This document shows, piece after piece, positions 1 through 64,000 of a stretch of 64,000 bases of DNA (positions are counted from its first letter, which is position 1; the number at the start of each line of letters is the position of its first letter). Below the pieces are notes generated by a model. It was not told the origin of the DNA. It did not search any database and saw nothing but the letters and a program-made list of their open reading frames with translations. The stretch comes from Guyanagaster necrorhizus (lineage: Eukaryota > Basidiomycota > Agaricomycetes > Agaricales > Physalacriaceae). Made by a program: the position numbers and the translations under genes. The DNA lies in assembly GCF_019112545.1 (NCBI RefSeq), contig NW_025064902.1:1-64000 (forward strand), written 5' to 3'.

Positions 1-361
1 AGTGAAAGCTGTCTACTTAAATACTGTTCTGTTATCATGCTATAAATAAGTGTTCACAAAAGATATTGTCTGCTGTAGAGCTGTTCCCCCCTGCCGTTGC
101 CAGGCTTCCACGAAAGCTGTTGTCTTTGCTGCGGAGCTGTGGTTGTGTACTGCAATTTGAGGACAAAATGAGCATTGTCTCTCCCTTCACAGCACATAGC
201 AGTGCGGTGCTGTGTGGCAGAGGAGCGACCATTTTGGGTTGCTGAGCTAAGCGTTCCCACAGTCATAGGCACTGGCCTAAGCACCCTGACTAAGCAAAGA
301 TAGGGGTCACTTCTGAGGAAAAGGAAAAGAAAATAGAGGAAAAATAGGAAAAATCGTAACA
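1..361 (-). repeat. Ty3/gypsy-type LTR (5' edge cut by window start)
   Basis: This block ends in GTAACA at 361, which on the minus strand reads TGTTAC, a normal LTR terminus. It aligns by eye with the LTR near 58,894-59,266. Shared stretches include the ACTTAAATACT-like start, the CACAAAAGA..ATTGTC-like middle, and the CTGACTAAGCA plus A-rich GAAAATAG tail. Sequence directly right of it is copia integrase coding sequence, not a polypurine tract. It is therefore a solo or 5' LTR inserted into the copia element, not a 3' LTR. The outer edge lies outside the window, so a target duplication cannot be tested. Confidence 0.75.
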
Positions 362-2145
362 AGAGTATGCTGCAGTCAATTCCAACTGTATGCTATTGTC
401 CTGGAGGTATTCTTTTACCTCTTCATTGATATATTCCTTTCCATTGTCAATCCTCATAAACTTCAGATCCTTCCCTTTGTGGACTTTGATGTATTTTTGA
501 TACTGCTGGATCTTCTTTCAAATTTCCATACCTTGCTTTGACTTCAAAAAATACAACATTGTCCTCTGGGATTTTCCATCTGTGAAGCTTATGTAATATC
601 TTTTACCATGGATACCCTGAGTTCAGGCTGGCCCCCATAGATCTGAAAATATCATTTTCTCTATTTTAGTATAGTCTCTTTCAGCTTCCTGTGGAAATGG
701 CTTGGTATGATGTTTGGCTTTTATGCAAGCTATGCAATCTGTCTGAGGCTCAGCTGACTCATCTATATCCATCCCCTTGACCATTTTCTTCCTAAATAGT
801 CTTTTTACTGATCCCATATTTAAGTGGTCTAATGTTTTGTGCCACTTTTGCCATGATCAGGCTGATTTCATAGCATGGGCCTGGGTTATTTCTGGAACAA
901 TGATGTCAAGGCTGTACAGCTTTGATATTTTATCTCCATGGCTGATTATCTTGCCATGTGGTGAGATAATATCCATTCTGGACTCTTTGAATTTGAGTTC
1001 AAATCCAGCATCTGTAATGTGCCCTATTGACATAAGATTGAATGGTGCATCAGAGCAGTGGATACACTCCTTTAGTGTGACTAGAGTGATCTTTTCTCCT
1101 TCAACCATTTTAATCTTGACAGTTTCTCTTCCCAAGCCTTTAGATTTGCCTACACCAATGACTTTATGTCCTGAGGTTTCAACATAGTCAGAAAAATATA
1201 ATCTATTTTTGACTATATGTCTGGTGGTGCCAGAGTCCCCTAGCCATGATACTCCTGAGAGTGAGGTAAGTGTGACGTCTGTTGCACAAAATACATAGTC
1301 ATCTTCTTCTGAGTCCGATTTGGCAACATGTGCCTGAGTCTGGCCCTTTCCCTTTCCTTTCCATGACTTTCCAGAATTCTTTTTCTCATTTGGGCAATTT
1401 ATTCTGATATGATCGGTTTCCCCACATCTGTAACATATGACTTTTGAATTGGACTTCTTGTCATATGCTGCAAGTGTCATAGTCCGATCAGAAGTCTTTT
1501 CCTTTAGTCGGATATCCTCCTGAAGAATTTGAAAAATCAACTTGTAAGAATCTTTCAAGTCAGCAGTATCCACTGATGAGATGAATGAATTCCATGATTC
1601 TGAGAGTGATATAAGCAGTGTGATAGAGAAGTCCTCCTCGACTTTCTGCTTAAGGGATGCCAGCTCCTCCTGATAGGACCTCAAAGTTCTAATGTGCTTC
1701 TCTATGTTTCCTCCTTCTTCGCACTAAGCTCTGAAGAATTTTCTTCTGACAAGGACAATTCCCATGGATCCCCTAGACTCATACATATCTTCCAGAGCTT
1801 TCCAGGCTTCTGCTGAAGTCTTTGAACCAGCAATATATACCAGCAGGCCATCAGAAATCCACAATCTTATTGTTGAAAGAGCCTTCCTATTGCTCTTCTT
1901 CCAATCTGCCACCAGTGTCATGTCTGCTGGAGCCAGAATGCTTCTATCTGCATAATCAATTAGTCCTAAATCAGTTAGAATATTGATCATCTTGATTTTC
2001 CATGTCAGATAATTTTCCAGGCCCTTAAGAGGGTCAATTCTATACATGGACTGGCTATCCATGTGGTTCTTTGTGTGTATGTAAAGTACAAAAGTGTGCA
2101 AAGTGAGTAGCGATGTAAGTTCAGTTATGGCCAAGGCCCATAACC
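362..2145 (-). pseudogene. Ty1/copia gag-pol remnant (gag, zinc knuckle, protease, start of integrase)
   Basis: On the minus strand the order is gag (about 2,060-1,700; 'LTWKIKMINILTDLGL'), then a CX2CX4HX4C zinc knuckle (CYRCGETDHIRINC, near 1,420). A degenerate aspartic protease follows (LGDSGTTRHIV), then GAG-pre-integrase (HKTLDHLNMGS, near 815) and the beginning of the integrase core (DNGKEYINEEVKEYLQ, near 420). This is the canonical copia order. It is not functional: the gag frame breaks near 1,724, a stop separates protease from pre-integrase near 857, and the integrase ends at 361 where a gypsy LTR intervenes. Reverse transcriptase and RNase H of this copy are missing. A half-tRNA primer site at 2,135-2,145 marks its 5' side. 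Confidence 0.85.
2135..2145 (-). other. Copia primer-binding site, half-tRNA(iMet) type
   Basis: The plus strand reads GGCCCATAACC, i.e. GGTTATGGGCC on the element's strand, directly next to the putative LTR edge (TGTTG at 2,146). This matches the anticodon-stem region of initiator tRNA-Met rather than the tRNA 3' end, the priming mode known for Drosophila copia and yeast Ty5. It is only an 11-nt match, but a related site sits at the same relative place in the second copia element. Confidence 0.6.
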
Positions 2146-2281
2146 TGTTGTAAGTAGAGAGCAGAGTAATGTACAAAGAACTAGAATTAGCCTCTCGAGA
2201 GAGAAACGTTCTACTTAAATATATTTTGTATTACTTTGAGATCTTTCTACAAGATACTAAATAAGTCTGAATCATGATCCA
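2146..2281 (-). repeat. Putative 5' LTR of the minus-strand copia element
   Basis: It begins TGTTG directly after the primer-binding site and consists of non-coding A/T-rich sequence. The right edge is uncertain. Coding sequence of another copia element begins at about 2,285, so the LTR is at most about 136 bp or is truncated. No partner LTR is present in the window to confirm its limits. Confidence 0.4.
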
Positions 2282-2284
2282 AGT

Positions 2285-2517
2285 CAGCTGCCACTGACTG
2301 GCATCGTATCTTTGAGTACGTTCTCGTACTCGCTCAGGATTGCTATCTCAACATCGACATTCACTTCCACTTCATTTGCTGAGTCATCAGTGAAGGCTCC
2401 CTTCATCTTGTTTACTGTCCCACTGAGGACATGGTTGCTGATGCTCTCACCAAGCCTTTACCTTCAGCCAAGGTGAAGCACTTTGCTACTGAGCTTGGAC
2501 TTCACTCTGCTTGAGGG
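2285..2517 (+). pseudogene. Ty1/copia RNase H 3' terminus
   Basis: Plus-strand translation gives the C-terminal copia RNase H signature: HIDIHFHFI-like, then GSLHLVYCPTEDMVADALTKPLP, ending in a stop directly before a polypurine stretch. The '...ADALTKPLP' tail is diagnostic of Ty1/copia polyproteins. One in-frame TGA stands where an arginine codon is expected (CGA to TGA), and a cysteine stands at another usual arginine. Only the last 75 or so codons remain, truncated on the left by the neighbouring minus-strand copia element. Confidence 0.8.
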
Positions 2518-2521
2518 GGAG
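2511..2521 (+). other. Copia polypurine tract
   Basis: The sequence TTGAGGGGGAG lies between the RNase H stop codon and the TGTTAG start of the adjacent LTR. This is the standard position and composition of a plus-strand primer for copia elements. Confidence 0.6.
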
Positions 2522-2840
2522 TGTTAGATTAGCAAGCAGGAGCTCCATCATATCCTGCCAGCCAAGCTTGATACCCCTTTATGTCAGGATGGACTATATA
2601 TATTGAATACGGTCTGTCGAGCACCCTCACCACATTTCTGCTTATTGCTATGCTGTGTGAGGGTGAGTATCTACTTATATTACTTCATTTATGTCACTGA
2701 TTGGTATTCTGTAGTCTATGTTATAGCTAACAGCATACTCTATTAGGTACAGTGAATACAACACCACATTTCTGCTTATTGCTACACTGTGTGAGGTCTA
2801 CATTATAGCTAACAGCATACTCTATTAGGTGCTACAAACA
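2522..2840 (+). repeat. 3' LTR of the plus-strand copia element
   Basis: It starts TGTTAG right after the polypurine tract and plausibly ends at ...ACAAACA (2,840), giving TG..CA termini and about 319 bp. It contains an internal duplication: a 33-35-nt block around ACCACATTTCTGCTTATTGC occurs at 2,627-2,661 and again at 2,762-2,796. A 29-nt block, TATAGCTAACAGCATACTCT plus ATTAGGT, occurs at 2,720-2,748 and 2,802-2,830. The right edge is inferred from the terminus only. Confidence 0.55.
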
Positions 2841-3324
2841 CGCATCACTTTCTTAGACCAGCTTGGATAATTCAACATAAAGTATGCAAAACTTATATTT
2901 TACATCATCTAATGAAAAGGTAACTTCTTGATATCATGCAGACAATGGCCCAGGGACTCTTGTGAAATTTGGGATTTCGAACTGAAGACAAGAATAGCTA
3001 GCTGCCTTACATAATCTACACGACGCGCTGTTTGGCAAATTCATTGATTGTAAACTCCCGGAAATGAAAACACCACATTGGCACCGAAAACAGTGAGTAC
3101 ATTTGCTGCTAATCATGAAGACTAATCAACGATACATATAGAATGATTTGGCCTCTATCATATTTTCCGCCAGTACCAATTCTAAAGCCAGCATCTTCCT
3201 CCGAACTTATTCTACTTTCGCGTCTTTTCTGCCATTAGCATTCAAGCTGATACTGGCTAAGAGAAGCTACTGTGGATTACGGATCCTAGCGCCTGTTCAA
3301 CAAATGCTAGATTTGTTTCGGGAT
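2841..3324. other. No gene recognised
   Basis: This spacer lies between the copia LTR and the first ORFs of the ATPase region. Short ORFs exist on both strands (for example 3,148-3,426 plus), but none shows a domain, a conserved motif or consistent splice sites. Confidence 0.4.
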
Positions 3325-3973
3325 TTATTCGAGATGTACTGTTTTCGCAGTGGCAGACATCGTCACGTCCATTTTTATCGCCTCGAAGATATGAAATGTT
3401 CGGACATGGCCTGGCTCGTATCTTGAGTACTCCGGCAGAGCTGCTGGACCTGCTAGGGGAAGAGTCGTAAAACTTGGCAATAGCACGATGCTTGGAGGAC
3501 CTGTCTCTACTACTGACACTGAATCTGATGTGTCATCAATCGAAAATGATTGATGGTGCCGATGCTCGCTGCGGGATATGTTATGAGGTAAGAGCAGAGA
3601 CAGACTCAGCTCCCTGTTGATAGTCTGGGATGTCACTCCAGCTCTCCGAAGAAATATATGCAACAGAGAAAACTGAGTCGAGCGTACTTGCGGTATCCGA
3701 ATTCTCGGGAACGCAAGAGACATGGCGCGGGTTGAAGCATTCATGCAGAAAACCTTCACTGTAATCCCACAAGGCTTCTTCTACCTCTTCTCCTGCGAAA
3801 TCCATCAGCGTATCCTTGAGTGATAGCACCAATCTTGGGTGCTTCAGTGCATGGACTTCAATCTCCGTCCAGGGGACTGGAATGAAGGTAAAAGGCACAA
3901 GCCTGGGTGAATGCATCAGTTGGTGAATCTCATCGGTGAATCCTAATTGGGGCGGAACGAACATGAGATGCAT
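3325..3973 (-). CDS. Hypothetical protein, possibly two exons
   Basis: Two overlapping minus-strand open frames look like parts of one protein. The first runs from an ATG at 3,973 to a stop at 3,581 (130 aa; rich in acidic and aromatic residues). The second continues in another frame to 3,325 and includes a proline-rich PALPEYSRYEP-like stretch. A short intron or a frameshift near 3,560-3,590 would join them, but I could not place splice sites with correct phase. I do not recognise the family. The ORF begins about 55 bp from where recognisable ATPase sequence starts on the other strand, so it may be foreign sequence that replaced the ATPase 5' half. It could also be a chance ORF. Confidence 0.25.
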
Positions 3974-4029
3974 CGTCCGAAGTTCTCTTGCATGCCCAAA
4001 TTACTTTGTGCTATACCAGCAACAAACTG

Positions 4030-6572
4030 GCTGGGGGAGAGGTGGGCTTCGGACAAGACGGGTACTTTGACTCAGAACAAAATGACTGTGGTTAATGTCG
4101 CTATCGGAGATGAGCTTTTGACGGTCTCAGAAGCAAGAACGGCTGCAGCTGAAGATGACACTCTCGGGTAGTGTATCAAGCTTTTGACTGCAACCGCGGG
4201 CTTTGTAACGACGCACATTTCGACAAGCCAGATGGGGACTTACCTGTGGAGCTTCGGAAGGTTCACGGAGATGCTACGGGTATACGTCTCTAAATATGAC
4301 GTCGATCTTTCCACTGATGCGAAGCGCGTAGACACCGGTCTACTTCGGTTTTCAGAGAGCTTCGATCCTGTTGAAAGCAGCCGAGCAGCATGGATAGAGT
4401 GTGCGAAGCTTGCCTTCAATTCTAGTATGTGCCTGTCGCTGCTAGGCATGTCCAGCTTTCTAATGATATAATAGAGAATAAGTTTGCCATACAAGTGCCT
4501 CCCCAAGAGAAACCGACTACCTCTGATGGCTTTGATGTGTCATCGGAGTAAGTTCTATTGGTCAAAGGAGTAAGCTTAAGTCTTGTCCCGTCATCACTGT
4601 CTAAAATGCGATAGGCTCCTGAGGTAGTATCACGCCGGTGTAGCCACATAATGGATTCGAAGGCATCGATTGTGTCACTGGATGGGACCATCGTAGACCG
4701 TTTTTCGGCGATACAAGAACAATTCGCATCAAGTGGCCAACGCGTTCTACTCATGGCCAAGAAGGTCATCCGCGGCGACGAACTTCCAACAGACTTTTTC
4801 GTCAAATCTGGTTCTTTTCCAATGGAAGACCGTATGCTTGGTCTCAACTTCGACTTGACAGTAGTTGGCTTGGTGGCTTTGATAGACCCACCGAAAGGCG
4901 ATGTTAAGCGCACCGTTTCCACGGCGCGTCGAGCAGGAATTCGGTTTGCAATGGTTACAGGTCTGTTTTCGTGTCCTAGACGTTCCCTATTACTGAAACC
5001 AACCTTGAAGGCGATTTCTCCTCTACTGCTGCCGCCATCGCTCAGCAGGTGGGAATCATCACGACGCCAATGAGCGAAGTGAAGTATGTTAAAGACCTTC
5101 CGCCTGACGCCTCTTTAGAGTCGGTGGCTGGGTACGAGCCCGATATTGAGAGTCGCTTGGTCCCGGATATGCGAAGTCTTGTCCTAAGCGGTTCTGACCT
5201 TATCGGCATGATTGAGTCGCAATGGAAACAGGCACTCGCCTTTGACGAGATCGTTTTCGCCCGAACAACTCCTCAGCAGAAACTGCAAATCGTGAAGAAA
5301 TTGCAAGCGGGGGGATGTACTGTTGCGGTGACAGGCGATGGAGGTAATGCTTATCGACTTTTTGACTTGTGGTATTTTTTTTTCCTGACGTCCTTTTTTC
5401 TTACTTAGTGAATGATTCCCCGGCATTAAAGCAAGCCGACGTTGGAGTGGCGATCGCTGGAGGTTCCGAAGTCGCCATGGAGGCCGCGGACTTGATTCTG
5501 CTCTCAGACTTTTCTGCTATCATCACGGGAATCCAGTATGGACGCTTGTGCTTTGAGAACCTTCGAAAGTCAATATTGTATCTCTTGCCTGCTGGTACGT
5601 TATCCCTATACTAATTCTATTCTCTGACTGGTTGATTGTAACTTTACAACCAGGCAGTTTCTCTGAGCTCATGCCTATCGTTCTCAATATACTCACCGGG
5701 GTGCCTCAAGCACTGAGCAATTTCCAGATGATCATCATCTGTATTTTCACGGATGTTTCTCCTGCATTGTCAATGGTGAAAGAGAAGCCCGAAGCAGATC
5801 TATTATTACGCCGTCCTCGTGATCGCCGAAAGGACCGTTTGGTCAACTGGAGACTCTTGCTGCATGCGTATTTCTTTCTGGGCTTGATAGAAACAGCAAC
5901 ATCCATGGTTGGGTGAGCCATTCGCTATCCATCCTCTGGCTTTTCATTGAATCAGATATTAAAACCAGAGCGTTCTATTTCGGATTTCAGCGCCATGGCG
6001 TCCCATTCTCTGCCCTGTGGCTCAAATACGGAAATTATGACGTAAACCCCGCGCGGATTCAGGAGCTTACGAACAGGGCACAGTCTATCTGTTAAGGAGT
6101 TTTGTGTTTCTTGTTATCGACGCCCACTGACGGTAGTTTGTAGATTTCTTCAATTTGGTCATAATGCAGTGGTTCAATCTACTTGCGACACGTACCAGAA
6201 GACTGTCGTTGTTTCAACAAAATCCTTTTGGTTCCAAAACGCGCAATCTTTTCATTTTCCCTGCTATGGCTGCTGCACTCGTTATTGCCTGGTCAGTTTC
6301 TCCACAGTATTTTCTTTTAGTTTCATACTAATTAATCCGAGCAGCTTCTTCTCTTACATCCCTTGGTTCCAAAGGGTTCTTTCGACGCGAGGAGTCAGTG
6401 TTGAGTTCTTCTTCCTGCCAATTGCGTAAGTTTATCTTCTGCCGAAACTGTGCAATATGACGTTCAATTTTCTTGCTTTAGATATGGTATCGGAATGCTT
6501 TTCCTTGACGAAGCACGCAAATGGTGGAACAGGATGCGCCTGTCATCGTTCCTTGCGCGAATCGCATGGTAA
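4030..6572 (+). pseudogene. P-type cation ATPase, type IIC-like, 3' half only
   Basis: Spliced plus-strand exons encode the second half of a P-type ATPase that would pump cations across a membrane. It starts at the phosphorylation motif ASDKTGTLTQNKMTV (about 4,050). Then come the nucleotide-binding region (GLCNDAHFDKPD, GDAT/GLLRFSES, KNKFAIQ, APE, about 4,195-4,650), DPPKGDV, the hinge [15 protein letters not shown] and [16 protein letters not shown], and the C-terminal membrane segments ending LDEARKWWNRMR with a stop at 6,572. Clear introns include 5,344-5,408 (phase restores V of GVND) and 5,595-5,653. The pattern FARTTPQQKL with EARKWW is like fungal type IIC (Na/K-ATPase-alpha-like) pumps. 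The actuator domain and first four membrane helices are absent upstream. A frame discontinuity occurs near 4,168 and the KG before APE cannot be spliced cleanly. It is probably a truncated pseudogene, though the 3' exons are well preserved. Confidence 0.75.
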
Positions 6573-7300
6573 TTATCATGATGTCGACTATCGTTATTAG
6601 CGATATTACTATAGAGCGTTTTTTCCGGCTTTCTGCCGTAGTTCACATAGAATGTATGTGACAGTTACTTTAGATTTCTGTGGTAGAGATCTATATAGCA
6701 GTAGAAATTATTTGTTCGTTCTAGAGAACGCTCACTAGCACTGTTACAATATCGTTTGCAGTACTAATGTCATGCGATGAAGGACACCCCTATTCAGGAC
6801 ACGTATAACATTAGGTAATACAATAATAATAGCATCGAACCTTATCATCGTATTCTTCAAAAATTGGAACTAGTTTTGACGGGGGACGACATCTAACTCA
6901 TGAGTTGAGTGCTCGCGACTATGTCCTTTGCGACCTTTTTACGTTTTTGTACTAGTAGTATTGTGTCAGATCCCTTATACTACCCAATATGAACAGCGTT
7001 TTGGGCCCCCACTCAACAATAGGACCGACGAGACCCGGAGTAGGTCGTGTGAATGGCCCGAGTCCAAAACGTAAAAAAACCCGAATAAGATTTCTTCTCC
7101 ATTCCCGGTTCAAGCGACGGGGATTAAGTCCATCAAGGGCACAATAGTTATATCCCAATATCGTGTTGATGAAGTCAGCGCTTGCGTTGTTCATGCCGAA
7201 TAGCCCGTCGTCTAAATGTCCCGAAATACTTCACCGATTTGCCCGCTGCATCGATTAAATACAAAGCAAGATCCGTTCGTCGACACCAGAAATGCGCCGT
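6573..7300. other. Spacer; no gene recognised
   Basis: This lies between the ATPase remnant and the first pheromone promoter. The longest ORF is an 80-aa minus-strand frame (6,952-7,194) without recognisable features. I saw no RNA gene or transposon termini. Confidence 0.35.
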
Positions 7301-7309
7301 ATAGCTAGC

Positions 7310-7370
7310 TTATTGTTGGCGTTTTGGGCCAAGACAATAGGATCCAACCACGCAGTGTCCAGGTATAAAA
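7310..7370 (+). promoter_or_regulatory. Pheromone gene 1 promoter: inverted ACAATA pair and TATA box
   Basis: TTATTGT (7,310-7,316) and GACAATAG (7,333-7,340) form an inverted pair of ACAATA sites about 17 bp apart, followed by TATAAAA at 7,364-7,370, 90 bp before the start codon. The same arrangement precedes the second pheromone gene, although the intervening sequence differs. ACAAT/ACAAWG-type sequences are bound by HMG-box regulators of fungal mating genes (for example Prf1 in Ustilago). Assigning such a factor here is inference. Confidence 0.6.
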
Positions 7371-7459
7371 TGCCTGGATAGACTGTCTCACAGTCTTCAC
7401 CCAATTTTTGTTGCACTGGTTTGCACTCCTAGTTATCGTCAACAAACATCCTCATCCTC

Positions 7460-7555
7460 ATGGACAACTTTGCCGAATTGATCTTCGGACTTGCGCCAGT
7501 TCAAAACGAAGCAGCCGAGGGATGGACAATGGACGGCGGATGCGTCGTGTCCTAA
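7460..7555 (+). CDS. Mating pheromone precursor 1 (CaaX lipopeptide)
   Basis: This ORF of 31 codons begins MDNFAELIFG and ends DGGCVVS then TAA. The terminal CVVS is a CaaX box, so the cysteine should be farnesylated, the last three residues removed and the new end carboxymethylated before export by an Ste6-type transporter. The product would be sensed by an STE3-type receptor of a compatible mate. A QNEAAE block 6-11 residues before the cysteine matches QNEATE in the second copy and could contain the N-terminal processing site. It is shorter than most basidiomycete precursors (usually about 40-80 residues). The start is the only ATG in frame, it is preceded by a TATA box at 7,364, and it aligns with the second gene's start (MDNF). 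It was identified from motifs and the paralogue rather than by similarity search. Confidence 0.85.
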   Translation: MDNFAELIFGLAPVQNEAAEGWTMDGGCVVS

Positions 7556-7636
7556 TAGCTTTTCTCCTCTGCTTCTAAGTGAGTACTCGTTTTACTCGTG
7601 CTCAACGGAGCGATGGGCTTACCTAGTCATTGTCAG

Positions 7637-9030
7637 TGCTTAACCATTATTTAAGTTGTGAGAGGAGACTTGGAGATCGGAGCTGTAATAGCTATAGTTC
7701 ACAGACAGTAATCTGGCCGCTCGACGTACCTTTATATTTTTTCTTTTTTGTCTTGGACTCGGATATCGCATACTCCACCGTACAGTCAAACATTTGGACT
7801 GTAGAACACTTTTTAAATAAGAATAAGAATGATATGTACATGTAATGGAGGTATACCAGGTTTGCCGCCTTGGCCCGTACTTTTCCGGCGGTACCAGCAT
7901 GAACCGAACCCTTTACGACGAAGGGAGACCAGGGTGTACGACTAAGAAAGTCATTTAAAACTGACAGATGGAAGAAAAATCATCCTTATGCGGCGAATCG
8001 GCGTGTTTTGTGTTCAATGCGAATCATCTGAAAATATAATATCGACGCTATGTCGTGGCCGTGGATGAAGGTCTTGAAGTAGGAAAGCTTGGATTCATGG
8101 GCTTGCGTCCGGCAAGCCCCAGTGTGCCGTGCTGTGTAATGACAATGATGATGATAAGGATGAGGATCTCGCAGCACCAGAAGACGCAGCAATTGAAAAT
8201 TGGCAGCCGCTAGTAAAGCATGAGTGCGAGTTTCTCGGTACGTAAGCTCTGATCCTCTTTAGTGCCCGTGCCCAGGCACAAGCCGTGATACGACGTGGAG
8301 TGGACATTGCTTAGGAAGCTACAAATTTCTCCTTGGCACTTTGAGCCGTAATAACTTCGAAAAAAGACAGTTACTCAGCGGACGACCGGTGAGCCTTCGA
8401 AGGTAGGTACCTGACTTCATGTTTTTTGGGAAGTGTGAGCTCTCACCTCCCAATTTAAATGAATGCCACATGCGTCTTCGCTACAAGACATCCAGCCCCT
8501 AATTGATCATCGCTTCCACTCCGTACATAGCGTCGCTCCTTGATTTCGTGTCTACGAGCACAAATGTCCGGATACATCTCAAAAGGCGCGTACCATCGCG
8601 CCCGAATCATCCTCACCACTTTAACATAGAACCCTTATTTGAAATGACCTGAGGTGAGATGCTCCAGGTTTGGTGCCAGTAAAGTTCCAGCACATTGCAC
8701 TGTCATTTGAGTCAAACAAGAGACTGACTGTACAATGTTCAATTGTCAGATGTTTGACTGTGGTGGACAGACTGCCCAGAAGTTAGGTAAAGTTTGCTAA
8801 ACACTGAAAGCCAACCAATGAGTATTTACATCTATGCACATTTGAGATATCACTTTCCAAGCATCCATGTGTCAATTGGAAATGCAGAACTGACCTTTTG
8901 TTTTTGTTTTTCAAGTTTGTAGCTTGTAAGCCACATCTATATGTCAATAGCCGCGACCTAAGGCAGCTTCCTTAGGTAATGCATCACAATGCATTTGATC
9001 ACATGCTAATTCTGGCTTCTTCTATCCTTC
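7637..9030. other. Spacer downstream of pheromone gene 1; no gene recognised
   Basis: A possible 3'-UTR intron of the pheromone transcript lies just before (7,579-7,636: GTGAGT..CAG). The rest shows only short unconvincing ORFs. From about 8,640 the sequence becomes CG-poor and continues into the F-box pseudogene. No STE3 receptor helices were seen on either strand. Confidence 0.35.
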
Positions 9031-10240
9031 ATGTCACTTGTGTCCCAAGGTGGTATCCCTGCAGAGATTGTGGATATGATTATCAACAATATTTATCATT
9101 TTTATTAGCCTGATGACAGCAATGATGGTGATCTTGCAGAGCTCAAATATCAATGCCACTCCACTTCAACATCATGTTCTTTGGTTTGTGTGACATAGCT
9201 GCTGTGCAGTCAATACCATCTTTTCTGAATTATGACTGTATCCTTTGCTAATCATGCAACCTTTATGCATCTTATCACCAGTCCACACTGCTCTTTCCTT
9301 TGCTTCATTCATACCTTAATTCTTGAGGATCTTAAAGGACTGAACAATGACAATAGTGACTCTAACATATCCATCTTTATCTGCAATTTAGCGAACCTTT
9401 TGCATCTCAAGACTCCTTTGACTGCCATGCCCTTCATATTTCCCAACATCAAGAGGCTGCATATAACCAAAGCCCCATTCTCTCTCATTTTGGAGGAGAA
9501 CTTTGACACTTTTCTCCTTTTTCTATCCAGTCTCATCAGCATCACACACTTAGCTCTGAAATCATGCATTTTCCATACCCTGGACCATGTAATCTGCATC
9601 CTGTCATCATGCAGAATCTTGGAGTCTGTGCATTTCAAATATAACCTGTGTGTGGAAAGTCTGCCTCCAGAAAAAACAACTCCATCCTATCTCTCTGGAC
9701 TCTCTGCTTCTTTATCATCTTTGCTATTTATTGTTGGCTATAAACATAGCTTCATTCTACAAATCATTTCTATCACTGGTCCATCACTGAAACATTTGAG
9801 TATGTCTTTGACTCCTCTCAATATACTGTCCAATCATATGTGTCATAATGATCTGGATTAAATTGCACTGATATTCATCATTTCCTTTGACTAGGTGCAG
9901 ATGCACTCTCTTGCAATGGAAACCTTGAGTACAACACAAATCTTGAATCTATCATATTCCAATTTGTTCCTATAAACAATGCCTTTAATAACATGAGGAA
10001 CTGCACTCAACACATCCCTGAAATGCTTCAAAAAATCATGTCTTCCTCCATCAATGAAATAATCTTGACAGTCTGGATGCCATTCATGGTTGACTTCGAT
10101 GACCTTGATTGAAAGTCCATCACTAAAGTTCTGAGTCAGGAGAACTACAGGAATCTCAGGAAGTTCTTGGTTCTACATGTGAGAGCATATATGGAGGATG
10201 AGTCAAAGGAACAGATTGCTCAAAAGTTGAAGATGCTGAC
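9031..10240 (+). pseudogene. F-box/LRR-type protein, 5' portion, interrupted by copia insertion
   Basis: It starts with an ATG at 9,031, followed by a basidiomycete F-box-like helix (IPAEIVDMIINNIY) and the CSLVC...SQYHLF pattern that typically ends the F-box in this family. A leucine-rich body follows (ORF 9,232-9,861: IFPNIKRLHITKAPF, ITHLALKSC, SLKHLSMSL), then further frame to 10,240. The intact family would act as a substrate receptor of an SCF ubiquitin ligase. In-frame stops (TAG near 9,106, TAG near 9,211, TGA near 10,109) are what C-to-T changes of CAG, CGA or TGG would give, and the region is CG-poor. A copia element is inserted at 10,240/15,171, and the reading frame resumes on the other side. 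Confidence 0.75.
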
Positions 10241-10429
10241 TATTGACAGAAGAATATATGTGAGTATCTCAGTCGGGCACAACATGGGTGAAGCAACTGA
10301 GACATACAGATAGGAACAGCTGGACTATATAGGTGATCAGGAAATGACAGGAGATGTAAGTATATATAAGGCAAATAGAGTGAGTGATCAAAAGTAAGAT
10401 AAGATGAAACGTATGGATATCCTCCAACA
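10241..10429 (-). repeat. Copia 3' LTR
   Basis: On the element's strand it begins TGTTGGAGGATATCC and ends ...CTGTCAATA. The limits are fixed by the target duplication outside and the purine tract inside. It is 189 bp, nearly identical to the copy at 14,982-15,170. Confidence 0.92.
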
Positions 10430-10444
10430 CTCTCCCATATCTGT

Positions 10445-13400
10445 TCAATCTACTGGGATAACGTTGAGCATCTTGAGGTAACCATTGTGCATATCATGAG
10501 GCAAGGGCTTGGTGAACATATCTGCAGGGTTTGTGTTCCCTCGAACAAACTCGACACGTAATTCACCATCCTTCATGAGCTCCCTAATGAAATACTTTCG
10601 AATACAGATATGCTTGACTTTCTGATGGGACTGTGTATTTGTCGTTAATGCTACAGCACCCTGGTTGTCACCATACAATACACCAGGGTGAGGCTGAAGT
10701 AGTTGGACCTCAGCCATCCAAGACAATATCCACATCATCTGTTGTGCTGCACGAGTAAAGGAAATGTATTCAGCCTTGACAGTGGACAGGACGACGGTAG
10801 CCTAATGCTTTGAGCTCCAGCAAATTGGACCACCCGCCATGGTGAAGACATAGCTGGACGTCAAATGAGTCATATCCCTACAACCTCCATAGTCTGCATC
10901 TACAAATCCAACAGGTGTTAACGGCTGCTCACACAAAAAGGAGATACCAAGGTCTATTGTCTCCTTTATGTACCCAAGGACATGTATTAATGCTTTTCAG
11001 TGCTCTATTCCTGGGTTAGACTGGAAGCAAGTGAGCAGGCTCACAGGAAAGCATAAGTTGGGACGAGTTGCAAGCTGTCCCCACATAACATGGCCTAGCA
11101 GTCATCAGTATGAGAATCTTTTCATAGCGTCCTTCTCTGCTTGGGTATTCGGAGACTGTGATATGTCGAGTACGATTCCAACAGGTAGGGGGGTGGTCCG
11201 TGATCATACATATCCAAGGTTGAAGTCTAAAAATACATTCTCCTAATATAGATACTGCAAGAAGGTGATGGTGCCAGCCTCAAGATCTTGTTCAATCTTT
11301 ATCCCCAGAAAGTAACAGTTCTCCCCCATATTGGTGAGCTCCTATTTCTCCTCTAATTTCTTCTTTCATCGGCTCGCCTCCTCTGTAGTCGACAATGCTT
11401 CTCACACATCATCAGTGTAAGTATCTGTGATGGTATACTCATCTCTAGACTTGCCAATGGTGTGTACACATGGGTCTGCCTTTGATACATGGTATCCAAA
11501 GTCTTCATAGGTTTTTCCAAGCATCTCAAACCAATCATGGCCACCCTGTATAGTCCCATAAATAGTATAGACAAGTTTGCACACCTTATCCTCTTGTCCT
11601 TCGACTACGTACCCTGAGGGCTGACACATATAGATGTCTTCTTTTGTCTCACTATTCAAGTATGTTGAAATGAAGTCCACTTGCTATAGGACAAGATCGA
11701 GCTTTGCTGCAACAGCAGCTGACATCCATACAGATTCAAGATGGATCACCACAGCCCAAGTGTCGTTATAGTCAAGTCTATACTGTTGAGTATAGCCCTT
11801 CCCAACAAGCCTCACCTTGTCTCTGATCCAGTTACCATCGCTATCCTATTTCATACTATAGACTCATTTACAATCCATCACGTTTACACCTACTGATCTG
11901 TCGACTAGGTCTCATGTATGCTTTGTCATATGCATTTGGTATTCCACATCCATAGCTGCCTTCCATCGCTCTTCATCAACACGCAGTGCATCTTGATGAT
12001 TTTATGGGATGTATAGGTTAGGTGGATTACCAGAAGCCATTGAAGCATATGGCTGTTTGCTGTTGGTTGTCCAGTTATTTCTGCTTGCATGGGCCTCAGC
12101 TTCTCGTTGCTTTGACATCAGAGATTCGGCAGCATCAGCACTGGGACACATTAAGTGTGTTGATCAGCAAAGAGTTGGTTCTGTGGGAGCATCTGGCATT
12201 TGCTCAGTTGACTCAGTTGGCTCAGTTAGCATAGGCATCTCGATATGAGTAGAAGTGGTGAGTGCAGGTTCATCCTCCATCTCTCCTACACTCACACTTT
12301 GGTGTGCTGGTCCTTCATCAAAGATGACATCACGAGACATGAACACATGTCCTGATTGATCAAGTACATGGTAATTGGACCCTGAGTATCCCAGAAAGGT
12401 GCATTTCTTTAATCGATCATCGAGTTTGCTTCTGTCATCTACCAAAACCCCACCAGCTATAGGTTTCTTTGCCCAGCAAGTGGATCTGAACACTTGTAAA
12501 AATCCCATATTCTGTCGTCGCTTCGAGAAACCCTCTGCTAGTACCACTCCAGGATGGCGACTCAAAAGAACAAGGTTTCGCGTGAAGATTAACATAGAGG
12601 CAGCCTCAGCCCAGTAGTGGTCAGCGAGGTCAGAGTCACTTAGTAGAGCTCTTGTATCCTCCATAGTGGTGCATAGGGCATGTTCAGCTAATCTATTCTG
12701 GGCTGATGAGTGGAGTGCAGTTAATTCCAGGATGATCCCATGCTTCTTGCAATATTGTTTCCACTTTACTCCTGCAAAAGCATGATCAGCACATATACAC
12801 TTAAGCTTTCGGCCAGTCTGGGTCTCAGCCATATGCCTATATCTGTCAAAAGCAGCCATGGTAGTGTCATCTGCTTTGTCTGCCAGGAATTCCTCCACCT
12901 TGAACAATGTACCACTATTGACGAATATCATCATATAAGTCTTTCCACTCAGTGATGTCATTCGAGACGGTTCCCACATATCTGTTGCAACAAGCTCCAG
13001 TGGGTCGACATTGGGATTGGTGGGCTCATCGAAGGGATGACAAGCATGTCTTGCTAGAATACAGTCCTCACAGCATTCTTGGATAGACTCTGAGGTAATT
13101 TCCAAGCCATCCACCAGCCTTTTTGATGTCATCTCCTTGATTTTTGCAGGGCTCATATGGACAAAACGATGGTGCCAAGTACTCAGCAAAGTGGGAGATG
13201 AGCGGGATGCCATAGCTTGGAGGCTAGGTGCAACATTCAGCACATACATGCCATCTGAGTCTCACCCAGCAAAGATCTCTTTACCAGACTTATTCTAGAC
13301 AATTGCACAGCCATCAGAGAATACAGTTGACAACCCAGCCTTGTCTAAAGTGCTTATGGAGATGAGATTTGTGGTGAGTGAAGGTGAATGCAAGGCATTT

Positions 13401-14680
13401 TTGAAGGTGAGCTTAATATCTCTTCTATTCAGTCTGAAGACCTTTGTTGCTGTACTCTGGCCTAGGATCTCGAATGTTCCCTTTCCCTCAACTGCAGATG
13501 AGCCAGTATGGAAAGCTACTGGCGTGTACTCTGTGAAGTCATTATGATTCCTGAAGAAGTAATCACTCGTGCCAGAATCTATGAAGGTTAGAGTGATGGC
13601 TGGGGTACGGCCTTTGAACGTAGTCATGACAAAGGCTGTTGTAGCAGGGTCAGCCTCATATGTAAAGTGTCCTACATTCTCAATGTTAGCCTTGCTAGTG
13701 TCTATACTCTTGACAGAAGATATCTCATCATCTCCAGCAACATCTTCATCATCAGAGTCATCAATGTCAGTGAGAGAAGGCATTTCGAGGTCTGTCTCTT
13801 CTTCAACCTTTGACATCAATATAGTGCTGCTCTCTGTTTCATCCCAGTGCCAGAAGGAATGGGTACCATTCCACTTGTATATCCTTTCGCCAGTGCTGCC
13901 ATCCTCAATTACAATGCTGTCATCATCATGATCAGCTTCCACTGTAGTAGCATGCACAGCAAGTACAAAATACCTTGTAGTATCGGCCATGGTGTTTGAG
14001 ATTGCCTGGTTTGCACAGCGAGATCAGCCGAAGTTGGCAGGGAATTGTCTCTCCTTTCTCCCTCCTGGCCAATAACAATTCTTGGTGGTGTGCCTAATCT
14101 TATCACAGGCCTTGCAATCTGGATTGTGACATCCACGTACCACGACAGAGGTTCCGACTCCAGCTGTAAGTGCTTGGGAGTTGGCAGGACCTTTATCCAC
14201 TGTATGAAGCATGGCGGCATGGGTTTGGAGATGGGAAAACACATCAGAGGACATTGGCATGTCATATAAACTTGGGAGGATAGGCATCCAGTGATCAGTC
14301 AGGATTATCAAGTGAATAATTATTCTCTTGAACTCCTGATCACTCAATGCTGTGGTTTGAAGGTCATTCACAGCTCGTCATTTCATGCGCAGGTTGGCGA
14401 TGTGGATATTGATATCACTGTTTCCATCAAACTTCACCACATTCAGCAATGCCTCAGCCTCAGAAAGAGCCATATCCATTTTCTTTGCATGTTCCACAGC
14501 AACAGAGTCCCAGCATTCCTTTGCCATTTCATCAGTCTTGACCCCTAGACTAATGGAGTCGAGAATGTTGAGAACAATGTTCGAGTGGGTGAGCTGATCA
14601 TAAAAGACCCACTTGTCATACGAGGAAGAGGATGAGTATATGGGAGTAGAGTCTGGTGGGAGGGGTGTGGTAGTAGCCAT
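10445..14680 (-). pseudogene. Copia gag-pol, inactivated
   Basis: Gag starts with an ATG at 14,680 (KWVFYDQLTHSNIV). A CX2CX4HX4C knuckle (CKACDKIRHTTKNC) lies near 14,090, and the protease has FIDSGTSDYFF near 13,570. Integrase (HHRFVHMSPAKI, CEDCILARH, then the rve core with DMWEPSRMTSL and CICADHAFAG) spans 13,249-12,300. RT includes VDFISTYLNSE and QPSGYV and ends TDTYTDDV (11,680-11,402). RNase H spans 10,738-10,445 (VLYGDNQGAVAL, HICIRKYFIREL, ADMFTKPLPHD). Defects include minus-strand stops at 13,295-13,297 (TAG), 13,262-13,264 (TGA) and 11,684-11,686 (TAG where QQVDF is expected). A frame change separates gag ORFs near 14,000-14,370. Most stops fit CAG-to-TAG or CGA-to-TGA transitions. 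Confidence 0.9.
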
Positions 14681-14968
14681 GGCTGTGGTAGTGGTGGTGG
14701 GGATGGCAGGACAGACAGTAGTTCCTGCAATGTATCCCCATAGGCCTTTTCTCTTCAGTAACTCAGTAAGTTGGAGTTTTCATGAGGCATAGTTCTTCCT
14801 GTTGAAATGGCTACTCATGTCAGGGAGGATAGTGACTCCCGACATCAACAATATCGTTTAGGGGTGTGGTGTAAAGTGGTGAGAGTAGTGGTATGGTATA
14901 AATTCAAGCAGTAAGTTGAGTCGAAATTCCATTGCATATTCTTCTTGACTGAGTAGTTATAGGCAACA

Positions 14969-14981
14969 GGGCCTCATAACC
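14969..14981 (-). other. Copia primer-binding site, half-tRNA(iMet) type
   Basis: The plus strand carries GGGCCTCATAACC immediately left of the 5' LTR. This is the anticodon-stem/loop sequence of eukaryotic initiator tRNA-Met (contains CTCATAA), so the minus-strand site GGTTATGAGGCCC would pair with an internally cleaved initiator tRNA. The adjacency to the LTR edge set independently by the target duplication makes the call firm. Confidence 0.8.
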
Positions 14982-15170
14982 TATTGACAGAAGAATATAT
15001 GTGAGTATCTCAGTCAGGCACAACATGAGTGAAGCAACTGAGGCATACAGATAGGAACGGCTGGACTATATAGGTGATTGGGAAATGACAGGAGGTGTAA
15101 GTATATATAAGGCAAATAGAGTGAGTGATCAAAAGTAAGATAAGATGAAACGTATGGATATCCTCCAACA
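14982..15170 (-). repeat. Copia 5' LTR
   Basis: This 189-bp partner of 10,241-10,429 is bounded by the primer-binding site on the left and the CTGAC target duplication on the right. Confidence 0.92.
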
Positions 15171-15254
15171 CTGACAGACAAGAATCCATCAATCAAGATT
15201 GTGGTCCGCAATGAGAGACATGGTCGGTTTGTGAAGGGGTGCTTTGGATGGTGA
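15171..15254 (+). pseudogene. F-box/LRR-type protein, 3' end beyond the copia insertion
   Basis: Removing the copia element and one copy of CTGAC joins the plus-strand frame ...AQKLKMLT to DKNPSIKIVVRNERHGRF, ending at a TGA at 15,252-15,254. The frame is maintained exactly across the junction, which confirms that the insertion interrupted a coding exon. About 27 codons remain on this side. Confidence 0.75.
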
Positions 15255-17270
15255 TTCAACTGTTGGGTACTCACTAACGAGGTGGTGTTATATCTGTTCT
15301 ATTATCATGCAGGCTCTAAATTTTCTCCATTACACAGTGGGATGTCTTCACAAGCATCAGGCCTCCTGAAGTTTCCACCGGTGCAAATCCTACTACTCCA
15401 ATGGCTTTATGTTGTATAAAAGTATATTTCATGAAAAGACATTTATAGTATAATGGCTTTCTTGGTATGAGTTTGTATAATACAAATAGCTCCGAACATT
15501 CCTTGTCGGGGTACATAGGACTATGGTGTAATTATTATGAAAAGGGAATGGATTTTGTTGTATCATGCAACTACCTAATGATAGATGCCTATTTCAACAG
15601 GCCTCTTCAGCTGCTTTAGTTGCAATTATTCATAATGTATGGTGGGTCTGAAGGGATGTTGAAGGGGGTCGCAATGTAGAAAGAAAAGTGAGCTACGGAA
15701 GGCGCAGAGCAATCCGTTACACAGCCACCACAAATTCTTATCCGCGTCCATGTCGTTCCGCCGTTCCACCTTCTTGACATTATGAAGCCACGTACAACTC
15801 AATAATTCGCCGATTTGTCTAGATTCTGCAAAGGTGTAGGAATAGGTGAGTTTCTTCTACTACCACTGCAAAACTTCGAGCTTCAGCTGACAGCAAGGAG
15901 ATTCTTCCTAGCATGAAGATTGCCCTATATACAAAGATTTACGCTTCGAAGAACGTGTAAGAAGGCCTTATCTTCTAAAGCGAGGGACATTTGCGTAGTA
16001 CCTCTCAGAATTTACTGGACTCTGAGATGGTAATTGCCTATGTAAATGGTAAGCGTTGCCACTGCATATATTCGACACCCTTCATTGGTACTGCCTCTGA
16101 GCTCACTACGATGTCCAGATGCAGCTCTGGTACAGTTGCATGTTACCATGAAGAACTTTGCAACTGTAAAGATCAATTGTGCTGTCCAAGCTCCCGACTG
16201 AGATTGTCATTTATTTCGAAGGGTTCCTTAGGTGAGTTTTCCGGTTATTTCCTGCTCTTTTATACGCCTGACAAGTTAAATCATTTTGTCGCTGTTTGTC
16301 CCTATCTGGTGCTCCTAGGACCAATTCTCGCATTGCATTACTGTCTAACTTCCTGATTTCATGAAGTTTGGCGCAAGACTCGACGTGTTCGTGTTCTCTG
16401 TACCAAGCACGACCGTAGGTATGATACCAGCCACGGATCGACACGCACAAGGATACCACGCCTTTGAGCAGGAACCATCACCACGGCTTCTTGTTTCACT
16501 ATACGGCACTCCTCATGCCCGTCTCGTGTCGTCCCTGTCTATTCTCAACACCTCCCTCTGTGGTCTCGGTGTTTGAGCCTCATGAGAGGAACCGGTCCTC
16601 TTTAAAAATAGATACTCTGCTCACCCACAGCGACACGGGTGCTACATATCCTACCGAGTCGCACGTCGATGCCAATGGCCAGCCGGAACATCGTTCCTGA
16701 CCCGGCGTCGGTACGGTCGTTGCTGTGGTGGTATCTTCCCTCCATATGATGTTCAAACCACGTTCCAGACTCTCATTACAGCATATCTTACATGCACTCC
16801 TTCCCTTACACCTGTTTCTGCCCTTCATAAAATCAAGGCCTGACGCAGTCAATTGTTTGGGCTTCATCGGTATGCTTTTGGCATCGAATTAGAACTGCGT
16901 CTACCTTTTGTGTCCTTCTGTCGGCGTGGAGTACTAGCACTGCAATGCACCGTATAGCCCTTGCTGTTGGAGAAACTATAGAGGACGGACATGATCCGGA
17001 ACTAGTCCCGTTAGTGGTCAGTTTTTTTTTTGCCGGTGCTTAGCCGTGAGGCCGCCAGTGTGCGGACAGCCTCTCAGAACAATAACATTATCTTGTATGT
17101 AGGGCGCTCGCGGCAAATGATATTGTTTGATGCTACCGGGGCGGCCCTGATGAGACGAGAAGATGCCGTCGCGAAGCACGCACACATCAGCCGAATTGAC
17201 TTTTGCAAAGCGCAATGATTCGTCACCCGACCAGTGGCAACCGTCTCCGAAGCGACAGCCCTCAAAGCGT
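15255..17270. other. Spacer upstream of pheromone gene 2; no gene confidently recognised
   Basis: There are several ORFs of 60-121 aa (for example 15,991-16,356 plus, with a hydrophobic end), but no conserved motif. I specifically looked for STE3-type receptor helices and could not support one. If a diverged receptor remnant exists in the window, this 2-kb interval is the likeliest place. Confidence 0.3.
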
Positions 17271-17279
17271 TAAGGTATC

Positions 17280-17359
17280 TTATTGTCTACGCCAGGAAAA
17301 GTGCCGTTGCGCTTTGGGACGAGACAATAAGACCGGCCGCGCAAGGGCCACGTATAAAA
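17280..17359 (+). promoter_or_regulatory. Pheromone gene 2 promoter: inverted ACAATA pair and TATA box
   Basis: TTATTGT (17,280-17,286) and GACAATAA (17,323-17,330) repeat the inverted arrangement upstream of pheromone gene 1, with a wider gap (36 versus 16 bp). TATAAAA follows at 17,353-17,359, 102 bp before the ATG. A shared CTTCACC and an ACATCCTCAT motif also precede both start codons, indicating a duplicated promoter. Confidence 0.6.
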
Positions 17360-17461
17360 GGCTGCCATGAATCCTTCTCTGTCTTCACCTATTTACTACC
17401 TAGATCACACAGCTGCACTGGTCTGCGCTCATAATCTTCTACGAACATCCTCATAATATTT

Positions 17462-17578
17462 ATGGATAACTTCATCGAGTTCATCCTTGGCACGGTCGGG
17501 CTCAGTGTCCCGGATAACACTTCGCAGAATGAAGCGACTGAATTGTGTTCCACGGACGGGGGATGCGTTGTGTCATGA
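17462..17578 (+). CDS. Mating pheromone precursor 2 (CaaX lipopeptide)
   Basis: This 38-codon ORF begins MDNFIEFILG and ends STDGGCVVS then TGA. Its CVVS CaaX box predicts farnesylation and trimming as for precursor 1. The final 16 residues align without gaps with precursor 1 (QNEATELCSTDGGCVVS versus QNEAAEGWTMDGGCVVS), differing at five or six positions just before DGG. That is the part likely to set receptor specificity. Unlike copy 1 it has an additional cysteine seven residues before the CaaX cysteine. It has the same strand, start motif and promoter layout as the gene at 7,460, so the pair is a duplication separated by about 10 kb of F-box and copia sequence. Confidence 0.87.
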   Translation: MDNFIEFILGTVGLSVPDNTSQNEATELCSTDGGCVVS

Positions 17579-17643
17579 AAGGGGACGCTCTGTGTATAAA
17601 TTCGTGAGCCCTTCGTTCTTTTTCTGAATGACGTTGCTCACAG

Positions 17644-18597
17644 ATGACCGTCAGTAGTTGGGACCGGAGTTTCCAGACGTTTAATGGCTCTGATTGGTAG
17701 CAGGACTCCAAAGGAAACGTGGCTCATGGACGGTGTCTGAACATACAATCGCTTATTGTTTCTTTTTTTTTCATTGATGGACATTAAGACTGCCGCATCA
17801 TACCACCGCCGATGTAATGACATTCATGGACAGGATATACTTATTTTGATTGAAAGTTCACATGCCAGAAGCACCCGAATGTCTGAGAAGTGGGCGTGCC
17901 TTCAACGGAGAAAGCATGGGGAAAAAGTTAGTCAATAATAACAATAGACAATGGGAACGTTCTCGTCGGCAGGCTGCGAGGATAACTTACACCCGGGTCC
18001 TTGAAGCTGCTTCGGGGAGTTTTGGCGCTAAGGAGGAATTAATCGGTGAATTGAACGATGACTGGGAAATTATTTATTGTACATATTCGTTGAAATAGAT
18101 TTCTGATCTGCAGCAGGACGGACCGTAGTTTCTTCATTGGACTGCGTGGTGGGTTTCTTGAATGTTATCTGCCCATTGCATATCGTGTTGTCATTGAACC
18201 CCGCACTAATGACGCTGCGCTGCCGCGTAGCAGGGACACCTGTATGTATTTGAGGCGCGTGAGAACCTGGCGGTGATATCTGAATTGGGACGGATCGCGC
18301 GTTCAATCAGCTTTGGACTTAACTTCAACAAAGTAGCTGATTCTTTTGAACTTAGAGCTTAGACGTACAAGATCTCGAGAGGGCTCAAGAATTCCTTACA
18401 AGGGTATCCTATTAAAAAAGCGGCTGGTCAGGCAACGCCTCAATGCTTCTTAAGATAAAGTGCCCTATCACTGTCTTCCTTCAAGAAATGTACATCATCG
18501 ACGAAATATTTACACAAAGCATTATATACAAAAGACAGAGCAAACTTAATATAATGTCTACATATTATCCAATCCAGAATGAAATGAAGCACTAGTA
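17644..18597. other. Spacer between pheromone gene 2 and MSH2; no gene recognised
   Basis: Two short ORFs (17,850-18,098 plus, 82 aa; 18,070-18,306 minus, 78 aa) show no recognisable features or splice-supported extension. The right part forms the 3' flank of MSH2. Confidence 0.35.
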
Positions 18598-21500
18598 CTA
18601 GAGCGTAGCAAGCAAGGATTGAAGCCACGCATTGCCCTCTATTTTTGGTTGAAAGGCATCGAAGCATCGCTTCAGCTCTTCCAATTGGCTTTCCGCAGAG
18701 ATGCCATCAATATCTTCCATAACAACGTCTTCGTCATCACCTTGCTTCTGCGACGCAGCCCAAGTGGAGAGTAGCTCCTCAACGATGGCAATACCCTCAT
18801 TTGTCACTTCAACGGGTATGTCATCGTCGGTCGAATCGTTGGCTGGAAAAATAGTTTCAGGGTCCTATCCTCAAACGAAATCAAAAAAAAATGATGCTGA
18901 CCACCGCCAAAATCTTCCAGTTCCTCTGCCTTCCGACGTGCGAGCTTTGTAAACAAATCTTTTGAGCTTAGTACTTTTGAGAGACACAAGATGCACACCC
19001 TGACAACATTTTCTGGGAAATTCGCCAATTCGGCGACGTGGATACCAAAACTTTGGTCAGAAATACCTACACGAAACATTTTCGAGTAAGCGGATATTCC
19101 CGCTTGAACAAAGGCGCTTACCTGGCTCGACCTTGTAAAGCAGCGTAATATCACGTCGCTGATTCTCGTCGGGAGTATCAGCAACATGGGCCACCACATG
19201 TAAGTTCTTTACATGAGAAATTTGCTGGTCTAGCGCAGTAAGCTCATGAAAATGTGTTGCAAAAAGGCAAAATGCGTGTATCTTGGAAGCAATGTGTCTA
19301 AGGACTGACATCAGCAGGAACAACCTAGCAAATAAGTAGGCTTACTCTGAGATTGCCCAAGCTAAGCCAAATCCATCATACGTCGAGGTACCTACCACAG
19401 GTGAATGTTATTCTCAAAGATATCAGAAGCCGTCCTACCTCGTCCAAGTTCATCGATGATTATGAGAGAATTAGGAGTAGCCGACTGAAATTAGATGAGC
19501 CACCATACATAACAAATATCAAAACACCACTGACACGAAGGATGGTTGCCGTTTCCAACATTTCCGCCATGAAAGTGGAGACGCCCTTCAGCTGACTATC
19601 CCCTGCGCCCACGCGACATAAAACCGAGTCAAAGATAGGAAGTTTAGCCTCGGAACAAGGCACAAAGCATCCAGTCTGGGCCATGAGAGCAATCACACCC
19701 GTCTAAGGATACTTCATTAGATCTTAATTCAAAAAAGGGAATGGCATGAAAGCGAACTTGTCGAATGTAAGTTGATTTCCCACCCATATTGGGACCGGCT
19801 ACACAACCTTGAGCAAGATGATCGATGTAACAAAGGCTGGACGCTTACTGATGATCTGGAACTCGCTTTCGCCTGAAAGTATTGTGAGACGATATTTACC
19901 AGCGGGAGAGAAATAGCATACCTTTGATCATCTCAATATCATTGGCAATGAAATGAACGTCATCTTGGACTTCAAGGCAGGGATGTCTAGCATCCTTGAG
20001 GACTAGGCTTCCGACACCTATTGCATTGAATAAGCTTGGGGTGAGTGGACACAAAAAATAGCAGGCATACCCATTTCAAAGACCATCGGCTTGACGTATG
20101 GTTCAGGAGCATTAACAGACACGTGGGCGAAGCTTTGGTATAAATGAGCCATTTGTCCAAGCTCAATATGACGGACGCACCTGAGAATTACGTCGAGATG
20201 CGCGATGATATTATCCAGTGACTCTAGAATCGGGGTGTACGTGGCTACATCCAGGGGCATGAGAGCATGAGGAGAAAAGCAGACGTCTGTACTTACATGC
20301 TATGTTAACAACCTCTTTGACCAAGCCACTCTGGGTCCGGCTGTATTTGTCTGATATGTCCTTGAAATCTTCGGCAAGGTTTTTTAACGTCTTTGTGGTG
20401 AAGTAGACGCCGCTTTTAGTGGTTCCCAGCTCGATATACTTCTTCGTTGAAAGGCCCTTGGCATCCTATTATTCCACCTCAGCTCAAGCTGAAATGACTG
20501 AATGGCGACAACAAACATTTTTCGTTAGACGAAAGCAATATCCATACACTTGGCTGTTCTCTAGGTGAAGTTTCTTGTCGAGCTCCATCTTGAGATCGTG
20601 ACCGACGGATTGGTGTTCTTCATCAAGACCGTCACGAATCTGTAGAAAGGATCGTTCAAAGCACGTCCGCATGATTGCAGAAACAAAGGCAAACCATGGC
20701 AAGCTCCTCTGCATACTCTTTTAACCTCGGATCGAACTCTGGCTTGATGACATAGCTATGATGATCGAGCTGATCCAAGTCGAGCGTTTGCTCCACCATT
20801 TCACTATACTTTGAAAGGTTGGACCCGTGTTCCTGAAAAGAAAGTTACCACTAGTCGTGGATTAGACACCAAGGGCCTTACACGCAAAGCGGTGAGGTAA
20901 CCTTCGTCTATCAAGGACGTGTACTCCTCTTTGGTCTGAACATCGCTGAGTGTCTCGATCATGCCAGGAAGCTGCGGTCCTTCCAATCAATTCCACATCA
21001 ATCTGCGTGCCAAAAACGTTACCTTCAAGACAACTTGATACACGCGAACGACATCTTCGAGGGATGCCAGGGACTTCTGGAATCGCTTCGACAGCCGATG
21101 CAAATCGGGCATCACTTTCATGTAGTCATCCTGCATCATAACTCAGAACGATTCGACTTCATTCAAGCTAAAGCTTCTGACCTGAAGACTACGGCGAGAA
21201 TTTGAGTCGTCGACAAATATTTCCACCAAGTTTTGCCGTTTCCCTGTTTACCACAATTCATCTCATGAGACAGACGGAAAGTTCAACGAACATACGAATC
21301 TCATGGAGATTGATTAATGGCTGCTTGAGCCACGTAGCGAGAAGACGCGTGCCTTGAGCCGTTTTGCATTTGTTGAGGAGACCGAGAAGGGTCGTATTAC
21401 GTGTCGTTGTGCCCTACATCCGAAGTTAATGCGAGTGTCAGCAGCATACAAGAGCCGAAACTCACAGCGTTTCCAGGAGCTTCTGTCAAGTTCAGCGCGC

Positions 21501-22733
21501 GCAGCGCACTAGCATCAAGCTTCATATACTGGGACAAATCGTGGGTCCGGATGGTATAAGCTTCATGGTTGGTCGAATCTGCGAGGAGTGAGAGATATGC
21601 TATCAAAGCAGATAGCGCAGCCGGTGCAACCGGAAGGGAAAGTTGGGCTAACTTGATGTCAGCTAACATAACTGGGCCATAACTGTAGACATACGGATGG
21701 AAACTGATGCATCAGCAGATCCGGTTGCTGGTGCTGGAGTCTTTGACAAGAGACGTGCTAGATCATCGGCTATGTTTTTGGCCATGAACTCGCCTGCATA
21801 GCATAATTAGCACACGTCAGACAAAAAGAAACTCAGGAATCCTACTAGGCTTTCGCTCGGTGATCACTACACCGCAACGGTCAAGGACAGCTTTTAGTTT
21901 GTTAAGGTCAAGGTCTCGATCAGTATTTCCAGAGGCAGTTCCTGTCGGAAGGATAGCCTCCTTGACAGAGAGCTGAATGATAAGTGACTACAGACCAGTG
22001 AGTGCCAAGACATCAATCATCATGACAAAGGAAACGCACTTCGGTATTTGAGAATAGATCATTATCCACAAAGTCCGCTACGCCCAGCTCGCGTATGCTC
22101 GTGTCTGCAAACGCGATGCCGACGGACTTGACTTTGTCTTTGCCTCCTCCAGTGGCCGAGGTAGTATTAACCTTGATGGCCATGACAATGGGCGCTGAGA
22201 GTAAGTCAGACGAAACGAAAAGCAGATCTTCCACCGCCTGGAGATTCCCCGGGGATGCCTACGATGGTTGTCAGGACGTTTCTTCTAGCAACAAACAATC
22301 CAGCCTGAGCACCTCCTTGTCCAACCTGTACTTGGAGCACTTCTTTCCTGGAGTTTCCGGGACCCATATCTCTACGCGGAGTTGCTTGGTCGTGAGGGCT
22401 TCCCTGAGCAGCATTTGGGCTATGCTGACTTTAAGAGAGACATAGGGAAGCCCGACTAGTCGTCCTCCAGCTCCGAGGTATTTGATCACCGAGTTGGTAT
22501 GAAAGACATGAGTGGCTGCATATAGCGCGTCTGGTCCATAAGCAGAGTAGAATTCATCAGGCGCCGTTCGGTGGAACAGTCGCAGAGTCCCAGTCTCTGG
22601 AGATTTTGAAGGCAGCTTTCCGAAAAACGTAACGAAACCAGGGTCGTTATCTGACAAAATTCAGCAAGACTACAAAAAAAAAGAAAGCGGAAAAGGCACC
22701 ATTTGCGTCGTCATCCTTGTCCCTTCCATACAT
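18598..22733 (-). CDS. MSH2: DNA mismatch repair protein Msh2
   Basis: This multi-exon gene encodes the MutS homologue that pairs with Msh6 or Msh3 to recognise mismatches and loops in nuclear DNA. Exon 1 starts with an ATG at 22,731-22,733 ([11 protein letters not shown]) and splices (intron 22,651-22,699) to the MutS-I domain ([32 protein letters not shown]). Connector, lever and clamp regions follow through about 20,000. The ATPase has Walker [15 protein letters not shown] (19,757-19,798) and Walker [10 protein letters not shown] (about 19,436-19,462), splicing into [15 protein letters not shown] (about 19,350-19,385). [14 protein letters not shown] lies near 19,260, and the gene ends [21 protein letters not shown] at 18,598. 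The domain order is full length. The start was chosen because the longer open frame at 22,657 lacks an ATG and the upstream exon restores it in phase. The divergent cyclophilin ATG is 126 bp away. Confidence 0.95.
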
Positions 22734-22859
22734 GGTGGACGTGGTGAAAGGAAAGACAGAAGAAGCGCGTCGAGGTTGTAACGTATAGAAAGTTACATCA
22801 CGTGATATACGTCACGTCCCCATTTGACGGTTTCGCACGACCTGATCTCTCTCACCTTG
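22734..22859. promoter_or_regulatory. Shared divergent promoter, MSH2 / CWC27-like gene
   Basis: Only 126 bp separate the two start codons, so both core promoters and 5' leaders must lie here. The interval contains CACGTGA-like and ACGTCAC-like palindromic stretches around 22,798-22,815 (ATCACGTGATATACGTCACG). No TATA box is obvious. Confidence 0.5.
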
Positions 22860-24812
22860 ATGGCATTACCCACCAAAGGACGTGTAATCATTGACACCAC
22901 TGTCGGTGAAATCGACATCGAACTATGGTCCAAGGTATTTACTTGAGAATACTGACTCATTGCCTTGAACTGAATCATTTGTGCAAGGAAACTCCCAAGA
23001 CATGCCGCAACTTTTTGACGCTGGCTATGGAGGGTCTGTGAGTTCTCTGTAGTCCGCGGACCCGTGGCGTAATATCGCTCTCTGCACAGGATACTATGAT
23101 GGCGTAATATTTCATCGGTGCGGCAGTCTTGTCATCTTTACCTGTGGTACGTTTTGACATGTCCTGTTTCCAGCGTAGTACCCGGGTTCTTGGTACAAAC
23201 TGGTGATAAAACGGGTACCGGTGCTGGTGGAGAATCAATCTACGGCGGTACGCCCCATGGAAACTGCTCCGCTGGCCAAACTCACCTCTTCATCCCTGCA
23301 GACGTTTTCGAGGATGAGATTCATCCACGGCTACGCTTCGCTCATCGTGGGCTCGTGGCCATGGCCAACAATGGGAAGAAGAACTCGAATGATTCGCAGT
23401 TTATAATCACTCTTGGTGAGCACGGTATATCCTGGATGTTCTAACACTGACCTGACCGTGGAATAGACAGAGCTGACGAGCTACATGGAAAGCATACGTT
23501 ATTCGGAAGACTTGTTGGGGACACAGTGTATAGTGAGTACCTCATCGTAGTGGCACGCATTCGCTCTAACCTGCGGGCTGGCAGATGTCATGAAAATAGG
23601 CGACATGGGTATGTCTTCCGTCCATACATGCTCCTGGGTGTTCACCACCACCATCTCTAGAACTCGATAGCGATGGGCGACCGTTATAGTGAGCGGCATA
23701 GCCTATCTAGCATCCTCCTTAGCCTCACCATCACCAGTCCACCTAAAATCAAAGGCATCCGCATAGTCGACAATCCTTTTGAGGATATTGTCCCTCGAAT
23801 TACAGCCGAAGAGAGACGCGCCCAGGCTCGCGCAAGAGAGCAGGCACAGCGTGAGAGGGAAGAAATGGAGCGACGTAAGGGGGCAAAGAAGTCGGACTTT
23901 CTGTTCTCGTTCCTTCTCTCTTCTAAACTGTATTGGCAGGAACGTCAAACTATTGAGTTTTGACGACGACAATGCTGAAGAGGAAGTCGTTTCATTCAAA
24001 AAGAAGGGGATTGCCCGAACAGACTGTATGCCCCCTACCCGTTTATTATATTTTCTATCTAACGGGAGAGCGTAGTGGCGGAGGATCCCCGGCCCTCAGT
24101 GTCAATTCCCGACTTTGTGAGAAATCCTCCAAAGACAAGTGTGAAGACGCCCCAGGAGACGCCCGAGATGAAAGTACGTACCACACACCGCCTAAGTCAT
24201 AACTATCTCACAATGTTCCAGGCCAACAAGAAGAAAGCTGCCTCGGATTTAACCAAAATCCGGGAACAACACGCTCAAGGGCTGGCTGCCGGAGAGAATG
24301 CCCGCAAAGACGAAATTGAGAAGATGGAAGCCGAAATCCGGAAACTCACGAAGCGGCGTGACGGCTATGACAGCGACGATGAGCGTGCGGCGAAACGTAC
24401 CAAGAAGTCGTTTCTCGAAGAAGAGCTATCCAAGTACTCCAAGGGTCGTGGTCTGCGCAAGAGGGGGAAACGGCGAGATGAAGGAGGCATCCTTGCCGCC
24501 TTGGATTCATTCCGTGGCAAGCTGCAGGGTACGATGCTAGAAGAGGAACCGGAACCTCTGGATGAAGCTGTGGAGCCGAATGTGGAGAGCGTGCCGGGGC
24601 CAGACGACCCTGGCATGGAGGTCGATGATGATCGTGGATTTTTGGGACATGCACTGCGTTTCCCGAAAGACGATGGTGAGGAGAGTCGGAAGGCAGAGCG
24701 GGATTACGAGGTCATTGACCCACGCCAACGGAATGCTCGGGCTAAAGAAGAGGAACGGGAGAGGAGGAGGGCTATGAAGGCAAAAGGAGGGCGCGGAGGA
24801 AGAAGACGATAA
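22860..24812 (+). CDS. CWC27: Spliceosome-associated cyclophilin, Cwc27-like
   Basis: It starts at ATG 22,860 (MALPTKGRVIIDTTVGEIDIELWSK), with short introns splitting the peptidyl-prolyl isomerase fold: ETPKTCRNFLTLAMEG, YYDGVIFHR, VVPGFLVQTGDKTGTGAGG, LRFAHRGLVAMANNGKK, NDSQFIITL, ADELHGKHTLFG. The linker IKGIRIVDNPFEDIVPR and a long charged C-terminus follow (EERRAQARAREQAQRER, RRDGYDSDDERAAKR, terminal AKGGRGGRRR), ending at 24,812. The VDNPFEDIVPR segment and basic/coiled tail are typical of CWC27/NUP-type cyclophilins in spliceosomal B-act complexes rather than of single-domain cyclophilins. Predicted nuclear; the isomerase activity of this family is weak or absent in some members. It is transcribed divergently from MSH2. 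Confidence 0.92.
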
Positions 24813-26492
24813 GGTAAGTGCTTTTACATTTTTTGTCTCCACTTACTCATGTGTTAAGTAGGTTGCTCCCCTTTGTTTCAGAACATACAATGTTATCATT
24901 TGCTGTGATTGTCCAAGAGTCCCATTTTAGCCACGATTCCTGAAAAATGTCGAAGAATATTTTTTATAATTCTGACCCCAGCCTCTAACTTTTGACCCAC
25001 GCTGCTTTTGTAAAACGGTCACATATCTCTGGCGCTACAACAGCAGACTCTCGGATCATCGGTGAGCACAACGTTTCGCACACTACGGCTGAATCTGCCA
25101 GTTCTTTCATCTTTACGATCAGTGCAGCCATTTTCCTCTCAAACTGTTCTCAAATTCTAACCCAAGGTACGGCCAGTAGAAGTTGGACCGATCCGGCTAG
25201 GAAACTGTCGCAAGCGAGATCAAGCCGACAATATTCTCGATGGGTGGGTGGATTGGTTCAGGCTTGTATCAAGGCAGGTGGAGTCTCAAATTCTGTCGAT
25301 AGGAACTAGTACGGTACGCGCCGGGCTCAGAAGTCATTAGTATGCTCATTACATACTTCCCACCAGTAGGGCAGCAATGAACCGCACTCCACTGGGTTGT
25401 CTCCAACGTTTTCCCCCCACTCTCCTGTTGTTATCGCCACTAGCTGTGAAGGCTAGACGCGATGCCTTTCCGGACGGAGAAATTCTCCCGCTGCCAGTCG
25501 CTTCGGCAGCGAAGTCTGGGGAAGTTTTGGCAGGACCCCCCCCCCCCCCCAGTGGGTCCATGATGTGATTGGACCTCATCAGGGATATATCCGCTATAAC
25601 TCCTCCCCCCCCTTGTCGTGCAATTGAGCTCTGACAAAGGTCGCAGATTGGGGAATTTTCTTGGTCAGAGTGCGTAGTCTCGTTTCAAGCACTCGCCTTG
25701 CTGAATGTTAGTGTAGGCCTCTTGTCGTGAGTGTGAGCGTCGTTGGCCCGTCCATGGAAATGTCTAAAAAGGTTTTACATGCTGCTTTATGGATCATTTG
25801 GTTTTGAGTATGTCATTGAGATTTTTTCTCCCCAGGGGTAACGAACACATCAACTAATCAAGCTCAAAGGCCAAGTGCAGATGCACTACTATCGGCATGT
25901 CATTATTTTCCATTGATCGTATAACCACTCTTTTTCACCGTTCATTTCTTCGGCTGCAGATTTCCACTATCCCGCCGGGTAGCCAATGTCCGCTGTAACA
26001 CAGTTCCACGAAATGAGACATGTCTTCCCCGGTTCCATTGAATCGACGTCCTCTGCCTCTTCTCAGGGCCGAAAGTTATGTGATGGGTTCGCCACCTTGT
26101 TTTATATGGCTAGATGAGTGACTCGTCGATTCGATTACAGCAGAGAGGGGGGGGGGGGCAAGAGTCATTGAGGAATCCAGACGTTGATGGGCCGCATGGC
26201 AACGGCGCCACAATGCAATGATGTTTGTCCGAAAAGGGGCTTTGAAGATCACTCCAGTGAGCAGTGTTAGAAAAAACAAAAGAGAGACAGAGAGAAATGA
26301 CGGGCCTCTTTGCGGTCTTGGATGCTGTGTTCGCGCGAGGATCCGGTATCGGGGCCGAAATGGGACGGCCGTGACCTGGTCCTGGTGATCAACGGAACGC
26401 GAGAACGGGCTTTATTTTCTCACGGTGCTGATTACAAATAGCCACGACCTGACCAGAACACCCCTCCCCCTTTCCTTCTAATCCTCAACTCA
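24813..26492. other. Long intergenic region with homopolymer tracts
   Basis: No gene is recognised in 1.7 kb. It contains a 15-base C run (25,536-25,550) and a 12-base G run (26,147-26,158). A few ORFs up to 105 aa (24,992-25,309 plus) show no motif. The last 200 bp are pyrimidine-rich and serve as the UBC6 upstream region. Confidence 0.4.
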
Positions 26493-27850
26493 ATGGCCAC
26501 CAAAGCCGCCAGCAAACGCGTATGTCGTTCTGTTTTCTCCCCCAAGGCCATCGCTTACCCGCGCCCGCAGCTATCCAAGGAATGTGTAACCATGCAAAGG
26601 GAACCACCACCATTCGTTTGGGCTGTACCCGATGAAAAGAACATCTTGACCTGTGAGCGCTTCGTCTTCTTACCACTCAGCTTCCCCCTTAGCCGACTAA
26701 TGTTTCTCGATAGGGAACTACATTATCGTTGGTGGGACTGCTGTACTGTCTGTTCCACTTCTCACGGGAATTGGTTTAGCGTGGCCCACCTGATTCACCC
26801 TTCGCCGGCGGAGAGTACCATGGTCTCTTGCTTTTTCCTTCAGAGTATCCATTTAAGCCTCCAGGTATCAAAGTGCGTCTATCATTCTTATCGGTCCATA
26901 TCTCGAGTCCTGACGTGCTGGCGTAGATGCTTACACCATCTGGACGATTTCACCCCGACAAGAAGATATGCTTCTCCATGTCGGATTTTCATCCCGGATC
27001 TGTACGTCTCATCGCTTTCCTTTTTTTTTTTTTTTGTATCTCCGCATCGCTCATATCGCAAGTAGTGGAATCCCGCGTGGAGCGTAGCGACAATGTGCGT
27101 TTTTCGCCTTTTCTTCGGCCATCATTTATATTGGGTTCCGTAATCAATCTTTCCTTTCCTTTTCATTTTCCCGAGCCGGGTGACAACACCTCCTTTTTCC
27201 TGACTGTTGCTATGTTTGTTTGTACCCTACCTTCTCGCTTACGCTTTTCCCGTTAGCTTAACCGGCCTACTATCGTTCATGCTATCGGATGAGATGACAA
27301 CCGGTTCGGTGACGTCTTCGGATACTCACAAGCGTAGCTATGCGCTGCGAAGTCATGGTTGGAACCTCGCACAGGCGCGGTTCAAGGAGGCTTTCCCCGA
27401 AGTGAGTAATTAAATTCAGTGACCGGGGGGGGGAGGATTTTCACGCCTTGCCATCATGATTACGCTTAACTGATCGTGCTTTCGCCATCACAGTATTGTA
27501 CCCCGCAGCCCAGGGACTTGCCAAATATGGGTGAGCGGGAACGAGGGATCGTCAAGCCACCACCACCACCACCTGTGGCTCTCTTTCCTTTGGCGCCTCA
27601 GCCCACTGCACCAGCGGCCCAGCCTGTTGTAGCCAAGCCTGCTCCCCTGCCCACTCTGGCGGTTACACCAACAGTGCCGACGGTATCGCCTACTAGCGCG
27701 CCTCGCGGGTCAATAGGTAAAACTGACGAGACTGCTAATGTTGCTGTGGGGTGGGCTAGTGGATGGGGCCAGTTGTTCTGGCAGAAATGGCGATGGGGTA
27801 TTCTTATTGCCCTCGCCGTGATTGTTTCCAAGATATCCTCCAAAGATTGA
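26493..27850 (+). CDS. UBC6: Tail-anchored ubiquitin-conjugating enzyme E2, Ubc6/UBE2J type
   Basis: It starts at ATG 26,493 (exon 1 MATKAASKR, intron 26,520-26,570), then the E2 fold: [63 protein letters not shown]. The catalytic segment [35 protein letters not shown] has the cysteine of ICFS as the likely active site. A proline-rich linker ([15 protein letters not shown]) follows, then a C-terminal hydrophobic helix [16 protein letters not shown] that anchors the enzyme in the ER membrane. Non-canonical E2s of this type lack HPN and act in ER-associated degradation. There are about six introns; the one around 26,727-26,771 restores RGPPDSP. It converges on the thymidylate kinase 133 bp downstream. 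Confidence 0.93.
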
Positions 27851-27983
27851 TATATAGGCCATACACACACACACTCATTCTTCTTGTTTTCACTGTATTT
27901 TGCTGTCATTATTTCCCCCCACCTAAGATTTCTCTAAACTCCTGGATACTTTGTATAATGGGTATTAATATATTTACGCTTTC

Positions 27984-28776
27984 TCAAACCCAGAGTTTCG
28001 CGATGGGATGATCGTCGATACTGTGCACGAGTGGCTGGACGTGCGTCCAGATATCAGCAGCGACCTGCTCTCTTTCCCTTCCTGCGTCGATGGTTGCCCA
28101 CCGAACGACATGTTCCGATTCGATCCTCGTGTACTGCTCTCGCACCCTCTGCTGCATTTCCTGCTGTTCATACCGCTCCTCACCGTACCCCCCTCGCTCC
28201 CCCGCCTTCTCGGGGGTGATATCAAGAAACACGACGAGATCCGGTGCGGGCAACCCGACGTCCGGGGCTCTGCACCACTCGTACGGCAGGCCTTTGGACG
28301 CGCTGAACGCGATGCCGGAGAACGCGTATCGATCGCATAGGACGGTCGTCCCGGACTCGAGAAAACCTTCGATAGCGGACCTAGGTGTCAATCATTCATT
28401 CGCATGCCCCCCACCCCAACCCCCCCCAGCCGTCGGGAAAAAAAAAAGAGATCCTCACGCAAGTTCCCATCTGTTAGCGGAGAATAGGAGGTGAATCGCA
28501 TGGTCGTCGAGCTCCGACTTGGACTGGAGGTACGAGTCTATCATCTTGCCGATTGAGGTGGTCCTGTCTTTGGGGGGGGGGGGAAAGAGAAACCAGCCAT
28601 CACATCACGACGAGAGAAAAAAAAAACAAAAACGCGTGAATGCGAAGCTTACCAGGAAACTTGTGTAGTTTTACTGCGTGCCCGGAGGCCTCCAATCTTG
28701 CTCTGAGACCCGCTGTCTGGGTGGATTTCCCGGATCTGTCGAGGCCCTCGATCACGATGAACGCTCCGCGGGCCAT
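27984..28776 (-). CDS. CDC8: Thymidylate kinase (dTMP kinase)
   Basis: It phosphorylates dTMP to dTDP for DNA synthesis. Three minus-strand exons: (1) from ATG 28,776, [20 protein letters not shown] with the P-loop GLDRSGKST, to HKFP; (2) [20 protein letters not shown], ending [10 protein letters not shown]; (3) [31 protein letters not shown] with the DRY motif, then [10 protein letters not shown], ending at 27,984. Splice phases fit (P/D at the first junction, A/S at the second). The length of about 215 aa is normal. The open frame extends upstream to 29,076 without a stop. That extension is not family-like and the ATG at 28,776 matches the usual N-terminus, though a targeting extension cannot be excluded. 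The first intron contains a 12-base G run (28,572-28,583). Confidence 0.93.
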
Positions 28777-30819
28777 TGGTGGTGGATGGTGTACGGGAGC
28801 AAGAAGCGGATCGGAGGGAGACCTTCCTTTTTTTGGCGTGTGAGGGTGTGAGTTTTCGATTTTCTGTCCATATTTGGAAATCTGCTCCAGGACATCGTAG
28901 GGGGGGTCGGTCGACTGCGATACGGGCAATGTGATGTGCAATTTCTGCCCATGGTTAAGCTTGCTCCAAACTTGTCGTTTATATCCAAGTTTTGATAACG
29001 ATAATTTTTCGATGGAGAGACACTTCAAGGCTTGAAGTGAACGTGCACCCCTCTGATGGCTTACATAACCCTGCACCGTTGTAAACTATTATCTTTATCT
29101 TTATCCTAGCAGGTGATGCTCTCCCCGACCAGTCATGGTTAGGGACTCTGCCCCGCTTCGAGGCGCTTTCCTCAGGGGCTGCCCCATACGGACACCGCGG
29201 CGAGCCTCACTCTAGATAAACGACTTAAAAGCCCGAAGAAGATAAATAGATGATGGTCCTTGTGAAATCCTACACTTCCCATCGCCTGGAATTTTTTATT
29301 ATTAACCAGCTGGAACGCCGGTGTTGGGGGGAAATTCCATTCATCCTCTACTAATCGCCCTTGGTGTAGTGTATTCTAGGCCCAGGACAGCTACCAGTGG
29401 CACGAAGAATGATGCCCTGGTTCCTTGGACCCGGTAACAACTTAATAATAATAATAATAATATTGTCGGTCGGTCACTCCCACGCTTTGCGTCAGCGCTG
29501 ACGGGTGAACGCGAAGCTCCTCCAACGCGCCACCTTCTCTTCTTCTTCCAAGGCCTTCTGCCAGGTAGGTGCCTTCTTTCTATCCCGTCAGCCAGTCTCT
29601 CCGTGCCCGCTAAATGAGGCGATCACCCCAAACGCCTCAGTGACGTGTAAACGAAGGGGGGGATCCTGGATGACCTATTAACTTGCAGGCTGAGAAGCAT
29701 TCGTATTCGTGCCCAGTCGACATTTGCGATTTACGAGCCTATTTGAAGTAACCCCGGACATGATTCACCGCCGCAATTCTATTTCGGTAAATTATCCTGC
29801 CCGTCCCCGGAGTGGGTTTTCACCGTTCTATCCAACAAGCTAGCTCAGTTGGTCTGAGAGGGAATTGGGAATCGGTCAGCTGACACGCTGTCAGTAGAAA
29901 TAAAGGTGGCGAGTTTAGTCGTATTCCGAGGGTTTACGTTACGCATCTTTTCTCCTGGATGAATTCGAATTCGAATTAGAGTCGAGTCGAATCAGCACGT
30001 TCAAGAAAATAAAATACCCGATGGCCTCAAAAAGAAAAAGTTACCCATTCTTCTCCTGCCCTGAATTTTCTGCAGTGGGCCGTGGGCATCGGGAATTTTC
30101 AGCATGGTGTGCCAATTAATGTATAAATAAATGTTCCATCCCATCCATTCATCAGCAAACAAGCTTATTGATTGCCTCCCAGCCAGGTCAGGCGCCTGGA
30201 AACCCCCCATCCGACTCCGTCCTCTTCGTGAGACGGTATAAGCAGGGTGAACCCGTCGAGTCGAAGCGCAGCGCAGCGTAGGCAGCCTTCCCTTCCCTTC
30301 CCTTCCCACCGCATGCAATGCATCAATATCAATGACGGTGCATATGACGACGAATATGAATGGGTCTTCCGTATGAACGTTACTTAACACACCGCCCCTA
30401 TCGGTTTTCTCAACCCCCAAAGTGGCGCCCAAAAGTCAAGCCACGATCGTGTTCAAAAGTCAGTCAGGTTCAGATTCAGGTCCCGAAAAGATCGCTAAGC
30501 TACAAAAGGATTAGTTAGTATGGTGTTGTCAATCAACCATGGAAAATCAAAATTATCATCATCACTGACGAGGTATACGACGGTTTTGGCAATGACCGCC
30601 CACTCCACTCCGTGTCAGTGTCAAGTGTCCACCGCTGCAACTGGTAGCGGCGAACCCGCAACACCCAACGGTAAAAAGATACAAAAAAAAACGTATATGC
30701 ATAGTCTATGAGACGTACAGGACCGTGAAAAGCACTGCGACATGACAATAATTAATTTAGTAAAGTAAAAAGAGTCACGTTTCTAACAACAGTGTCTTTT
30801 CGCAAACTCACGCAACCAC
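28777..30819. other. Intergenic region, 2 kb, simple repeats only
   Basis: It holds a (TAA)n microsatellite at about 29,443-29,463 and a (CCTTC)n stretch at about 30,286-30,307. A TAGCTCAGTTGGTCTGAG stretch at 29,840-29,857 resembles a tRNA D-arm/A box but lacks a matching B box. ORFs such as 30,001-30,432 minus have no recognisable content. Confidence 0.4.
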
Positions 30820-32080
30820 CTAAGCAAGAGGAACCGGCACTGGGCTCGTCCGCGGACTTGGAGACCTGCGCCACGACGAAGACAGCGATACGAGATTACT
30901 TGGATTCCTATTATCCCTCGTCGCCCGAACGACCTTGATAGGTGCGAACGAGTTCGTCGTCGCAGGTGGAGAGCGAACAGATGAACGTGACTGTACAGGG
31001 GAGGAAGAACGAATCTTGACAGGCGATAACGTCGATATGGGTGCGCTCGAGGAGGGCGACGACGCAACTTTGTGCGGTGTGGGTATCGGGGCAGCAATGG
31101 GTATAGGCGGTGAAGGCGGAAGCTTCTCCTGTTTCAATGAACCCGCGGATATCGATCGCGAGCGGCGCGATCGAAAAGAACATGAGACTAATTCCGGACG
31201 GATAGTCTCTTCAACCGTACTCTTCTGAGCCTCTTCCTCTTCGTCCAAATCGATTTCCTGCCCATTGATGTACATGACATTCCGCCGCCGAATAGGCGTG
31301 GCGGAGCCAAGTAGATTGTTATTCGCCGCGGCACTTTTCGAGCTTGAAGCCTGAGGAGGAGGATCTAGGAATAGTGGAGACGGTGGAAGGAGGCCAGGTG
31401 AAGCTACGGCTTGGAGCGTGCCAGCTTTCCGGCCGGCACATTTCGATGGTGGGACATGGAAAAATGGTGCATGGCCGCTGTTGATCGTAGATGGTGGAGG
31501 TGGAGGAGGAGGAGGACATGAACATGGTGATGCAGGCGGAGTTTCTAGAAGAGGCAGGAAAGCAAATTTCTTCACTTTGGGGGGAGGACTCGATGGGGGA
31601 AAATACGAGGTCCGTTCCTCGGATGGTTGCCGCGGAGGTGAAGGGTCAGTTGTTGTTGGTGGTGGTGGTGGTGGTGAGCTCGTCGGAAGTAAAGGCAATA
31701 GGCCTATTGGAACCTTTGAAAGGAATTGCGACGCGGGTTTGCCAGTGTACATATCAGGCAACTGATTTGCTCTTGGCAGTGTCCGCTGAATCGCCTTGAG
31801 CTCAAGTATGTCCCTTGGTAGAGTGTCAGTACAGGGCGCCGGGAACGGGTGGCATGGCGGTGAACGGTAATTGCTGGCTGTCCACGACATGTCGTACGAC
31901 CACTCACTGGTATGACAAACTGCGTGCAGGCTCCGAAGGCGTCCTATCCCATTCATCAGCTACATGCACCTCTTCACTCCCAGCATCGCAAAAGGCAACA
32001 CATTTCCGTGACTGACCCGCATCCAGGCTCGGGCTCGCGATGGGCGATTTGAGACATCCTCGTCTGCGGCGACTCGACAT
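30820..32080 (-). CDS. Proline-rich conserved basidiomycete protein of unknown function
   Basis: Two exons: 32,080-31,908 (MSSRRRRGCLKSPIASPSLD ... VADEWDRTPSEPARSLSY) and 31,813-30,820. The intron (GTGAGT..CAAG) restores SYQ/DILELKAIQRTLP in phase, giving 388 residues. The protein is largely disordered. It has poly-proline runs (PPPPPP near residues 95-100 and PPPPPPPP near 150), serine/proline-rich stretches, and an acidic block DLDEEEEAQ after MYINGQEI, followed by a basic R/S-rich tail. I take 32,080 as the start because the frame further upstream has no ATG. The RGCLKSP ... VAFCD ... VADEWDRTP ... YQDILELK pattern looks like a conserved core that I associate with basidiomycete hypothetical proteins. 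No enzymatic domain is visible. The CLKSP..VAF pattern resembles docking motifs of phosphatase-1 regulators, which is speculation. Confidence 0.7.
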
Positions 32081-35000
32081 TGTAGTACTGATGGTGGGTG
32101 GTGGTGGTGAAAAAAACAACGGCAGCGACGGCGATTCTTCAGGCGTTGCTGAGAACGAGACAGCGGGTCTGGACACGACCGTGGAGGCTCAGGAGCAAAA
32201 TAGAGTGAACTGGGAATTCTGCTATCCTATTGGGCCTCATCCCGATCTCGCCCGTCTCTACCCGTTTTAGGAGCTCCGGCGTCACTCCTGTTCCTCGTGC
32301 TAATTCTGGCGGTCCGGTGGTGGTGGTGGTCCTATTCTTCGTTGCGGTTATTCACCGCACAAGTACCTATTCCTGAGCCTACTGTTCCGGATATCTACGA
32401 TATATTCATACTGGCTAAAATGCCTCGTTGAGATCCGAAATTACTGACCACTCTAGCACCCAGAACTTGCAGCGAAATAAGCGCAGAGTCTTCGTTTTTT
32501 TTTGACTCATTCCTGAATAATATCTGTACTTTTGACCTTGATTTACTTCAGTCTCGCCAAAATAGCAACTTTGGGTCACATTAGCCCGCTAGACTTCAGC
32601 CCGGTACCAGTGCGTTTGGACCATGCGGCTTCTCAGGTACCGTTACTTACCTGAGTACGACACTTACTGGTAAAAGTTCGAATTAGATGCCTAGATTCGA
32701 CTTGGGGCACACCCTGTGATTCACCCATGCAGCAAACCTGTTCTTCGTCCCAATTCAAATTGGAGAGATAAGATACCCCCCCCCCGACCCGCCCTTTTCC
32801 CAAAACGGGCATATCCGCGCCGTGAGACTGAACTGAAGTCGCGACCCCAAGTCCAAGAGAAAGCCAAGGAACAATGGGAGCAATTTAGAAATATAAATCG
32901 CCCGGTGACTCGGCGAAGAGTGATTGGTAAGTAGCCGGCGCCATGGAGCTTGAAACATTTCAAGGCAAGTTTGTGCCACAGAAATAGCCCATCTTGAAAC
33001 GTCGAAGCACTTGATGTATGGTATGGTAACCCACAACTTCGCGTGCGGCCATCCGTTGAGTATCCACAAACAGAGAGAAACGCCAGTGTAGTGTACCATC
33101 AGGACCCGCCGACAGCAGCTGGTTGAATGAACAATCTCTCATTAAGGCAGAACTGGATAGTAACCAACGACGAAGAAGGGGGGGAGGCGTCGAGGATTTG
33201 GAAGATAAAAATATATTTGGCGTGATGTTTGCATCTGATCGTAATCAAGGCGAAGAGTGACGCAGAGCCTGCAGTGCAGATGACTTGCGCTGAGGCTTCA
33301 TGAGAAGAATCGCAGGTCACTCCCCGTCCCCCGTGGGGCTTGAGCTTAACCTACAAGAGCCTAGGCGTCTAGACCTCAGCTGGATCTCCAACGCTCAAAT
33401 AGACTGCTAATGACCCGAGTTGGATAGACCAAGCTAAAGCTGAAACTTGGCTAGACTACGGGCCTATTGCTTGCGTAGTAGAATGGGGTGCTCGAATTCA
33501 ATTGCCTAGCTCCTCGCATTGTACTGTGCATGTAGAAAGTATTCAGTCAAGTTGAGGAAGGCCAATTTTGCTTTTGTGTGATCATTTCTTTTTTCTCGTG
33601 TGTGTCCGCGTTAAGCAGCTGACTCTACTAACCCATCTTGGCTCAGGCCCGTGGGGATGAATAGACTCAGTCTGGACCCTGACTAGTTCTGTTTCCGTAG
33701 GCTTTCCGAATTCGAATCTATGATCAGCTTTATCCGTTGATGCAAGCAAGTCTTCAGTCGGCAATCATCGGATCGCAAGCTCGATGTCATGATGACGCCG
33801 CGCTAGCCAGATAGCATCCATTCATTTCGCAGGAAATTAAAAATAATAACGAGCTAAAGGCCTGCTATGAAAGGGATCGAGGCCTGAGTTTCCCTCGTTA
33901 TCACTGCTCTTGACTCTATAAAAGGGCATCTAGACCTCAAATTCAAGTTATCGCTCACATCTGCAGGACATTCACCATTCCCATGTAGCACCACATCACT
34001 TGGAGGATAGTCACCTGGACCATGGGACGCAGTCTATAGGACAGATTTATCCTATCGTCACATCTCTGTGTCCATCGCCTTACCGGATCCAACAAAAAAA
34101 AAAAAAAAAACTCGGAATTTAGAATTCCAATCTGCGTGCTTCTAGCGGAGGCACCGGCCCAGACTTGCGTGGGAGGCTTCGTCATAACTTAACTTATGTC
34201 CTTTGGAAAAGATTTTCCTCCGGCTTTTCATGGACGTTCCGACATCACGTTCTGTGTTAGATAACCGGCGCATTGCTGTATCCCTGACATCGCAGTCAAC
34301 CCAGTTCCGTATGAAATACATGTGTTTGTACCTCATGCTGGTTTTATGCGTGTCGAACGGCCATTGGTCATCGTCTTTGCGGGATGGATGGGAGGTGATA
34401 GTCTCAGGTGCGTGCGTGCGTGCTCTATCAATTTCCAGCTCAGCTTCATCGATAGAACTCCCTCCCTTCATGATGTGTGGAGAGAGATATGACTCGCCAC
34501 CCTTCCTTCTTGCAAATGACTGACTTAGGGTCAGCTACTTCCGTGTTAGACCAGAAGAGTGGGCTTGGTTATCGCACGTCTCCCAGCGCAATTTTTTTGA
34601 TATTCGTCGTAATTCCAACGTTCTGGTGCGGCTCCCGCGGTGGCTCGGACGTGGTGCCCGCGCTCGACTCGCTATGTATCCTAATACCTGGTCACTGGTT
34701 GTCAAGAGGCCGTCGTGAGAAAAAAACGTCAACTCAAAAACGTACCGCCGTACGTATGTCCTTATCCTTTAACCTGGTGTTCTATCATGTTGGTGATCAA
34801 AAGACAGGGACGCCAAGTCGAGGGATTCGATTGGGTTTCTAGGCATATTGTGGGACTTGCGGCGAGCCGCTGGGCTCAACGATGGGACTTGGGAGGGAGG
34901 GGGGTGGGTTTCCCTCTGTATCTCCTTTGGGGCGATGCTGATGCGGGCCATCGTGGTCGTGCGCACTGTAAATAGTAAAACGATGGTAAGCCTTCCCCCT

Positions 35001-35740
35001 TGAGACTTGTTGCCTGACCCCTGGCAATGAGCGCTCATTTGAGGCACGTCGTCAATAGCGATGGACACGAAACAACGAGTGTGCTGGGCCTCAACTGACG
35101 CTCGAAAGGACGTTGTCCGTAAGCGAGCGATCACTTCTAGTGTATTTTCAGAACCACACGTCATTTCATCTCAGGACGACCTCCGAATGAGCATAATTTC
35201 CACAGTCCATCACATCAGGCCGCCGATGAATCACTGGGATACGCCTATTACCCATGCTAACAAGTTGAATCCATTAGGGGCCTAGGCGTGCCTTTACCCA
35301 TAATCTGCTGCTGCGCAGAGAAACCAGGAGGTACAAGGTACTACAGACAGCGAGCCCGTTGTATTCCTCAAAATCTTCGATCTTCCCCCCCCTCCACCCC
35401 CTCGACAATCTCTAGTCCGTCTTCCCATCGGATCAATGATAACCGTTGGCCTTGCCTTTCAACCGCAGACACGTGACTTTGGAGCCGACCCGCCTAAAGG
35501 ATACGGACCGCGCGAGAACCATGGAAGATCGATGTGGGACAGCGAGACACTTGCGGGGAAGGAACGTCAGCGTCGGGATCTGTGGACGAGGGATAGTCGG
35601 AGATTCCGGTCGGCAAGGAGTGGGTGGCCCATGGGTCGTCTTGGCGGGGGAGGTGGCTTGACAAGATCGAGCCGGATATACGCAAACGCCACATAGTTCA
35701 CTATCACATAAGTATGGCAGCTGTGGGGCTTTCCACCTAA
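32081..35740. other. Gene-poor interval, 3.7 kb
   Basis: There are many ORFs of 60-131 aa on both strands, without motifs. One plus-strand frame (32,716-32,934) ends just before a good GTAAGT donor at 32,928-32,933 and could be an exon (AKEQWEQFRNINRPVTRRR), but I found no partner exon. A TATAAAAGGG box at 33,917-33,926 is not followed by a plausible CaaX or other small ORF. An A18-like run lies near 34,093-34,110. Confidence 0.35.
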
Positions 35741-35749
35741 TCTTCACTA

Positions 35750-36265
35750 CGTGATATTGCGTCCGATCTTGCGAGCCAGCGAAGCAGATTGGCAGTGATA
35801 AGTCCAGCATGGAAATAGACGTCCCAAGGTAATTGAAATGAGATCCGATGGAAGGGGAAGGGGAAGGGGAAGGGGAAAGGGCAACATCCGCGTATGGCTG
35901 GGAGTCTAGTCATGGGACTCACGGTTCGAGGGCGCAGCTGGTAAGTTATTGCTGCTGCCATCGAGAGTGAACAACGGTGGATCAGCACCATATCCAACAC
36001 CGAGGACCCGCGAGCATCGCTTGAACGAGTTTTCATCCAAGGCTGCGTCATCGATGATCTCAAGTCATCGGCGGATACAAGGAACCCATGCTATGAATAC
36101 GGGAAGAAGCACCACCTTGCATTGAGATCTTTCATCTGCTGAGAACATAGGAGACATTCAGTAGTCTGGCTTTCTCACATTATCGAGTTCATGAAAGAGT
36201 TCATCATAGGAGCATCTGCCAGTATTAGTACCTGTAGCCATGAGGTCGGGCGTCTGTGACGGCAT
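35750..36265 (-). CDS. Candidate unrecognised multi-exon gene (5' part)
   Basis: A minus-strand exon from ATG 36,265 to 36,179 encodes MPSQTPDLMATGTNTGRCSY plus DELFHELDN and ends at a GTGAGA donor. A second frame, about 36,064-35,920 (IIDDAALDENSFKRCSRVLG ... GADPPLFTLDGSSNNLPA), ends at a GTGAGT donor. These join in phase if the intron is 36,178-36,065; an intermediate 23-nt exon at 36,138-36,116 is possible but breaks phase. The following intron would contain the (CCCCTT)n repeat at 35,851-35,878. A 125-codon frame to 35,433 could supply the rest. I do not recognise the product. Amino-acid composition looks protein-like, but this remains a by-eye prediction. Confidence 0.35.
35851..35878. 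repeat. (GGGGAA)n microsatellite
   Basis: About four and a half units of GGGGAA, with four consecutive G4 tracts on the plus strand. It lies in the putative intron of the candidate minus-strand gene. Confidence 0.8.
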
Positions 36266-36690
36266 GTAAAAGATACTTGGAGAGGGGGATCAGACTGGCC
36301 AAAAACGTGAGAGTTCGGACCATAAGTCAATGCATATGGAGGCCGGTCTGTAGGCTGCCAATCTTTTGATGGAAGATATTCAACTGAGCAAGAGAGGCAA
36401 GCAATAATGATGGATTCCAAGAGCGGTATGACAGCGGGAAGACATTCAATAGATCCCCAGGAAACCTGTAAAAGTTGAACCGGCTGTTGCAACCAAAAAA
36501 ATATTGTTGAAAATTACCACTGACGCTCGGGGCGTGGGTAAACGAGCGCGAACCCTAACCTCAGTTTGTGATCAGTCTTACCTAAGCAGTCTGGAAAGGT
36601 CTTGTCGAAATAAGTTTCCGTTGCTGTCTCCGTCGTTGTCGACGTTGCCAACGAGCATCACGTCTTTTCGAGTCGAGTGATTTGTCCCCA

Positions 36691-39465
36691 ATGCCTATCA
36701 AGCACTTTGACGGTGGGTCTTGTTGGGGAAATTGTGCGTCGTGTGAACTGATATTTTTTCTCCTGAAGCATACCTACCCGAGCGAAAACAATTGACAACA
36801 CTCCAGCTTTCAGCCCTTTCCGATTCGCGTCTAGGCATTGATGCGTCCTACTATCTTCAGCAGCTCACCGACAACCCACCGTCGAGGGAGCCTCTCCTCG
36901 CAGCGACGGGTGGCTTACCTTTAGCGCTCACGCAGCGCATCGAGTCGGACCTTCGTATCCTCGAAAAATGGCATATCAAGCCCGTTTTCGTGTTTCCAGG
37001 ACTTGTTCCCAACAGAAAATGGAAGCCTCAGCAACTTCTAGAGAACACTGAAGCCTGCAAGGACCGACGCGATGCATGGGAAAAATACGAGGCAGGTCTT
37101 GAAGACCAGGCGACCAAGTTGTTCGCTGGGCGGAGTAGTTTTCAACAGTGGGATCTGTGGAGAATGGTGCTGAGAATTTTCAGACATCGGAACGTCGAGT
37201 TCATCATTGCACCGTATCTAGCATGGCCGCAGGTATGAGTTTATCTATAGCTTCTGTGTTATGGTCCAGCCAATTACTAACCGCGTCAACAATTTCCTCT
37301 AGTTAATTTATCTCCAGCGCCATCCAAAATCCTACATTCACGCGATATATGGTCCCACCGACACGCTTCTGTATCCAGGGGTGGACAAGGTTATCACATC
37401 CTTGGACTTGCTCTCGCCCACGCCCACGTTCATGTATGTTTCTAAACGTGCAATCATGGTCGATCTCGGTGTAACCGAAGAACAATTTCTCGATATCGGC
37501 ATTCTCGTTGGTTTTGATCATTCCGCTCCGTTCCCACCTACCATTCACGAGCAGGGACTGAAAGCTACCGTCGACATGATCAAGTATTACAAGACCGGAC
37601 ATGCTGCCGTACTTGCCTTCGTGGAGCATCCTGTTGTCAAACCTATCCAATATCCCGAACATTATGCCCGCACACGCTCCATGATCAAATTTTCCTTGAT
37701 CCTGTCTTCTGAAGGAACTGTCCAACCGCTTCCCCTCGCTATCACCACCCCTCCCAACCACGGTCATCCCAATCAACCTCACCACCCCACGGCTGCGGAT
37801 ATCCCACAGGATCTTCATGAAATATTCACAAATCGGCTCCCAGACGAAATCTATTTTTACCTCTCCCGTGGACTTCTTGGGCCCCAGGCGCTTGTCTGGC
37901 TTACAAGCGGACAAATCATTGAAAGCCCGCCCCTAGATAACGGCGAAACGACGGAATACAAACGATTTGTCAAGGAGGTTATCACCGACGGACAGACCGG
38001 TCCCCGTGCTACTGCCTTGGCACTGATCAGCAGTGTAGCCCATTCCTTCTGGTCCAACCGAAAAGTACACGGTTACTTCTGGTTCGAACAGCCTGGACCA
38101 AACCACACCCAAAAGCCCGTGTTGCACAATTCTCAACAGACGGCCCAGCTGGCGGACCGCGTCTCCGGTTGGAACGTCCCGTATGCCATCGTGGAAGAAG
38201 AGCTGAGACGACAGAATGTAAGGTTTTTCATTTTTTTGGTTCTAGGGAAAGTGCGACCATTCTTGGCTAAAGCGCGTTGTTTCTGTTTTTCTCCCTTCGT
38301 GTTCTTTAGTCCTCCACGATTGATTTCGCGTTATGTCTGGGTGCAACGGCTATGGAACGCTTCGCCCTGCGTACCAAGGCCAAGACGAATCCTTCCAGCG
38401 GTCCCCTTGAGAAAAAAGATGAAGTTGTCGCCAACGTAATCTGGCGATTCCTGGAGTTGCGAGGGTAAGAATAGTTTTGTTTTTTTATCTGATGTCTTCA
38501 TTTCTCACTGATTGTCCAAAACATAATGCAGGTTCTTAATGAATTCTCACACACATTCCCCATTGGCTCGTGCCATGTACACCGCCATCAAACAAGCCAA
38601 ACTGAATGACAAATTTCAGGACCCGCTGTACTTGTTTTTGGAGTTAGTACGGGCGGGTGTAATGCACGGTCATTTATGGTCCAACCGAGCATTCAGCGGC
38701 GGACCAAGTTTCGGCACGGGTTCGTTTATTCTTATCAAGGCTATGTGGTTACTTTCCTGACCCGTGTGCGTGCGCCACCAGATGACGAGAAAACGTGTAT
38801 GTTGCTGGTGATGCGGGTCCTGAGCATTGTTCCCTTGAACTTTAAGGTGAGGCGTCAACGTGACTTATCCGCCGTCGGTTTGATACATGTTTTAACGCGA
38901 TGGTTTCGTCTAGCCCCAGCCCTGGTCTGCCCCTCTATCACGAGAGCTGCTTGTATTCAATTCGTTTGTGCGGTCTCTCACGCGAGCCCTACGGACCCTC
39001 CTTGAGGTGGCATCGCTGAATATGCTTCTCCGTGCGGATGCTCGACGCGCCCGGGACGACCTGTTGGACATAACACTATCTCTGCCGTTCCAGACGGAGG
39101 TGAATACCGGATTTGGAGTACTTGCCAAGGTATACCTGGATGCATTGACACATATCAACAATGGCACCAGAGTTCGTGATCCACAAGCTGAGGGCGTCAA
39201 AGAGGCAAAGATGTTGGCACTTGAAATCTGCGAGGAAACGTTCCCGGGCGTCAAATGTCCCAAGCTGGAAGTTGAGCGCGGGTTCCGGTTCTGGGATGTG
39301 GTGGGTCATTTCTGGACCATGATTAGAGTTGCGATCGCTGATGAATCTATGGGGGGACAGGCGCTGACAGCGATGCGGCAATTGCATTCGGAAGGCGCAG
39401 TACTAAGGGAGCTGATTGACCAATTTGAAGCAGCCGAGGCATGGCTGGCGCCGATGCGACCATGA
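36691..39465 (+). CDS. MKT1: Mkt1-like post-transcriptional regulator (XPG-type domain)
   Basis: It starts at ATG 36,691 (MPIKHFDAYLPERKQL across the first intron) with the XPG N-terminal-like fold: LGIDASYYLQQL, IKPVFVFPGL, FIIAPYLAWPQ/LIYLQ, then IYGPTDTLLYPGVDKVITSL in the XPG-I-like position. The catalytic acidic cluster is degenerate, as in the Mkt1 family, which lacks nuclease activity. The C-terminal Mkt1 domains follow: LPDEIYFYLSRGLLGPQAL, GPRATALALISSVAHSFWSN, VVANVIWRFLELRG/FLMNSHTHSPLARAM, LVRAGVMHGHLWS, ending WLAPMRP at 39,465. Yeast Mkt1 binds Pbp1 and modulates mRNA translation, including HO. I count about six introns; the one with a weak donor at about 38,719 (GTTCGT) is needed to join GTDDEKTC. 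The length of roughly 760 aa is normal. Confidence 0.9.
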
Positions 39466-39990
39466 ACAATTTCTCACGGAGGGGCTGAGATAGCCATGGA
39501 GACCATCGCGAGGTGAAATGGATCCGGGTTCGTCGATGTTATATGATGAGTTACTAACTACATCGCTTTCGAAACATTGTTTTCCTTTTCTCCTGCTAAT
39601 TTGCAACGATGCAATGGTCAGTGAGCGTGGTGCATCCGGCGTATGAGAAGAAGCCGCGCAACGATAAATGCAGCGAGTCTAATTTGGGATGAGAAAATCG
39701 ATGCGGAGCCATTTTGATGCTGGGAAAAGGCTAGGAGTCTGGTCGAAAAGGAATCCGAATCATCTGATAAGAGGAGTTTTAAAATCACGTGTATTCCAAA
39801 TGCGGAACGGTACCATCGGGACATTAGATCTTCTTTTGATCCAGCAAGGAATTGTATGCGTGATCGAATCCGCAAATCTGTTTCTGCCCAAATCTGTCGA
39901 GTACAAAATGGCCCATCCGCCAAGTCGCGTGGCGCACGCTGTACCCCCTTCCCCCACTTCAATTTAAACCACGCTCATATCCTTAACGCC

Positions 39991-40791
39991 ATGTTCGATT
40001 TTGCCCGCACTATGCTTGCCTCCTCCAACAACGAGCTCGCTGTCCTTGACGATGTCAACAGCAAGGCGCGCCTATATTGCCGCCAACAGTACAGTGTCCA
40101 GATCATACAGCTCGTCGAGGGTCCTCCACCGCCTCGGCAGGCCGTCAACGACGAAATCTATGCTTCGTCATCCTCATCTTATGCATCTACCTCCCAGTCA
40201 GAGGGCTCCTCTCTCTGTGAAGACGGCGACGAAGAGTCAATAGGATCATCCTACTGTTCATCCGATGACTATCAGGAGCAGGGCGCATCCAGTCGCGAAT
40301 GGAGCGAGCCCGGACATGAGCGGAGCGGCGGCCCAAATTCTCTCCGGATGAAGCGAATCCTCGCCTGGAGGGCGAACTTTTCGACTCATTATCGCACGAT
40401 GATGGCCGGTATGCTTTCGATATCTTTATGGCCCACAGGCTTCATATTGAGGGGGGGGAACTTCTTTGCAGATTCAGCTCTTTCTGCACCGCTCAAGCGG
40501 AAATCCGACTCTGCCCTGTATACCAATGAGCATACAGTAAGCATTTGCGTAATTCCTTTGATCTCTTACATCAACGCTCATTATTTCCTTTCTTTTTTTT
40601 TTTTTTTTAATTAGTTGCCGCATACTTCTAAGCGGTCTCGCTCCTCATCTCGCAGCGAGATGAGTACTAGCGCCATCTCCTGCGCCGCATGCGATTCTTT
40701 TTTCGATACTCAGCAGAGTCTCCGGCGGCACGGACAGGCCAAGGGAGCCAGCGAGGCATGCTCGGTCGCCGTCCAATACGCATTTGAATAA
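39991..40791 (+). CDS. Serine/acid-rich protein with C-terminal C2H2-like zinc finger
   Basis: Three exons: 39,991-40,408, 40,472-40,536 and 40,615-40,791, with introns 40,409-40,471 and 40,537-40,614 that keep frame. The N-terminal half is rich in Ser, Asp and Glu (SSSSSYASTSQSEGSS, EDGDEESIGSS), followed by LKRKSD and KRSRSSSRSE basic patches that could be nuclear signals. The C-terminus reads CAACDSFFDTQQSLRRHGQ, then EACSVAVQYAFE: CX2C, then a histidine at about the spacing of a C2H2 finger, with a late cysteine in place of the final histidine. Small proteins with this end are common in Agaricomycetes; the function is unknown and a DNA-binding role is inference. Confidence 0.65.
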
Positions 40792-43708
40792 TTTTCACCA
40801 TCGCATCCACCTACACAACCTTGCATCATTTTACCAACCTGCAACCTGTACAACCATCCCAATCTTGTGGTTTTTTTCTTCTTGAATTCAGCCTCCGACG
40901 GCTGCCGTTCCCGATACTTCGCATATTTTTCGACGCCCGCACCCGCAATTTACCATCTACCCATTTTCCCCGACGTTTTTGTCTCACACCCACCTACCCA
41001 CCCTTGCCTCGCCGCATCATGCACCCACGATCGTAAATATCCTTATCTTCGATGACCCGTCGCCGCCCATCACACTAATGATTCTCCTTGTATTATAATC
41101 GAACCAACCATCACATGTGTATTCTCACCATCAATCGCGCTCCTACTACTTATACCTACTGCTCTTGCTTATAGTAATTTCTAACGGCTGCTGTTTATAA
41201 TTCTCATATACAAATTACGAGCTTCCCCCGATTAACTTGTCCATGGTATGGTTCTTTTGACGGCGGACGTCCGCCACGTTCAAGGGCATCTTCCTTCCTG
41301 CCAGCATAATTGGTGTCATCTGAACGGACGAAGCGCGGGACTACCGGTTCTGGATCCGTCAAAGAAGAGCGGTAGGGGCGCTGACACGAAACAACTGGCA
41401 CGCGGCGCAAAGAGTACCTTTCAAGTTCCGTTGACAACTCAATTTCATGACATGCAACTGAACCCAAGTAAGGATCCGATGGGAAAATACGATAGACGAG
41501 GTAAAAAATGTCGTGAGAATCAAAGGTATGGGAATTTTCTTCCATTTGACGCCACGCTTTTGGCGGAACGGTTTGTTCCTTGGCGTGGGGGGGGGTTTCC
41601 TGTTCATTTCCGTGATGAACGACACCCCATCGCTGATTCCATAGATACGCAACCGACCGAGCCCGCCTGGACCTGGTACGGCGGTATCTGTGGGATATGT
41701 TATGTTACAGGCATTGATTTTCTGATATTGGTTGTGGAAGACTCCCACAGCGATTACTGTGGGTGAAACCTCCGTATGATATGGGGGGGGGAAATGAAAT
41801 GTTGATCAGCGCTCATAGCATATATAGTATCGCAACTGAGTACGGGGGCAACACGTCACCAACATTGTAGCTTATGTGCTCCAGAGGATCCAATTATAAT
41901 TGAAGCAAGGAGTTTGAAGGGCCAACGTAACGCGTGTATGGGAACAACACATTGACAAAAACAGGTTTGTAAAGAAAAGACGTTAGGGCCCTCTTTCATG
42001 AGACATGTCATCATGATGTATAGGGTTTTATGAAAGTCCTGTGGGACAACGGTCACTAAAAACAAACCGAAAGGNNNNNNNNNNGTCCTTACGGTCCGAG
42101 TCGATCATGATCACAAAAATAGAGTCCTCGAGAGTACGGGTATCGGAGGTTTGACATGATGAGAGCGTGAAATCCTTGGACAAACTGCGGTATAATAGGT
42201 TACAGCAACGTCCCGGTCTTGAGAGGCAAGTGCACACTACCGTCGATATCAACTCTCGGAGGAGGAGACCCTGATTCTCCGGCCGTGGGGAGTCGTACCC
42301 ACGACTATCAAGGAGGCGGTGAATGGAGGGATGGCTGTTGCGAAGGGCCTGATGGGCATGGGACCAATCCATTCGTCCGAACGAGCAAACCCCACCATAT
42401 TGAAGTGGTCAAGGGCTTGGGTGCGCGGGAGAAGCAAGCCCTTGCATGAGTTGGGTGGGTTCATTCGGGCGGTAGACCGAACACGCCCCCCTCGCTCACC
42501 CACGACTGTACGCGTTGACGATCACAAAGTGAAATAACAAATTCGTCTCTTATTCCCAAACGTTGAGTAACCACTTTGTAGCTGGGAAAAGGAGAGGGCA
42601 TTCTCACCGCAGACTTCGAATCAGTTCTCCATTTATCGTTGCTGTGATTATTCACCTTGTTCGTATCCATCGGTCCGTCATCATATGGGGTAAGCCGCGT
42701 GGGCACGAGAAAAGAGAGCTATCTCACGAATGCCCCAGAGCCCTTGGAGATCGCAGCACACATGCACTACTGTAATGGGTCTAGCGCAGGGTAAGGGTAA
42801 GGGGGAGGGGGGGGGAGGCGAGTCACAGCGTGGCTTCCCCGGTAGACGCGTGGGAAGGAATAGTCAGAAATACCAGTATCGATTATCCATCATAGCGGGG
42901 AAAGTCAAATCTTGAGTATCCCCGTTACCGAAGTTTCCAGTCGTAGAAGACTCCAAAGCATTTTTTGAAGCACAAGAGAAAGAGGGTGTGTGTAGATTGC
43001 CGGGAGGGGTATCTCGGGATATATTCGGTGATACCACTAACCGTGGCTTCTAGCACCGGAAGCAATCAACTAACCTTTAATTTTATCTATTACGGCTGAG
43101 TCTAAAATCTACTATGTTATGTTTCCTGAACGCTGCAAAGTCGAAGGGGGGAACCCCGTGTCTCCCGTCGCTCGCCGCAACAATTCTCGGCCGCTGTTTC
43201 TCTTCGGAGTGCAACGCCCGAAAAAGTTCAAACCCGATTCCTCGTATCGCTGGTGGATCACACACAGATGATCGAACCCCCAGTGTCTTGACCCTATCCC
43301 GCGCTTTGATCCTTTATTTGCCAACTGATTTTCCCTTGGTACTTTCATCCCAGCTTTTTTCGCCCTGCAGGGATGTCCGCTCGGTTCGAATACAGACGAT
43401 AAGTCTTTTGCAATTATACCAAGTATATAGGCCCCCCCGTGCTCCTTCCGTGAGAAGAGAGGACGTTTGCGCAGTCCCTTTTCATGTTTCATCTCCGTTA
43501 CTAGTACATATTGCGTGACGTCAAGGCATCACCAGAGATCCGTTACTGATGCGTGATCTTAGACCAGAACTCTGTGCATGTATTACAAGCTATATGTACT
43601 GTTCGATGCTCGTTTACAATACTTATGGGGTATCTTTATCGTTAAAAAAAAAACAAATACACAGAAGCCGCACGGGAAACGAGAAGAAATCTATCCAACC
43701 ATGCCAAA
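40792..43708. other. Gene-poor interval with assembly gap
   Basis: The longest ORF is 172 aa on the plus strand (41,248-41,766), without motif and with an opposing 129-aa ORF on the minus strand, so it is unconvincing. G runs occur near 41,587-41,595, 41,782-41,790 and 42,801-42,815. Ten Ns interrupt the sequence at 42,075-42,084. Confidence 0.4.
42075..42084. other. Assembly gap (10 N)
   Basis: Ten consecutive N bases. The fixed small size suggests a gap of unknown length between contigs, so gene order across it is scaffold-based. Confidence 0.95.
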
Positions 43709-45714
43709 TCACCAGAAGCGTGTATTTTGAGGATCTACGTTGTTTGCCATACGAAGTGTCACCACGTTGGATGTTAGACTCGAGAACTGATGGGCCAAGT
43801 CAGCGCCACACGCACGTACAAGTCAAGAAGAAAATTTCGAAACGTACCCCATTACCAACAAAGACTTCTGCCCGCTGTCCAATATACATGTCAAGCGACT
43901 GAGCGACGTACTTTTGCTCCCGGGTGTACGTCAGATCCCTGCTCGTCGCGATGCCCTCCCACTCGCCTATCTGTCCTAATGCCGTCTTCAACGCCCTCAG
44001 CCAGCCGCGCTCCCCATTCGACATGATGTATACTCGATTGAGAGGTTTCCCTCGTCGCTCCTGCCTCACTTTCTCGACGATCTGTTCAATGTTGGGATAG
44101 CAGTGGTCTAGGTACCTGGATATCTTCTCCTCTTCCGGAGCATCGTATGGGGGCACAAACTTGTCCGGAAGCTCGGGGAATGAGTTGAGGCCATTGTAGT
44201 GTGTATTCCAGCCAGCCAGGTTCGTACAGTGTTCCCTGAAGTCGCCGCGGCGGATGTGGAGAGCGATGAGACCCGGTAAAGGTGGGTAAGGCGGGGTCTG
44301 TTCGATGGCAGGCGGTGTTGGAGACAAGAAGGATGGAATGTTGAAACCGAGCAGGGATGTTGAAGTCTTGTCCTCGAAGAGCTCGCGATTGGCATCGTAT
44401 GCGGACAAGATGAGTGGAGACCACCCAAAGTCTGTAATAATCGGGGTGTCCTTTATGTGTGGAAATATAGAGAGCAAAAGGGTGTCTGAGAACAGCCTGT
44501 GTAAAGGAAGTCAGAACCGAAAGAAACATTAAAGAGAAATCATCGCTCCTAGCAGACGACTAACTCGCACCGGTAAAAATGCAAGGGAAACAATCAGAAT
44601 GCAAATGATACCTTGACCCAGGCTTTTGACCACAGCAAGTTGTGTCGGCTTTTATCATTAAGGGAAACCCGGTTCAATTTACTGTGGTCGGAAGCCTCGA
44701 TCTTCCCAGGCTTTTTATCCGACCCGAAACAGTCGCCTACTAGAAGGCATGGTACATACCAGACATCGAAAACATGGGGCGTGTCTTTCTCAAACTCGAC
44801 GCATCGGTCCGGTATAGCGTCAATCTCCTTTATCCATGTCTGCAGGATCTCTGAGGCCTCTACGTTCCCCAGCCTGTCCTTGACTGCGTTTGTCGTTAGA
44901 ACGAGAGGTTCGGGACACTGCTGTCGAAAGAATTCTAGTGATACCGCGCGCGGCACATCGCTGCGGGGGCCAAATGGAGCGCCTATTATGGGACCTTTGG
45001 GGGTGGGCCGGTGAGCGGGCGGGGTGTAAACTTTGAAAAGGGGCCATTACCTGATATTAAAGCAGACAGCGGTATTCGAGACGGAATGATATTTCCATTA
45101 AAGTCTGAGTAGTCGGAAAGCTCTCTCGACCAGGTGTAATTGTCGAACACAAAGCTGTATAATCTTTGAGAAGTCGGTAGAAGTTTGATTACACTGTCAC
45201 GCACGCTCTTTTCGTCGAGTATGCGAGAAGCGCGTTCATTAGCAGCTCCTGCATTATATTTCCCCATCCCGACGCTGTTTGGAGTGAGGAACGACACCAG
45301 AAAAAAAAAAGAATTCAAACACGCACCATACGCGTGGTTTCCAAAGAACAGATATTTGGCATGCTTCCCCTCTGGCGCCGGCAATGATGCATCATGCTGC
45401 GGTAACCGTCTTTCGTATTCGTGATATTGTTCGTATAGAGGGGGTAGATCCGACTCGAATGGGAGTGGTAAGGGGAAATAAGAGTTAGGAGGCTCTGGTC
45501 CCTCCCCTCGGAAGAGAAAGAGAAGTACTGAAACCGAAACGATGCCTGCTATGAGCACACGAACATATCGTTTCGTTAGAAGATTGTGAGAGCGATTTCG
45601 CCAGGAATCCGTTGCTGAGGGTGTTTTTGTTGGTAAAAGGGAAGAATCAGAGGTCCACATAAGCTGTTGGTGGTGGTGGAGGACGGAGAGCAAGTATGAT
45701 TTTGTCTGGTTCAT
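43709..45714 (-). CDS. O-fucosyltransferase-like type II membrane protein
   Basis: It starts at ATG 45,714 with a cytosolic N-terminus, then a single membrane anchor (VRVLIAGIVSVSVLLFLF, about residues 51-68) and a lumenal region. Exons give KYLFFGNHAYG, GMGKYNAGAANERASRIL, LSALISGPIIGAPFGPRSDV, ECVEFEKDTPHVFDVW-like sequence, then a large exon. That exon has PIITDFGWSPLIL, GLIALHIRRGDF (HxRRGD, the GDP-fucose-binding arginine motif of O-fucosyl and alpha-1,6-fucosyltransferases), IYIMSNGE-like and VAQSLDMYIGQRAEVFVGN. The final exon, after the intron from the GTACGT donor, ends FSSLTSNVV...NTRFW at 43,709. It is predicted to act in the Golgi or ER. The donor sugar is not provable from sequence; basidiomycete members are uncharacterised. 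The alternative first ATG (MWTS, 54 bp in) cannot be excluded. Confidence 0.8.
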
Positions 45715-46816
45715 AGGACCTTTCGGCAGTTCCCAGGCTCAGATTCTTCTGCCAAAACTTCCTTTTTTGGATCTGAATCGTCATGAATTTCATCATGATG
45801 GAACTGTTTCTCCACGATCTTATGACGGGAAAAATGAGTCAATGGATGGCCAAGCATTGGAAAAAAACACCCCCCCCCCATCTGATTCCTACATATTCAA
45901 TGAGCTTGTTATTTATTTCTTGTTTATTTATTTTGAGACCATGTATAATGGTAATGGGTCTCTTAAATATTAATTGATTGACAATTTCTCTCTCAAAAAA
46001 CAGATAGTTTTTATCTCGCTCTCAGAGTCTTGGACTTTCTCACTGGAAGACGGAGCCTGTGGGATCATTTAACTTATACAAGTAGATCTGCAGCTAAAGG
46101 TTACGACTCGTCTGCATGTAATGCTTTTATGAAATTTTCAGTGGCTTGAACACTGATGGGATCGAAGTCAAGGGGGCTGTATTCCTTTTTGTTTGCACTC
46201 TGTATTAAGAAATTGGACTATGCAAGCACCAAGACGCTTATCTCTATATGAATGCTTTGCCTCTGGGGCCTGGGCTCATAAGGGAGAAGCATAGTCAATA
46301 TCCCCGTCCGTCTGCGATGTACACCGGAGCGAAGGTAGCAATGTCGGCATATAATGCAGCTTACATGCAACAAGTGCCTGCTGGCATAGTAGCCAGATTC
46401 GTTGCTTGAACGATATTTTTCATCTCCTGTTCAACTCCTCAAGAGACTCGTTGACATTACGGCTCTTTTCACAGAGCTTTATAGAGTCATGTTTTTCATG
46501 TGAGTGAAGAGAGCAACTTAGTATAAATATTTATTGTCGGTGACCAGACGTATTATGACGTGTTACGATCAACATGCGCAGATCCCCCGCCCTCCTCCCG
46601 ACAGGTATAAAAGGACAAACCCCATCGCTCCTTTCCTTCCTGCTCCCACCATCTCTGTCATAAAAATGTGCCCATTGCGCGCAGGAACACAGGAACACAC
46701 CAACTTCTGCTATAGAGCCAATGCAACTTCTCTTTCCACGTAAACCATGACGTCGCAAAGTCAAAAACTTCAATTGTCTATTTTCAACTTTCAGAGTCGT
46801 TCAGTTGAAACAAAAA
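45715..46816. other. Intergenic; no gene recognised
   Basis: It contains a TATAAAAGG box at 46,605-46,613 followed by a short ORF (MCPLRAGTQEH..., about 46,666-46,743) with no CaaX end, and a C run near 45,870-45,878. I see no coding or repeat structure otherwise. Confidence 0.35.
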
Positions 46817-47299
46817 TTAGATCGAAGGAGTGTAGTATTGTAATGATTCGAGCTTGGGTTGAGCATCCATACAAGTTATGATGATGCCCTCCTCATCACG
46901 ATAATGCAGGTACGTTCCACTACCGAGACTAATTAGATTTGCATCCGAAACAGACACAGGAACCTGGACGGCAGTGAATGTTTCCCGAGATTGACAGAAC
47001 GTGTCAACTCCCGGATCGGCATAGTAATAAAAATCGGCTCGACCGGCATCCCCCAGCGGTATCCCGGCTATTTACATCCATCTTAAGAGTCCAGCCACGC
47101 TGAAGTTGCGAGTCCAATATCGCCTAGATTTTGTCGTTTTTTGCTTTGCGCAAAAAGTACGGAGTCGACGACGGTAATCAAGCACTTCGGCGCAGAATTC
47201 CAAATCGGGAGGCAAAGAATTTGACTGGAGCTCTCGATCAGGTTGTTGGACGGGGAATGTTTTCAGGGGCGAGCAACTGACGTCGACGACGGAGTACAT
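46817..47299 (-). CDS. Small unknown protein, two exons (hidden by an in-frame intron stop)
   Basis: Exon 1, from ATG 47,299 to 47,161, encodes MYSVVDVSCSPLKTFPVQQP ... LDYRRRL. A 93-nt intron (47,160-47,068; GTACTT..AAATAG) contains the stop codons. Exon 2 (47,067-46,817) continues PGIPLGDAGRADFYYYADPG, then an end with LGSGTYLHYRDEEGII before TAA. Exon phase closes exactly, for 390 nt and 129 residues. I do not recognise the family; the exon-2 part is compact and aromatic and reads like a small beta-rich domain. Its ATG is only 69 bp from the divergent RhoGEF-FYVE gene, implying a shared promoter. Confidence 0.55.
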
Positions 47300-47368
47300 A
47301 ACAAAGCTTCGCCGGTACCACCACTTTCCTTTCCTTTCCCGCTCTAATCAAGACATTTCTACTCTTCA

Positions 47369-50284
47369 ATGCATTCCGGTAAGTCACGCTGTCTGGCAAG
47401 ACATTGGCGATCCTCTAACCCGTTCCGTGTAAGCAGACCAGCCGTCGAGTGTGGCCTTTCCCTTGTCTGAGTCGCCAGTCAAGGCCCAGCCGCAGCCACG
47501 CCCTACACATCTACCCTTTCGCCGGATATCGCTACCAACTGCACCAACGTTAGGCTATAGGGAATCCGTAGTCAGTGTAGCGTCGTTCGACTCGCTACCA
47601 GAAGACGGGTCATTACCGATACCTGCTATGATGCGCAACGTCAATTCTGGAAAGAGGCCCAATGGCCGGCCAACATCTACTGACGGACTGAGGAAGAGAA
47701 ACAGGAGGAGCCTTCGACCTGTCCATGACGTATTGGAGCCGAAAAGGCGGAAGGTCATCCAGGAGTTTTACGAGACAGAACGCGCCTACGTTGATGGTCT
47801 CGAGCTGATTTATTCCGTGCGTGCCAAAATGTTTCTCGTTATTACCTTTCCTGACAGATCTTTAGCATTTCCTCACTCCCATCATTGCATCTCTCGAGAC
47901 TTCTCAGCCACTGCTCGACCGGTCCGGACTGACTTCTGTGTTCTCAAATTTCATTGACATTTGGAATTTTCATCGGTCTTTCTTCTCTGCGCTAACGTCC
48001 CATATTTTCCCGAGCTCGGGTTCCGCTTCCACCTCTTCTCTCCCCCTCTCCACTAACCAGCCACTTTCCCCAATCCTACTCTCTCACTTTCCATACCTGT
48101 CCCTATATACACCATTCGTTACCGCCTTTCCGACCACCATCTCTTCTATCACCAATCTCATCACCCCGCCTTCTGCAAACAGCTCTAATCCTCAGTATAG
48201 TGCTTCTTTTGCAATCTTTCTGGCTACCCAAGAGTCAGATCCTCGTTGTGGTAGGCTAAAGCTAAGAGATTGGCTCTTGACCATAGTCCAACGTTGCCCG
48301 CGATATCTTCTCCTTTTAAAGGACTTGATTGAACGCACAACACCAGATGATCCAGAGCACGCGCAATTAATGGCGGTTCATACCCTTGTTTCAAAAAGTA
48401 TGTCATTTCGCACTGTTTTTAACGTCCTTTGCTTATGTCCGACTGTCCTAGTTACCCAGTCCCTAAACTCCTCTCTCCACACCCATGCGCAAACCCTTTC
48501 CCTTCTTGCTTTACAAAAAACCACACCAAATCTTCCATTTCAGCTCATAAGTCCCGGCCGCACACTCCTGAAACGCGGAAGTCTCCTCCAGATCGAACGG
48601 AGCGAGCACCCACGTGAACGTGAATTCCTCTTGTTTTCTGATTGTCTCATATGGCTCGCAAGTGAAGACTCGGAACGTGGATGGATGAAGACTGACTGGT
48701 CCATTCCCGGATGGGCGCCACAGGAGCCCATGGCTCCGTCAAGGCCGCTTATGAAACGGACAAGGAGCAAGAGTGAGGCGGAGCTGCCTGGTCTGCTTCG
48801 TTCCCGTATAAGCGGGTTCCCGATGAAGAGCCGTAGCATGATTCCGCCACCGACGAGAAAGTCACAGCTGTCTGGAGGCGGCGTCCGGCGGCAAGCGAGT
48901 GGCGGTGATGAGCGGTGGGTGTACAAGGCTCGGGCGGGGTTGGTAGACCTCGAAGTGGTGGTTACGTCGCCTCGGGAGGCTGGGGAGGAGAGGAGGTTTG
49001 AGGTTCTGAGCCCCGAGGGAAGTTTCGTGCTGTATGCGGACACGGAGGATGAGCGAAATGAGTGGTGTTCAACGATAAGACAGGCCAAGGCGCAACTTTT
49101 AATGTCATTGAATATCACGAATCCGAATTCGACGCTTACGGCTTCGTCATCAACGAACCACATACGGCTGTCGCTGCAGGCACTACCGTTTGCGCCTTCG
49201 GATCATTCTTCAAAGTCTCCAGGTAAAGGGAAGAAGAAGAATGTAAAGGAACGAAGGGGATGGGTGGAGCATTGGGTTCCGGCTATTTGGATACCAGACG
49301 AGAAAGCAGAGGGATGTATGAGATGTGGCAGGTCCTTTGGATGGAGGCGACGAAGACACCATTGCAGAATATGCGGGCGATGCGTTTGTGCTACGTGTTC
49401 AGATAGAGTAAGTGTTTATCCGAGCCCACTTTCCATTTGTTCACATTTTCATACCTTAACAGACATTCTTCATAACGGATCCTAATTCCAAAGAAGACAC
49501 AAGCAAGCCTGCTCGAGCCTGCAACGCATGTTATGAAACCGTGTTCCCGCTTCTCGATCGGCCTGACGAAGAGGAAAACAGCCACGTACCGTCAGAAAGT
49601 AGTAACAACACGATAACCTCCTTAACCAACTTCCCGTCTTGGCTCTCAATGCCATCGCTTCCTTTAAGCTCGACACCCGACGCGCTGATGGCCATCTACA
49701 GGGACACGCCCAAACAGGACTACACGACCACCATCGTCGACGATGACGAGCTCTCTTGCGACTGCCTCCGCGTCAAGTCCTCCCCTTCGCGGCCGCGGAG
49801 CTACCACCAAATCCTAGAGGATCTCCAGGGCCACGATCATTCACGGTTCGATTTGACATCTCCCGTAGAGGAGGAAGGTACTATAGAGGAGGATTCCCTC
49901 GACACGGCATCTTTTACGTCGAGCAAGAGGCATACGGTGAATTTGACGGAGGAGCCTGTGCTGAGAAGGGAGGATACGGCAAGGAGGAATAAAAGGTTTT
50001 CATTACCTGCTGTGGCGTTGCAGACGACGAGTGTCACTACAAGGACAATGATTGGAGGCGGGGGCGGGGCGGTCGAGGGGAGTAAGTTGACGCATGTGCA
50101 GACGTCAACGAAGACACAAAGGTTCTCGTTGGTGCTTGGTGGGAAAGGGAGTCGGCTTTCGAACGGACAACGTAGTGAGTTTGTGGGCAAGTCGAGAGTG
50201 CAGGTGCAGGGTGATGAGAGGCTGGCAAAGGGTGTAGCTGCTGGGAAGTTGAGCGAACTCTTGGGGAAGAACATCTATGCGTAG
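47369..50284 (+). CDS. RhoGEF-PH-FYVE protein (FGD-like)
   Basis: It has a mini first exon, ATG CAT TCC G (47,369-47,378), an intron to 47,436, then an N-terminal disordered region. The DH domain follows: VIQEFYETERAYVDGLELIYS, then after an intron HFLTPIIASLETSQPLLDRS, TSVFSNFIDIW, and CR3 VQRCPRYLLLLKDLIERT. The PH domain runs GRTLLKRGSLLQIE ... EFLLFSDCLIWL ... FVLYADTEDERNEWCSTI. The FYVE finger is CMRCGRSFGWRRRRHHCRIC, GRCVCATCSDR/TFFITD, CNACYETV, with the RRHHCR PI3P-binding motif. A serine-rich tail ends at 50,284. This is an exchange factor for Rho-type GTPases (Cdc42 for mammalian FGD proteins) recruited to PI3P endosomes or membranes. The three-domain order supports the call strongly; the exact GTPase is inference. 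It is divergent from the small gene at 46,817-47,299. Confidence 0.9.
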
Positions 50285-50676
50285 ATCGCGGAGGTGATGC
50301 CAGTAATGGACTTCGTCGGGACTAGGAACGGTTTTTTTTGATACCTTTCACTGCCTATTCATGACTTATTGATTTTTACGACATAGATTTGACAATGAAA
50401 GTATCAGTTGTTATACACCAGTAACAATCTTATTGTTTTGACGTTTTAGGGTCATCTGGACGCACTTGTTACCAACAACAATTAAAATGATGCTATAGAA
50501 GCAAAAAGACATATGGACATATATGTAAAAAGAATGAGGGCAACCCATTAAGAAGGAGAATCAAGGGTGGGTTGAATGGGAGGATCATACAATATGCTAA
50601 ACTAACCATGAATCACAGTACAATACGAAGGAAACCAAAGGAGTGTATAAAAAATTGATGCGGTAAGTAAACAGAA
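50285..50676. other. Convergent 3' flanks, no gene
   Basis: A/T-rich spacer between the stop codons of two convergent genes; nothing recognised. Confidence 0.5.
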
Positions 50677-51611
50677 TCAAGACAGCTTATCCCATCCTTC
50701 GAGGATGGCCGTGGTGGCGACGATCCATGATTCCATCCATAAGCCTCGTTCAGCGATGTAGATAGGGTATGTCTCGTCCTGAAAATGGAACATCAGAGCG
50801 ACAACCAGCCATTTCCATTTGCGCCACTTACGTTGTATTCACCGTCCCTTTGGACGAAACGCGCTGTTGTAGCAATGGGATGCTTGGAGTCCTTGCAGTA
50901 CAGCACACGGAAAGACGAGTCTGGGAAGACGGGATTTGAGCCTTCCAAGATCACTTTCCATTTATACTCCAAGCCGTCCGGTCCTATGAAGATACGGCTC
51001 GGTGTTCTAGAGGAAGGTTCAGATGGATGATCCGAAATATGAGCGCCGGTGGAGACCTACGCCGATGCACTGGGGCCTGGAAGTCAGCATTCCATGACAC
51101 GAGGTGGAACAATAAGAGATAACGTACAAGGACCCGCCCTTTTTGAGCATCTCCTTGAACATGCCAGACTTGGTGCCGATGGACATTCTGGTGTGTGGGT
51201 ATCAGTCGAGTGTTAGTAGCGTAAAGGTATGAAGCTTACCTGCTCTTATCCACGTTCCGACCGGATTCCCAGAGGACGCGTGCGACTTCCTCAGCGCCTT
51301 TGGTGACAGATCCGTTCCTGACGAGCAGTGCGCTCCCACGTTCTGTGACCGTATAGAGGATAGCACGGTCTACTGAGTCCTTGTTGATGAATTGGACCTA
51401 TACAGTGTTGTACCTTAGCGACGAAGGGAAGAAAAATGTCAAGGCTAGGACTCACTGTTCGACCTTCGGGACCAGGAAGAGCGCGCGTCCTCCATAGACG
51501 CTTCACATAGTGATCTGGCATGATATTTGAGTCGGATTCCTGGTCGTATTCTGAGCCGTTGCCAAATTCTCTAGAGCGGATAACGAAGCTGCCGGGAGGA
51601 GTGAAAACCAT
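50677..51611 (-). CDS. Conserved hypothetical protein, four or five exons
   Basis: It starts at ATG 51,611 (MVFTPPGSFVIRSREFGNGS), with a donor GTGAGT after GPEGRT. Exon 2 is VQFINKDSVDRAILYTVTER ... GAEEVARVLWESGRNVDKS, and a next exon is RMSIGTKSGMFKEMLKKGGS. The last exons contain SDHPSEPSSRTPSRIFIGPD, GLEYKWKVILEGSNPVFPDS and FRVLYCKDSKHPIATTARFV, ending AILEGWDKLS at 50,677. Length is about 230 aa. The IGPDGLEYKWK...VLYxKDSxHPIAxxxRF pattern resembles the beta-sandwich-like DUF6593-type family of basidiomycetes, but I cannot confirm it. No signal peptide or membrane segment. The exon structure in 51,000-51,130 is not fully resolved. Confidence 0.6.
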
Positions 51612-51812
51612 GGTGGGAGGGTATTGATGTTGGTGGAAGGTAGTGGTGGGCGGTGAAATGGAGAAGAAGAATATTATGCACCAGGGTCAGCCGCCATCAC
51701 GTAACATTGCAAATTGCGAGTAGACAGGAGGCAGGAGGCGGATGATGGCCGGAAGCGGTACAGGAGGCGGCGGACATTTGCCCTGTGCGGCCTGATGGCT
51801 CACGTTACATCG

Positions 51813-52731
51813 TTAACGTTGTATTAGACTACCGATGACGGATTCCCAGTACTTGAACTCCCTGGTGGTTTTTATAATGGGTCCGTTATCTTCCCAGCGA
51901 AAATCAGGTATCTCACGCACCTCCAGACAATTGGAAGTCTTGAGCGCAAGTTGGGTAGGTAAAATGAAGACTTGCTCGACAGAAATAGTACTGAACATTG
52001 TCTTAATGAAGACCATATGCAGCAAAGTAATGTGACTCATGAATACCGTCGCAAATTGAAAAGTGTGGAGTCTTCCTGTACTTTGAGCCTTCGAGGTCCT
52101 TGTTGCCGACCCGAGGACAATCCGAGAACGCGGCGAAGTTTACCGTTTTACATTTGCTTTGACACATGTAGGCGGCCTAGGACACGCAAGTCAACCAATA
52201 GACAGTAACTGCCAGCTGCGGCAGCTCACCGCGTCAAATTACGGTCCGAAGAACACAGTCTCTGCCTACACACGTGCAGGTACTAGGGAGTATCCCGCCC
52301 TTTTGGTTCGCGAGAAGGGCACGAACTCCACATAGAAACCGATGTCGGTCAAGGAATACTGATCACCCTGGAGAGACAACAGGGCCGTTTTAGACACGCG
52401 TTTGGCGCAGTTTGATAGAAGCACGGAGATTTTGACGGCATGTCAGGTCTGAGGCCTCGGTGACAAGGCGCGTGGCCCGCTTCCGTGCTGGCATAGCGAT
52501 TTTGTAGAGTAACTCAAGAGGAATGGAAACGAAAAAAAAATCTTTTCTTCAGGGTGTGCGACTGTCGGGCGTCGCCTGCGTCAGATATTCTGGATTGGGG
52601 TGACCGTTGATGACAGTACACAGACATTTTCTTTCAAGTTGAATGTCGGCAGAAGAGGGCTTCTTCCACGCGATTTTTTGGATTTTTCCATTGTCAATGG
52701 ACAAGTGATGCACATGAACACCGTTAGGCAA
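51813..52731 (-). pseudogene. Possible degenerate or unresolved gene
   Basis: Several minus-strand segments look protein-like but lie in different frames. They are a 60-aa frame from 52,731 (HHLSIDNGKIQKIAWKKPSS), a stretch near 52,440-52,270 (KTALLSLQGDQYSLTDIGFY, then VEFVPFSRTKRAGY, ending in a stop), one near 52,170-52,020 (KTVNFAAFSDCPRVGNKD), and 51,813-52,040 (LEVREIPDFRWEDNGPIIKT). I could not connect them with in-phase introns and do not recognise a family. Either a rapidly evolving multi-exon gene or a decayed copy. Confidence 0.25.
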
Positions 52732-52936
52732 ATCTATAACGGTGTGCGCTGAGGACTGCTCACATAAAGATAATCAAAAACAAGCTTGTAAGTTGAATTC
52801 TAAGTCAATTCGGATTATGCCGAAACTCCGGTTCAATTGAGCAACCAAGGTTCTTTTCTTCCTCGCTATGACTCCCTTGGTTAAAAACGAAGTCTTGAAG
52901 GAAAACATGCCTCAGCCAAGCCAGCATCTACTGATT

Positions 52937-53266
52937 GTCGGACATATATTAATCAGTACTCTTAAATATCCATAAGTCCCTAATTTTAATATGGTTGCAG
53001 CCAATATAATCGAACCTGCTAAAGGTGAGTCTGCATGAGCTTTTGGCAACCATATTATAAAAGGATACAAAGGAGTCTTCACAGCTAATGCAATGAAAAA
53101 TCCCACTCATAAAAGGATTTGAAAGTCTAAAGAAATTTCATATAAAGATAATACTTGGAAGTCCATATAACTATTTATAAGAAGTATACTCAATAACATT
53201 GGTAAACTACCTGCTAGAGTATATAGGAAAAATAAACTAGCTGATCTGAATCTATCCCTACCAAAG
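52937..53266 (-). pseudogene. nad4: Nuclear mitochondrial insertion (NUMT): nad4 fragment
   Basis: Minus-strand translation gives an internal part of NADH dehydrogenase subunit 4: SASLFFLYTLAGSLPMLLSI, then [57 protein letters not shown]. The nad4 quinone-channel motifs ([18 protein letters not shown]) are unmistakable. The W is encoded by TGA, a stop in nuclear code but Trp in fungal mitochondria. The fragment is about 110 codons, A/T-rich unlike its surroundings, with no other stop, so it seems fairly recent. No start, stop or neighbouring mitochondrial gene is present. Confidence 0.9.
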
Positions 53267-54721
53267 CAATGATTTCATGACTTTCTGCAATTAGTTTGTA
53301 AAATCTCACCTCTGGCTGTTTCATTATTATTCAAGTTCTTGTTGATGGTTGCAGCTTGATGCTAACTTATAAGCTGTACTGTGGATGGTGATTGCTGAGT
53401 TTGAACTCACAGTCATGATCGATCGGTGACCATAAGTCGGGCCTGTCGGGACTCGGGATTCGGCGCGCAGCTGACACGTGGTCTGAATGATTTTCACTGT
53501 TGACCGTACCAGCCAACACCAAGACCACAAACTATCAGTTCCATACTTCCTTAGGACGCGCTAATTTTTCCATGGGAAGAACTCCAAAGGGTTTTTATGG
53601 ACCGCTAAGCGTTGAAACAGGTACTGATAACCGAATCCCTCGACCTTACAAGTATCACAGGCAACGGGCCTCGACTGAACGCATTTCCGTTAACTTGGAC
53701 TCAGCACCATGTCATCTTTGTCATGGATCGCTGACTTTTCCTCTGGTTCGAAGGAGACAAGAGCCTTCCCATCGTTCTGATGCACAAATTTTTCTTTTTT
53801 TTAAGGGGGGGGGCGTGTTCTTATGGAATCTGTTGAAGGAATATCTCAGGCAAGAAGAACTCTCCTTCCGCCTGCTCCGATCTGCAGCCAGCGTTTCCTC
53901 CCTGCAGCACTGTCGATGGTTTTGCTTTTTAGAAAAGACGGACATGCTATCTTCAATGTTGCTCCCTGATCACCGAAAGGACTACTTGCTTCATCTTTAC
54001 AGTGGACGGCGCGTGGTATATTCAACTCTACCCCAGAATTAAGACGGCGATGCGTATCAGCAAGCACTGCCCAATGCTGCGGCTGCAGGGGACCCAATAC
54101 TCGATTACAAAACGTACGCTGAGAGCTGTGATTGTACCCTCGTTAGATGAAACTAATTTAGCTACATGACCTTTCGTTTCACAACGTTGTCCAAAGCCTT
54201 TGGAGGCCGTCTCTACGTAACAATTATCGAATTATCGATATCGTTTCGGATGCATACGGTATGGGCATGTGAGCCATAATCACGTTCGCCTTCTAATTCT
54301 CACCTCTACTGAATGTCTAGAATCCGTCTGAACGTATGAAGGCTGGTGGATACGGCAATCACATGATAAGTAGTAAAGTGCTGTATTCCAGTGTTCTGAC
54401 ACGAAAATCATTATGCCGTGCTTTTCAGTGACTACACGCTATGCAGCTTACGCCGCATAATCCAGACCTGTTCTACTTCCTGTGAGGACTCGCTTGTTGA
54501 AAGAGAGAGTACCTAACAACTTGAAGGTAAGCTGCCATCATGGCCACCATCAATCAAATACTTCTTTTCGGGAGCGCTAATCTCTGCCGTCAAATACTGG
54601 AGACGCGAAACGTCACTATCGTGGGTTTTCTGTTTCAGGTTTCAAGCTTCACTATAATTGTAACGTCTTTTCACACTACGACTCGGACAGCACCCCGTCT
54701 TTTCTTACTCCACGTATTTCG
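53267..54721. other. Spacer between NUMT and GH76-like gene
   Basis: A 180-aa plus-strand ORF (53,500-54,042) has no recognised domain, contains a G9 run at 53,804-53,812 and has several opposing ORFs. I do not support it as a gene. GC-rich sequence around 53,430-53,480 (CGATCGATCGGTGACC-like) looks like a degraded repeat. Confidence 0.35.
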
Positions 54722-55442
54722 ATGTTTCAAACGATCATATATCTCAGTGCTGCACTGATCGTGGTTCAAGCCCAGGACTACGCTGTCGTGGAAGGTACGC
54801 GCCGATTCGCCATAACATTACTGGCTAACTTGAACTGCTCACAGAACTTTAGCAACTCACGGCCGTATGACAAGCGCGTATCCATTGCGCAGATTGCCAT
54901 AGACACGATTCTACCTCAGCTGGACAATGCCACAGGGGAATTCAGCGGTAACGATGGTGTGCCAGGAATTGGGTATTGGCAATCCGGGAATGTCTTTTCC
55001 GTGATGGCCATTCAAGATTGGCTCGCAGATACGACGACGAACAAAGCTCTCGTTGAAGACAACTTGGAACTGGTTTGGGGTTTATGGAGGACTATGATCA
55101 ATACGGGTGAGTTCTGCGTCGAGATGTCTGTCGGTCCTGCTAATCGACTCTGACTTTGTGCACCTAGGGTGAGCATGGTATCATGGACAAAGATCATTCG
55201 ACTGACTGTTTGACTGAAGTACAATGACGATGCAATGTAAGTCTTCGGGGGTTGGACATTGGTGGTATCAGCACCTAATAATTTTTGTTAGGTGGTGGGC
55301 GCAAGCGGCAATATATGCATACAGAGCCTATGGCGTATGCGATATTTCTATCTTCTCTAACAAATGCATTCTAAGGAGCAGAATTCAGAGTGCAACGCTG
55401 CTTCAACATGCAATCGACACTTGGACTCACGTCAGCCATTAG
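54722..55442 (+). pseudogene. Glycoside hydrolase family 76-like secreted protein, truncated 3'
   Basis: From ATG 54,722 the product has a signal peptide (MFQTIIYLSAALIVVQAQ) and then the N-terminal part of a GH76-type (alpha-1,6-mannanase-like, alpha/alpha six-hairpin) domain: DKRVSIAQIAIDTILPQLDN, GIGYWQSGNVFSVMAIQDWL, VWGLWRTMINTG. Further exons give YNDDAM/WWAQAAIYAYRAYG (the paired Asp motif of the catalytic region) and a last piece near 55,373-55,440 (ATLLQHAIDTWTHVSH). Past 55,442 the expected rest (about 250 residues) is missing and the sequence changes to gypsy-type, CG-poor repeat. Intact enzymes act on fungal cell-wall mannan. Internal intron phases around 55,107-55,210 are not clean, so decay may have begun. 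Confidence 0.7.
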
Positions 55443-58166
55443 TGAGTGACTCCGATGTGCCGGGTTTTGGCAAGTTCTTTGGGGACAGCTCACCTTTGGG
55501 CATCTCTTGCCCAGTTCAGCCTGTCTTGTGGGCACTTGAGTTCTTTTTGGTTCAGTTCTTTTTGTCAGTCAGAGCATGGTTAAATATTGATGTATTTGTA
55601 GAGCTATCTACAGTTGTATAATTAGTCTGGTCAACAGATGAGTCCATCTCCGAGTTCAAAAGTCCTACTGAAGAAGTCAAACCAACTACTTCTTTGGCTT
55701 CTCTTTTACCTGTTCTGCCAGTTTGGCTGACGTTTTCTCCACTTCTTCTACCTTTGCCATGGTTGACTCATCTTCTTCTACCACCTTGTCGAATTTGATC
55801 AGTAGAGCTCAGATTCGCACCTGTAACCACTTTGGTTTGTTCTTCTTTGGGTAATCCTTCCTGAGATAGCCCTTCTCTCCACATCCGAAGCACTTTCTTT
55901 CATGCTTCATCCTATCAATGTCTATCAGCTGCCCTTGGCCACCAAAGGTAGTACCAGTGGTGGTCTTCTCATTGCTAGTGTTGTTGGTGGAGTTAGTGCT
56001 GGTGTTGGCATTGGAGGTGGCAGTCTTAGTGGTGGTTTGGTTTCTGTTGCATTGGTTCTTGGCAGCTGCATTGGCCTGTTTGAGGTGGAAGTTGTAGTCC
56101 ATCCACAGGACCCACCATTTCCATTTAGCATAGGTGGTGGGAGCATCATTGTCACTCTTCATGATGGTGCTCTTCACCATGCTTCTGATTGCCTTTTTGA
56201 CTTGGTTGAATATGATCTGTTCATTGTTGTATAATCCAGCCCTGTATGCCAGGTCTTCAAATTCTTGGAAGAACTCCAGAGCATTCTTATATGTGAATTG
56301 CTGGAGTCCTTCCCATTTTGTCTCTAGCAGCCAGGCTTCAGCTACTTCTCAGAATTGTCCCCAGACTGTGTGTTTGAAGTCTGGGTATGATGGGTACCTC
56401 CAGTGTTTGCAGATCAGATCATAGAAGTGGGGTGTTGGAGGTTCCACCAGGTCTGGGCAGCTCCCCTGAATTGGGAGGGACAGAAAAAGATTTGGTGGAG
56501 GCTGAACCTCTGGGTGTTCATGGTGAAGTGCAATGAGAACACTTCAAAATACATCTCACAGTTGTTGAAGAACCAAGAGAGATCATTGCTGGCACCCTTA
56601 AAATACTTGGGTGTTTCAATGATCTGAGATTTCAAATTGTTTCAGGGGTCCATAGAGGTGGGTTGCCATCCAGGTGAGATGTCTGGAGGTGGCATTCTTA
56701 TAGTTGGAGGGAGTGTCAGGGTTGTTGATTGAGGGAGAGATCAGAGGAGCCAGCTGTGATGTGGTTCAACTGATGGTGGTGCTGTTGGTACTATGAGTAC
56801 AGCTGGTAGTTCTGAGAGATCATTTTGGGTGGCATGTGGACTGAGACCTGTGGCCCAGGGATTTGGCATTGCAAGCTGAGGTGGTGGACTGACTGGCAAA
56901 GGTTGTTGCTCTCACATTGATTTGTAGGGGCTGGATTCAGGTTGGTGATAGTTGGGATAGGTTTTATTGAAAAGATAGATTACCTGTTGGTTAATTAAAT
57001 AATAGAATGTATGGTTTTGCTCCTCTTCAGGAGCAGCCTCATATAACTTTCCCATGTCTGTTGCTTTCCAGCTGGTCTCTCTCCTGAGAGTTGATCAGCT
57101 TTCCTGCCAAATTCTTTCATACTCCTCATTGAGTACTGCCTCTTTTTCAAAGGGGTTGAGCATAGACCCTATGTCTGTCAAGCACAAGCTCATAGCTTGT
57201 GAGCTTGGAGTCTAGGCTCTGGTCTGAGCCTGGGTTCTGAAAGTGATTCCAGAAGATCTTTCATGTTGCTGAGGTATGTGGTTTGCATCTCTTCAGCTGA
57301 GGTTCACTCTGGTTTAGGAATTGGTGTTGATGGTTGCAAGATATCTCTTGAGCATTCCAGAGGCATTCCTGTCATGATAAACAAGTTTGAAAAAGGGAGA
57401 GTCTCCTCTGTTTCTAATTCAAGCATGTTCATAGGGTTTATTAGGGGACATGGAAAAATATGAGAGGCTGATGCTTGTCAGACTTTATTGAGAGTCAGGT
57501 CAGGGGATAAGGATATATGGGAGGGTTGGGAGGATCTGACTCTGGATGTAACCTGATTCATTGAGCCAGCTGGAGTCATAGGAAGGGGTTCAGGAAAGGT
57601 GGATGAGGGAGGAGCTGCATAGGATGTAAACAGATTCTTGATCCAACTGAGAAACCTGGTTGATTTCTTCAATGTCCAGGATCTGGCTCTGGCTGATGCA
57701 GATGAAGGTGGAATTTGAATTTGTGATAACATCATATTAGCTGAGGAGGAGGAAGATGGTGGGTCTGTGGGGGGTTTGGGGAATGCTTTGGTGATAGTGG
57801 ATGTCTATCAAGTGTGTGATAAGAGGGAGAAGATATAAAAACAGGCTGACCAGAATGATTGTCTCAATCAGCAAGACAGTAATGATAATTGTGTATAGGA
57901 GTTCAGTTTGCATGGCTTGCTCAGCACCAATGATGGTTACTGAGAGAGAGTGGAGTGTCAAGCTTTAGACTAATTATCAGCAACTGACTTACAAACAAGA
58001 TCAAATAACATCTAGCTGTCTTGTGTTTGGACAATCACCAATGAATGTGTAAGTCTTGGTTGCAGAGGATCAATGTATAGCTAAGCAACTAGTTTGGAGT
58101 GGAGAGTTCATGTGTAGATCAGAATAGATTAGACTTTAGTCCAAAGCTGAGGTTTTACTCTCTATC
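55443..58166 (-). mobile_element. Ty3/gypsy retrotransposon remnant: gag region
   Basis: On the minus strand there is a retrotrans_gag-like core near 56,635-56,420 (FKGASNDLSWFFNNCEMYFE, SQFRGAAQTWWN) and a lysine-rich zinc knuckle near 55,870 (CFGCGEKGYLRKDY), where the usual His and the last Cys are both Tyr. The knuckle's last Cys change fits a TGC-to-TAC transition on the coding strand. Many stops interrupt the frames. Protease, RT and integrase are missing; the element ends at about 55,443, where the GH76-like gene is cut. The 5' side would be the LTR at 58,167-58,404. Confidence 0.75.
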
Positions 58167-58404
58167 TGTCACTACTTAAATACTGTAGTTACTGTGTCTA
58201 ATAATAGTTATATAGTTCATGTCTATCCTGTATCTATGCTGTAACCTGTAGGAGCCCTCACAATAGTCTTGCATCTTGTCAGTCAGTGTAGTGCCATGCT
58301 GGTGTGGTGTTGCTATGATGCATTAGTGGTATAGAAGTGATCCAGTGTGCTTGGCAATTGCTGGCATAGTTATGGGAAAGTGAAAAAGTTTTGAAATCTT
58401 AACA
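58167..58404 (-). repeat. Gypsy LTR
   Basis: It is bounded by TGTCAC (58,167) and TTAACA (58,404), i.e. TGTTAAGA...GTGACA on the element strand, 238 bp. The tail GAAAAAG..TCTTAACA resembles the ends of the other gypsy LTRs (GAAAAATCGTAACA, GAAAAAATTGTAACA). A purine-rich stretch (AAAAGGTGGTGAAG on the minus strand) lies just outside at 58,410-58,425. No second copy exists here, so the limits are inferred. Confidence 0.5.
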
Positions 58405-58893
58405 GCAGCACTTCACCACCTTTTGTCATGAATAATGTTTCTGTATCCAACTGCTTCAGAAACTATTCACAAGTTCTCATTTTTTCATGATGGAGGCTGT
58501 GACTGTCCTTGCTAAAAAACAAGGGCAATCATATCTTGGATCCCATTCTTGATGACTTTCCTGACTCTTCCACTCATATCTCTATTTCCACTGATCTGAC
58601 CTCAGCAGTCAATTTTGCATCACACAGTGTCTCTTATCTCATCTCTGTTGACACATAGATGCCCAAGAAACATCATATTTTCTCTATAGAACACTTTAAG
58701 TTGCTTATTAAGCAAGTAAAGTGGAGATATTAACTGTTAAGCCCAAATTCCACATGACCAATAACACATGATAAATGACCACTACCTCACACTTTGGGTA
58801 AAATGATTAAGTCCACTGATGCATTGTTGGTGCTGTGTAGTCAAGACATTTGCAAGTTGCTTGAGATAAGATGGTGAAAAATAAACTTTAGCT
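58405..58893 (-). mobile_element. Short gypsy-derived fragment
   Basis: CG-free A/T-rich sequence between two LTRs, with a purine tract next to the 58,404 LTR edge. It could be the 3' end of another truncated gypsy copy. No conserved protein motif is readable. Confidence 0.35.
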
Positions 58894-59266
58894 TGAAGCT
58901 GGAGTTACTACAGTGAGAGCTACACTACTTATATACTAAATCATTATTGCTCTAAGAATATAACTGCCTAATTGTCCTTGCTGGTGCTGTATAGCATTTT
59001 GTCCAGCATTGCTAAGCTATCTACAAAAGAGTATTATCAGCTGTTGAGCTGTTACTGCTGTTACTGCTGTGCAATGATAAAAGAGATGCTTCTGTCATTG
59101 TGCTGCTGTGAGACTCACAGCAGCATAGTAGAATCTGGGTGGTGCTGTTGACTAAACACTCTCATGGTTCTAAGTGCCCAGGTCTAGGCACTCTGACTAA
59201 GCAGAAATAGAGGTCAATCTCAAATAAATCAAGGAAAAAAAAAAGAAAATAGAAAAAATTGTAACA
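58894..59266 (-). repeat. Gypsy 3' LTR
   Basis: Its inner edge is fixed by the adjacent polypurine tract (59,267-59,279) and the TGTTAC terminus (minus strand). It is similar along its length to the LTR at 1-361. The outer edge (58,894-58,912) is approximate. It is CG-poor relative to the copy at the window start. Confidence 0.7.
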
Positions 59267-59279
59267 TTATCCCCTTCTT
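59267..59279 (-). other. Gypsy polypurine tract
   Basis: The plus strand TTATCCCCTTCTT reads AAGAAGGGGATAA on the element strand, directly before the TGTTAC LTR start. Position and composition are typical for the plus-strand primer. Confidence 0.7.
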
Positions 59280-62200
59280 AAGATCATCATCCCAATAGCT
59301 AATTTAAAGATAAGTCTGCTGGTCTTGTTGCAGTATTCATAGTCTTTTCTGGTGTCTTGTGGATAATATATCCTCTGCTAGCACCAGCACAATATCTTGT
59401 TCCAGTCATGATATGTCATTAACATGCCTTTTGCAGGCATTGGCAGTAATCTTCCTCTGCCATCATCAATTCATTTGCCATTCATAGTTGTGGATGGCTT
59501 CTTTGGCATCCATATACTTTTTGTTGATCCATTGATTTGATTCTGGGCCATATTCTTTCTAGCTGACTAGATAGTCAATGGTTGTTTTCATGCCTCTACC
59601 TTGTGCCTTTACTTTTTGTAATTTATAGTTGAGTATTTCATCGATTTTATAGTGTTTCTCATTGTTGATGAGTTCTGGTGGCAGTGTGAGTGGTTGTTCT
59701 TGATTTGAAAAGGCTGGTGCAATATATGGTGTTAACAATGCCTCATTGAAGACATCATGAACCTTCCAAGTTGCTGGTAGTCACAACTTGTATATGGAGT
59801 TGCTGATTTTGGCAAGAAAGTGAATAGTCCCATTTGTTTGTCTGTCAACTTCTGTTTCAGATAGAAAAGATAGAGATTCATTGTATCCAACCAGATCTTG
59901 TTATTGATTGAGTATTCATATGCCAGCCTTCAATGTTTGTTATACTATTTTTTCATGATGGAAGCAGTCTTTTTGAGAGCTGTCTTTATTTCATGATGGA
60001 TCTTTGCCATTTCATTGGCAAAGTCTGTTGATGCTGGCATTGTTGTGTGTTTTTGCTTGCTTTGGACAACAAAAGGATGTTGTCTATAGTTTACAAAAAA
60101 CAGTGTCTTGTCTGTTGCTGAGTGAATCCTATTATTATATTAGAATGTGGCTAATGCAAGCCATTCTGTCCAGTCATCTTGGTGATAATTGATGAAAAGT
60201 TGGAGATACTTTTTAACTTCTTGATTTACCTGCTCTGTTTAGCCATTTATCTGAGAGTGATATACTGTTGAGGAGTTGATACAGGTTGTCTAAGAACTTG
60301 GAGAAGAATTGTGGGCTCCTGTCCAAAATCACTACTTGAGGCATGCTATACTTTGCATAAACCTCATCTCACAGGATTTTTGTCTATCCTTCTGATGTTA
60401 ACTCTGTCAAACAGGCAATCAGAATGATCACCTTTAAGAAGCAATTGACTATGATGATGATTGCATCATAGCCATCACTTTCAGGAAGTCTAGTTATCAT
60501 ATCCACCAAGATGTGAGTCTATAGTGATAAAGAGATCTCATTTGGATGAAGTGAGACTGCTCATGATTGTGTTGAGGTTTGCTGCACTGGCAAACCTCAC
60601 AGGCCTTGACATATCAGGTGATATCATAGTCTATCTTGGGCCATCAATATTCCTGTAGTACTAGCTTCTTCATTTTGGTGATACTAGAATGACCAGCTGT
60701 TGTATGATCATGGCATGTGATGATGATATCACCATAAAGCCTCTGATCTCTGAGAATATAGATCCACCTATTATAGCAAATCAATCCCTCTTCTTTCTTC
60801 AGCTCTCACTCATGATTGAGAGATGAGGCTATTCATTAATTCTATTTGTAGAGATCTCAAGTAGTGCTCTTGATATGCTTATGCATTTCCTCTTCTGTGA
60901 GCATAATCATTGCCTGGAAATGTTCTAGTCATAGGAGAACAACTCCTTTATTGTCATCTCCTTTTTGATTGTGGTCAGCTCTCTGACTGAGGAAGTCAGC
61001 CTTTTTGTTTGCTGCACCAGCCTTATGATGTAGTGTATACTTGTATTCTGATAATTTCATGACCTATTAAGCCTGTCATTGATTAAGCTTTTGTGAAAGT
61101 CAGAAGTATTGGAGGTTCTGGTGATCTGTCCAGATCTTGAAAATCTGGACTGCTTTAATGAGATAATGCTGCCATTCAGCTAGGGCAAGCATTATAGTAA
61201 GGAGTTCCTTATCATAGATCTCATAGTTGTGCTCCATAACAGTGAGTGCCTTTGACAAAAATGTGACTGGTCACTATTTGCCATCTTGTTCTTGAGAGAG
61301 GACTGCCTCAATGGTGCCCTTGCTTAAGTCTGCCTCCACTTGGAATTTTCCATCCTGAGTTGATATTGCCAGCACAACATCCTCAGCCAATTGGCATTTA
61401 AGATCATCAAATGCTGATTGCTGTGATAGTCTCCAGGTCTATAGTGCATTTCTGGTTAATTGCATTATGGATCAGACTATCTTGCTATAGTCCTGAATGA
61501 ACTATCAGTAGAAGTTGATGAAGCCAAGAAAGGATTGTAGTTTTTTCTTCTTGGTCAGCTCCAGCTATTCAGTTACCTCTACCATCTTGACAGGGTCCAT
61601 TCTCATGCTTCCTTCACTGATGATGACTTTAAGGTATTTGGTTTCTAATACCTCGAATTCACATTTCTCAGCCTTGAGGAAAAGTTGATGTTTTCTCATC
61701 AAGACTAGTACTTGTCATACTAGTCATTGGTGTTTCTCCTTGGTTTTAGACATGATTAGAATGTCATCCAAGTAAATCATAACCTTCCCTGTGGCAATGA
61801 GATCTTTGAAGATATCATTCATCATCCACTGGAAGGTTGCAGGCGAGTTTGTAAGTCTACAGAACATGACTGTTGGTTTGAACAACCCTTGGTTAGTTCA
61901 AAAAGTGGCCTTTCATTCATCACCTTCTTTGATGTGGACATTATTATATCCCCATCAGACATCCAACTTGATGTAGTATTTGGTGCCATGGAGTTTGTCC
62001 ATCAATTCTGAGATCAATAGAAGCAGATAATGATTTTTGATTGTTATCTCATTGAGCTTCTGATAATTCTGTACTGGTCAGAGTTTTCCATCCTTCTTCT
62101 TGATGAAGAAAAAGGGAGAGGCCATCAGAGACTTTGATGGCCAAATCCTTCCACTAAATAAGTTTTCATCAAGAAACTTGTCCAGCTCCTGTTGTTCATT

Positions 62201-64000
62201 ATTGCCAAGTGGATAAGTCTTGCAATCCAAATTAGCATTTGTATTGGAAATCAATTTGATAGCATGATCCCAAGGTTTGGGTCAGGTAATTTGTTGAAAC
62301 TCTTTTTCTCAAATAAGTCTCAAAAGTCCCATGCCCATTCAGATACCATCTCTTCGAATGTTTTTTCTTCTTTGTTGGCATTGGCTTTCACCACCAAATC
62401 ATTTGCATGATGTATTGCTTGAATGTGAATGGCCTTCTGCAGGTCAACAGTGAGAATTGTCTTGCTATCTTCTATTTCTTCATTCCACCAATCTTCAGAA
62501 TCTTCATTGGATAGTTCAAATAGGATTTTCCAGCATCAATATCTGGTGAAGATGATGCCTCCAGTCTTCCAGTTGATTAATGGATTGTGTTGAACCAGCC
62601 AATCATGTTCAAGAAATATTTCCTTGGTCTCCAAATTGGTTATGGCCAAGTCAGTTCATTCTGAATGATTGCCAATAGTGAGTCTAAGCTTAATGTACTC
62701 AGTGATTGAACTGGCTTGATTCTTTGTCTCATCTGCATTGTAGACTGGGATCAGAGCAGCCATGGCCTGGATGGGAAGATTGTGCCTGATGATGAAGGCA
62801 TAGTTGATGGAACTCTCAGTACACCCACTGTTGATTAATGTAGTAACTATGTGAGTGCTTCTAGATGTGAGTGTCTCAATTCAGGCCTTGGCCAATAGGT
62901 CTTATCCCAAAGTCTTGGATCATCAGATGAACTTCTGTGGTTCATACAGTTTGTTGAGCCATTTCAGAGCTCGATATCATTCTGCTTTTTGCATTCCAGT
63001 GATCATATCATGGATCACTTCTTTGGCTCAGATTTTGTGTACCCAATTTTTGAGTACAGCCTTTGCTACTGTTTCATCCTTTGTATCCTTGATGGCCTGC
63101 CAAGTCTATTTGGTATCAAAGGGCTTTAGTCAACCAATAGGGCTCTCTGCTTCTATTTGGCCTGTAGACAATTGAGTTTGTTTCTTGGCTGATGCTCATT
63201 TGATGGCATTGAGTCTAGTGTTAGCCTTTTTGATGTTTGATGAGAATACACCAATAGAACTCTCTGCTCCCATTCAGCTCATAGGCAATTAAGGTGATTC
63301 CTTAGATGATTCTGTTGTCTAAGTGGTAATATCAGATATATTCAAATGCACACATAATTTAGCTATAGATAGTACTACAAAGATAAAGTCAGTCTGTTCA
63401 ATGGCTGTTTGTGACAAACCACTCTTTGATAATTTGGCTGAGTCAGCAGAATCACTCACTGCTCAGCCCCATCTTTTACCTCCTCAGCCTTGGTATCTGG
63501 TTCTAGGTCTTTGTCCTCCTTCATCAACTCAGCAATCTGCACCTGTATGTCTTCTCAGATGTGCTTGTTCTTCTTCTGGAGGCAGTCTTATGCCATGTGG
63601 CTCTTCTGGCCACAATTGAAACACTTCTTCTCCTTCTTGAGGTGATCCATGTCCATTGGCTTACCCATTCTAGTATATGTCATACTTATACTGGTTTTCT
63701 TCTTACCATATGAGAAAGTTAGAGTCGAGCCACCAGGCTTGACAGATATGGTTGCATTGGAGATAGAGAGCTTCATGCCCTGTTTCTGGTTCTTCTGTCC
63801 TCCTCATAATAGGGTAGATGATTCCACCTTCTGCTGCTGTCTTTTCCTGTACATGGCAATGATTCATGCCTTCCATTCATTGTATCCAACCAGAATACCA
63901 TGTCTGATATTGGAGATAATCTTAAGATAAGAGGGTGGAGCTCCCATCTTCATATATTTGACTATTCATCCAGTATCAGCAATATCATCTCAGACTTCAG
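59280..64000 (-). mobile_element. Ty3/gypsy gag-pol, degenerate, continues beyond window
   Basis: Minus-strand order: zinc knuckle KKCFNCGQKSHMA near 63,590-63,625; protease-like region about 62,850-62,600; RT with MVYLDD-type motif (YLDD at 61,763-61,774; context VMIYLDDILIMSKTKEKHQ). RNase H lies around 61,500-61,050, and the integrase zinc-binding segment near 60,780-60,560 (CHDHTTAGHSSITKMKK, KACEVCQQTQ). The integrase core runs down to about 60,200. This is the Ty3/gypsy order with integrase after RNase H. Stops occur throughout all frames, including one inside the zinc knuckle. The block is almost free of CG. The 5' LTR lies outside the window. Confidence 0.85.

Follow-up and report, generated by a model that had tools for sequence, protein, structure and literature searches.

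Two very short open reading frames of pheromone type

Two ORFs of 31 and 38 codons in the first part of a contig raise the question of whether genes of this size encode lipopeptide pheromones and, if so, whether they mark a mating-type locus. The window, that is, the whole stretch of DNA analysed, comprises positions 1-64000 (64,000 nt) of contig C23 (851 kb) and begins at the contig end; the genome totals 53.3 Mb in 109 contigs. Protein matches indicate Armillaria as the closest named relatives: the window's RhoGEF/FYVE gene shares 88% identity with a protein of Armillaria gallica (a metagenome protein reaches 96%, over 65% of the query length), and for an STE3 receptor on contig C32 the figure is 74% with a receptor of A. 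borealis (another database protein reaches 84%).

The initial annotation had reported both ORFs as lying on the same strand, starting with MDNF and ending in DGGCVVS and a stop, and each of these features was recovered in place:

7460-7555, + strand: putative pheromone precursor gene C23a, 31 aa, MDNF..QNEA..DGGCVVS
17462-17578, + strand: putative pheromone precursor gene C23b, 38 aa, MDNF..QNEA..DGGCVVS

The full translations are MDNFAELIFGLAPVQNEAAEGWTMDGGCVVS for C23a and MDNFIEFILGTVGLSVPDNTSQNEATELCSTDGGCVVS for C23b. The CaaX box, CVVS, stands directly before the stop in both. In place of the N-terminal MDNF, the sister genes described below have MDSF or MDCF, MDS/AF being the published form (PMC8305134). 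NE occupies the position expected of the charged pair, some 10-15 residues ahead of the C-terminus, in all five genes of the class and is outside the pairs listed (ER, DR, EH, NH, EE and DE), while lengths of 31 and 38 aa are outside 40-100 aa, which is given as a usual range and not as a definition (PMC5100862). A Pfam search returned no family for either ORF. The detection model PF08015, with which Flammulina velutipes pheromone genes scored E values of 0.0013-0.45 (PMC3140503), passed the cut-off in our genome scan at C69 and at C32_172087 (the latter with neighbours in frame), and missed C23a, C23b, C33 and three of the four pheromone-type ORFs on C32. A search of protein databases with a 43-aa sister gave no protein at E 10.

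A paralogous class with a common promoter box

The plan MDxF, NEA and GCV[VI][SA] is common to five genes, namely C23a, C23b and the following three:

C32:182799-182930, + strand: C32_182799, tail ..VNEASGSSGTSGCVVA
C32:217625-217756, + strand: C32_217625, tail ..RNEASSTASTSGCVIS
C33 gene, an ORF inside L043: MDSFEW..VNEASHSSGTSGCVVA

NEA lies 10-11 residues before the cysteine, the distance from its A to the cysteine being 11 in both C23a and C23b and 10 in each of the three others. These sister genes resemble the C23 pair in MDxF, NEA, GCV[VI][SA], promoter box, TATA box and predicted 3'UTR intron, but they encode 43 aa with 10-residue cores ending in TSGC, whereas the pair encodes 31 and 38 aa with 11-residue cores ending in DGGC. 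Judged by their sequences, the five appear to form one paralogous class. The earlier view of C23a and C23b as paralogous genes of CaaX pheromone type is thus supported by the ORFs, by the CaaX tail and by the plan shared with genes of the STE3 cluster. Their promoters had also been described as alike, and they do align (BLAST, 76% over 55 nt). The elements around the two genes are:

7310-7316, + strand: TTATTGT element upstream of C23a, forming an inverted ATTGT/ACAAT pair with the box
7324-7340, + strand: C23a promoter box, TTGGGCCAAGACAATAG
7364-7369, + strand: TATA box of C23a
7579-7636, + strand: predicted 3'UTR intron of C23a, 58 nt, rule-based; donor GTGAGT, 26 nt past the first stop-codon base
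17280-17286, + strand: TTATTGT element upstream of C23b
17314-17330, + strand: C23b promoter box, TTGGGACGAGACAATAA
17353-17358, + strand: TATA box of C23b
17604-17654, + strand: predicted 3'UTR intron of C23b, rule-based; donor GTGAGC; acceptor uncertain, 51 nt being the shortest of five offered

The box, TTGGGN4-6(G/C)ACAATA(A/G), lies upstream of each intact member of the class (five of five) and begins between -136 and -183; further up there is at least one TTATTGT, and the TATA box lies between -96 and -117. Box, TTATTGT and TATA are all absent within 400 nt of the three examined pheromone genes of the other class (C32_156784, C32_172087 and C69). It was found in 3 of 20,000 shuffled upstream sequences and, in the 264 kb read on C32, C12, C21, C7 and C23, four times, each at a class gene. 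Its commonest form, TTGGGN4GACAATAR, occurs at seven places in the genome against one in the reversed control: at C23a, C23b, a decayed copy called C23c, C32_182799, and on C2, C5 (C5:1636406) and C28, the last three having no MDxF..CaaX ORF in 3 kb. The ATTGT/ACAAT pair formed by the box and TTATTGT resembles what we take to be the sites of HMG-box proteins. Literature listings covering open-licence papers showed no report of such a box. A donor-like GTGAG[TC]/GTAAGT follows the stop in all five genes, at a distance from its first base of 26 nt in C23a, 28 in C23b, 43 in C32_182799, 46 in C32_217625 and 44 in C33.

Receptors and mating-type loci

The initial annotation had suggested that the pair marks a mating-type B (P/R) region, a suggestion at odds with the distribution of the receptors. 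An STE3 model scanned over the whole genome gave 17 matches at E 0.001. They lie on C32 (158-197 kb), C12, C7 and C21, and none lies on the 851 kb of C23, in agreement with the earlier remark that no receptor is visible at the pair. When 120 STE3 proteins were mapped, matches of nearly full length fell at C32:172.8-174.3 kb and at C32:195.4-196.8 kb. Two further sites on C32, at 175.2-176.0 kb and at 158.4 kb, matched in part; C12 and C7 gave divergent matches, and on C21 there is a fragment. On the latter contig the receptor fragment is found together with a pheromone-like relic. Since four ORFs of pheromone type, at 156784(-), 172087(-), 182799(+) and 217625(+), are on C32 as well, this contig holds the STE3/pheromone cluster; the class genes C32_182799 and C32_217625 sit within it, whereas the C23 pair is without a receptor match on its contig. 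A mating-type B locus in the window was accordingly rejected. Linkage of the pair to homeodomain (A-type) genes was rejected too, the six homeobox matches at E 0.01 being on C25 (two) and C2 (four).

C23a and C23b are CaaX precursor genes lying away from the P/R receptors, the situation of non-mating-type members, and not beside an STE3 receptor, the situation of mating-type pheromone genes. Non-mating-type-specific or receptor-orphaned pheromones, the other option that had been raised, give the best reading, no receptor being nearby: this is probably an orphan, non-mating-type pheromone pair and not a B locus. As the pair is unlinked to a receptor, it most likely plays no role in setting mating type. 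We think it likely that both are real genes, coding for very short farnesylated a-factor-like precursors of the Agaricomycetes kind, in one class with the C32 and C33 sisters, and that their products are orphan ligands.

It is rather unlikely that the pair instead determines mating type, as an outlying P/R sublocus physically linked to C32 on a separate contig, with its own receptor lost or shared. The window begins at a contig end, so that a loose linkage between C23 and the C32 receptors, at about 165 kb or more, is arithmetically possible; the PR subloci of F. velutipes are reported as 177-181 kb apart (PMC3140503, PMC5100862), and the pair has its class and its box in common with the C32 genes. 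Yet there is no STE3 match anywhere on C23, and in the published descriptions P/R subunits hold a receptor together with its own pheromones (PMC5100862).

A decayed copy, and constraint on the intact pair

Further members were also sought by DNA similarity. C23b found no other copy in the genome as a DNA query and itself alone as a protein query; C23a as DNA query found the decayed copy:

C23:152719-153080, - strand: decayed copy C23c, 95% identity to 371 nt around C23a

This copy sits inside a 2,073-nt match to the C23a region (94.5% identity). Five codons are changed relative to the C23a ORF, four of them nonsynonymously, including the CaaX cysteine, which became arginine; the box, the TATA box and the donor are kept. 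As a near-identical copy is already broken, the C23 pair could follow the same path.

That the pair has itself become a set of relics, ex-pheromone genes duplicated out of the P/R cluster and now neither expressed nor received, before any visible decay, seems to us very doubtful. The lost cysteine in a copy 94-95% identical to C23a on the same contig, the joint presence of a receptor fragment and a pheromone-like relic on C21 and surroundings rich in transposons would all fit such a history. Against it stands the pattern of divergence between the two genes, aligned by hand codon by codon around one 7-codon gap (31 codon pairs). They differ at 35 of 93 aligned positions, 21 of the 35 being third positions (p = 0.001), and 19 of 31 residues agree; with 35 changes placed at random the mean is 10.4, and none of 20,000 trials reached 19. 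The codons for MDNF, QNEA and DGGCVVS differ by synonymous changes only, so that these motifs, like the box, have been kept in spite of the divergence.

Pattern searches

A genome search for further MDNF...CVVS ORFs had been proposed as a check. A search with the DGGCVV tail returned C23a and C23b only: the coding pattern DGGCVV plus one codon (WSN) plus stop is present at exactly two places in 53.3 Mb, the reversed-control searches of the whole genome giving 0 and 0. ORFs of the form MDxF..CaaX of 20-60 aa number two in 94 kb of C23 (the window plus 30 kb) and four in the 100 kb of C32 that surround the receptors. The stretches read on C12 (30 kb), C21 (20 kb) and C7 (20 kb) hold none, and none arose in 200 first-order shuffles of the 94-kb C23 stretch. 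A looser CaaX scan produced several further short ORFs in each stretch read, which we take as chance.

The GGCV-type tail pattern had 31 matches in the genome against 39 in the reversed control. Four are known genes, seven end in TGG instead of a stop codon and were therefore not read, and 20 were read over 181-195 nt each (801 nt for C33). Among these 20, C33 proved to be a full sister gene. Another, C5:899904, ends in DEASSACRMNGGCVVS and shows neither an MDxF start nor any of the searched promoter words in 801 nt read; it is possibly a relic and is not counted in the class. The other 18 were rejected on reading as not pheromone-like. It is highly improbable that C23a and C23b are no pheromone genes at all, be it chance ORFs or unrelated small prenylated peptides: GGCV-type tails are common alone and neither ORF has a Pfam match, but the complete MDxF..CaaX form is absent from all 200 shuffles, and both plan and box recur at pheromone genes of the STE3 cluster.

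A possible second pheromone channel

The processing scheme of lipopeptide pheromones has been described (PMC8305134, PMC5100862). In orphan ligands of the kind we favour, the cysteine of CVVS would be farnesylated, VVS removed and the cysteine methylated, and the N-terminal part would be cleaved between NE and A, NE being atypical compared with ER, EH and the like. The predicted mature cores, of 11 residues each, are AAEGWTMDGGC for C23a and ATELCSTDGGC for C23b. Such an 11-residue lipopeptide would be exported and would activate an STE3-type receptor. The orphan ligands perhaps address the STE3-like gene products of C12 or C7. These are candidate receptors for the C23 pair, and the 30 and 20 kb read around their genes hold no MDxF..CaaX ORF. 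The box and TTATTGT, as an inverted ATTGT/ACAAT pair, may co-regulate the pair with the class genes on C32.

Extending this, we tentatively propose a dispersed regulon, an idea that may well prove wrong. One box, with its upstream TTATTGT, would drive class genes both in the P/R cluster and at receptor-free loci, each nucleus secreting lipopeptides of the mating-type and the non-mating-type kind together, controlled by a single HMG-type regulator, and the orphan peptides would be ligands of the C12/C7 STE3-like receptors, which would amount to a second pheromone channel blind to mating type.

Relation to known pheromone genes

Pheromone-like genes of A. bisporus are scattered away from receptors, and at least three of the four are expressed, with an intron in the 3'UTR; the same account also mentions pheromone-like peptides of non-mating type in C. 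cinerea and L. bicolor (PMC8305134). In F. velutipes, too, further pheromones remote from receptors were expected (PMC3140503). The publication of such scattered genes means that the kind to which the C23 pair belongs is already known. The A. bisporus genes resemble the pair in encoding short CaaX precursors away from receptors, with G-rich predicted cores of 11-13 aa, but the precursors measure 44-54 aa rather than 31 and 38 aa, and the cores resemble GGGSGNGAYC and follow the usual charged pairs, in contrast to the C23a core with its NE site (PMC8305134). FvPp1-FvPp6 of F. velutipes are likewise CaaX lipopeptide precursors, the predicted core of FvPP3/FvPP6 ending in GGAC; unlike the C23 pair, FvPp1-3 are 54, 54 and 46 aa long, have an ER site and lie near receptors (PMC3140503, PMC5100862). 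The 2011 screen of F. velutipes was limited to ORFs of 40-100 aa on receptor contigs (PMC3140503), and genes like the C23 pair would therefore have been missed. The short precursors, the NE site and the box shared with the receptor cluster look new.

The genome holds pheromone genes without a nearby receptor as well as STE3-like genes without a nearby pheromone ORF, and to which signals the non-mating STE3-like receptors in mushrooms respond has been described as an open question (PMC8161036). Taken together, box, NEA, CaaX and predicted 3'UTR intron single out precursors that, at 31-38 aa, are shorter than the 40-100 aa of published screens (PMC3140503, PMC5100862). Should the box prove to be a real control element, it would give a direct route to listing class genes in related species and to testing ligand-receptor pairs.

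The block between the two genes

A copia/F-box block had been thought to separate the genes and to add about 10 kb to a former tandem pair. The interval contains:

9031-10239, + strand: coding remnant hosting the copia element, with stops and frame breaks; F-box look by eye alone
10240-15172, - strand: copia-type LTR element, LTRs at 10240-10431 and 14981-15172

The F-box label is unconfirmed, the look of 9031-9108 having been judged by eye and the 210-aa ORF at 9229-9858 having no Pfam match at E 0.01. The copia element is confirmed: it has copia-type domains on the minus strand, LTRs of 192 nt each with 7 differences in 192, and a flanking 5-nt direct duplication, CTGAC. C23a and C23b are separated by roughly 9.9 kb, of which the element accounts for about 4.9 kb; without it they would still be about 5 kb apart. 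A former close tandem pair is plausible.

Other pheromone genes, relics and a possible relic in the genome

C69:80277-80444, +, pheromone ORF of 56 aa, other class (locus L032)
C33, inside locus L043 from base 636, pheromone gene ORF
C23:152719-153080, -, degenerate copy of the C23a gene region (locus L040)
C21:821964-823908, +, STE3 fragment with stops and a relic pheromone-like ORF
C5:899904-900084, -, frame ending DEASSACRMNGGCVVS-stop (locus L063)

The ORF on contig C33 is a sister to C32_182799, a pheromone gene of the STE3 receptor cluster, their predicted cores differing by one residue (ASHSSGTSGC vs ASGSSGTSGC). The C69 ORF (MDTF..CIVA), of the class in which three genes examined over 400 nt lack the promoter box, appears intact and passed the PF08015 cut-off. 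No STE3 match was found on contig C33 or on contig C69.

The listed C23 region is a decayed copy of that of C23a, the 31-aa precursor gene, with 94-95% identity; its CaaX cysteine has become arginine, and the promoter box and the predicted splice-donor-like site are both retained. On C21 the STE3 fragment, interrupted by stops, adjoins the relic ORF (IDEF..CIVA), a combination similar to the pair at C32:156.8-158.7 kb; together they form the decayed remnant of a copied receptor/pheromone unit. The C5 frame, in which both the MDxF start and the promoter box are absent, is possibly a pheromone relic, or possibly due to chance.

Other content of the window

857-2227, -, second copia-type gag/pol piece (Retrotran_gag_2, zinc knuckle, Pol_BBD)
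37303-39465, +, MKT1-like gene
43800-44510, -, O-fucosyltransferase-like gene
47433-50284, +, RhoGEF/FYVE protein gene

The copia-type piece lies close to the contig end; the other three are ordinary host genes.
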